A model generated the notes under the pieces. The model was not told where the DNA came from and did no database searches. It worked only from the letters and a program-made list of their open reading frames with translations. The translations under genes were made by a program, and so were the position numbers. Source: Thermaceae bacterium (GTDB lineage Bacteria > Deinococcota > Deinococci > Deinococcales > Marinithermaceae). Taken from it: 44,009 nt of DNA. The stretch covers positions 1 to 44,009 of the forward strand of contig WFNN01000193.1 of assembly GCA_015488545.1 (NCBI GenBank), in the 5' to 3' direction. Positions 1-44,009 of this stretch are shown here, in pieces; positions within the stretch are counted from its first letter, which is position 1, and each line of letters begins with the position of its first letter.

Positions 1-1
1 G

Positions 2-1003
2 TACGTGATCGGCCAGGAGGCGGCCAAGAAGGTCCTATCGGTGGCGGTCTACAACCACTACAAGCGGCTTCGCCACGCCGAGACCGGCGGGGACGTGGAG
101 ATCCAGAAGTCCAATATCCTGCTTATCGGGCCCACCGGGACCGGCAAGACCCTACTCGCCGAGACCCTGGCTCGGTTCCTCGACGTCCCCTTCGCGATCG
201 CCGACGCCACCACCCTGACCGAGGCCGGGTACGTCGGCGAGGACGTCGAAAACGTGGTTCTGAGGCTCCTCCAGGCCGCCGGGATGGACGTCGCAGCCGC
301 CGAGCGAGGGATCATCTACATCGACGAGATTGACAAGATTGCCCGCAAGTCGGAGGGCCCCTCGATCACCCGCGATGTCTCCGGCGAGGGGGTGCAGCAG
401 GCCCTGCTTAAGATCATCGAGGGCACCCTGGCTCAGGTGCCCCCCCAGGGCGGGCGCAAGCATCCCCACCAGGAGCTGATCGCGGTGGACACCCGGAACA
501 TCCTCTTCATTCTGGGCGGCGCCTTCGAGGGGTTGGAAGCGATCGTCAAGGCCCGGGTGGACGAAAACCCCATCGGGTTCGCCGCCGAGAGCCGCCGGAA
601 GGGGCGGGCCGAGGTCATCCCCGAGGATCTGGTGAAGTTCGGGTTGATCCCCGAGTTCGTGGGCCGGGTGCCGGTGATCGTCGAGCTCGAGGCCCTCGAC
701 GAGGACGCCCTGGTCCGTATCCTCACCGAACCCAAGAACGCCCTGGTGAAGCAGTACCAGGCCCTCTTCGCCATGGAGGGGGTGGAGCTCAGCTTTACCC
801 CGGCCGCCCTCCGGGCCATCGCCCGGCGGGCCCGCGAGCGGGGGACCGGCGCCCGCGGCCTCCGGGCGGTGATCGAGCGGGGGATGTACGAGCTCATGTA
901 CGCGCTCCCCGGGCGCCGAGTCGAGCGGATTGTTTTCGACGCCCGCCACCTCGACGACCCCCTCGCGGCCCTGGCCGAGGCCGAGCTCCGGCAGGCGAGC
1001 TAG
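2..1003 (+). CDS. clpX: ATP-dependent Clp protease ATP-binding subunit ClpX, 5' truncated by window edge
   Basis: Walker A GPTGTGKT, Walker [12 protein letters not shown], sensor-2 [13 protein letters not shown]-terminal zinc domain lies outside window; frame open to position 2. Confidence 0.95.
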
Positions 1004-1013
1004 GTATTAAGCG

Positions 1014-3395
1014 ATGCGGCTCTTTACGCGTGAACACCGGCGGCCGCTCCTGCCACTGCGGAACTTGGTGCTCTTCCCCGCCGCCCAGGCCTGGGTGGAC
1101 GTGGGGCGGCCCGGTTCCAAGGCGGCGGTGGAGGTCGCCCTGGCTCGGGATAAGCGGCTGTTCTTGGCCACCCAGCGGGATCCGGCCACCAACCAGCCTG
1201 GGCTCGCCGATTTCTACCCGGTGGGCGTGGTGGCCGAGATTCGACGGGTGAGCCGGCTTTCCGACGGCACCCTCCGAATCCTGGTCGAGGGGATTGAGCG
1301 GGGCGAGCTTAAGGGGCTGGAGGAGGGGGAGTTTCCCGAGGCCCGCTACCGCCCGATCCCCGAGCCCCCGTCGGCCGACCCCGAACTGGTGCGGGCCCTT
1401 ATGGAGCGGGTGCGGTCGGCCTTCGACCGCTACGTCGCCGGTCACAAGGGCCTGCGGCTGGACCGCCACCAGCTCGAGGAGGTCCAAAAGGAGGCCGACC
1501 CCTCCCGGCTCGCCGACCGGGTGGCCCACCACGCCACCTGGTCCACCGAGGAGAAGGCCGAGGTCCTTGCCCGGGTGGCGGCGGAGGAGCGGCTGGAGTG
1601 GGTTCTCGGTCTGCTGGAGCGCGACCTCGAGCGGTTCGAGCTGGATCGCCGGATCGCCGCCCGGGTGAAGGAGCAGATGGACCAAAACCAGCGGGAATAC
1701 TACCTCCGCGAGCAGATGCGGGCGATCCAGAAGGAGCTTGGGGGCGAGGACCACGTCTCCGAGGTCGAGGAGCTGAAGGAGCGGATCGAAAAGAAGGGCT
1801 TTCCCGAGGAGGTCAAGAAGAAGGCCCTTCATGAACTCGGCCGCTACCAGCGGATGCAGCCGGGCAGCCCCGAGGCGGGGGTCATCCGCACCTACCTCGA
1901 CTGGCTTTTGGACCTGCCTTGGAGCGAGAAAAGCCAGGACACGCTGGACCTTGAACGCACCCGGGCCCAGCTCGATGCCGACCACTACGCGCTCGCCGAC
2001 GTGAAGGAGCGGATTCTTGAGTTCCTGGCGGTGCAGAAGCTGGCTGGTGAGGAGGGGGCCAAGGGGCCGATTCTCTGCCTGGTGGGCCCCCCGGGGGTGG
2101 GCAAGACCTCCCTGGGGCGTTCGGTGGCCGAAAGTATGAACCGGCGCTTCGTGCGGGTGAGCCTCGGCGGCGTTCGCGACGAGGCCGAAATCCGCGGCCA
2201 CCGGCGCACCTACGTGGGGGCGTTGCCCGGGAAGATCATCCAGGGAATGAAGAAGGCGGGTACCGTCAACCCGGTGTTCCTGCTCGACGAGGTCGACAAG
2301 CTGGGCGCCGACTGGCGGGGGGATCCGGCCTCCGCCTTGCTGGAGGTGCTCGATCCCGAACAAAACAAGGCCTTTCAGGACCACTACCTTGAGGTCCCCT
2401 ACGATCTTTCCCGGGTTTTCTTCATCGCCACCGCCAACACCACCGCCAGTATTCCCCGGCCCCTTCTGGACCGGATGGAGGTGGTCGAGATCCCCGGTTA
2501 CACCCCGCTGGAGAAGTTGGAGATCGCCCGCCGCCACCTCTGGCCCAAGGTTGCCCGCCGCGCCGGGGTGGCGGACAAGGTGAGGGTGAGCGACGAGGCG
2601 ATCGCCCGGATCATCGAGGAGTACACCGAGGAAGCCGGGGTACGCAACCTCGAGCGCGAGTTGGCCAAGGTGGCCCGGCGCATGGCCAAGGCCTACCTCG
2701 AGGCCCCCTGGGAGGGGGTCCGGGAGGTGGCCGCGGGGGACCTCGAGAAGCTTCTGGGGGTTCCCAGGTACCGCCGGGACCGCCGGGAGAAGGCGCCCCT
2801 GGTGGGGGCCGCCCAGGGCCTAGCCTGGACCCCGGTGGGCGGGGCGCTTCTCGTCGTCGAGGTGCTGGCCGTTCCCGGTAAGGGGAAGCTTAGCCTTACC
2901 GGTAGCCTCGGCGAGGTGATGAAGGAATCGGCCCAGGCTGCCCTCAGCTACCTCCGGGCCCACGCCGAGCGCTACCACCTGCCCGAGGGCTTTCACGAGC
3001 GCTGGGACCTGCACGTTCACGTTCCCGAGGGGGCGGTGAAAAAGGACGGCCCCTCCGCCGGGGTGACCATCGCCACCGCCATCGCAAGCGCCCTTTCCGG
3101 TCGCCCGGTTCGGGCGGACCTGGCGATGACCGGGGAGATTACCCTTCGCGGCCGGGTGCTGGCGGTGGGGGGCATTAAGGAGAAGCTAATCGCGGCCTAT
3201 AACGCCGGGGTGACCGAGGTTCTCCTGCCCCGGGAAAACGCCAAGGACCTGGCCGAGGTCCCGTCCGAGGTCCGGGAGGGGCTCCGCCTTACCCTGGTCG
3301 ACCGGGTCGAGGAGGTGTTGGAGGCCGCCCTTCTGCCCGCGCCCCCGCCCGCCGAACCGGAGTCCGACCGGCCCGCCGGGTGGGCCGGGGCCTAG
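1014..3395 (+). CDS. lon: ATP-dependent Lon protease
   Basis: 793 aa; N-terminal LON domain, Walker [10 protein letters not shown], Ser-Lys protease motif [16 protein letters not shown]. Confidence 0.97.
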
Positions 3396-4231
3396 AGGCG
3401 GGCGAGCAGTCGCCGGCCCCAAAGCGGCGCGAGCAGGAACCCGGTGGACCCGAAGCCCGAAAACAGCAGGCCCCCGGGCAGTTCGGCAAGCGGTTCCGGC
3501 CGCCGGAAGCGTACCCCCGACCACGCGCCAAGCACGGTCGGGGGCCGGCCCAAAAGGCGCGCGGCCCGCTCCCGGAGCTCGCTGAGCTCCCCGGCGGTGA
3601 GGGTGGGTTCGGCGTAGCGCTCCAGGGGGCGGTAGGTGCCCCCGATCACTCCGCCGGCGTGAAAGACCCCTTGGATCCGGCCATCCCCGGGCTCGGCCAC
3701 CCGTAGCAGGCTTCCGGCGGTAAGGCTTCCCCCGGGCAGGACCCCGGCGCCCTCGGCGCCGCCCGCCCATATCACCGGGCCGGGGAGGAAGCGGCCGTCC
3801 TCCAGCCAGATCCCCTCGCGTTCCAGGAAGACGACCCGCGCCCGTTCCCGGGTTATCCCGGAAAGGAGACCAGCCAGGAGACGGCGGGGACGGAGCCAGA
3901 AAGCCGTGGGCAGGAACAGGGCGTTTTTCTCCCAGCGATGGGGGAGACCGCTTTCCAAAAGCCCCACCTGCCAGCGCGGCACCGCGGCTTCCTCCACCAG
4001 GTGCACCAAGCCGTAGGCCAGGGGGACGAAACGGCGGTAGAGCCGGGTGGCGGCCTCGAGGGCTTCCGCGGCCTCCGGCACCGGCTTGCCCCGCTTGGCC
4101 CGCACCGGGTTCACGATGGCCGCCGGTGCGTGGCTGGCCCCGGCCCCGCGGGCCACCACCCGTACCCGGTAGCCGGCCTCGAAAAGGAGCCGGGCGGCCA
4201 CCGCCCCGGCGATGCCCGCTCCGACCACCAC
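3392..4231 (-). CDS. FAD-dependent oxidoreductase (DAO/glycine oxidase-like)
   Basis: Rossmann motif [23 protein letters not shown] at 4231 preceded by GGAGGG (4241-4246 complement) is a better start than 4384, which overlaps the upstream gene. Confidence 0.75.
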
Positions 4232-4295
4232 AAAGTCGTACCCTCCGGGCCTGGCCCGCGCCGGCGCAGGCCAGGCTTGGGTGCCGGCCCCGCCC

Positions 4296-4631
4296 TCAGA
4301 ACCGGTAGCGGCCGCCTTCCCGGCGGGCCAGGCCCCTGGCCTCGAGGCCATCCAGCACCTCCTTGGCAGTGGTCCTGGGCACACCCGCGGCCCGGGCCAG
4401 CTCGTCCGGGGTGACCGCCCCTCGCCGGAAGGCGAGACGCATGGCCAGCCGTTCGAGCGCCCAGGGGGCCGGACCCCGGGCTTCCAGCCAGAGGGCCCAG
4501 CGGTGGGTCAGGACGGCCAGGATGAGTCCCGCAGCCAGCGCCGGCGGGATGGAGAGCAGGGTAAACCACACCAGGGTGAATCCGAGGGCAAAGCCGGCCA
4601 GCGCCAGGACCCAGCGAAGTACCCCGGGCAT
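4296..4631 (-). CDS. small membrane protein with C-terminal winged-helix-like domain
   Basis: 111 aa; two hydrophobic N-terminal segments then AVTPDELARAAGVPRTTAKEVLDGLEARGLARREGGRYRF. Confidence 0.7.
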   Translation of the reverse strand: MPGVLRWVLALAGFALGFTLVWFTLLSIPPALAAGLILAVLTHRWALWLEARGPAPWALERLAMRLAFRRGAVTPDELARAAGVPRTTAKEVLDGLEARGLARREGGRYRF

Positions 4632-4635
4632 GCTC

Positions 4636-5961
<1,326 letters not shown>

Positions 5962-5971
5962 CAGCCTCCGC

Positions 5972-6000
5972 ATTTTAGCACCGCCGGGGTCATTTGTCCT
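5972..6000 (-). promoter_or_regulatory. putative miaB promoter AGGACA-N17-TAAAAT
   Basis: -35 complement of 5995-6000, -10 complement of 5972-5977, spacer exactly 17. Confidence 0.5.
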
Positions 6001-6005
6001 ATAAT
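6000..6005 (+). promoter_or_regulatory. -10 box TATAAT, leaderless promoter of response regulator
   Basis: TATAAT followed by 7 nt then ATG 6013; no SD. Confidence 0.6.
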
Positions 6006-6012
6006 CTGGGGG

Positions 6013-6663
6013 ATGATCCGCATCCTGATCGCCGACGACCATGCCCTGTTCCGGGAGGGGCTTAAGAGCCTTCTCGAGGCCGAGCCCGACTTCCGGGTTA
6101 TCGGGGAGGCGGCGAGCGGGCGGGAGGCCCTGAGGGCCGCGCTGGAGACCCAGCCCGACGTGATCCTGATGGATATTCAGATGCCCGGTCTCGATGGGGT
6201 GGGCGCCACTAAGGAGATCCTCAAGGAAAACCCTGACGCCAAGGTGGTGATGCTCACCATGTACCGGCAGGACGCTTACGTCTTCGAGGCGGTTAAGGCC
6301 GGGGCCAGGGGTTACCTGCTTAAGGACGCCAGCGCCGACGAGCTCATCGACGCCATCCGGAGGGTGTACGCCGGGGAGGTGCTGCTCGACGCGGAGCTGG
6401 CCGAGCAGATTATTCAGGACTTCCGCGCCAAGGCCTCGGAGATCCCGACCGCCAGCCGGGCCGACCTCACCGACCGGGAGATCCAGATCCTCCGCCTGCT
6501 GGCCCAGGGGGCGACCAACCAGGAGATTGCTGACGATCTGGGCATCTCGGAGAAAACGGTGCGCAACCGGCTTTCCGAGATCTTCGCCAAGCTCCACCTG
6601 AACAACCGAACCCAGGCCGCCCTGTACGCGATCCGGGAAGGCCTTGCCGAATTCGAGGACTAG
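6013..6663 (+). CDS. NarL/FixJ-family response regulator transcription factor
   Basis: [22 protein letters not shown] receiver, [11 protein letters not shown], LuxR-type [39 protein letters not shown]. Confidence 0.93.
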
Positions 6664-7656
6664 GTGGACCCCCGCGCCCTGCTCTTTGCCTTCGCGCCGC
6701 TCGCCAGCGAGGAAGACCGGCGCGCCTTCCTGCTCGCCCGGCTAGCCGAGCGGGGGTTGGCGCCCCGGGTGGACGACGCCGGTAACGTGCTCGCCGGCGA
6801 GGGGCCGGTTTGGCTTTTGGCCCACTACGATACCGTGCTCCCCCCGACCCCCATCCGCGAGCAAAACGGGCGCTGGTACGCCCCTGCGGTGGGGGATAAC
6901 TCCAGTGGGGTGGCGGTTACCCTGGCGCTAGCGGGTACCCCCGGGGTTGGGGTGGCTTTCACCGTGGGCGAGGAAGGGCTCGGAAATTTGAAGGGGGCCC
7001 GGGCCTTCTTCGCAGCCCATCGCCCCCGCTGGGCGGTGGCGGTGGACGGCTACCTGGGGACCCTGGTCCCCTGGGCGGTGGGTTCGGTGCGGTTGGAGGC
7101 GCGCTTCCTTGGTCCGGGCGGGCACGCTTGGGGCGACCGCGGGCGCCCCAGCGCCAGCCACGCGCTGGGGTTGGCCCTGGCCGAACTCTACGCGCTCGCC
7201 CGGCCCCCGGACACCAGCCTGAACGCCGGGCGGGTTTGGGGGGGTGGTGCGATTAACGCCATCCCGGCCGAGGCCGGGCTCTGGCTCGATCTCCGCGCCC
7301 GGGACCCTGGCGCCCTTAAGCGCCTCTACCAGGAAGTCCGGGCGGTTCTCGCCGACGCCGCCGCCCAGGCCGGGGTTGAGGTTCGCCTGCACCGCTTGGG
7401 CGAACGCCCGGCGGGGGCGACTGCCCCGGAAAACCTGCTCGCAGCGGCCCAGGAAGCGGTTCAGGCGGTGGGGCTCTCGCCCGAGGTGCGGGCCGCTTCC
7501 ACCGACGCCGCCGCCGCCGTCGAGGCGGGGGTCCCGGCGATCGCGGTGGGGGCTTACCGCGGGGGCGGCGCCCACACCCCCGACGAGTGGGTTGAACCCG
7601 ACTCCTTGCTCACCGGTCTTGCCCTCCTAAAGGCGCTGCTGGCTCGGCTACCATAA
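6664..7656 (+). CDS. M20-family metallopeptidase/deacylase (possibly LysK-like)
   Basis: [11 protein letters not shown]...[10 protein letters not shown]...VGEEGLG...[11 protein letters not shown] motifs; GTG start directly abuts TAG of upstream gene. Confidence 0.75.
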
Positions 7657-7660
7657 GGAC

Positions 7661-7942
7661 GTGAGCCGCTTGCTCTCCGAAGGCGTCTACTACCTCTTTG
7701 TCGAAGGGCCCGAGGGGCCCGAGTACGCGAGCGTCCTCTTGGAGGACGGCCGTTACCTCTACGCCTTTTCCAGCGAGAAAGCCGCTCGCAGGGTGGCCGA
7801 GCGCCTGGCGGCTGAGGTCGGCTACTTCCCCACCCCGGCTGACCTCTTTGCCGGCTTGCCGCCCGATACCCGGGGATTTTTGCTCGACTACGACCCCGAG
7901 GCCGGCGAGGGCTACCGCATCCTCCGGGAGGAACTCGGGTGA
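7661..7942 (+). CDS. hypothetical protein (93 aa)
   Basis: GTG start, TACCAT-N6-GTG leaderless signal, 4-nt overlap with next gene. Confidence 0.7.
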   Translation: MSRLLSEGVYYLFVEGPEGPEYASVLLEDGRYLYAFSSEKAARRVAERLAAEVGYFPTPADLFAGLPPDTRGFLLDYDPEAGEGYRILREELG

Positions 7943-8781
7943 GGGTCGGGGTCCTGGATACCTGGCTGCCCCGCCGCTACCTCCCCTTCTGGGAGGCCTA
8001 CCTCACCGAGCTCGGGGCCCGGGTCGTCCGCCCCGAGGGACCGTTTCAAGAAGCCCTGAAAGCGCCGGCGCCGGACTGGGCCCCGCCTTCGCTCCGGGCC
8101 GTGCTGGGCCGAATCGACGAGCTTGCCTCCCGGGTGGACCGCGTTCTTCTTCCCGACGCCCAGCTCGGGATCGACGCCGAACGCGGGGGCGGCCAGTGCC
8201 CGTGGGTGCGCGACCTCGCCGCAACGGTGCGGGAGCTGCGCCCCACCGCCCCGCGGTTTTGGGTGGTTCCCGCCGAGCCCACCGAGGCGGCCCTTGGCCT
8301 AGCAGCTACTATCGGGGCCGAGATCGCCGAAACGCCCCGTCGGGTAACGCTGGCCCTGGAGCGGACCCGGCACCTCCTGGCTCCCCCGGGGCCGTTCGCC
8401 CTGCCGGGGGCAGCCGCAGAACCCGCTGTGGGGCTGGCCGCGCCCCCCTATCTGCTCGAGGAACCCCGCCTTTACCGCCCTCTCCTGGAGGTCCTCGCGC
8501 CCTTCGGCGTGGGGGTGGCTGACCGGCCGCCCGCCCTTTTGCGGGAGGAGGGCCGCCGGATGGGAACCCGCGCGGTTCTTCCCACCGACCTCGAGTGGGC
8601 GGGGGCGGCCCACTACCTGGCTCGCCGCCGGGGGGTGCGAGCGGTCGTTCTCCTGCTCGAGGATTGCCCCGGCCTTTGGCGGGTGGCCCGGTGGATCCAG
8701 GGGGCGTTGCCGGCCCGTTCGCTCTTGGTGCCCGTTGGTACCCCACCGGAGGACCTGCGCCGGGCGCTGGAGGCGGGGTAG
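7939..8781 (+). CDS. hypothetical protein, weakly resembling DUF2229/CoA-dehydratase activase-related proteins
   Basis: 280 aa; N-terminal RVGVLDTWLPRRYLPFWEAYLTELGARVV layout; GTGA overlap with previous ORF. Confidence 0.6.
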   Translation: MRVGVLDTWLPRRYLPFWEAYLTELGARVVRPEGPFQEALKAPAPDWAPPSLRAVLGRIDELASRVDRVLLPDAQLGIDAERGGGQCPWVRDLAATVRELRPTAPRFWVVPAEPTEAALGLAATIGAEIAETPRRVTLALERTRHLLAPPGPFALPGAAAEPAVGLAAPPYLLEEPRLYRPLLEVLAPFGVGVADRPPALLREEGRRMGTRAVLPTDLEWAGAAHYLARRRGVRAVVLLLEDCPGLWRVARWIQGALPARSLLVPVGTPPEDLRRALEAG

Positions 8782-8792
8782 AGTAGGGGCTG

Positions 8793-10514
8793 GTGGAGAC
8801 CGACCGGTCAGTCATCCACTACATCCGGCCTTACGCTTGGAAGTACGCGCTCGGGCTTTTGCTCGGTCTTCTCTCTCTGCTTGGTTCGGTCCTCGCCCCC
8901 TTCTTCCTGCGCCGGGCGATCGACACCGTCCAGGCCGGGCAACCCTTCCTCGTCTACGTGCTCGCGCTGCTGCTGGTGACCGCGCTGGCCGCCCTCTTCT
9001 CCTGGGGCCAGCGCTGGTTGGCGATCGTGGCCAGCCGGCAGGTGGAGGCCGACCTGAGGCGGGACCTCTTCGACCACCTCCTTAGGCTTGACCACGGCTA
9101 TTACCACGAAAAACCGGTCGGCGACCTCATGAACCGCCTCAACACCGACCTGCAGGCGGTGCGCGACATGCTGGGACCGGGGGTCAACATGGGGTTTAGG
9201 GTCAGCATCTTTATCGTGCTGGCCTTCGCCGCCATGTTCTGGGTCAACCCCGGTCTCGCCGCCTGGGTAGCGCTCGCAGCGGCGCCCGCGCTGCTGGTGG
9301 CCCGGGTTTTCATCGCCCTCGAGGAACGGCGCTGGCGGGCCGCCCAGGAGGTCTACGATCGGATCGCCGCCCGGGCCGAGGAGGTTCTAGCCGGCATCCG
9401 GGTGATCAAGGGGTTTGCCCTAGAGGACCGCGAGCGGACCCGGTTTACCGAGCTGAACCAGGAATACATCCGGCGGAATCTCGCGCTGGCCATGGCCGAA
9501 GGACCGATGCAGGGGGCGATGAGCCTTTTGATGGGGCTTGCGGTGCTGGTTCTTCTGGCTAAGGGCGGCAGCGAGGTGATCGCCGGGCGCATGACCCTCG
9601 GGGAGTTCGTTCAGTTCAACGCCTACCTGGCGCTTTTGACCTGGCCGGTGTTGGGGGTGGGCTGGGTGCTTGAGCTTTTCCAGCGCGGTCGAACCTCGTA
9701 CCGCCGTTTGCTCGAGCTCTTCGAGGCCCGCCCCAGGATCGCCGATGGGCCCGACACCGATTTCTCTATCACCGCGGTTGGCGGCGAGGTGGCCTTTGAG
9801 GAGGTGGGGCTTCGCCTGGGGGAACGCGAGGTTTTGAAGGCCATCACCTTGCGGCTTCGACCGGGGATGACCCTGGGGATCACCGGACGTACCGGCAGCG
9901 GCAAGACCCTGCTGGCCCGTCTGGTTCCCCGGATCCTAGATCCCACCGAGGGGAGGGTCCGCGTTGGCGGGGTGGAGGTCCGGAGGATTCCGCTCGCCGT
10001 CCTTCGGGGGGCGGTGGGGGTGGCCCCGCAGGAACCCTTTCTCTTTTCGGAGACGATTTTTGAGAACATCGCCTTCGGGATGGAACGGCCCGACCGTGCC
10101 AAGGTGGTTTGGGCCGCCAAGCTGGCGGGGATTCACGAAGAAATCGAGCGTTTTCCCGAGGGGTACGAAACCGTGCTCGGCGAGCGGGGGGTCACCTTGT
10201 CGGGGGGGCAGCGGCAGCGGCTGGCGCTGGCCCGGGCGTTGGCCAAGGAACCCGAGGTCCTGATTCTCGACGACGCCCTTTCGGCGGTGGATGCCGAGAC
10301 CGAGCACCGGATCCTCGAGGGCCTGCGGGGGGTCCTGGGAAGGCAGACCACCCTCCTGATCAGCCACCGGGTTACCGCCCTGCGCCACGCCGATTGGATC
10401 GTGGTCTTGGACCAGGGGAGGATCGTCGAGGAGGGCACCCACGAGGAGCTTCTGGCCCGGGGCGGGGCCTACGCCGAGATCGAGCGCCTGCAGCGTTTGG
10501 AGGAGGAGTTATGA
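8793..10514 (+). CDS. ABC exporter half-transporter (permease-ATPase), degenerate Walker B partner
   Basis: 6-TM + NBD; GRTGSGKT, LSGGQRQRLALARAL, Walker B VLILDDALSAVD (Asp in place of catalytic Glu). Confidence 0.95.
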   Translation: METDRSVIHYIRPYAWKYALGLLLGLLSLLGSVLAPFFLRRAIDTVQAGQPFLVYVLALLLVTALAALFSWGQRWLAIVASRQVEADLRRDLFDHLLRLDHGYYHEKPVGDLMNRLNTDLQAVRDMLGPGVNMGFRVSIFIVLAFAAMFWVNPGLAAWVALAAAPALLVARVFIALEERRWRAAQEVYDRIAARAEEVLAGIRVIKGFALEDRERTRFTELNQEYIRRNLALAMAEGPMQGAMSLLMGLAVLVLLAKGGSEVIAGRMTLGEFVQFNAYLALLTWPVLGVGWVLELFQRGRTSYRRLLELFEARPRIADGPDTDFSITAVGGEVAFEEVGLRLGEREVLKAITLRLRPGMTLGITGRTGSGKTLLARLVPRILDPTEGRVRVGGVEVRRIPLAVLRGAVGVAPQEPFLFSETIFENIAFGMERPDRAKVVWAAKLAGIHEEIERFPEGYETVLGERGVTLSGGQRQRLALARALAKEPEVLILDDALSAVDAETEHRILEGLRGVLGRQTTLLISHRVTALRHADWIVVLDQGRIVEEGTHEELLARGGAYAEIERLQRLEEEL

Positions 10515-12289
10515 GCCGGGAGCAGGGGCGCTTCGATCCCCAGCTCCTCCGGCGGGTGCTGGCCTACGTGCGGCCTTACCTCCTCCAGGTGGCCCTGGCG
10601 CTCCTCTTTATTCTGGCCACCACCCTGCTCACCAACCTCTTTCCCCTGGTCTTCAAATACGCCATCGACGAGGCCCTGGCGCCCCGCCACCCCCGTCCGC
10701 CCCTGGCCAGGACCCATGCTCTGACCCTGGCTGCGGGGGTGTACCTCGGGCTTAAGCTCCTCGATGCCGGCTTCCGCTTCGGCCAGACCTACCTGCTCAC
10801 CTGGATCGGCCAGCACGTGCTCGCGGATCTCCGCCGGGCGATCTTCGATAAGCTCATGCGTCTTCACGTGGGCTTTTTCGACCGCACCCCCACCGGTCGG
10901 GTGCTAACCCGGCTGACCTCTGATGTGGACGCGATCCAGCGGTTCATCACCGGGGGGCTGGTGGGCTTCGCCGCCGACCTTTTCATGGTCACCGGGATCA
11001 TGGCCTTCATGCTCTGGCTGGACTGGCGGCTGGCGCTGGTGGCGTTCTGGGTGGTGCCGGTCCTGCTGCTCGTCACCACCTGGCTCCGGGTGCGGATGCG
11101 GGCCGCCTACCGCCTCATGCGCCGGCGGCTCTCCGAGCTCAATGCGTTTTTGGCCGAGAGTCTGGCCGGGGTGCTGACCATCCAGCTCTTCGTGCGCGAA
11201 GCCCGCCAGGCGAAAAAGTTCGACGAGAAAAACCGCCGGCTGCTTGCGGCCCACGTCGAGGTAATACGCTGGTTCGCCCCCTTCTTTCCGGTGGTGAGCT
11301 TTTTGGGCGAGCTAGCGGTGGCCTCGGTGCTCTACAAAGGGGGCGGCGACGCGGTGCGGGGGGCTGTGAGCCTGGGGCTTTTGGTGGCCTTCGTGGAGTA
11401 CACCCGGAACTTCTTCGAGCCCCTGAGGGACCTTTCCGACAAGTTCAACATCCTGCAGTCGGCGATGGCCGCAGCCGAGCGCATCTTCGCCTTGCTCGAC
11501 ACCCCCGAGCAGGTTACCGACCGCCCCGGTGCCCGTCCGGTGAGGCGGCTTCGTGGGGCCATCGCCTTCGAGGACGTTTGGTTCGCCTACGAGGGCGAGG
11601 ACTGGGTGCTACGGGGGGTGAGTTTCACCGTTCGTCCTGGCGAAAAGATCGCCGTGGTCGGGCACACTGGCGCCGGCAAGACCAGCGTGATCAACCTGAT
11701 CGCGCGCTTCTACGACGTGCAGCGGGGGGCGGTGCGGATCGACGGTGTTGATGTCCGGGACTACCGCCAGCGCGATCTGCGCCGGGCGGTGGGCATCGTG
11801 ATGCAAGAGCCCTTCCTCTTTGCGGGGACGATCCTGGAGAACCTTCGCCTCGGCGACCCCTCGATTCCCCTGGAACGGGTTCGCGAGGTGGCTCGGTTGG
11901 TGGGGCTGGAGGAGGCCATTCTGCGCCGCCCCGAGGGCTACCGCACCCGGCTGGGGGAGCGGGGGGCAGGGCTATCCACCGGGGAACGGCAGCTTTTGGC
12001 CCTGGCCCGGGCCCTGCTTCACAACCCCGATATCCTGCTGATCCTTGACGAGGCCACCGCCAGCGTCGACAGCGAGACCGAGCGGCAAATGCAAGCGGCC
12101 CTGAAGCGGGCCAGCCAGGGGCGGACCACGGTGGTCATTGCCCACCGGCTTTCCACCATCCAGGACGCCGACCGTATCCTGGTGTTCCGGCGGGGCGAGC
12201 TGGTGGAACAGGGGCGCCACCCCGAGCTCTTGGCCCGGGGCGGTTACTACGCGAAGCTCTACGCCCTTTCGGCCGCGCGGCCGGTCTAA
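10511..12289 (+). CDS. ABC exporter half-transporter (permease-ATPase), catalytic Walker B partner
   Basis: ATG 10511 overlaps upstream stop (ATGA); GHTGAGKT, LSTGERQLLALARALL, ILLILDEATASVD. Confidence 0.95.
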   Translation: MSREQGRFDPQLLRRVLAYVRPYLLQVALALLFILATTLLTNLFPLVFKYAIDEALAPRHPRPPLARTHALTLAAGVYLGLKLLDAGFRFGQTYLLTWIGQHVLADLRRAIFDKLMRLHVGFFDRTPTGRVLTRLTSDVDAIQRFITGGLVGFAADLFMVTGIMAFMLWLDWRLALVAFWVVPVLLLVTTWLRVRMRAAYRLMRRRLSELNAFLAESLAGVLTIQLFVREARQAKKFDEKNRRLLAAHVEVIRWFAPFFPVVSFLGELAVASVLYKGGGDAVRGAVSLGLLVAFVEYTRNFFEPLRDLSDKFNILQSAMAAAERIFALLDTPEQVTDRPGARPVRRLRGAIAFEDVWFAYEGEDWVLRGVSFTVRPGEKIAVVGHTGAGKTSVINLIARFYDVQRGAVRIDGVDVRDYRQRDLRRAVGIVMQEPFLFAGTILENLRLGDPSIPLERVREVARLVGLEEAILRRPEGYRTRLGERGAGLSTGERQLLALARALLHNPDILLILDEATASVDSETERQMQAALKRASQGRTTVVIAHRLSTIQDADRILVFRRGELVEQGRHPELLARGGYYAKLYALSAARPV

Positions 12290-12293
12290 GGAA

Positions 12294-13346
12294 TTACTCG
12301 GCCACCGCCCGGGCCAGAAGCCGGCCCTTGGCGTCGAAGAACCGCACCTCCGCCGGGCGCACCCCGAGGTCCAGCAAGACGAAGGGGCTGGTCAGGGCCT
12401 GCGTCACGATGGCGCCAGGAGCGGGCTTTTTAAGATCGAGGCGGACGGCAAAGACCTTTCCCTCGAGCCGGCCGGAAAGGACCGTGACCTGGTAACCGCC
12501 GGTGGCCTTGAGTCCCCAGAAGAACCCTGCCAGGCAGTGCCCCGGCGCCAGTGTCGGGGGCGGGGGAACGGGGCGTTGGTTGCCAAAGGCCAGCTGCCAG
12601 AGCTCGCCCACCCCTTTCTGGGTGCAGGCCAGGTAGGCAAGCGGGGTGCGGCCCTTGTAGGCGGCGTACCCGCCCGATTTCAGGAGCCGCCAGGGCCGGA
12701 CCGTAACCACCGGCCGGTAGGGGAGCTCGGTTTGCACCCGTAGCGAGGTGCGGCGGTAAACCCAGGGGGCGGGGTCGAAGCGGTAGCGAGGGAAGACAGG
12801 GAAGGCCCGGTCGAAGACCACCATCCGCCGACCCCGGGCCCGGGCCTCGAGCTCGGCCACAATAACCCGGTTTTCCCCCGGGGTCAGGTTGCCGAAGCGG
12901 GGCGCGGCGGGTTTCGGGGTGTAGACCACGGTTTTCCCTGCGGCGAGGTAGCCGCCGAGCTTGTACCAGGAAAAGCCGTCGTAATACCAGCTAGCCGCCA
13001 GCGCGGTGCGGGTCTCCACCACCATCTCGCCGGTCGCCGGGTCGTAGCCGGCTTGGACCTGCGGCCGGACGGGGGGGCGGAGCTCCCGCCACAGCGGCAT
13101 GCCGTTGACCCAGAGCGCGCCCGGAACGGCCCAGGGCGAACCCCCGTTTCCCGGGGCCAGGGCCAGGGGCTGGCCCTCGAGGTCCACCGTCATGGCGTCG
13201 CCGTAAAAGTAGACCCAGCGCTCGCTGGCGGTGGGGGTCAAAAGCTCGGTCTCATGGGCGTTGTAGTAGGGGTGCTCTGGCAGCACCAGCCGGCAACCCA
13301 CAAGCGGCAGCAGGGCTAGAAGAACAAGAAACCCTTTGGCCTTCAT
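12294..13346 (-). CDS. predicted lipoprotein of unknown function
   Basis: Signal peptide + lipobox MKAKGFLVLLALLPLVGC; TAGAAT-N6-ATG upstream. Confidence 0.75.
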   Translation of the reverse strand: MKAKGFLVLLALLPLVGCRLVLPEHPYYNAHETELLTPTASERWVYFYGDAMTVDLEGQPLALAPGNGGSPWAVPGALWVNGMPLWRELRPPVRPQVQAGYDPATGEMVVETRTALAASWYYDGFSWYKLGGYLAAGKTVVYTPKPAAPRFGNLTPGENRVIVAELEARARGRRMVVFDRAFPVFPRYRFDPAPWVYRRTSLRVQTELPYRPVVTVRPWRLLKSGGYAAYKGRTPLAYLACTQKGVGELWQLAFGNQRPVPPPPTLAPGHCLAGFFWGLKATGGYQVTVLSGRLEGKVFAVRLDLKKPAPGAIVTQALTSPFVLLDLGVRPAEVRFFDAKGRLLARAVAE

Positions 13347-13391
13347 CGCCCCATTCTACGGGGCGCCGCCGGCCCGGGGGTGAAAACCCGG

Positions 13392-14252
13392 CTAGCTGCG
13401 CGCCGCGCGGGGGTCGAGAGCGTCCCGCAGGCCATCGCCCAACAGGTTAAAGCCGAGCACCGCTAGCATGATGGCAAGCCCGGGGAAGAGGCTGATCCAG
13501 GGGGCGGTGCTGAAGTACTGGAACCCCCGGGCGATCATGACCCCCCACTCGGGCGCCGGTGGCTGGGCCCCGAGCCCTAGAAAGCCGAGACCGGCGGCGT
13601 CGAGGATGGCGGTGGCGATCGATAGGGTGGCCTGCACGATAAGGGGGGAGAGGCCGTTAGGAAGCACGTGCCGTAGCAGGATCCGCGGGTTCGTCGCCCC
13701 CAGCGCCCGCGCGGCGGCGACGAACTCCTGCTCCTTTAGGGAAAGCACCATGCTCCGGGCTAGCCGGGCGAAGACCGGCACTTGCACCGCCCCTACCGCC
13801 AGCATGGCGTTCCCTATGCCGGGTCCGATCACCGCCACGATGGCAATGGCCAGGAGGATCGAGGGGAAGGCCAGCATGATATCGATCAGCCACGAGGTCA
13901 GGGTGTCCACCCAGCCGCCGAAAAAGCCCGCCACCAGACCGAGCAGGGTTCCCGCTGCCAGGGCCAGGCCCACCGCCACCACCCCAACCCGAAGGCTGAT
14001 CCGGGAGCCGTGCCAGACCCGGATGAGGATATCCCTGCCGAGCTCGTCGGTGCCCATGGGGTGCTCGATGGTGGGGGGCTTGAGCCGCATTCGCAGGTTG
14101 CGGTCCTTGGCCGGGTCGTAGGGGGCGAGGAGGGGGGCCAGCAGGGCCAAAAGGACGAAGAGCCCGACAATAATCAGACCGGCCCTTCCCGAGCTCGATC
14201 GCATAAAGCGCCGCAGGGCCTGCTGGGTGGGGGTTCGGGCAACCTTGACCAT
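13392..14252 (-). CDS. peptide/nickel-type ABC transporter permease, DppC/OppC-like
   Basis: MGTDELGRDILIRVWHGSRISL; EAA-loop AARALGATNPRILLRHVLPN; SD AGGAGGT. Confidence 0.93.
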   Translation of the reverse strand: MVKVARTPTQQALRRFMRSSSGRAGLIIVGLFVLLALLAPLLAPYDPAKDRNLRMRLKPPTIEHPMGTDELGRDILIRVWHGSRISLRVGVVAVGLALAAGTLLGLVAGFFGGWVDTLTSWLIDIMLAFPSILLAIAIVAVIGPGIGNAMLAVGAVQVPVFARLARSMVLSLKEQEFVAAARALGATNPRILLRHVLPNGLSPLIVQATLSIATAILDAAGLGFLGLGAQPPAPEWGVMIARGFQYFSTAPWISLFPGLAIMLAVLGFNLLGDGLRDALDPRAARS

Positions 14253-14259
14253 GGACCTC

Positions 14260-15315
14260 CTAGCGGTACTGAATTCTCGGGTCTAAAAGCCCGTAGGAAA
14301 GGTCAACCAGAGCGTTCACCACCACGTAAATTCCTGCGATGAAGAGGGTGCCGCCCTGAACGATCGGGTAGTCGCGGGCCTGGATGGCCTCGTACAGCCA
14401 CTTGCCGATCCCCGGCCAGTTGAAGATGGTTTCGGTGAGGATCGCGCCGGTAAGCAGGGTGCCGAACCAGAGCCCGATGATGGTGATCACCGGAAGCATG
14501 GCGTTTTTAAGCGCGTGCTTCCAGATCACCACCCGCTCCGGCAGGCCCTTGGCCCGGGCGGTGCGCACGTAGTCCTGGCCGAGGACCTCGAGCATGGCGC
14601 TCCGCATCATTCGGGCGATCACCGCCGCCGGGATCGACCCAAGCGCCAGCGAAGGCAGGATCAGGTGGCGGAGGGCGTCGGCCAGCACGTCGGGGCGTCG
14701 CTCCAGGAGGCTGTCGAGGACCAATAGGCCGGTGAGGGGGTGGAAGCTGACGCCGATCCCCAGCCGGCCCGAGGGTGGCAGCCAGTGGAGATTCACCGCG
14801 AAGACGTAGATCAAGAGGAGCCCCAGCCAGAAGATCGGCATCGAAACCCCCACCAGCGCCCCGGTCATAACCAAAAGGTCAAAGAGCGAGTTCTTGCGAA
14901 TCGCCGCCAGGATCCCGGCGGGGATGCCCACCAGCAGCGCCACCACCATGGCCCCCAGGGTGAGTTCGAAGGTGGCCGGGAAGCGGGCCCGGAGCTCCTC
15001 GGAGATGCTGACCTTGGAGAAGATTGAACGCCCCAGGTCCCCTCGCAGGATGCGCGAGAGGTAGGCGGGGTACTGGCTGTCGAAGAGCCGGCGGGGGTCG
15101 CCGGTCTTCCGGTAGGCCGCCAGATTAAAAAAGAGCGGCTTGTCGAGGTTGAGCTCTTCCCGAAGGCGCTTCAGGGCTTCGGGGGTGGCCCTTTGCCCGA
15201 GCATGACCCGTGCGGGGTCGCCGGGAATGAGGTGAACGAAGGTGAAAACCAGAAGACTCACGCCGAAAAGCACCGGGATGAGGCCGAGGAACCGGCGGAT
15301 CGCGTAGGCGGCCAC
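14260..15315 (-). CDS. peptide/nickel-type ABC transporter permease, DppB/OppB-like
   Basis: FLGLIPVLFGVSLLVFTFVHLIPGDPARVMLG; YVRTARAKGLPERVVIWKHALKNAMLPVIT; GTG start 15315. Confidence 0.93.
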   Translation of the reverse strand: MAAYAIRRFLGLIPVLFGVSLLVFTFVHLIPGDPARVMLGQRATPEALKRLREELNLDKPLFFNLAAYRKTGDPRRLFDSQYPAYLSRILRGDLGRSIFSKVSISEELRARFPATFELTLGAMVVALLVGIPAGILAAIRKNSLFDLLVMTGALVGVSMPIFWLGLLLIYVFAVNLHWLPPSGRLGIGVSFHPLTGLLVLDSLLERRPDVLADALRHLILPSLALGSIPAAVIARMMRSAMLEVLGQDYVRTARAKGLPERVVIWKHALKNAMLPVITIIGLWFGTLLTGAILTETIFNWPGIGKWLYEAIQARDYPIVQGGTLFIAGIYVVVNALVDLSYGLLDPRIQYR

Positions 15316-15322
15316 GGGGAAA

Positions 15323-15328
15323 AGTATA
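15323..15328 (-). promoter_or_regulatory. -10 TATACT, leaderless promoter of dppB-like gene
   Basis: TATACT-N7-GTG on minus strand. Confidence 0.55.
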
Positions 15329-15366
15329 GGCGATTCGGGCCGGGGCTTCCGGCCCCAATAAAAAAG

Positions 15367-15392
15367 GCCCTGGACGCGTGCGCGTCCAGGGC
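15367..15392 (-). terminator. intrinsic terminator/attenuator after dppA-like gene
   Basis: GCCCTGGACGCG TG CGCGTCCAGGGC perfect inverted repeat; minus-strand 3' flank CTTTTTTATT. Confidence 0.85.
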
Positions 15393-15405
15393 GCGGTTTT
15401 TGGGG

Positions 15406-16977
15406 CTACTTGACCTCGACCATGTAGAGGTCCTCGGAGCCGAGCGGGCTCGGGATGTAGTTCTTGACGTTCTTTCGGGTGGCGTGCAATGGGTTGTTGT
15501 GGGCCACCGGAATCGAGAGGACGTACTCGTGGACGAGCCGCTGGGCTTCGGCGTAGAGCTTCTTGCGCTCGGCCAAGTCGGGGCTAACCCGGGCCTTTTG
15601 AATCAAACCGGCGATCTTCTGGCAGTAATCGGTTTCGCAACCCAGGTTGGTCTTGATCGAGGTGGGGCCGAAGAAGGTGTACAGGTAGTTGTCGGGGTCA
15701 GGGTAGTCGGGGCTCCAGCCCAGCATGTACATGGGGAACTTGCCCTTGTCGTAGTCGGCCAGGTAGGTGCCCCAGTCCTCGGTCTTCAGCTTGGCCTTGA
15801 TCCCCACGTCGGCCAGGTAGGTGGCGATGGTCTCGGCGATCGGCTGGGGCGCCGGGAAGTAAGGGCGGGATACCGGCATGTACCAGATCTCGGTTTCGAA
15901 GCCGTTCGGGTAGCCGGCCTCGGCCAAGAGCTCCTTAGCCTTCTTGGGGTCGTAGGGGAAGGGCTTGATATCCCCGGCCCGACCCCACATCGCCGGGGGC
16001 ACGAACTCGGTGGCGCGTTCGCCTAGGCCCCCGTAGAAGGCGTCGACGATCGCCTGCCAGTCGACCGCCATGGCGATGGCCTGGCGCACCTTCAGGTTAT
16101 CGAGGGGCTTGTTCTGCTGGTGGAAGGCCAGGTAGCCGATGTTCAGCCCTTTCTGCACCACCGCCACCAGGTTGGGGTCGGCCTTCACCGCTTTGAGGTC
16201 TTCGGGGGAGAGGTTGTTGGCGATCTGGATCGAGCCCGCCTTCAGCTCGGCCAGGCGGCTGGTGGGTTCGGGGATGCCCCGGAAGACCAGGGTGTCGACG
16301 TGGGCCATGCGCTTTTTGTCGTAGTAGTTGGGGTTCTTCTTGAGCACCACCTTGTCGCCTATGGTCCAGCTATCAAAGACGAACGGTCCGGTCCCCACGA
16401 TGCCCACCTCGGGGGTCCCGTACTTGTCGGGGTCCTTCATGACCGCCTTGGGGCTGTCGATGCCGAAGTAGCTGGCCGCCACCATCTGGGGGAAGAAGCC
16501 GACCGGGGTGGTGAGGTAAAAGCGCACGGTGTACTCGTCGACCACCTCGACCCGGTCGATCACCGACCCTTCGCCCTTGAAGCCGCCGAAGACCCAGGTG
16601 AAGGGAACGAACTCCTTGTTGCCGCGGTAGGGGTTTTGTTTGTCGTTCCAGCGGTCGAAGTTGAACTTCACCGCCTCGGCGTTAAAGGGGGTGCCGTCGT
16701 GGAACTTGACCCCCTTCCGGAGGTAGAAGGTCCATACCTTAGAGTCGCTGCTCGCTTCCCAGCGGGTGGCCAGGCCGGGAATGGGGTTCACTGTTCCCGG
16801 TTCGAAGGTGACCAGGGTCTCGACGACCTGCTTGGCGACCCGGAGCGAATTGCCGTCCTGGGCTGCCGCCGAATCCAGGGTGACCGGCAGTTTGGACTGG
16901 CCGTAGACCAGCGTTTGGGCCAGCCCAAGGCCGGCGAGTGCTAAAACCGCGAGGATGATGCCGAACCAACGTTTCAT
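15406..16977 (-). CDS. ABC transporter substrate-binding protein, family 5 (peptide-type, DppA-like)
   Basis: Signal peptide MKRWFGIILAVLALAGLGLAQ; LATRWEASSDSKVWTFYLRKGVKFHDGTPFNAEAVKFNFDRW. Confidence 0.95.
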   Translation of the reverse strand: MKRWFGIILAVLALAGLGLAQTLVYGQSKLPVTLDSAAAQDGNSLRVAKQVVETLVTFEPGTVNPIPGLATRWEASSDSKVWTFYLRKGVKFHDGTPFNAEAVKFNFDRWNDKQNPYRGNKEFVPFTWVFGGFKGEGSVIDRVEVVDEYTVRFYLTTPVGFFPQMVAASYFGIDSPKAVMKDPDKYGTPEVGIVGTGPFVFDSWTIGDKVVLKKNPNYYDKKRMAHVDTLVFRGIPEPTSRLAELKAGSIQIANNLSPEDLKAVKADPNLVAVVQKGLNIGYLAFHQQNKPLDNLKVRQAIAMAVDWQAIVDAFYGGLGERATEFVPPAMWGRAGDIKPFPYDPKKAKELLAEAGYPNGFETEIWYMPVSRPYFPAPQPIAETIATYLADVGIKAKLKTEDWGTYLADYDKGKFPMYMLGWSPDYPDPDNYLYTFFGPTSIKTNLGCETDYCQKIAGLIQKARVSPDLAERKKLYAEAQRLVHEYVLSIPVAHNNPLHATRKNVKNYIPSPLGSEDLYMVEVK

Positions 16978-17058
16978 ACCCACCACCTAATCCTTTCCTA
17001 ACGATCCAAAGTATACGCCGCCCCGGGGAGGGGCGGCAAGGAACGCCGAGCGCTGAGG

Positions 17059-17772
17059 TTATCCGCCGAGGTAGGCTTTCTTGACCTCCTCGTTTTGGGC
17101 CAGCTCCTTAGCCGGCCCCGAAAGGGTGATCTCGCCAGTCTGGAGAACGTAGCCGCGGTGGGCGACCTCGAGGGCCTTGAGCGCGTTCTGCTCCACCAGC
17201 AGGATGGTTTTGCCCCGCTTGTTCAGCTCAGCGATGGTTTCAAAGATCACGTCCACCAGAACCGGCGCCAGCCCCATCGAGGGCTCGTCCAGGAGGAGGA
17301 TGCGGGGATCCTGCATCAGCGCCCGGCCAATCGCCAGCATCTGCTGCTCGCCGCCGGACAGGGTGCCCCCGAGCTGCCGGCGCCGCTCGGCCAGCCGGGG
17401 GAAGATTTCGAATACCTCGGCCTTCCGGCGCTCCACCTCCTGGCGGTCGTTTTGCAGGTAGGCGCCGATTTCAAGGTTCTCCTCCACCGTGAGCCGGGGG
17501 AAGATCCGCCGGCCCTCGGGAACGTGGCCGATCCCCTTTTTCACGATCTGGTGGGCGGGAAGGTGGGTTACCGCGGCGCCTTCAAAGAGGACCTCCCCCT
17601 TCCGGGGATGGATCATCCCCGAGATCGTCCGCAGGGTGGTGGTTTTCCCGGCCCCATTGGCACCGATCAGGGTGACGATCTCGCCCTCGGCGACCTCGAG
17701 GTTGATCCCCTTGAGCGCGTGGATGTGGCCGTAGTAGGTGTGAACGTCCTTGAGCTCGAGGACCTTCTTCAT
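17059..17772 (-). CDS. livF: branched-chain amino acid ABC transporter ATP-binding protein LivF
   Basis: GANGAGKTTTLRTISG, LSGGEQQMLAIGRALM, LLLDEPSMGLAPVLV. Confidence 0.95.
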   Translation of the reverse strand: MKKVLELKDVHTYYGHIHALKGINLEVAEGEIVTLIGANGAGKTTTLRTISGMIHPRKGEVLFEGAAVTHLPAHQIVKKGIGHVPEGRRIFPRLTVEENLEIGAYLQNDRQEVERRKAEVFEIFPRLAERRRQLGGTLSGGEQQMLAIGRALMQDPRILLLDEPSMGLAPVLVDVIFETIAELNKRGKTILLVEQNALKALEVAHRGYVLQTGEITLSGPAKELAQNEEVKKAYLGG

Positions 17773-18554
17773 TGCACGCCCTCCGCCGCCCCCGGACCCA
17801 GGTAGGCCTCGATGACCCGGGGGTCGTTCTGGACCTCCTCGGGGGTGCCCTCGAGGATCTTCTTACCGTAGTCGAGCACCGCGATCCGCTCCGAAATGCT
17901 CATCACCAGCTTCATGTCGTGCTCGATCAACACGATGGTGATGCCTAGGTCGTCGCGGATCCCCACGATCCGCCGCTGGAGGTCCTCGGTTTCCTGCGGG
18001 TTCATACCGGCGGCCGGTTCGTCCAGCAAGAGAAGCTTGGGTTCCAGCGCCAGCGCCCGGGCGATCTCCAGCCGCCGCTGCTCGCCGTAGGGGAGGTTTT
18101 TGGCCAGTTCCTGGGCCCGGTGGTCGAGCTGCATGTAGGCGAGGAGTTCCATCGCCCGGTCGCGGGCCTTCCTTTCTTCGCGGTGGTAGCGAGGGGTGTG
18201 GAGCAGGGCGTCGGCGTAGCTGGTCCGGGTGTGCACGTGGCGGGCCACCATGACGTTCTCCAGGGCCGACATCGACCCAAAGAGACGGATGTTTTGGAAG
18301 GTCCGCGCCATGCCCATGCCGGCGATGACCGCCGGGTCGCGGCCGGTGATGTCGACCCCGTCGAAAACGATCGAACCCCGGTCCGGCTTGTAGATACCGG
18401 TCACCAGGTTGAAGAAGGTGGTTTTGCCGGCGCCGTTGGGCCCGATGACGGCAAAGATCCGCCGCTTTTCGATGTGCATGGTGACCGCGTTGACCGCCAC
18501 CAGGCCGCCGAAGGTCTTGGTGACCTCGTTGACCTCGAGGATCGCCTCGCTCAT
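17769..18554 (-). CDS. livG: branched-chain amino acid ABC transporter ATP-binding protein LivG
   Basis: GPNGAGKTTFFNLVTG, GMARTFQNIRLF, LLLDEPAAGMNPQET. Confidence 0.95.
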   Translation of the reverse strand: MSEAILEVNEVTKTFGGLVAVNAVTMHIEKRRIFAVIGPNGAGKTTFFNLVTGIYKPDRGSIVFDGVDITGRDPAVIAGMGMARTFQNIRLFGSMSALENVMVARHVHTRTSYADALLHTPRYHREERKARDRAMELLAYMQLDHRAQELAKNLPYGEQRRLEIARALALEPKLLLLDEPAAGMNPQETEDLQRRIVGIRDDLGITIVLIEHDMKLVMSISERIAVLDYGKKILEGTPEEVQNDPRVIEAYLGPGAAEGVQ

Positions 18555-19828
18555 TCCTTCTCCTTCATCTCGGCAACGTGCCGCCTTTCGGGAATGATGC
18601 CCTCGGGCCGGTAGATCATCATCAGGATCATGATCAGACCGAAGACCATCCGCTCGTACTTGGCGGGCTCGAGCTGGTTCGGAAGGTTGGCAAAGTTGTA
18701 CTTAAAGATCCCCAGGTCGAGCACAAAGCCGGCGTTCCGGAGGTCGTTCAGGTAGTCGGAGGCGGTCTTCAAAAGGTCGACGTTCAGGATGGTTACAGTG
18801 GCCGCCCCCAGGATCGCCCCGGGGATCGAACCCATGCCGCCCAGGATCACCATTACCAGAATCATGATCGACTGGATCAGGGTGAACGACTCCGGGCTCA
18901 CGTAGAGCTGCTTGGCGGCGAAGAGCGCCCCCATCGCGCCCGAAAAGCTGGCCCCGGTGGCGAAGGCCAGGAGCTTGGTGGGCAGAAGAGGTATCCCCAT
19001 CGCCCGGGCCGCCACCTCGTCCTCGCGGATCGCGATCCAGGCCCGGCCGAACCGCGAGCGGTCAAGCCGGATGTTGACCAGGGTGACGATGCCGATGATC
19101 ACCAGCACCAGGAAGTAGAAAAAGAGCGGGTAGGCCTCGGCCCGGCTCATGTGGATACCGAACTTGTCGAAAAGGGCGATGAACCAGTCGATGGGAGGGC
19201 GCTGGATTGGCGTGATCCCCTGGGGACCGTTGGTGATGTTGATCGGGTGATCCAGGTTGTTGGCCAGCACCCGCACCATCTCCCCGAGCCCCAGGGTGAC
19301 GATGGCCAGATAGTCGCCCCGGAGCCTTAACGCCGGCGAGCCGATGATGACACCGGTTAGGGCGGCCATCACCACCGCCACCAGCATGAACAGGTAGAAG
19401 TAGGCCCCGGGCAGGGGGAAGATGTGCCAGGGCATGAACTGGTTGGCCTGCTTGGAGCCGAAGATCGCCCAGGTGTAGGCCCCGACCGCGAAGAAGGCGG
19501 CGTAGCCCAGGTCCAGAAGGCCGGCGAGCCCCACCACCACGTTGAGCCCCAGGGCCATGGCGGCGTAGATCCCGGTCTGAACCCCGAGCTCAAAGAGGAA
19601 AGAGTTCTTAAAGCCCGCCCAGGGGATGACGAGGAGCAGGATCGCGCCGCCTACGAGGACCTTGAGCCATTTGGGGATGTCGAGCATGAAGGCGGCCAGG
19701 AGCGCCCCCAAGGTGAGCAGGAAGGCCAGCGTGCTGCGCGGGTTTTCCAGCAGCCAGTACCCGAAGATGACCGCGCTGGCCGCGATCAAGAGGCTCAGGA
19801 AGGCGGAGTTTTGGAAGAGCTTCTTCAT
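18551..19828 (-). CDS. livM: branched-chain amino acid ABC transporter permease LivM
   Basis: 425 aa membrane protein; ALGLNVVVGLAGLLDLGYAAFFAVGAYTWA; RGDYLAIVTLGLGEMVRV. Confidence 0.95.
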   Translation of the reverse strand: MKKLFQNSAFLSLLIAASAVIFGYWLLENPRSTLAFLLTLGALLAAFMLDIPKWLKVLVGGAILLLVIPWAGFKNSFLFELGVQTGIYAAMALGLNVVVGLAGLLDLGYAAFFAVGAYTWAIFGSKQANQFMPWHIFPLPGAYFYLFMLVAVVMAALTGVIIGSPALRLRGDYLAIVTLGLGEMVRVLANNLDHPINITNGPQGITPIQRPPIDWFIALFDKFGIHMSRAEAYPLFFYFLVLVIIGIVTLVNIRLDRSRFGRAWIAIREDEVAARAMGIPLLPTKLLAFATGASFSGAMGALFAAKQLYVSPESFTLIQSIMILVMVILGGMGSIPGAILGAATVTILNVDLLKTASDYLNDLRNAGFVLDLGIFKYNFANLPNQLEPAKYERMVFGLIMILMMIYRPEGIIPERRHVAEMKEKE

Positions 19829-20988
19829 ACCTTCTCACCCACCTGTTCGCCCATGATCCCCTGGGGCCGGAAGAGCAGGATAAAGATCAGGATCGCGAAG
19901 GCCAGGATGTCCTTGTACTCGGTGCCCATGGCGCCGTTGGTCAGGAAGGTCAGGTAGGTGCCGCCCAGCATCTCCAGCATGCCGAGCACCAGCCCGCCGA
20001 TGGCGGCGCCGGTGATGTTGCCGATGCCCCCCAGCACCGCGGCGGTGAAGGCCTTGATACCGGGGATGAACCCCACGTAAGGGTGGACCAGGGTGTACAG
20101 GAGGCCGAACAGCACCCCCGCCACCCCGCCTAGGAAGCCGCCGATTAGGAAGGTGTAGGTAATGATCACGTCGGGGTCGATGCCCATCAGGCTGGCGGTC
20201 TGGGCGTCCTGGGCCACCGCGCGAATCGCGATCCCCAGCTTGGTTCTGTGGACCAGCCAGTTGAGCCCGTAGAGCATCGCGAAGCTGATCACCACGACCA
20301 GGATCGACTTCATCTGGATGGTGAGGCCCAGGTCGCCGAAGATGGTGGTGCGGTAGATCACCGCCGAGAGCAGGGTGAGGACCAGCGCGGCGATCCAAAG
20401 CCCTCTCGAGGCCTTCCGTGAGATGCCCTGGGTGCGGGTGACGGTGCGGTAGATCCAGTAGAAGAAGTAGGCCACCACCCAGAACACCAGCCAGAGGGTG
20501 AGCAGGATGATCAACGAGCCGAGCAGGTTGGGGAGGGTATAGGTGGCCTCAAAGACCTCGAAGGAGGGGTAGCGGCGGTAGAAGGCGTTGTGCCAAAGCC
20601 CCTCGATTAGACGCACCAGGTCCTGGAGGAAGAACGAGGCGCCGATCGCGGTGATCAAGGGGACCAGCCGGTTGGTGGTGCCGCGTTTTCGAAGCGGCCG
20701 ATAGGCCAGCCGCTCGACCAGGATGGCCACGATCGCGGCCACCGTACCGCCGATCAGGATGGCCAGGGCAAGGAGGATAAAGGGGTTCGCGATCGCCCCT
20801 TTTAATAAAATGAAAGTTTCCGCCCCGGCCACCGCACCGGACATGAAGATCTCCGAGTGGGCGAAGTTGATGAGCTCGAGGACGCCGTAGACCATCGTGT
20901 AGCCGAGCGCGATCATGGCGTACACGAAGCCAAGGATCAGCCCCTCGAGCAGCACACTGGGCAGGAGCTGGATCAGGACTTCGAGCAA
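19825..20988 (-). CDS. livH: branched-chain amino acid ABC transporter permease LivH
   Basis: LILGFVYAMIALGYTMVYGVLELINFAHSEIFM; TTG start preceded by GGAGGTG. Confidence 0.94.
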   Translation of the reverse strand: MLEVLIQLLPSVLLEGLILGFVYAMIALGYTMVYGVLELINFAHSEIFMSGAVAGAETFILLKGAIANPFILLALAILIGGTVAAIVAILVERLAYRPLRKRGTTNRLVPLITAIGASFFLQDLVRLIEGLWHNAFYRRYPSFEVFEATYTLPNLLGSLIILLTLWLVFWVVAYFFYWIYRTVTRTQGISRKASRGLWIAALVLTLLSAVIYRTTIFGDLGLTIQMKSILVVVISFAMLYGLNWLVHRTKLGIAIRAVAQDAQTASLMGIDPDVIITYTFLIGGFLGGVAGVLFGLLYTLVHPYVGFIPGIKAFTAAVLGGIGNITGAAIGGLVLGMLEMLGGTYLTFLTNGAMGTEYKDILAFAILIFILLFRPQGIMGEQVGEKV

Positions 20989-21060
20989 GGGGCACCTCCG
21001 GACGACGGGTAAACGCGCATAACGATGTATAACTTAGCACACCCCGGCGGAGCCGAAAGG

Positions 21061-21085
21061 GTGGGGGGCGCTGGGCGCCCCCCAC
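21061..21085 (-). terminator. attenuator-like hairpin between livK and livHMGF
   Basis: GTGGGGGGCGC TGG GCGCCCCCCAC, 11-bp perfect stem; no strong T tract. Confidence 0.55.
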
Positions 21086-21108
21086 GTGGCTTCACACCCG
21101 GGTTCCGG

Positions 21109-22275
21109 TTACCGGATGGCCTTGCACTTGGTGGCCGGGGCGGGGAAGGAGATCACCTTCACCACCTTGCCGGGGTACTTGGCCTCCTCGAGGTGGACCA
21201 CGAAGTAGTCGGCCTGCTTCCGGTCACCCTTGTAGTCGAACTCGACGTGCCCGGTGACGCCCTCGAGGGTGGTCTGCCGGATCAGCATCGAGAGCTCGGC
21301 GCGGGTCGGGGCCCGATGGGCGTAGCTGATGAAGTTCTTGAGGGCCTTGATGATCACGTTGGCCGAGTCGTAGCCATAGATCGCGAAGGACTCGGGGGCC
21401 TTACCGAACTTCTCCTCAAACTTCTTGGCCATCGCCTTGGCCTTGGGGTACTGGTCGATGGGACCGGCGACGGTGGTGTAGTAAACCCCCTTGGCCGCCT
21501 GGCCGGCGATCTCCACGAACTTCGAGGAGTCGAGGCCGTCGGGGCCCATGAAGGTGGCCTTGATGCCCCGCTCGCGCATCTGCTTGAGAAGCACCGCGCC
21601 CTGGTTGTAGATGCCGCCGAAGTAAACGAAGTCGGGGCGCTTGGCTTTCATCTGAAGAATGAGGGCCTGGAAGTTGGACTTCTCCTCGGTGCCGGTGAAG
21701 CCCACCACCTGGGCCCCGAGCTCCAGCGCCCGCTTCTTGAACTGCTCGGCGATGCCCTGGCCGTAGGTGGTCTTGTCGTGAATGATGAAGATCCGCTTGG
21801 CTCCCAGGGTTTTCACCGCGAAGGTGGCGCCGGCCGGGCCCTGGACGTCGTCACGGCCCACCAGGCGGTCGATGTCGAGGTAGCAACGGTCGGTCACCGC
21901 CGGGCCGGTGTTAGCCGGCGAAACCATGGGCAGCTGGTAGTCCTTGTAGACCTCGGACGAGGGGATGGCCACGCCGGTGTTCAGGTGGCCGACGATGGCC
22001 AGGATCTCGGGGTCGGTCACCAGACGACGGGCCACCGCCACGCCCACGTCGGGGTTGGCCTGGTCGTCCTGCGGCGCCAGCTCGAGCTTGAAGCCGAGCT
22101 TCTCAAACTCGGGCTGCGCCTCCTCGATGGCGAGCTGGGCGCCGAGCTTGATCATCTCGCCGAGCGCCGCCTGCTCACCGGAGAGCGGCGAGACGGTGGC
22201 AATCTTGATCACTTTGCCCTGGGCGAAGGCCAGGGCGCCCAAAGCCACAACCGCTAGCCACAACGCTTTCTTCAT
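21109..22275 (-). CDS. livK: branched-chain amino acid ABC transporter substrate-binding protein LivK
   Basis: Signal peptide MKKALWLAVVALGALAFAQ; KIATVSPLSGEQAALGEMIKLGAQLAIEEAQ. Confidence 0.94.
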   Translation of the reverse strand: MKKALWLAVVALGALAFAQGKVIKIATVSPLSGEQAALGEMIKLGAQLAIEEAQPEFEKLGFKLELAPQDDQANPDVGVAVARRLVTDPEILAIVGHLNTGVAIPSSEVYKDYQLPMVSPANTGPAVTDRCYLDIDRLVGRDDVQGPAGATFAVKTLGAKRIFIIHDKTTYGQGIAEQFKKRALELGAQVVGFTGTEEKSNFQALILQMKAKRPDFVYFGGIYNQGAVLLKQMRERGIKATFMGPDGLDSSKFVEIAGQAAKGVYYTTVAGPIDQYPKAKAMAKKFEEKFGKAPESFAIYGYDSANVIIKALKNFISYAHRAPTRAELSMLIRQTTLEGVTGHVEFDYKGDRKQADYFVVHLEEAKYPGKVVKVISFPAPATKCKAIR

Positions 22276-22361
22276 ATCCCCCTCCATCTCTGCGAGTTCT
22301 TCATGTCTCGCAGGGGCATTTTACAAAAAAATGCACCGGCCCTGTCAAGAAAATCCTCCGG

Positions 22362-23702
22362 CTAGTACTTGATGAGGTAGCGCTCGAGCTCCCAGGGGTG
22401 CACCGTGACCCGGTAGTCCTCCCATTCCAGCCGCTTGGCTTTAAGAAAATGCCGGTAGATCGGCCGACCCAGGGCTTCCTGGATCACCGGATCCCGCTCC
22501 AGCGCGTCCAGGGCCTGCCGCAGGGTGCCCGGAAGCTCCTTGATTCGGTGCCGGCGGCGGTCGCGGACGCTCATTTCGGCGATGTCGCGGCGGATGGGGG
22601 GCGGCGGCTCCAGCCCCTGCCGTAGCCCGTCTAAGCCCGCCGCCAGGATGGCCGCCAGGGCAAGGTAGGGGTTGGCGCTAGGGTCAGGGGTGCGGAGCTC
22701 GGCCCGGGTGCCCACCCCGCGGCGGGCCGGTACCCGGATCATGGCGGTTCGGGTGGAAACCGACCAGGCCACGTTGGTGGGGGCTTCGAAGCCCGGGGTG
22801 AGCCTTTTGTAGGAGTTGACCAGGGGGTTGGTGAGGGCCAGGAGGGCGGGGGCGTGTTCCAACAGTCCGGCGATGAAGCGGCGGGCGGTGACGCTGAGCT
22901 GGTACTCGGCGCCAGGATCGTAGAAGGCGTTCTCGCCGTTTTTAAATAGCGAGAGGTGGATGTGCATGCCGGAGCCGTGGAGCCCCACGATGGGTTTGGG
23001 CATGAAGGTCGCGTGGAGATTGTGAAGGAGCGCCACCCGCTTTACCACAAACTTGAAGGTGGTGATGCGGTCGGCGGTGGTCAGGGCGTCGGCATAGCGG
23101 AAGTCGATCTCGTGTTGGCCGGGGGCGACCTCGTGGTGGGCGCCTTCGATCTCAAAGCCCATGGCGGTGAGCACGTTGACCATGTCCCGTCGGGCCTCCT
23201 CGCCCTTGTCCAGCGGGGCCAGGTCGAAGTACCCGGCGTCGTCGTGGGTGGCGGTGGTCGGGAGACCTTCCCGGTCCCTTAGAAAGAGGAAGAACTCGGG
23301 TTCCGGACCGGCGTAGAGACCGTCGTAGCCAAGGGCTTGGAGCGCCGCAATCTGGCGCTTCAGCGCCTGCCGGGGATCGCCCTCGAAAGGGGTGCCGTCG
23401 GGTTGGGCGACGTCGCAGATCAGCCGGGCCACCCGGCCCCGGGCGGGGTCCTCGAGGATGTCCGGAAAGATCGCGAAGGTGGCGTAGTCGGGTTTTAAGA
23501 GCATGTCCGACTCATCGGCCCGGGCGAACCCCTCGATCGAGGAGCCGTCGAACAGAATCTCGCCGTCGAGCGCTTTTTCGAACTGGCTTTCCGGGACCTC
23601 GACGTTCTTGTTGAGACCCAGAACGTCGGTGAACTGGAGCCTGAGGAAGCGGACCCGGTTGGACCGGAGCTCTTTCAGGATCTCGGCCTTGGACAGCCCC
23701 AT
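22362..23702 (-). CDS. glnA: glutamine synthetase type I, alpha-like (446 aa)
   Basis: MGLSKAEILKELRSNRVRFLRLQFTDVLG; FDGSSIEGF; GLHGSGMHIHLSLF; internal start ATG 23702 chosen over 23744. Confidence 0.95.
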   Translation of the reverse strand: MGLSKAEILKELRSNRVRFLRLQFTDVLGLNKNVEVPESQFEKALDGEILFDGSSIEGFARADESDMLLKPDYATFAIFPDILEDPARGRVARLICDVAQPDGTPFEGDPRQALKRQIAALQALGYDGLYAGPEPEFFLFLRDREGLPTTATHDDAGYFDLAPLDKGEEARRDMVNVLTAMGFEIEGAHHEVAPGQHEIDFRYADALTTADRITTFKFVVKRVALLHNLHATFMPKPIVGLHGSGMHIHLSLFKNGENAFYDPGAEYQLSVTARRFIAGLLEHAPALLALTNPLVNSYKRLTPGFEAPTNVAWSVSTRTAMIRVPARRGVGTRAELRTPDPSANPYLALAAILAAGLDGLRQGLEPPPPIRRDIAEMSVRDRRRHRIKELPGTLRQALDALERDPVIQEALGRPIYRHFLKAKRLEWEDYRVTVHPWELERYLIKY

Positions 23703-23709
23703 GCCTTTT

Positions 23710-23715
23710 AGCCTA
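23710..23715 (-). promoter_or_regulatory. -10 TAGGCT, leaderless promoter of glnA (alpha-like)
   Basis: TGGTAGGCT-N7-ATG on minus strand (extended -10). Confidence 0.55.
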
Positions 23716-23865
23716 CCATGATCTGAATATTCATTCGCTGGCATACGGCGGCTCTCCGTACCTATTTTTCATTCGTTATGCCGAAAACCCACCGCCAGCT
23801 TCCGTCATATGCCCCTAATGGTGTTCTTATGATTCGGATGCAGGGAACAGTTGGTCAAAAATGGG

Positions 23866-23895
23866 TTGACATTCTTCCAGTGGCCGGGCTACGCT
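23866..23895 (+). promoter_or_regulatory. promoter of second glnA: TTGACA-N18-TACGCT
   Basis: Perfect -35 at 23866-23871, -10 at 23890-23895; SD GGAGGTG ~23917. Confidence 0.65.
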
Positions 23896-23928
23896 TTGCC
23901 TGTAATATTTTGCGCGGAGGTGCGAAAC

Positions 23929-25347
23929 GTGTTTAGGGATGCCAAAGAAGCGGTGAAGTTCATCAAGGAGAAGGGAATCGCCTTCGTCGACCTGCGGTTT
24001 TCCGACCTGCCCGGGCGCTGGCAGCATTTCAGCGTCCCCGCCCACGAAGCCGACGAGGCCTTCTTTACCCAAGGCGCCGGCTTCGACGGCTCCTCGATCA
24101 CCGGGTTCCAGGCCATCAACGAGTCCGACATGCTCCTCCTTCCCGACCTCTCCACCGCCTTCGTCGATCCCTTCGCCGAGCACCCCACGCTGGTGGTGAT
24201 CGCCGACGTGTTCGATCCGGTGGAGCGGAAGTTCTACGACAAGGACCCCCGCGGTGTGGCCAAGCGGGCCGAGGCCTACCTCAAGGAGACCGGTATCGCC
24301 GATACCAGCTACTGGGGGCCCGAGATCGAGTTCTTCATCTTTGACGAGGTGGGGTTCTCCATCGAGCCCCACAACTCCGGTTTCTGGATCGACTCGGTGG
24401 AGGGGCACTGGCACAGCTACGAGGGCGGCGACGGCCTCTGGATCCGGCCCAAAGAGGGTTACTTCCCGGCGCCTCCGGTGGACAAGTACCAGGACCTCCG
24501 TAGCGCGATGGTGAAAAACCTCGAGGCCACCGGGGTTCGGGTCGAGCTTCACCACCACGAGGTGGCCACCGCCGGTCAGGCCGAGATCGATATTCGCTTC
24601 GATACCCTGACCCGTACCGGCGACAACGTCTTTAAGTACAAGTACGCCATTCGCCAGACCGCCGCCGCCGCGGGAAAGACCGTGACCTTCATGCCCAAGC
24701 CCCTCTTCGGCGACAACGGCTCGGGTATGCACACCCACCAGTCGCTCTGGAAGGGGGGCGAGCCGCTCTTCTACGACGAGGAGGGTTACGCCGAGCTTTC
24801 CAAGCTGGCCATGCACTACGCCGCCGGCCTCCTGGCCCACGGCCCCGCCCTGGCGGCCATCACCAACCCCACGGTGAACTCTTATCGCCGCCTGGTGCCG
24901 GGCTACGAGGCCCCGGTGAACCTCATCATCTCCCGCCGCAACCGCTCGGCGATTATCCGGATCCCCATGTACTTCTCCGGCCCCGAGTACCGGAAGTCCA
25001 AGCGGATCGAGTACCGCGCCCCCGACCCCTCGGGCAACCCCTACCTGACCTTCGCGGCCATGCTAATGGCCGGCCTCGACGGCATCCGCCGGGAGCTGGA
25101 GCCGCCCAAGCCGGTGGACAAGAACCTCTACGATCTCTCGCCCCGGGAGGCCCGCCGGATCAAGACCCTGCCCAAGAGCCTCGACGAAGCCCTGGTCGCC
25201 CTGGAGAAGGACCACGACTTCCTCCTTGCCGGCGGGGTCTTTACCGAGTCGATTCTCGAAGAGTGGATTGAGCTGAAGCGGGCCGAGATCGACCAGGTCC
25301 GGCTCCGCACCACCCCGGTCGAGTACTACATGTACTATGACCTCTAG
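23929..25347 (+). CDS. glnA: glutamine synthetase type I, beta-like (472 aa)
   Basis: GTG 23929 after SD; KLFGDNGSGMHTHQSLW-type motif, NRSAIIRIP, KNLYDLSPREARRIK resembling the E. coli adenylylation segment KNLYDLPPEEAKEI. Confidence 0.95.
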   Translation: MFRDAKEAVKFIKEKGIAFVDLRFSDLPGRWQHFSVPAHEADEAFFTQGAGFDGSSITGFQAINESDMLLLPDLSTAFVDPFAEHPTLVVIADVFDPVERKFYDKDPRGVAKRAEAYLKETGIADTSYWGPEIEFFIFDEVGFSIEPHNSGFWIDSVEGHWHSYEGGDGLWIRPKEGYFPAPPVDKYQDLRSAMVKNLEATGVRVELHHHEVATAGQAEIDIRFDTLTRTGDNVFKYKYAIRQTAAAAGKTVTFMPKPLFGDNGSGMHTHQSLWKGGEPLFYDEEGYAELSKLAMHYAAGLLAHGPALAAITNPTVNSYRRLVPGYEAPVNLIISRRNRSAIIRIPMYFSGPEYRKSKRIEYRAPDPSGNPYLTFAAMLMAGLDGIRRELEPPKPVDKNLYDLSPREARRIKTLPKSLDEALVALEKDHDFLLAGGVFTESILEEWIELKRAEIDQVRLRTTPVEYYMYYDL

Positions 25348-25359
25348 CGTCGGAAAAGG

Positions 25360-25393
25360 GCTGGGGGCCGCCCCATTTGGGGCGGCCCCCAGC
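25360..25393. terminator. strong bidirectional terminator between convergent glnA and phosphatase gene
   Basis: GCTGGGGGCCGCCCC ATTT GGGGCGGCCCCCAGC, 15-bp perfect stem, flanked by AAAA and TTT. Confidence 0.85.
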
Positions 25394-25403
25394 TTTGGAC
25401 CGG

Positions 25404-26873
25404 TTACTTCTTGATCACGATCCGGCCCTCAACCTTTGGGGCCACCGGCGAGTGGGCCTTGATGTAGTCGATCACTACCTGGGCGAGGAGCTTGCCGTTT
25501 CGCTCGTCGATCACCCGGGGGGCGTTTTTGAACATCGTGTACCCGTCGCCCCCGCGGCCCATGTAGTCGTTGATGGCGCAGACGTAGGTCTTGTTCGGGT
25601 CGAGGGGTTGACCGTTCACCATGACCTTGAGGATCCGGTGGCCCGCCGGGCGGGTGGGGTCGAAGACGTAGGTGATGCCGGAGACCTGGGGGAAGCGTCC
25701 CTTGGTCCGTTCCCACTGGGAGACGCCGTTTTCCAGCGCGGCCAGAAGGTCCTTGCCGCTCACCTTGACGCTAATCACCACGTTACCGAAGGGCAAGATG
25801 GCCAGGATGTCCTTCTTGGTCAGCTTGCCCGGGCCGTAGACCTGGTCGGTCCGGATCCCACCGCCGTTTTGGATGGCGCAGTCGGCCTTGGCGTAGGCCC
25901 GGATGGCGTCGGCGATCAGGTCGCCGATGTTCGACTCCTGGCGGCGCACCACCTTGCGGCGGGCGTCAAGGGGAACCTTGGTTTCCCCGATCACCTTATT
26001 AAGGGCCTGGTCCAGGGCGGCGGCGTACTTGGCCACCACCTTTTGCATGGCCGGGTCTTCCGGGATCGAGGCGTCGACCGTGTACTCGGTGGGAACGACC
26101 ACCGGCTTGAGCCCAGGGACGGTGAAGACCTTGAGCTGGGCCAGGTGGACCCAGTCGGCCCCGGTTTTCCAGATGAGGGTGCCGTTCACCACCTTCCACA
26201 TCGGCGCGTGGTCGTGGCCGCCCAGGATCAGGTCGATCTCAGGAACCTTGGCGGCGAGTTCCTCGTCGTGGACCATGTCCATGTGGGTCAGGGCGATGAC
26301 CACTTCGGCCCCTTTGGCCTTGAGCATCTTGGCGTACTTGCGGCCGGTTTCGACGAAGTCCAGGTACTGGGCGTCGGGACCGGGGCTGGTGAGCTCAAGC
26401 CAGTTGTCGATAAGCCCGATGATCCCCACCTTGACCCCGTTCCAGTCAACCATTGCCCAGCGAGCGGCGCCGGCGAGGGGGCTGCCGGTCCGCTTGTTGA
26501 GCAGGTTGGTGGCCACCCAGGTAAATTTGGACTCCTTCACCCGTTGGGCCGCCACCTCGGGGCCGAAGTCAAACTCGTGGTTGCCGTAGGTGGCGTAGTC
26601 GAGCCCCAGCTGGTTGAAAACGTCGACCATCTGCTTGCCCTTGAAGACGCTTGACATGGTCGAGGGGCTGAAGGCGTCGCCGGAGAAAAGGATCAGGTTG
26701 GCCTGCCCCCCGAGCTCCTTGATCAGGGTGGCCACCCGGGCGGCCCCGCCGTACTTCCCGTGGTGAATGGGCTGGATCTCGTAGACGTCATTGAAGTGGA
26801 TGATCGAGAACTGCCCGGCGAAGGCCACGGCCGCGAAGAGCAGCGCGGCCAGACTCCAAACGTACCGCTTCAT
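25404..26873 (-). CDS. secreted 5'-nucleotidase/2',3'-cyclic phosphodiesterase family protein (UshA-like)
   Basis: Signal peptide MKRYVWSLAALLFAAVAFAG; FSIIHFNDVYEI, TYGNHEFDFG, LGGHDHAPMW, C-terminal nucleotidase domain QNGGGIRTD. Confidence 0.92.
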   Translation of the reverse strand: MKRYVWSLAALLFAAVAFAGQFSIIHFNDVYEIQPIHHGKYGGAARVATLIKELGGQANLILFSGDAFSPSTMSSVFKGKQMVDVFNQLGLDYATYGNHEFDFGPEVAAQRVKESKFTWVATNLLNKRTGSPLAGAARWAMVDWNGVKVGIIGLIDNWLELTSPGPDAQYLDFVETGRKYAKMLKAKGAEVVIALTHMDMVHDEELAAKVPEIDLILGGHDHAPMWKVVNGTLIWKTGADWVHLAQLKVFTVPGLKPVVVPTEYTVDASIPEDPAMQKVVAKYAAALDQALNKVIGETKVPLDARRKVVRRQESNIGDLIADAIRAYAKADCAIQNGGGIRTDQVYGPGKLTKKDILAILPFGNVVISVKVSGKDLLAALENGVSQWERTKGRFPQVSGITYVFDPTRPAGHRILKVMVNGQPLDPNKTYVCAINDYMGRGGDGYTMFKNAPRVIDERNGKLLAQVVIDYIKAHSPVAPKVEGRIVIKK

Positions 26874-26912
26874 ACCATCACCTCCACCGCCCATTGTAGG
26901 CGATGGGGCGGG

Positions 26913-27914
26913 CTAGACCGACGCCGGGGCGGGGCGGTCCGAGGAGTGGCCGGGGTAGGCCTTGCCCCCGGTGACGTAGGCGGCGGCGTGGTTGGCGGCG
27001 GTTGCCGCTTCGCCGAAGTTGACCTGGATGAGCTTGAGCTTGCCGGGGTAGGTGACCGCGTCGCCGGCGGCGTATACCCCAGGCCGGCTGGTCTCCATGC
27101 GGGTGTTGACCGCGATCTTGCCCCCCTCCATGGCCAGGCCCCAGTTCGCGATCGGCCCTGGCTTGGTGAGAAAGCCGGCCAGGACCAGCACGGCGTCGAC
27201 CGGTAGCGTTTCCCGGGTGCCGGATCCCAGGTCCTCGATGGTGGCTTCGTGGACCCAGTCGTCGCCTCGGACCGCTTTCAGGGCGTAGGGGGTTTTGACC
27301 GCCAGCTCGCCGCGGCGGGCGGCCTCGAGGAGTTCCCCCACGCTCTTCTCGTGGGCCCGGAAGGTGCGGCGGCGGTGGACTAGGGTGACCCGGGCGACGT
27401 TTTTGAGCATCAACGCCCAGTCCACCGCGCTGTCCCCGCCACCGACGATTAGCACCCGCTTGGAGCGGAACTCCTCGGGGTGGCGGACGGCGTAGAAGAG
27501 CCCCCGGCCCTCGAGTTCCCTCTCCCCGTCGGCGCCCACCCGCCGGGGTTCGAAGATCCCGAGCCCGGAGGTGACGATCACCGCCCGGGCGGTGTAGGTG
27601 TGCCCCCGATCGGTGGTGAGCGAAAAGCCCTCCGGGCTGGCCAGCAGTTCCTGGGCCCGTTCCTCCATGGCGTAGATGGGGCGGAACGGGTCGAGCTGGG
27701 CCACCAGTCGGGCCGCCAGATCGGCGGCCTTGATTTTGGGGAAGCCCACCACGTCGTAGATGTACTTCTCCGGGTAGAGGGCCACCAGCTGGCCGCCGGG
27801 CTCCGGCAGGGGGTCGACCAGCCGCACGCTAAGGCCTCGCATGCCCGCGTAGAAGGCCGCCGCCAAGCCGGTGGGACCCGCCCCCACCACGATCAGGTCG
27901 GTTTCGGTGGCCAT
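26913..27914 (-). CDS. ferredoxin-NADP+ reductase type 2 / thioredoxin reductase-like flavoprotein
   Basis: [71 protein letters not shown]. Confidence 0.9.
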
Positions 27915-27917
27915 ACC

Positions 27918-28532
27918 CTACTCCTTGCGGCGCGCCAGTTCGGCCAGGCCTTTGAGGTCCAGAAGGGTAATCTTGCCGTAGCCCGACTTGATGTACCCCT
28001 CGCGGGCAAGCTCGCCCACCACTTTGGTGACGGTTTCCCGTACCGAACCCACCGCCGCCGCCAGGTCGTCGTGGGTTAGCCGGATCAGCGGGCGTCCCTC
28101 GGCGTCGCGATCGGCCACGTCGGTTTCCAAAAACTCCAGGAGCGCGGCAGCAATCCGGTTTTTCAGCCGCTGGTTGACCAGGCGCTCGATGCGCCGGTAG
28201 CCCTGGTGCAGGGCCAGCACCAGCCGGTGGGTGAGTTCGTTGAAAAGGTCGGGGCCGAGGCCGTCGGGGTCCAGCGCCTCGACCGATACCCGGGTCACCG
28301 CCTCGGCAAAGTAGCCGCGTTCGCTGCCGGTGAGCACCTCTTCACCGAAAAAGTCGCCGGGGCGAACGAACCGAAGGGTCAGGGCGTTGCCCTCCTCGTC
28401 CACGTGCTGGATCCGGACCAGGCCCTCGCGCACGCGGTAAAGGGGCTCCCTGGGCCCCGGAACCCCGGGGTAGAGGATGACCTCGCCGGGGGCAAAGGCC
28501 AGCGTGTCGCGAATCTGTGTCCTAACCACCAT
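27918..28532 (-). CDS. Crp/Fnr-family transcriptional regulator
   Basis: cNMP-binding-like N-terminus and HTH LTHDDLAAAVGSVRETVTKVVGELAREGYI. Confidence 0.92.
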   Translation of the reverse strand: MVVRTQIRDTLAFAPGEVILYPGVPGPREPLYRVREGLVRIQHVDEEGNALTLRFVRPGDFFGEEVLTGSERGYFAEAVTRVSVEALDPDGLGPDLFNELTHRLVLALHQGYRRIERLVNQRLKNRIAAALLEFLETDVADRDAEGRPLIRLTHDDLAAAVGSVRETVTKVVGELAREGYIKSGYGKITLLDLKGLAELARRKE

Positions 28533-28546
28533 TCCCTCCCGACCCC

Positions 28547-28575
28547 AGGGTAGCACGGTCGGGCTATTTTGTAAA
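28547..28575 (-). promoter_or_regulatory. promoter of crp/fnr gene: TTTACA-N17-TACCCT
   Basis: -35 complement 28570-28575, -10 complement 28547-28552, spacer 17. Confidence 0.65.
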
Positions 28576-28583
28576 CATAGTTG

Positions 28584-28901
28584 TTACGAAATCCGGGTTG
28601 CCTCGGCTAGCCAGGCGAGGTAGGGAGGATGACCCTGCGCCACTGGCAGCGCCAGCACCTCCGGAACCTGGTAGGGGTGGAGCTCGGGCACCCGCTTCAT
28701 GAGCGCCGCCAGCCTTTCCTCGGTGGTTTTGATAACCAGGAGGACCTCCTCGTCCTCCACCACCTTCCCCTCCCAGCGGTAGACCGACCGGACCCCTGGG
28801 ACCTGGTTTACGCAGGCGGCGAGCCTTTCCTCTACCAGTTTTCGGGCCAGCTCGCGGCCGGCGTCGGCAGGGGCGGTGACCAGCACCAAGTACGCGTTCA
28901 T
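28584..28901 (-). CDS. cutA: divalent-cation tolerance protein CutA
   Basis: LVTAPADAGRELARKLVEERLAACVNQVPGVRSVYRWEGKVVEDEEVLLVIKT. Confidence 0.96.
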   Translation of the reverse strand: MNAYLVLVTAPADAGRELARKLVEERLAACVNQVPGVRSVYRWEGKVVEDEEVLLVIKTTEERLAALMKRVPELHPYQVPEVLALPVAQGHPPYLAWLAEATRIS

Positions 28902-28903
28902 GG

Positions 28904-31315
28904 CTAATCCTCCACCACCACGAAGGCCGAAACCACCTCGTCCCCTTCGGGGAGGTTCATGAGCTTAACCCCTGAGGTTGCCCGGGAGTAGGTGGGGATG
29001 CTGGCGATCCGGGTGCGAATGGCCTGCCCGCGGCGGGAGAGCACCAGGAGGTCCTCGTTGCCCTCCACCGGCAAAAGGGCCACCAGCTCACCGACCTTGG
29101 GCCCGGTTTTGAAGCCGATCACCCCCTGGCCGCCGCGACCCTGGCGGGGGTACTCGCCGGCCGCGGTGCGCTTGCCGTAGCCCCGGCTGCCCACCGCCAG
29201 GAGGTCCCCCTCCCAGGATTCGGGGATCACCGCCAGAGAGACCACCCGGTCCCCGTCTTTGAGGCGGATGCCGCGGACCCCCTGGCTGGCCCGGCCGGTG
29301 GGGCGGATTTCGGCCAGAGCGAAGCGGATGGCCTTCCCGCCGCGGGTGGCCAGCACCACGTCGGATCCGGGCCGCGCGGTGGCCACCGCGATAAGGTCGT
29401 CGCCGGCCTGGAGGTGGATGGCAATCAGCCCGGCGCTGTTGAGGTGCTGGTACTCCACTAGGGGGGTCCGCTTCACCGTGCCCCGGCGGGTGGCGAAGAC
29501 CAGGTCCCCGGGCTCGGTGAGGTCGCGGACCGCCAGCAGGGTGGCCACCTCCTCCCCTTCGGCGAGGGCCAAAAGCTGGCGGACGTGGCTGCCCCGGGCG
29601 GCCCGGCCGGCCTCGGGCAGCTCGAAGACGCGGAGGCCGAAAACACGCCCCTGGTTGGTGAAAAAGAGCAGCACCTCGTGCATCTGGGCCACGAAGACGT
29701 GGGTGGCCTCGTCCTCGCCCTTGGTGCGGCCCGCCTGGATGCCTACCCCGCCCCGCCCCTGCGCCCGGTAGGCCTCCAGGGGGGTGCGCTTGACGTAGCC
29801 GGCGGCGGTCATGGTGATGACCATGGGCTCGTCGGCGATGAGGTCTTCGGGGTTGAACCCCTCGGCGAAGGTGGTGATCACCGTCCGGCGGGCGTCGCCG
29901 TACTTTTCGCGGATCGCCAGGAGCTCCTCCTTAATCACCCCCCAGAGCCGGGTTTCGTCCTCGAGGATCGCCCGCAGAAAGCCGATACGCTCCTGGAGTT
30001 CGCGGTACTCGGCCTGCAGCCGCTCCCGCTCAAGCCCCACCAGCCGCTGGAGACGCATATCGAGAATGGCCTGGGCCTGGACCTCGGTGAGGCCGAACCG
30101 GGCGACCAGCCCCCGTTTGGCCTCGGGGGCGTCCTTGGACGAGCGGATCAGGCGGATGACCTCGTCGATGTGGTCCAGGGCGATGAGCAAGCCCTCCAGT
30201 ACGTGGGCCCGCTCCTCGGCCTTTCGTAGCTCGAACCGGGTGCGGCGGGTGACCACCGACCGGCGGTGGTCGAGGTAAAGCCGCATCAGCTCCAGCAGGG
30301 ACAGCACCCGGGGCTCTCCGTCAACGATCGCCAGCAGGTTGACAGTGAAGCTGGTCTGAAGCTGGGTGTGCTTGTAGAGCCGGTTGAGAACGATCTCGGG
30401 GTTCGCCGCCCGTTTGAGCTCGATGACCACCCGCATGCCCCGCCGGTCGGACTCGTCACGGAGGGCGGCGATCTCCTCGATCTTCTTGGCCCGGACCAGG
30501 GAGGCGATCTGGGCGATGAGGCTGGCCTTGTTGACCTGGTAGGGGATCTCGGTGACCACCAGGGCGCTCTTGCCCTTTTTCTCCTCGATGTGGACCTTGG
30601 CCCGCACCTTGAGGCTGCCCCGACCGGTGGCGTAGGCCTCCCGGATGCCCCCCTTGTGGAGCCGGCCCCCGGTGGGGAAATCGGGCCCGGGCAGGATCTT
30701 CAGGACCTCGTCCAGGTCGATGGCGGGGTTATCGATCATCGCCACCAGAGCGTCGATCAGCTCGGTGAGGTTGTGCGGCGGCAGGCTGGTCGCCATGCCC
30801 ACCGCGATACCGGTGGCGCCGTTGGCCAGCAGGTTGGGGAAGCCCGCGGGAAGCACCTCGGGCTCTTCGGCGGTGCCGTCGAAGTTGGGTTTGAAGTCGA
30901 CGGTTTCCTTGTCGATGTCCCGGAGGAGTTCCAGGGCGATGGGGGAGAGGCGGGCCTCGGTGTAGCGGTAGGCTGCCGGCGGGTCGCCGTCGATCGAGCC
31001 AAAGTTGCCCTGGCCGTCGACCAGCGGGTAGCGGAGGTTCCAGTCTTGGGCCATCCGCACCATGGCGTCGTACACCGCTTGGTCGCCGTGGGGGTGGTAT
31101 TTCTTGATCACCTCGCCGACCACGCCGGCGGACTTGGAGTGCTTGCGGCCGGGCAGGAGGCCTTCCTGGTACATGGCGAAAAGGATGCGGCGCTGCACCG
31201 GCTTGAGCCCGTCCCGGACGTCGGGCAACGCCCGGTCCACGATGACGCTCATGGCGTAGTTGATGAAGCTCTGCTTGACTTCTTCGGTAATCTCCACGGG
31301 TAGAACTTCGGGCAT
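28904..31315 (-). CDS. gyrA: DNA gyrase subunit A
   Basis: [29 protein letters not shown]; catalytic [13 protein letters not shown]-terminal beta-propeller blades with GRGGVG. Confidence 0.97.
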
Positions 31316-31377
31316 GGTGCTCCTCGCTTTAAGGGAAACGCGTTCCGAAAGGAACGCAATTCTTTACCTCAAGACCC

Positions 31378-31406
31378 ATTATAACCCAAGGGCGCGCCCG
31401 CCCGAA
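31378..31406 (-). promoter_or_regulatory. putative gyrA promoter TTCGGG-N17-TATAAT
   Basis: Perfect -10 (complement of 31378-31383); weak -35 inside the upstream hairpin. Confidence 0.55.
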
Positions 31407-31419
31407 TCCCGGGCGGGCG
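31395..31419 (-). terminator. hairpin downstream of tRNA-Asp
   Basis: CGCCCGCCCG AATCC CGGGCGGGCG 10-bp stem. Confidence 0.55.
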
Positions 31420-31422
31420 TAC

Positions 31423-31500
31423 TGGCGGCCCCGACGGGACTTGAACCCGCGACCTCCCACGTGACAGGCGGGTGTGCTAACCAAGCTACACCACGGGGCC
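31423..31500 (-). tRNA. tRNA-Asp (anticodon GTC), CCA encoded
   Basis: GGCCCCG TG GTGTAGCTTGGTTAGCAC A CCCGC CTGTCAC GTGGG AGGTC GCGGGTTCAAGTCCCGT CGGGGCC GCCA; full cloverleaf. Confidence 0.95.
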
Positions 31501-31515
31501 GCGCTCCAGCTAAGC

Positions 31516-31544
31516 AGAATACCCCGGGCGATTTAGCCGGTCAA
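31516..31544 (-). promoter_or_regulatory. tRNA-Asp promoter TTGACC-N17-TATTCT
   Basis: -35 complement of 31539-31544 lies in the last sense codons of aroQ; -10 complement of 31516-31521. Confidence 0.7.
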
Positions 31545-31964
31545 CGCCACCAGGTATTCCAGGGCGTACTTGTAGCCTAGGGCTCCGAGGCCGGTGATCA
31601 CCCCCGCCGTGGCCGGGGCGGTGACCGACCGGCTGCGAAAGGCTTCGCGGGCGTAGATGTTGGAAAGGTGGACCTCGACCACCGGGAGGGGTTGGGCGCG
31701 GATAGCGTCCAGCAGGGCGTAGGAGTAGTGGGTGAGGGCGCCGGGGTTCAGAACCATGCCCCGGAAGCCCTCCTCCTCGGCCCGCTGCACCCATTCGACC
31801 AGCTGGCCCTCGTGGTTGGACTGCCGGCTGACCACGCTGACCCCAAGCTCGCTGCCCCAGCTCTCCAGGCGCTCCTCCAGCTCCTCGAAGGTGAGGGTGC
31901 CGTAGACCTCGGGCTCGCGCCTGCCCAAGAGGTTTAGGTTGGGGCCGTGCAGTACCAGGATCAT
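31533..31964 (-). CDS. aroQ: 3-dehydroquinate dehydratase type II
   Basis: MILVLHGPNLNLLGRREPEVYG; SNHEGQLVEW; NPGALTHYSYAL; VEVHLSNIYAREAFR. Confidence 0.97.
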   Translation of the reverse strand: MILVLHGPNLNLLGRREPEVYGTLTFEELEERLESWGSELGVSVVSRQSNHEGQLVEWVQRAEEEGFRGMVLNPGALTHYSYALLDAIRAQPLPVVEVHLSNIYAREAFRSRSVTAPATAGVITGLGALGYKYALEYLVALTG

Positions 31965-32974
31965 CTCGCCTCCCGAAACCGCTGGTAGGTTTCCTCTAAA
32001 ATCTTAGCCTCCACTGGGCGGATGGCAAGCCTCCCAAGCCCCAGGGGGACCACCCAGAAAAGGCCTTCGGCGCGGGCCTTCTTGTCGCGGAGCAGGTAGG
32101 GCCAGAGGTCGGAAAAGGCGAGGTCGGGCAGGGGGGCGGGTTCCAACCAGTCGAGGAGCCGCTTCACCTCGTCGACCAGCGAGTCCCCGCCCAGCGCCTC
32201 GCCGAGGAGGGCGGCGAAAAGGAGACCGTAGGCCACCGCTTCGCCGTGGCTGAGCCGGTGGTCGGTGGCGGCCTCGAGGGCGTGGCCGAGGGTGTGGCCG
32301 AGGTTCAGAACGCGCCGTTCCCCGGCCTCCCGGTAGTCGGCCTCCACCACCCGCACCTTGACCCCGACCGCCCGGGCAAGGTAGGCGGGGAGGTCGGGGT
32401 GACCAGGGTGAAGGTCAAAGGGCGCGAGCAGCGCCCGGTCCCCGGCGATGATCCCGTGCTTGAAGGCCTCCACCAGGCCTTCTTTAAAGGTGCGGACGGG
32501 AAGGGTGGTGAGGGCCTCGAGGTCGGCCCAGACCGCCTCCGGGGCGTGGAAGGCCCCTACCAGGTTCTTTCCTTCGGGGAGGTTGATTCCGGTTTTGCCC
32601 CCCACGCTGGCATCGACGATCGCCAGGGTGGTGGTGGGGTAGCTCCGGTAGGCGATCCCCCTTAGGTAGGTGGCGGCCAGGAACCCCCCCAGGTCGGTGA
32701 GGGTTCCGCCCCCCACCACGTAGAGCACCCCGTCCCGGGGAAGGCCGAGCCCCGCTAGCCACGAGAGGAGCTCGCCGTAGGTGGCGAGCGCCTTTGCCCT
32801 CTCCCCGCCGGCGATGGCCCGGGTGGCGGTGATGCCGGTGGCCTCAGCGATCCGTCGGGCGTAGTCGGTCACCGCACAGTCGTGGATCAAAGCGGCCGGT
32901 CGCCGCTCCCGGGCAGGCCGAAGACCCCGACCCAGCTCGATCTTGTAGGGGGGATTACGCACCTCTATTCGCAC
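31961..32974 (-). CDS. aroB: 3-dehydroquinate synthase
   Basis: VRIEVRNPPYKIELGRGL; VVGGGTLTDLGGFLAATYLRG; NLGHTLGHALEAAT; GTG 32974, 20-nt overlap with aroK. Confidence 0.95.
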   Translation of the reverse strand: MRIEVRNPPYKIELGRGLRPARERRPAALIHDCAVTDYARRIAEATGITATRAIAGGERAKALATYGELLSWLAGLGLPRDGVLYVVGGGTLTDLGGFLAATYLRGIAYRSYPTTTLAIVDASVGGKTGINLPEGKNLVGAFHAPEAVWADLEALTTLPVRTFKEGLVEAFKHGIIAGDRALLAPFDLHPGHPDLPAYLARAVGVKVRVVEADYREAGERRVLNLGHTLGHALEAATDHRLSHGEAVAYGLLFAALLGEALGGDSLVDEVKRLLDWLEPAPLPDLAFSDLWPYLLRDKKARAEGLFWVVPLGLGRLAIRPVEAKILEETYQRFREAR

Positions 32975-33509
32975 GCCACCTCCAGAGTTCTTCCACGATG
33001 GCCTGGGCGGTTTCCCGGGGGGAGCGCCCCTCGCTTTCCACGTGGATGGGGGCTTGGCGGTAGAGGTCGGCCCGCTCGGTGAGAAGCCGCTTGATCCGAT
33101 CCAACGGGTCCTCGCTGTCCAAAAGCGGCCGTTTTCCGGGACGCCGGCTGACCCGTTCCAGAATGGTCTCCGGGCTGGCCCATAACGCCACCACCGGTCC
33201 CCGGGACAAAAGCCGGCGCCGGTTTTCGGGGTCGATAAAGGTCCCGCCCCCAAGGCTTACCACCATATAGTCCTTGCCTACCAGTTCGGCCACCGCCTCC
33301 CGCTCCAGGCGGCGGAAGGTCGCCTCGCCGAGGTAGCGGAAGATGTCGGGGATGGCCAGACCGGTTTCGCGTTCGATCAGGCGGTCGAGGTCGACGAAGT
33401 GGAGCAGGAGTTCCCGGGCCAGCTCGCGACCGATCCGGGTCTTGCCCACGCCCATAAACCCGGTGAGGGCTACCCAGGTGACGGGGCGCTCGACCTCGAT
33501 CCGCTTCAC
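32955..33509 (-). CDS. aroK: shikimate kinase
   Basis: VALTGFMGVGKTRIGRELA; DLDRLIE; VVSLGGGTF. Confidence 0.96.
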   Translation of the reverse strand: MKRIEVERPVTWVALTGFMGVGKTRIGRELARELLLHFVDLDRLIERETGLAIPDIFRYLGEATFRRLEREAVAELVGKDYMVVSLGGGTFIDPENRRRLLSRGPVVALWASPETILERVSRRPGKRPLLDSEDPLDRIKRLLTERADLYRQAPIHVESEGRSPRETAQAIVEELWRWRANRGA

Positions 33510-34661
33510 TTAGTACTCCACCAGCCGTCGGCGGTAGGCGGCGACCCGCTCCCGTATCTCCTCCAGGGTATCGCCGCCGAACTTTTCCAGGTAGGCGGCG
33601 GCCAGCGTGATGAGAATCATCGCCTCCACCACCACGCCGGCGGCGGGCACCGCGGTGACGTCGGACCGCTCCCGGGCCGCGTCGGCCGGCTCCTTGGTCA
33701 CCACGTCCACGGTCGGAAGCGGGCGCATCAAGGTGGCGATCGGCTTCATCGCAGCCCGGATCACCAACTCCTCGCCGGTGGTTATGCCGCCCTCGAGCCC
33801 TCCTGCCCGGTTGGTGCGGCGGAAAAAGCCCCGGCCCTCCTCCCAGAAGATTGCGTCGTGGACCTCCGACCCGGGCCTCTCGGCCGCTTCGAAGCCTAGG
33901 CCGATCTCAACCCCCTTGATCGCCGGTACGCTCATCACCGCTTGGGCCAGCCGGCCGTCGAGTTTACGGTCCCACTGCACGTGGCTTCCAAGCCCAGGAA
34001 CCAGGCCACGGACCCGCACCTCCACCACCCCGCCGAGGGTGTCCCCCCGAGCTTTGGCGGCGTCGATGGCGGCGATCATGCGCGCTTCGGACTCGGGGTC
34101 GGGAGTGAAGAGCGGGCTTGCGTCGACCCGGTGCTTGTCTTCCCAGCGGAAAGGGCGCTGGATCCGAACGCCCCCGAGGGCGACCACGTAGGCCGCGCTT
34201 TCGACCCCGAGCTCGGCAAGAAGCCGGGCCGCCACCGCGCCCACCGCCACCCGGGCCGCCGTTTCCCGGGCGCTGGCCCGTTCGAGGACGTCCCGGAGGT
34301 CCTTGTGCCCGTACTTCTGGCCGCCGGCCAGGTCGGCGTGCCCTGGCCGGGCGGCGGTGAGGGCCTTTTTTCGGGGTTCGTTGCCCGGTGCCGGGTCCAT
34401 GATCTCGGACCAGTTCCGGTGGTCGCGGTTCTCGATCACCAGGGTGACGGGGGCGCCGGTGGTTCGACCCGCACGCACCCCTGAGCGGATCCGGGCCCGA
34501 TCGGTCTCGATCTGCATCCGGCGGCCCCGGCCATAGCCGCCCTGGCGCCTTTTTAGCCACGGTTCGAGGTCGGACTCGGTGAGGGGAAGGCCGGCGGGCA
34601 AGCCGTCGATGATGGTGTACAGGGCCGGCCCGTGGGACTCGCCGGCGGTCAAAAACCGCAT
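33510..34661 (-). CDS. aroC: chorismate synthase
   Basis: MRFLTAGESHGPALYTIIDGLPAGLPL; RPGHADLAGGQKYGHKDLRDVLERASARETAARVAVGAVA. Confidence 0.97.
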   Translation of the reverse strand: MRFLTAGESHGPALYTIIDGLPAGLPLTESDLEPWLKRRQGGYGRGRRMQIETDRARIRSGVRAGRTTGAPVTLVIENRDHRNWSEIMDPAPGNEPRKKALTAARPGHADLAGGQKYGHKDLRDVLERASARETAARVAVGAVAARLLAELGVESAAYVVALGGVRIQRPFRWEDKHRVDASPLFTPDPESEARMIAAIDAAKARGDTLGGVVEVRVRGLVPGLGSHVQWDRKLDGRLAQAVMSVPAIKGVEIGLGFEAAERPGSEVHDAIFWEEGRGFFRRTNRAGGLEGGITTGEELVIRAAMKPIATLMRPLPTVDVVTKEPADAARERSDVTAVPAAGVVVEAMILITLAAAYLEKFGGDTLEEIRERVAAYRRRLVEY

Positions 34662-34667
34662 GCCCAA

Positions 34668-34673
34668 AGCCTA
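34668..34673 (-). promoter_or_regulatory. -10 TAGGCT, leaderless promoter of aroC
   Basis: TAGGCT-N6-ATG on minus strand. Confidence 0.55.
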
Positions 34674-34699
34674 GCATGCCCGCGCCCCAAGCGGAAAAA

Positions 34700-34719
34700 G
34701 GCCGGCCGAAGGGCCGGCC
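34700..34719 (-). terminator. intrinsic terminator of pil operon
   Basis: GGCCGGCC CTTC GGCCGGCC then TTTTT on minus strand. Confidence 0.88.
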
Positions 34720-34740
34720 CGAAAGGCGGTGGGGTCTTCT

Positions 34741-36492
34741 TCAGCCGCCGCAGGGTACGGCGAGGGTGCCGGGGCAGGTGGTCGGGGTCACCCGCCGAGC
34801 CTTCAGAACGATGATCAGCTCGTTGTCTTCGGTCTCGTCCGAGGTCTGGGAGAACAGCGCCCCCAAGACAGGGATGTCCGAGAGAAGCGGTATTCCCTGC
34901 TTGCTGTGCTTGGTGCTGTTTTTGATCAGCCCGCCGAGGACCACCGTTTGCCCGTCTTTGACGCGCAGTATGGTGTCGGAAACCTGCTTGGAGAGCTTGT
35001 CCACGTCGCCGTCCACCGGGTTGCGCTCCAGGATGTCGGAGACCTCGGTGTGGATTTTCAGCACGATCTCCCCGGAGTTGGTCACCTGGGGGGTCACCTC
35101 AACGATCACCCCGGCGTCGTAGGGGACCTTCTCCACCTTGTTGTCGACCACCCGACGGATGAAGAAGGTGAAGCCCGATTGGATCCTGCCCTTTTGGTTA
35201 TTGAGCACGGTGATGTTGGAGTCGTTGACCCGCTTGGAGAGGCCCTGCTTTTCCAGGGCGTTCAGGGTGGCGCTGATGTTGAGGGCGGCCAGCGAACGGG
35301 TGGCGTCGAAGATCAGGCTGAGCCCGGTGTCGGCCAGCGCCGCAATCAGGTTGCCGCCCGCGGTTTGCCATTTGAGCCCCAGGTTGTTGAGCGTGCTCCG
35401 GGTGACCTCCTGGATGCGCACTTGAACGTTGACCTGTTCAACCGGCCGATCCAGCTTGGGGATCAGTTCCTCCACCAGCTTGAGCTGTTCGGCGGTGCCG
35501 GTGACGATCAGGGTGTTGGTGCGGGGATCGGCCACGATGCTAACCGTGGGGTTGCCCCCGGCCTCGGCCGGGGCCGTCTGTCCGGGCTGGCCCTGTGCCG
35601 CCGCAACCCCCTTGGCCTGGAGCGCTTCCTGTAGCACTTTGGCGAGGTCCTCGGCCTTGGCGTTGGAAAGACGGAAGGTGCGCTGGTAGATGGGCGGCCC
35701 TGCTTGGGGGGCAACGTCGATCTTGGCCAGGATGGTTTGAACTTCCTGCTGCTGGGCTTCGGTGCCGCGAACGATCAGGACCTTTTGGCCGGGAACCTGG
35801 GCCACCTTGACCCCAGGAACCTGCTGGCTGAGGAACTCCGCGAGTTTGGCGGGGTCGAGGTGGCGCACCACGTAGAAGCGGCGGACGACCGGGGCCTTCT
35901 CGGCCTTGGCCTGCGCGGTTTCTGGTGCCACATCGATCCGGGCCAGGAGCCGCTGGACTTCCCGGATCAGCTCAGGGGTGCCTCGCACGATCAGCACCCG
36001 TTGGTTGGGCACCCGCACCACCGAGAGCTGGGGTAGTTCGGTCTTCAAAAGTTTGATCGCTTGATCCGGATCGAGGTACTTGAGCGCGATGAACTCCCGC
36101 ACCACCGCCGGGGCCTTGGGCTTTTCTGGGGTTTTTCCCTGGCCCTGAGCCCGGGCGATGACCTCGGGCGGGGCCACCAGCAAAAGGTCGTCGTCCAGTA
36201 GGGCAAAGTCGATCTTGCCGTCGCCGTAGGTTTTGAGCAATACGTTCCAAACCTCGCGGAAGGGTTTTTGTTCGATGTCGAGGCGGATTTTGGTTTTGGT
36301 TAGCTCCTCGGGGAGCTTGATGACGGGGGTGAGGCCCACGCTCTTGGCCAAGGCGACCAGCACGGTTTCCAGCGGGTCACCCGCGGTTGAGGTCTTTACC
36401 GTGACCGGACGGTCGAACCGCGAGTTGGCTGGAAAACTCCCTGCCAGTGCTAAGGAGAACGCTAAAACCAAGCCGAACGTCCATCGCTTCAT
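34741..36492 (-). CDS. pilQ: type IV pilus/competence secretin PilQ
   Basis: Signal peptide, repeated N1-type domains (LKTELPQLSVVRVPNQRVLIVRG), secretin domain VEVTPQVTNSGEIVLKIHTEVSD, TVVLGGLI. Confidence 0.93.
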   Translation of the reverse strand: MKRWTFGLVLAFSLALAGSFPANSRFDRPVTVKTSTAGDPLETVLVALAKSVGLTPVIKLPEELTKTKIRLDIEQKPFREVWNVLLKTYGDGKIDFALLDDDLLLVAPPEVIARAQGQGKTPEKPKAPAVVREFIALKYLDPDQAIKLLKTELPQLSVVRVPNQRVLIVRGTPELIREVQRLLARIDVAPETAQAKAEKAPVVRRFYVVRHLDPAKLAEFLSQQVPGVKVAQVPGQKVLIVRGTEAQQQEVQTILAKIDVAPQAGPPIYQRTFRLSNAKAEDLAKVLQEALQAKGVAAAQGQPGQTAPAEAGGNPTVSIVADPRTNTLIVTGTAEQLKLVEELIPKLDRPVEQVNVQVRIQEVTRSTLNNLGLKWQTAGGNLIAALADTGLSLIFDATRSLAALNISATLNALEKQGLSKRVNDSNITVLNNQKGRIQSGFTFFIRRVVDNKVEKVPYDAGVIVEVTPQVTNSGEIVLKIHTEVSDILERNPVDGDVDKLSKQVSDTILRVKDGQTVVLGGLIKNSTKHSKQGIPLLSDIPVLGALFSQTSDETEDNELIIVLKARRVTPTTCPGTLAVPCGG

Positions 36493-36494
36493 AC

Positions 36495-37337
36495 CTATCC
36501 ACCGCCTCCGTACTCCAGGGTGAGGTCGTGGTCCCCCTCGACCAGCAGCACGCGCTCGGCCGTTACCGCCTTGAGGCGCACGTTGGTGCCGGGGAAACGC
36601 TCGCCCACCGGTAGGGTGACGTAGCCGTCCTTGGTCTGGAAGATGGCCACGCTCACCGGACCGAGGGCCACCCCCGAAAGCCTGAGCCCAACCTGCTCGG
36701 CCCAGGCCTTGAGGGGGTTGGCGGCCGGGGCCGGGGAGGGCTTGGGCTTGGGTTCGGGCTTGGGCTTTTCCGGCGCCACCTCGCGGGTGACCGGGGCCAG
36801 GGTAAGGGGGAGGGTGCCTGCGCCCAGCTGGGCTTCCGGGGGCACCACCGGTTCGCGCCCCTCGGGCGGACGCACCTGGGGGATCGGCACCTTGAGGAGC
36901 TCGGGTGCTCCGGTGTTGGCCGCGATCGTGACCGGCTTGGGGGTTTCCTTGGCCGGGGCCGGTTGAGGCGCGGGGGGTTGCTGGGCCGCTAGAATCGCCT
37001 GGCGTTTCTGCGGTAGCGGCAGGAAGGGGTTGGGGGGCGCTTCCACCGCCGCCTGGGGAAGGGCCTCGGGGGTTTTCGGCCCCTTGGTCGGTTGGCCCGG
37101 GGCGGGCACCTCTTTAGGGGCTTCGGTGACCAGGAAGGGCAACGGCAGGATCTCCAGCGCCCGGGCGCTGGCGCTGGTGGCCGCCTTGGCCTCTCGGGCG
37201 GGCACGGGTTTGGGCGGCGGTGCCGGTGGCTGGGCGGTGGCGGGGTTGCCTTGGGTGTAGAGCAGGTACCAGGCGGCCACCGCGGCCACCAGGAGCAGGA
37301 CCGCCACCAGGATCTTGGTCGAGGTGCTTAGCTTCAT
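36495..37337 (-). CDS. type IV pilus assembly protein (PilP/PilW-position)
   Basis: One TM helix, Pro/Lys-rich linker (PKPEPKPKPSPAPAANP), C-terminal beta domain; located between pilO and pilQ. Confidence 0.75.
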   Translation of the reverse strand: MKLSTSTKILVAVLLLVAAVAAWYLLYTQGNPATAQPPAPPPKPVPAREAKAATSASARALEILPLPFLVTEAPKEVPAPGQPTKGPKTPEALPQAAVEAPPNPFLPLPQKRQAILAAQQPPAPQPAPAKETPKPVTIAANTGAPELLKVPIPQVRPPEGREPVVPPEAQLGAGTLPLTLAPVTREVAPEKPKPEPKPKPSPAPAANPLKAWAEQVGLRLSGVALGPVSVAIFQTKDGYVTLPVGERFPGTNVRLKAVTAERVLLVEGDHDLTLEYGGGG

Positions 37338-37915
37338 GGCTGCTCGCCCTCCCCTCGAGGCCCACGGTAGACATAGAAGCGCACCGTAAGGTTGGCCCCG
37401 ATCCTGGGGTTCAGCGCGTTTTGCTCGGCCAGCGAGAGGTTCACCCCGCTGATCGAGCTGTAGCGCTTGAGCTGTTCAAGCCGCTTCAGGTAGGCGTAGA
37501 GCTCGGGGAAGGGGGCCTCCATCCGGAGGCCAACGTCGATGCTGCGGACCTCGGCGATGGTGCTCTGGGAACGGCTCCGGGTAAGGGTGCTTAGGGTCAC
37601 CCCGGTTTCCTTGGCGTTTTTGGTAAGCAGGTCAAGCACCTCGTAGAACTTTTCCTCCTCGGGGAGCGCCGCCAAGAACCCCTGGATTTCCCTCTCGAGC
37701 TCGCTGATGCGGGCTCGGAGCTGGGGCAGCCGCCGCTTGGCCGCGATCCCCTTGTTGCGTTCCACCGTAAGCCGCTGGATCTCGTCTTGGGTGTCGGCGA
37801 TGCGCGTTAGGGCCGGCTTGTACCAGAGGAAGTACCATGCGCCGATCAAGGCCACCGCGACACCGATGACCAAAATCGCCAGCGAGCGGGAGTCGAGCCG
37901 AGCGAGCGCCTTCAC
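37334..37915 (-). CDS. pilO: type IV pilus assembly protein PilO
   Basis: N-terminal TM, coiled coil, FYEVLDLLTKNAKETGVTLSTLT; operon position. Confidence 0.88.
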   Translation of the reverse strand: MKALARLDSRSLAILVIGVAVALIGAWYFLWYKPALTRIADTQDEIQRLTVERNKGIAAKRRLPQLRARISELEREIQGFLAALPEEEKFYEVLDLLTKNAKETGVTLSTLTRSRSQSTIAEVRSIDVGLRMEAPFPELYAYLKRLEQLKRYSSISGVNLSLAEQNALNPRIGANLTVRFYVYRGPRGEGEQP

Positions 37916-38538
37916 TGCGCCCCTCCCCCTGCTTTGGCCAGCTTTTTCGCGGGCAGCACCATTCCCACCGAGGCACTGAAGGTGTAGATCCGGGTTTTCC
38001 TGTCGTAGCTTGCGTTTTGGAAGTTGATGCCAAAGCCCGGATCGTTCTCAAAGGTGTGAACGAAGTCGATTAAGGCCCGGTCGGAGGCGGCTTCCCCCCG
38101 GAGGGTGAACTCCACGCCGGCGGGAACCCCGTAAAGGCCCTGGGCCTTTTCCGGATCGATGGTGCGGGCGCTGAGCGAGCGCAGGCTGACCAGGAGCTGG
38201 CCGCGCCGGGCCGGCAGGCGGTTGAGGAATTGCGCCAGGTATTCCGACCAGGGGCGGAAGGTGGCCCGCACCTCGCGGGCGACCTTGGCGATGGCCTCAA
38301 GCTCGCGCCGGCGTTTTTCGAGCTTGTGGTATTCGTTGATGTACGGGCGAAGGATCTGCACCTCGGCCTGGAGCTGGTCGCGCTGGTCGAGGAGTTTGTT
38401 TAGCCGCGCCTGGGTGCCCAGGTGGACGTAGGCGGTGGCGCCGAAGAGGAGGAGCGGTACCACGATCGCGGCGGTCCGCCACCAGTCCGGCCCCGTCCGG
38501 CGGCGGAGGCGCTTGGGCAGTAGGTTCAGGTTAACCAA
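37912..38538 (-). CDS. pilN: type IV pilus assembly protein PilN
   Basis: MVNLNLLPKRLRRR start motif, TM, coiled coil. Confidence 0.92.
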   Translation of the reverse strand: MVNLNLLPKRLRRRTGPDWWRTAAIVVPLLLFGATAYVHLGTQARLNKLLDQRDQLQAEVQILRPYINEYHKLEKRRRELEAIAKVAREVRATFRPWSEYLAQFLNRLPARRGQLLVSLRSLSARTIDPEKAQGLYGVPAGVEFTLRGEAASDRALIDFVHTFENDPGFGINFQNASYDRKTRIYTFSASVGMVLPAKKLAKAGGGAQ

Positions 38539-39673
38539 GCTTACTCACCCCCCTGAGCGCCAGGCCCACCGGCACCACGAACTCCGGCCCCAGTTCCTGG
38601 AGAAGACCAGCGTCGAAGCGGCCGGTGTCGATCTTGATCGGCTCCCACGGGTCGATCTCGCTGAAGGTGATGCCCAGCGCGTCGGAAAGGAGGCCCTTTA
38701 ACCCCTTAAGCTTGCTACCCCCGCCAGCGACGAAGGCCTGGTCCAGGCTTTCCTCGCCGAATTCGGACTTAAAAAACTCGAGGCTCCGCCGGACCTCGGT
38801 CGTGAAATCAATCAGGATGCCCCGGATGGCGTCGTAGATTTCGGCGGGGCTGGGGCGGTCCTTGGGGGCGTCGAGTTCGAGGAGGGCCTCCTCGTCCTCG
38901 GTGGAGAGGGTGGCCAGGGCGTATTCCTTCTTGGTTTCCTCGGCCTGTTCGGGTTCCATACCGAAGGCCCGTGCGATGGCCTGGGTGAAGTCGCGGCCGG
39001 CCACCGCAAGCGTGCGGACCAGGAGCGGGCGGTCGCCCTTTAAAAAAACCAGCGAGGACGATTCCCCGCCGACTTCCAGGTAGAGGGTGAGCAGGCCCTC
39101 GCCGTTTTCCCGGGTGCCCAGCCGGGCGGCCAGCGGCCGGATGCCGGCGAAGGGTTTGAGGTCCACCACCAGGGGTTCCAGGCCGGCGGCGAATAGGGTT
39201 TCCGCCAGCTGGACCACGGTTTCCTCCTTGGCGGCGGCGATCACCACCTCCATTTCCGCCCCTTCCTCGAGCTCCTCGGGGTCGTCGAGGAGGTCGAAGT
39301 CGAGGACCACCTCGTCGATGGGGAAGGGGATGTACCGCTCGGCCTCCCAGCGGATGGCTTCCTCGAGCTCCTTGCGCTCCATCCGGGGAACCTTGATGAT
39401 CCGGGTGTAGGCCACCTGGTTGGCCAAGGCGGTAACCACGTGCCGCTTTTTGGTGCGGGCCTCTTTTACCAGCTCGCGGATTTCCTCGGCTAGGGCGCCG
39501 GGTTCGGCGATCAGCCCGTCGTGGAAGAGGCCAGGGGGCGTGGGCCGGTGGGCGAAGCTCCGGAGTTGGGGCCCCCGGCCCCCGAGCTCGACCAGCTTCA
39601 GGTTGCTGGCCCCGATCTCCAACCCCATTGCTTCGTACTGGTTTCGTAGAAGATTGCTTAATACCGCGCCCAC
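38531..39673 (-). CDS. pilM: type IV pilus assembly protein PilM
   Basis: AMGLEIGASNLKLVEL; RWEAERYIPFPIDEVVLDFDLL; FVAGGGSKLKGLKGLL actin-like ATPase. Confidence 0.94.
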   Translation of the reverse strand: MGAVLSNLLRNQYEAMGLEIGASNLKLVELGGRGPQLRSFAHRPTPPGLFHDGLIAEPGALAEEIRELVKEARTKKRHVVTALANQVAYTRIIKVPRMERKELEEAIRWEAERYIPFPIDEVVLDFDLLDDPEELEEGAEMEVVIAAAKEETVVQLAETLFAAGLEPLVVDLKPFAGIRPLAARLGTRENGEGLLTLYLEVGGESSSLVFLKGDRPLLVRTLAVAGRDFTQAIARAFGMEPEQAEETKKEYALATLSTEDEEALLELDAPKDRPSPAEIYDAIRGILIDFTTEVRRSLEFFKSEFGEESLDQAFVAGGGSKLKGLKGLLSDALGITFSEIDPWEPIKIDTGRFDAGLLQELGPEFVVPVGLALRGVSKLG

Positions 39674-39725
39674 GCTGCCTCCTCTGCGCCTTCTGCAATT
39701 AGCCTACCATGAGCATTCCAAAGCC

Positions 39726-40742
39726 CTAGGTCATTTGCAAGGCTTCGATGACCGCGTCGGTGAACTCCTCGGTGGTGGCGCGCCCGCCGAGGTCCGGCGT
39801 CCGGGGTCCCGTTTCCAGCACCCGGTCGATCGCCGCCTCGATCCGCCTGGCGGTCTCGCCTTCGCCGAGGTGTTCCAGCATCATGGCGGCCGAGAGGATG
39901 GTGGCGGTGGGGTTGGCGATGCCCTTTCCGGCGATATCGGGGGCCGAGCCGTGGACCGGTTCGAAGATGGCCGCCCGGTCACCGATGTTTCCGCTGGGGG
40001 CGATGCCAAGACCGCCGACCAGCCCGGCGGTGAGGTCGGAGAGGATGTCGCCGAAAAGATTCTCCATGACCAGGACGTCGAAGTCCTGGGGCCGGCGGAC
40101 CAGCCGCATGGCGCAGGCGTCCACGATAACTTCCTGGATCTCCACGTTGGGGTGGCGTTTGGCCGCGTCGTGCGCGGCCTCCAGGAACAGCCCATCGGAA
40201 AGCGGCAGGACGTTGGCCTTGTGCACCAGCGCTAGCCGACCCTTCCTGCGCTCGGCGAGCCGGAGGGCGTACTCGGCGATGCGGTAGCTGGCGTCGTAGG
40301 TGATGACCCGGTCGGCGATCGCCACCTTGCCCCGGGCGTAGATCCGCTCCTGCTCCACGTAAAGCCCCTCGGTGTTCTCCCGGACCACGACCAGGTCGGT
40401 GCCCGGAACCGAACCCGGGACCGGGTGGTACTTCGCCGGCCGGACGTTGGCGTACAGGTCGAGCCGGCGGCGGAGGTAGCGGATGGCGCCGAAGAACCCG
40501 GGAACCTTCTTGGTGGGGCTGGTGGCGGCGCCGAAGAGGGTGGCGTCGGTGGCCAGGATCTTTTCCACCGTCTCCTCGGGTACCGAGGTGCCGTACTTCT
40601 CGAAGGTTTCCCAGCCCGCCTCGGCCTCGACGAAGACCAGGGGGAGGCCGGTGGCCTCGAGGACCCGCCGGGCGGCGGGAACCACCTCGTGTCCGATGCC
40701 GTCGCCTTCGATCAGGGTAATCCGGTAGGGAGGGTTAGCCAT
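39726..40742 (-). CDS. hicdh: homoisocitrate dehydrogenase (alpha-aminoadipate lysine pathway)
   Basis: [28 protein letters not shown]...[30 protein letters not shown]...; extended resemblance to the Thermus enzyme as recalled. Confidence 0.92.
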
Positions 40743-41172
40743 CGCGTTTCACCGCGCCTATCCTACGCCTTCGGCCCTGGCGGCCAAGCTCGTAGGTCGC
40801 CAGGGCGACCCCCAGGCCGATAAGCACGTCGCCTACGCTGATCACCTGGTGGGTCAGGGGGATGACGTCGCCGATATAGCGCAGCGGGTCGTCGGGTCTG
40901 GCCAGGACGTGGAGCCCGTCGCCGCGCTGGGCCAGGATGGGGATCGCCCGGGGTATGCCCGCCCGGCGCAGGGCGGCCGCGGTGACCGGCATCTGGCCGC
41001 CGTAGGCCAGGATCGCCAGGGTGTTGAGGGCAAACCCCGCCGCCACCAGCCAGAGCCCTCTTAGGTGGAGGTTTTTCGCCAGGCCGTAGGCCACCAACCC
41101 GAGCGCCAGGAGCTCAAGGCCCCGGCCCCAGGTGGCCGGGTCTAGCCGGCCGGCGAGCGCCAGGCGACGCAC
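40735..41172 (-). CDS. membrane protein, DUF5317-like; true start probably upstream, overlapping the HD-GYP gene
   Basis: [32 protein letters not shown]; frame continues upstream as FIGGVLAGFLAGLAGGVRPRDYAEAELRAGWAF. Confidence 0.7.
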
Positions 41173-41216
41173 CGCGGCCTCGAGCAGGGCGGCGGCGACG
41201 AAGGCCCAGCCCGCCC

Positions 41217-42623
41217 TTAGTTCCGCTTCGGCGTAGTCGCGGGGCCGGACGCCGCCGGCGAGGCCGGCGAGGAATCCGGCGAGGACGCCTCCGATGAATA
41301 GGTTCGTAGGAACACCTCCCGGTCGCGCCAGACGGGGTCGCGCTCCCAGAGCTCCTTAAAGAGCGCGACCAGCTCGGGGTCGAACTGGGTGCCGGCGTTG
41401 TCGAGCACCTCCTCGAGCGCCGCCTCCGGGGTCTTGGCGGGCCGGTAGGGGCGCCCGGCGGTCATCGCCTCGTAGGCGTCGGCCAGCGCCACGATGCGGG
41501 CCCAGCGGTGGATGCCCGTTGCCTTAAGCCCGTCGGGGTAGCCCCGGCCGTCCCAGCGCTCGTGGTGCTGGCGGACGATGGGCAGGATGTCGCTGAAAAG
41601 CGGCGCCTTGCTCAAGAGCTCCTCCCCCTTGACCGGGTGCTCCTTGATGCGGGCGAACTCCTCGTCGGTGAGCCGGCCGGGTTTCAGGAGAATGTGGTCG
41701 GGGATTGCGAGCTTGCCGATGTCGTGGACCCGGGCCCCGAGCCTTAGCTTATCCCGGTCCACCGCGTCCAGGCCGGCGGCCTTGGCCAGGTCCACCGCGA
41801 TTGCCGCCACCCGTTCGGAGTGAAGCCGGGTGTGGCGGTCCTTGGCGTCGATGGTGGCCATCAGGGTCTCGACCGTCTGTTCGAAGGCATCTTTCAGGCG
41901 AACGAACTCGTCCCAGTGGAAGCGGGCGTAGTAAAGCGGGACCAGGAAGAGAAGCACCGGCCAGCCCCCCCAGCCCCCGAGCACCGGCGGGTTAGCAGTG
42001 TAGAGACGGGCAAATAGCAGGGCCACCGGGGTGAGCACCAGGTAGCTGAGGCTCAGCCAGCTGAAGTTGGCCTGCCAGACCCGGAGGAGGGGGGACTCGG
42101 TGTAGAGCGCCACCATGTAAGCGACCAGGGTGATGTTGACGAAATAAAACACGAACCCTCCTGCAAGTATGGCGAGCCCGTCGGCAAGGTCACGGGAAAG
42201 AGCGAGACCGATAAGGTGCTGGTCTGTAGCGTGGAAAGCCAGCGCTCCCAGCGCGACGCTCAGGGCCATCTGGAGTCGGTTAAACAGGTCGGCGTAGATG
42301 GGGTAGGTTCTGTCCCGCAGGAACCGCCGGTTCCAGTTGAAAAAAAACGCGAGCAGGGGGATTACCCAAAGCGGGAAGACCAACAGGGCGGCGAGCAGGA
42401 CGATGAAGAGCTGGGAGATCGTGGCCTTGAGGGGAAGCCGGATTTGGGTGTTCTGGATCCAGGCGGCGACGAGACCCCAGAAGGCGAGGTCGAGGGGGTT
42501 CCCGGCCGGGCGGGGGTCAAGGCGGTAAAGGAGCCAAAGCAGCGGCACCAGGGCCAGCGCCAGGGCCGCGTTGAAAAGCCGGGCCCGGCGGGGGAAAAGG
42601 TTGGCCGCGGGTTCCTTGGCCAT
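41217..42623 (-). CDS. membrane HD-GYP domain protein (putative c-di-GMP phosphodiesterase)
   Basis: Multiple TM N-terminus; HSERVAAIAVDLAKAAG, HDIGKLAIPDHILLKPGRL, HHERWDGRGYPDGL. Confidence 0.93.
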   Translation of the reverse strand: MAKEPAANLFPRRARLFNAALALALVPLLWLLYRLDPRPAGNPLDLAFWGLVAAWIQNTQIRLPLKATISQLFIVLLAALLVFPLWVIPLLAFFFNWNRRFLRDRTYPIYADLFNRLQMALSVALGALAFHATDQHLIGLALSRDLADGLAILAGGFVFYFVNITLVAYMVALYTESPLLRVWQANFSWLSLSYLVLTPVALLFARLYTANPPVLGGWGGWPVLLFLVPLYYARFHWDEFVRLKDAFEQTVETLMATIDAKDRHTRLHSERVAAIAVDLAKAAGLDAVDRDKLRLGARVHDIGKLAIPDHILLKPGRLTDEEFARIKEHPVKGEELLSKAPLFSDILPIVRQHHERWDGRGYPDGLKATGIHRWARIVALADAYEAMTAGRPYRPAKTPEAALEEVLDNAGTQFDPELVALFKELWERDPVWRDREVFLRTYSSEASSPDSSPASPAASGPATTPKRN

Positions 42624-42637
42624 GGCGCAGTGCAACC

Positions 42638-42643
42638 ATTATA
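42638..42643 (-). promoter_or_regulatory. -10 TATAAT of HD-GYP gene
   Basis: Perfect TATAAT 14 nt upstream of ATG 42623 (2 nt upstream of in-frame TTG 42635). Confidence 0.55.
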
Positions 42644-42647
42644 CGTT

Positions 42648-42676
42648 AAGGGAGCGCGGGCTTTCCGCGCTCCCTT
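42648..42676 (-). terminator. terminator-like hairpin downstream of 30-aa ORF
   Basis: AAGGGAGCGCGG GCTTT CCGCGCTCCCTT, 12-bp perfect stem. Confidence 0.7.
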
Positions 42677-42697
42677 CTTCGCTAACGTAGCCCTAGC

Positions 42698-42790
42698 TTA
42701 CGGGTCGAAATTGGCGCCGGCACCCGCAGCGATTGCCAACGCGATCAGGCTCATCAGCATTCCGAACAGCTTGGCAAGGTTCCTCTTCAT
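42698..42790 (-). CDS. small hydrophobic peptide (30 aa): MKRNLAKLFGMLMSLIALAIAAGAGANFDP
   Basis: ATG 42790, SD-like GGGGGAG 5 nt upstream, stop TAA 42698-42700, own promoter and downstream hairpin; absent from supplied ORF track (below size cut-off). Confidence 0.65.
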   Translation of the reverse strand: MKRNLAKLFGMLMSLIALAIAAGAGANFDP

Positions 42791-42844
42791 TTCCACTCCC
42801 CCTCTCCTCGTGCGCTTCTGGGTTCTTGCCCTTTCGCTAGCTGC

Positions 42845-42874
42845 ATGGTAGCCTTTGCGCAAGGCAACTGTCAA
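42845..42874 (-). promoter_or_regulatory. promoter TTGACA-N18-TACCAT for 30-aa ORF
   Basis: -35 complement 42869-42874, -10 complement 42845-42850; inverted repeat GCCTT-N5-AAGGC in the spacer. Confidence 0.7.
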
Positions 42875-42886
42875 TAAGTAAACTAG

Positions 42887-43075
42887 CTAAACTTTAATAT
42901 AGTAATGTGTGCTGGGCAATGCTTCGTGCACTACCTGCGTCCAGAAATCGCCGCCGATCGGAAAAGCGGCGGCGGCGGTTCCGCGGTAAATGCCCTTCTG
43001 TATCGCTAATTCCAAAATTCCCGCGAGGGAAAATCCTTGGTCATATTTCTTATCGAGCATTTTAGCATCCCCCAT
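42887..43075 (-). CDS. orphan small ORF (62 aa or shorter), unknown function
   Basis: MLDKKYDQGFSLAGILELAIQKGIYRGTAAAAFPIGGDFWTQVVHEALPSTHYYIKV; fills otherwise empty, less GC-rich intergenic space. Confidence 0.35.
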   Translation of the reverse strand: MGDAKMLDKKYDQGFSLAGILELAIQKGIYRGTAAAAFPIGGDFWTQVVHEALPSTHYYIKV

Positions 43076-43096
43076 TTGGGGGCCCCCGTTTGGGGG
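43069..43096. repeat. two abutting 14-bp palindromes CCCCC(A/G)TTTGGGGG
   Basis: CCCCCATTTGGGGG (43069-43082) immediately followed by CCCCCGTTTGGGGG (43083-43096), directly abutting TTGACA 43097-43102. Confidence 0.9.
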
Positions 43097-43137
43097 TTGA
43101 CACGGTTTCGCCGGCTCCGGGGGTGCAACATAGAGGC

Positions 43138-44009
43138 ATGCCGTTTCTCTTGCTGCCCACCCTGGGACCCCTGCACCTGGCGCACCCCCGTTACAACGCG
43201 GTAACGCTGGTTGAGCTCACCCGGGCCTTCGAACCCGACGCGGTGCTTCTGGCTTCGGTGAGCCCCGAAGGCCTGGCCAGCGGGGCCTGGCGGGACCGCG
43301 AGGAGCTCGGCCTTTTCTTCCTCCTGCCCTGGGCCGAACGTTCTGGTGTGCCGGTGGAGGCGATCGGCGATCGGGCCGAGGACCTGGCCGGCGAGGCCGA
43401 GCGATTCCGGGACTACCTGGGGGAGATGGCCGCCGGCCGGGTGCATCTCGAGCGGGAGGCGGGGTGGCGGGAGCCGCTCGAGGCCGCCCTAAAAACCCCC
43501 CTTACCCCCGAGCGGGCCGGTAGCGAAAGCTTCCTGGAAGCCATCGAGGTCTACCTGAACGCGGTCCGCACCCATTTTGGCGAGGGCCCGGCCACCGGTT
43601 TCCGCGAGCTCCGCATGACCGGCGTTGCCGAGACCGTTCGCCGCCGGGGCCCCGGTCGTTACGTGATCTGGGTGGACCTTCTCGATTACCCCGAGCTCCA
43701 CCGCCGCCTCCCCGAGGCCCAGCTTCCCGGCCCCCACAAGCCCACCGAGGCCGAGCGCCAGCGCGCGGTTCTGGACCGGGCCTGGCAGCTCGCCGAGGAA
43801 GACGATCCGGAAAAGCTCCTAAGCGATCTGCAGGCGATTGGCGGCCCCGAAGCCGGTTACCTGGCGGCCCAGCTCTACCTGGCCGCCGGACGGCCTGCGG
43901 ACGCGCTCGCCCTTTTGGAGCAGGTCGCCGAGGGCGACTTTCAACACCCCGACTACCTGCCGGGCTACCTGCTCGCCCGGTTGGGGCAGCTCCGGGACCT
44001 GGTCGGCGA
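43138..44009 (+). CDS. hypothetical protein, 3' truncated by window edge (>=290 aa)
   Basis: ATG 43138 MPFLLLPTLGPLHLAHPRYNAVTLVELTRAFEPDAVLLASVSPEGLASGAW...; open to window end, typical codon usage; missing from the ORF track because no stop lies in the window. Confidence 0.85.
   Translation, partial: MPFLLLPTLGPLHLAHPRYNAVTLVELTRAFEPDAVLLASVSPEGLASGAWRDREELGLFFLLPWAERSGVPVEAIGDRAEDLAGEAERFRDYLGEMAAGRVHLEREAGWREPLEAALKTPLTPERAGSESFLEAIEVYLNAVRTHFGEGPATGFRELRMTGVAETVRRRGPGRYVIWVDLLDYPELHRRLPEAQLPGPHKPTEAERQRAVLDRAWQLAEEDDPEKLLSDLQAIGGPEAGYLAAQLYLAAGRPADALALLEQVAEGDFQHPDYLPGYLLARLGQLRDLVG

Follow-up and report, generated by a model that had tools for sequence, protein, structure and literature searches.

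In the ComQXPA and Agr systems, a small precursor gene lies beside the gene of a membrane receptor, and the precursor consists of a constrained leader and a hypervariable C-terminal signal. The comX/comP and agr specificity groups are characterized by an allelic cassette, a polymorphic block which extends from the signal part of the precursor into the sensor part of the receptor. The Phr, SHP and XIP signals are also derived from short exported precursors; they are linear C-terminal peptides of about five to eight residues, some of which contain Trp. Among the thermophiles covered by a survey, none had a complete quorum sensing system based on peptides, and Thermotoga maritima is mentioned as the only one with a known signalling peptide (PMC6022435); reports of peptide signalling in T. 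maritima are cited in PMC6022435 and PMC4187201.

The locus described here is located in the window, i.e. the whole 44,009-nucleotide stretch of DNA that was analysed. It resembles ComQXPA and Agr in that a putative precursor gene adjoins the gene of its candidate receptor, and it shares with pheromone/receptor systems in general the linkage of the two genes and their matched allelic polymorphism, which runs from the signal part into the sensor part of the receptor. However, the candidate receptor is a c-di-GMP phosphodiesterase and not a histidine kinase, and the neighbours of the peptide gene encode this MASE9-HD-GYP protein and a DUF5317 protein instead of an AgrB-type protease (or ComQ-type protein) and an AgrC-type kinase. 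In addition, the main lineage consists of diderm thermophiles. None of the peptides of the family contains Cys and hence no thiolactone is expected; in agreement with the first-pass annotation, which had set the peptide apart from classical AgrD on this ground, no model of the AgrD or cyclic lactone autoinducer families matched. The short precursor and linear C-terminal peptide recall Phr, SHP and XIP, and the Trp is shared with some of these signals, but the module contains no RRNPP/Rgg-type regulator and its predicted receptor is membrane-borne rather than cytoplasmic. T. maritima is a thermophile that carries both MASE9 and DUF5317, and its reported small signalling peptide is therefore worth rechecking. 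The partner protein is a member of the MASE9 (PF20972) sensor domains, for which a linked peptide appears undescribed. A literature search, with most subscription journals outside its scope, revealed no relevant paper on MASE9 or DUF5317. The peptide and its partner would thus form a signal-receptor pair in which both the family of the precursor and the class of the receptor are new.

The peptide gene and its locus

The first-pass annotation had proposed the interval 42698-42874 as an unannotated hydrophobic peptide gene. The elements it listed, i.e. TTGACA and TACCAT separated by 18 nt, GGGGGAG, ATG, 30 codons, TAA and a 12-bp hairpin, are present base for base (Table 1). The gene codes for 30 amino acids (MKRNLAKLFGMLMSLIALAIAAGAGANFDP) on the minus strand, from the ATG at 42790-42788 to the TAA at 42700-42698, and approximately 54 nt separate TACCAT from the ATG. 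The interval as a whole corresponds to a longer ORF with a TTG start and is too long as a gene extent, since the conserved gene, according to its homologues, begins at ATG 42790. The hairpin arms (42676-42665 and 42659-42648) pair perfectly over 12 bp. This hairpin has no T-run and is directly followed by TATAAT (42643-42638); the equivalent hairpin in Thermus has a T-run. Sequence comparison confirmed the segment 42698-42790 as a real peptide gene with its own predicted promoter, Shine-Dalgarno sequence and hairpin.

Just upstream of the peptide promoter lies a 62-aa ORF (42887-43075, minus strand) without Pfam match. In Thermus loci (e.g. L106, L107 and L116), a conserved GATACCTATTCTTNCCCTC immediately precedes the TTGACA of the peptide -35 element, where a regulator of the peptide promoter may bind.

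Table 1. Coordinates of the module in the window and peptides of the additional modules (the slash marks the boundary between the conserved AGA end and the start of the hypervariable tail)
Feature	Location	Strand	Evidence or remark
-35 element TTGACA, peptide gene promoter	42869..42874	-	Sequence; TTGAC(A)-type -35 before nearly all homologues
-10 element TACCAT, 18-nt spacer	42845..42850	-	Sequence; TANNNT at matching place in relatives
Shine-Dalgarno GGGGGAG	42796..42802	-	Sequence; GGGGGA / GGAGGG in relatives
Peptide gene, 30 aa, MKRNLAKLFGMLMSLIALAIAAGA/GANFDP	42698..42790	-	Homologues in 60 genomes; conservation and dN/dS
12-bp hairpin 3' of peptide gene, terminator-like	42648..42676	-	Sequence and relatives
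-10 element TATAAT of HD-GYP gene, near-leaderless promoter	42638..42643	-	TANNNT in relatives
MASE9-HD-GYP membrane c-di-GMP phosphodiesterase, candidate peptide receptor	41217..42623	-	Pfam MASE9 E 9e-23, HD_5 E 1e-39; HDIGK and HHERWDGRGYP intact
DUF5317 membrane protein, third module gene	40735..41226	-	Pfam PF17248 E 3e-26; same genomes, usually directly downstream
Thermus second-module peptide MRTLVNSLVWALALVGLAVAAGGGFVW	L151, 2573-2656		
Thermus second-module peptide ...SLVWALGLVAMAVAAGGGWVW	L152		
Thermus second-module peptide ...SLIWALALVGLAVAAGGGWVW	L153, 492-590		TnpB insertion between peptide ORF and receptor gene
Natranaerobius thermophilus plasmid (Bacillota) peptide MNKVVLILVTLLGVVLAGGASFTWGGGG	L149		Before MASE9-HD-GYP, DUF5317 after
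Nonomuraea (Actinomycetota) peptide ...MLMGGVVPPGVSWT	L150		Before MASE9-HD-GYP

Conservation and evolution of the peptide family

A six-frame search detected stand-alone homologous ORFs of 29-30 amino acids in 60 of the 111 Deinococcota genomes, with one copy per genome except in G100, which contains the same locus twice. Members are found in nearly all Thermus and Meiothermus, in Calidithermus and in the family to which the window belongs. Homologues from the same genus (three genomes) are 70-77% identical to the window peptide (E 5e-9 to 5e-10), and the inferred homology is far above chance. The peptide had no match in Pfam, NCBIfam (E up to 10) or PHROGs. A second DNA match in the same genome (L002) was discarded as a chance short match inside a metal-ATPase-like gene, and the L043 matches as lipoprotein signal peptides outside the family.

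Conservation of the frame across relatives, the check that had been asked for, was found: in close pairs the leader has a dN/dS of about 0.1, i.e. it is under purifying selection with protein-like codon evolution, and the proposed gene is genuine. The last five residues evolve several-fold faster than the leader, with a dN/dS of about 0.5 in Thermus. Among the 57 distinct Deinococcota peptides, L15, A17, G23 and A24 are invariant, A21 is nearly so, and position 28 is occupied by Trp (52/57) or by Phe or Tyr (5/57). The tail following the invariant Gly-Ala is hypervariable with a fixed length, of the form xxxWx, or xxx[F/Y]xP in the window's genus, whose peptides have one additional residue and a C-terminal Pro. 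The signal-peptide-like character noted earlier was borne out, as all 57 distinct Deinococcota peptides have the features of signal peptidase I substrates, i.e. an MKK-type K/R-containing n-region, a hydrophobic core, Ala (rarely Val) at position 22 and Ala at position 24.

Partner genes

The location of the peptide gene upstream of a membrane HD-GYP gene had been noted correctly, but little use had been made of it. In all 19 loci examined first that had enough downstream sequence, drawn from several genera, the peptide gene is followed on the same strand by a member of one membrane HD-GYP family, and in a larger locus set MASE9-HD-GYP is next wherever the sequence reaches. The window protein scores 81.7 bits with MASE9 (PF20972), for a cut-off of 24.3. 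In Meiothermus the pair is kept and the remaining neighbourhood, consisting of pil-type genes and a dehydrogenase gene resembling those of homoisocitrate/isopropylmalate dehydrogenase, is lost. MASE9 and DUF5317 are present in the same genomes as the peptide; mismatches in this pairing correspond to contig ends, incomplete genomes, a false MASE9 match in G027 and T. scotoductus, the main module of which lacks both this peptide and the MASE9 N-terminal part. The G027 match lies within a long frame unrelated to MASE9-HD-GYP and was rejected, with no module present. In G008, DUF5317 is encoded elsewhere in the genome and not beside the pair. These comparisons show a three-gene module composed of the peptide, MASE9-HD-GYP and DUF5317 genes, in which the pairing of the peptide gene with the predicted receptor gene is obligate. 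The proposed independent transcription unit thus has its own promoter and hairpin, but it is not functionally independent, as MASE9-HD-GYP comes next in every genome with enough sequence and DUF5317 usually follows.

The AlphaFold model of the window MASE9-HD-GYP protein is fair (mean pLDDT 83.5, pTM 0.62). Its catalytic half matches HD-GYP structures, and its MASE9 half shows only weak similarity to the S-components of ECF transporters and to CbiM/NikM (E 0.5-1). The DUF5317 gene starts at GTG 41172 or at a start further upstream that overlaps the HD-GYP stop, and its product contains invariant Asp, His and Asn residues. Its D..GDxxIxxG motif had raised the idea of an LspA-like aspartyl signal peptidase, which the profile comparison does not support (hhalign probability 1% against LspA); a model without the N-terminal part of the protein had no fold match in the PDB. 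Besides the full LspA match on C6, the window genome contains a second, partial one (G000:C126:20666-20881).

In five genomes, G049, G097, G047, G108 and G103 (L111, L112, L103, L071 and L083), the HD-GYP frame is interrupted or shortened and the peptide gene is intact, reflecting either receptor loss with the signal kept or assembly errors.

Co-variation of the peptide tail with the MASE9 sensor

Co-variation was computed separately in Thermus, Meiothermus and the window's family. The tail distance tracks the MASE9 distance after correction for the HD-domain distance (partial r 0.31-0.46, p 0.0005-0.0055), also with the synonymous distance as a second control (p 0.0005-0.022), and no correlation was found between tail and HD distances after correction for MASE9. 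As the leader also co-varies with MASE9 in Thermus and Meiothermus, part of this signal may come from helix contacts or linkage.

In Thermus, the difference at 4-fold sites amounts to 0.49-0.57 in MASE9 residues 1-180, compared to 0.31 in residues 181-256 and 0.32-0.33 in the HD-GYP domain; the trend is the same but weaker in Meiothermus and the window's family. Both synonymous and protein divergence in Thermus jump from the peptide tail to MASE9 residue ~180, with the promoter and the HD-GYP part alike. The sharpest pair is T. brockianus (G045) and G053, in which identity is about 84-97% in the promoter and about 90% in the leader, drops to 40-66% in the segment that begins with the peptide tail and extends into MASE9, then rises through 70-83% and reaches 87-96% from MASE9 residue ~180 to the HD-GYP end. 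Pairs whose HD-GYP parts are 94-97% identical may have MASE9(1-180) regions with identities as low as 59-67%. The effect extends to synonymous sites and therefore resembles an exchange of alleles, or the persistence of old ones over long times, rather than fast amino-acid change alone. The pattern itself, in which the tail and the N-terminal part of MASE9 behave as one putative allelic specificity cassette, is apparent from these alignments and provides the strongest argument that the tail would be a recognised signal and MASE9 residues 1-180 its recogniser.

Additional modules in Thermus and in other phyla

Three Thermus species contain a second, distant paralogous MASE9-HD-GYP gene with its own DUF5317 gene and a short ORF upstream, and two further modules were found in Natranaerobius and Nonomuraea (Table 1), so that the five additional modules represent three lineages (one Thermus paralogue, one Bacillota and one Actinomycetota). 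The Natranaerobius peptide ends with ..LAGGASFTWGGGG and the Nonomuraea peptide with ..PPGVSWT. Except for the latter, these peptides fit AAG[AG]-xxx-W or a similar motif in which the spacing of the aromatic residue is unchanged. L15 and G23 are retained in the peptide alignment spanning the three phyla. The Nonomuraea peptide departs from the signal peptidase I pattern, with Pro at the matching position and no AxA-like site.

Upstream ORFs were also selected by length, hydrophobicity, N-terminal K/R, a late Trp and Gly-Ala or Gly-Gly. Such ORFs precede 13 of the 175 genes of the neighbourhood set, all of them MASE9-HD-GYP genes (13/13, against 0/162 for the other genes), and they are present in all five additional modules; as the criterion was fixed after the peptides had been seen, these counts gauge the rarity of such ORFs before other genes and are not a blind test. 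A scan of the genome contigs with the MASE9 alignment gave matches in Thermaceae only.

Some of these loci have further particularities. The region L153:492-1974 belongs to Thermus scotoductus G073, whose main module (L154) is the one without peptide and MASE9 N-terminus. In Natranaerobius, the annotation splits MASE9-HD-GYP into two genes that overlap and are read in different frames (L149:3717-5008). In Nonomuraea, the gene directly 3' of MASE9-HD-GYP (L150:5131-6429) codes for another HD-type membrane protein, whose HD motifs are altered.

Proposed mechanism and alternative explanations

We propose, with a probability of roughly 0.55, that the peptide is the cognate signal precursor for the MASE9 domain of the adjoining HD-GYP protein and sets its phosphodiesterase activity. 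The positive N-terminus and hydrophobic core would bring the peptide into or across the membrane, leaving the five to six C-terminal residues on the outer side of the membrane. The Gly-Ala (AGA, rarely VGA) fits signal peptidase I, and the peptide might be cleaved after it or be retained in the membrane with its tail out; in either case the aromatic residue at the fourth position of the tail would be part of the recognised segment. MASE9 would bind the tail, probably after its release, and thereby set c-di-GMP hydrolysis by the cytoplasmic HD-GYP domain in one direction or the other, possibly as a means of density sensing. DUF5317 would be a further membrane component, possibly involved in processing or transport. 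An autoinducer, one of the functions suggested in the first-pass annotation, is the best-supported option, albeit in part: no transcription regulator is linked to the module, which leaves autoinduction a candidate role. Several observations may count against a signal. The conservation of the leader exceeds what the function of a signal peptide alone would require, the Nonomuraea peptide has no apparent cleavage site, the peptide is retained in several Thermus and Meiothermus copies although the adjoining HD-GYP frame is interrupted, and the co-variation of leader and MASE9 would also be expected from a membrane-resident subunit.

Such a subunit is the chief rival explanation. The peptide would be a single-pass helix packed against those of MASE9 and would tune the phosphodiesterase or stabilise it, as other small membrane proteins with regulatory functions do, with neither release nor cell-cell signalling. 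The dN/dS of about 0.1 in the hydrophobic core, where L15 and A17 never vary and A21 hardly does, the co-variation of the leader in Thermus and Meiothermus and the retention of L15 and G23 across three phyla are all consistent with it. However, it is not easy to see why such a subunit should have a hypervariable tail of fixed length, or why this tail should form a cassette with the first ~180 residues of the sensor when leader and catalytic domain are alike, and the separate leadered promoter suggests an excess of peptide over receptor. We therefore consider the subunit rather unlikely, although it deserves to be weighed against the signal precursor.

The peptide gene of the main lineage is equipped with a leadered promoter, a good Shine-Dalgarno sequence and a hairpin. 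The HD-GYP gene begins 43-119 nt after the end of the peptide ORF, with the hairpin in between. This layout fits the production of more peptide than receptor. It also recalls a cis-acting leader peptide or attenuator, in which the hairpin, together with translation of the preceding short frame, would control HD-GYP expression, and the tails of the window's genus end with Pro-stop, a feature resembling TnaC. Yet in 47 of 52 cases the HD-GYP gene is preceded by a near-leaderless promoter of its own past the hairpin, with TANNNT located 9-24 nt from the start codon (mostly at -12 or -15). In L149 and L151, the peptide and receptor genes have no apparent terminator between them and are therefore likely to be co-transcribed; the paralogous and Natranaerobius modules keep the peptide although no such element is evident there. 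An Rfam scan of 42400-43200 gave nothing above the gathering threshold, and attenuation does not explain the co-variation with the sensor protein; we regard this mechanism as very improbable. Still less probable is the small membrane toxin of the first-pass annotation, or a bacteriocin against which the neighbouring membrane protein would protect the producer as one of several allelic immunity types: the peptide is small, cationic and hydrophobic, and toxin-immunity pairs can show matched polymorphism as well, but its variable tail is matched to a receptor, the partner being a sensor that also carries an HD-GYP phosphodiesterase, apparently an intact one, both are single-copy in nearly every species, neither mobile nor patchy, and no RNA family matched nearby.

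Conclusions

More tentatively, and with odds that we place somewhat below even, the signal precursor and its predicted receptor might represent an undescribed form of peptide communication present in several phyla, in which MASE9 directly senses linear penta- or hexapeptides that are made on ribosomes, cut out of a precursor resembling a signal peptide, control c-di-GMP breakdown and occur as species-specific types swapped as cassettes. If this is true, MASE9 would represent a family of receptors for peptide pheromones, with DUF5317 acting in the maturation or transport of the signal. The proposal provides a concrete candidate ligand gene for MASE9, a third partner in DUF5317 and, for each species, short peptides that can be synthesised. 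The pilus ATPase PilF of T. thermophilus binds c-di-GMP, which regulates motility and natural transformability in bacteria (PMC11731258). Such a signal could therefore connect communication between cells with the uptake of DNA, with twitching and with biofilm formation in this standard laboratory thermophile.
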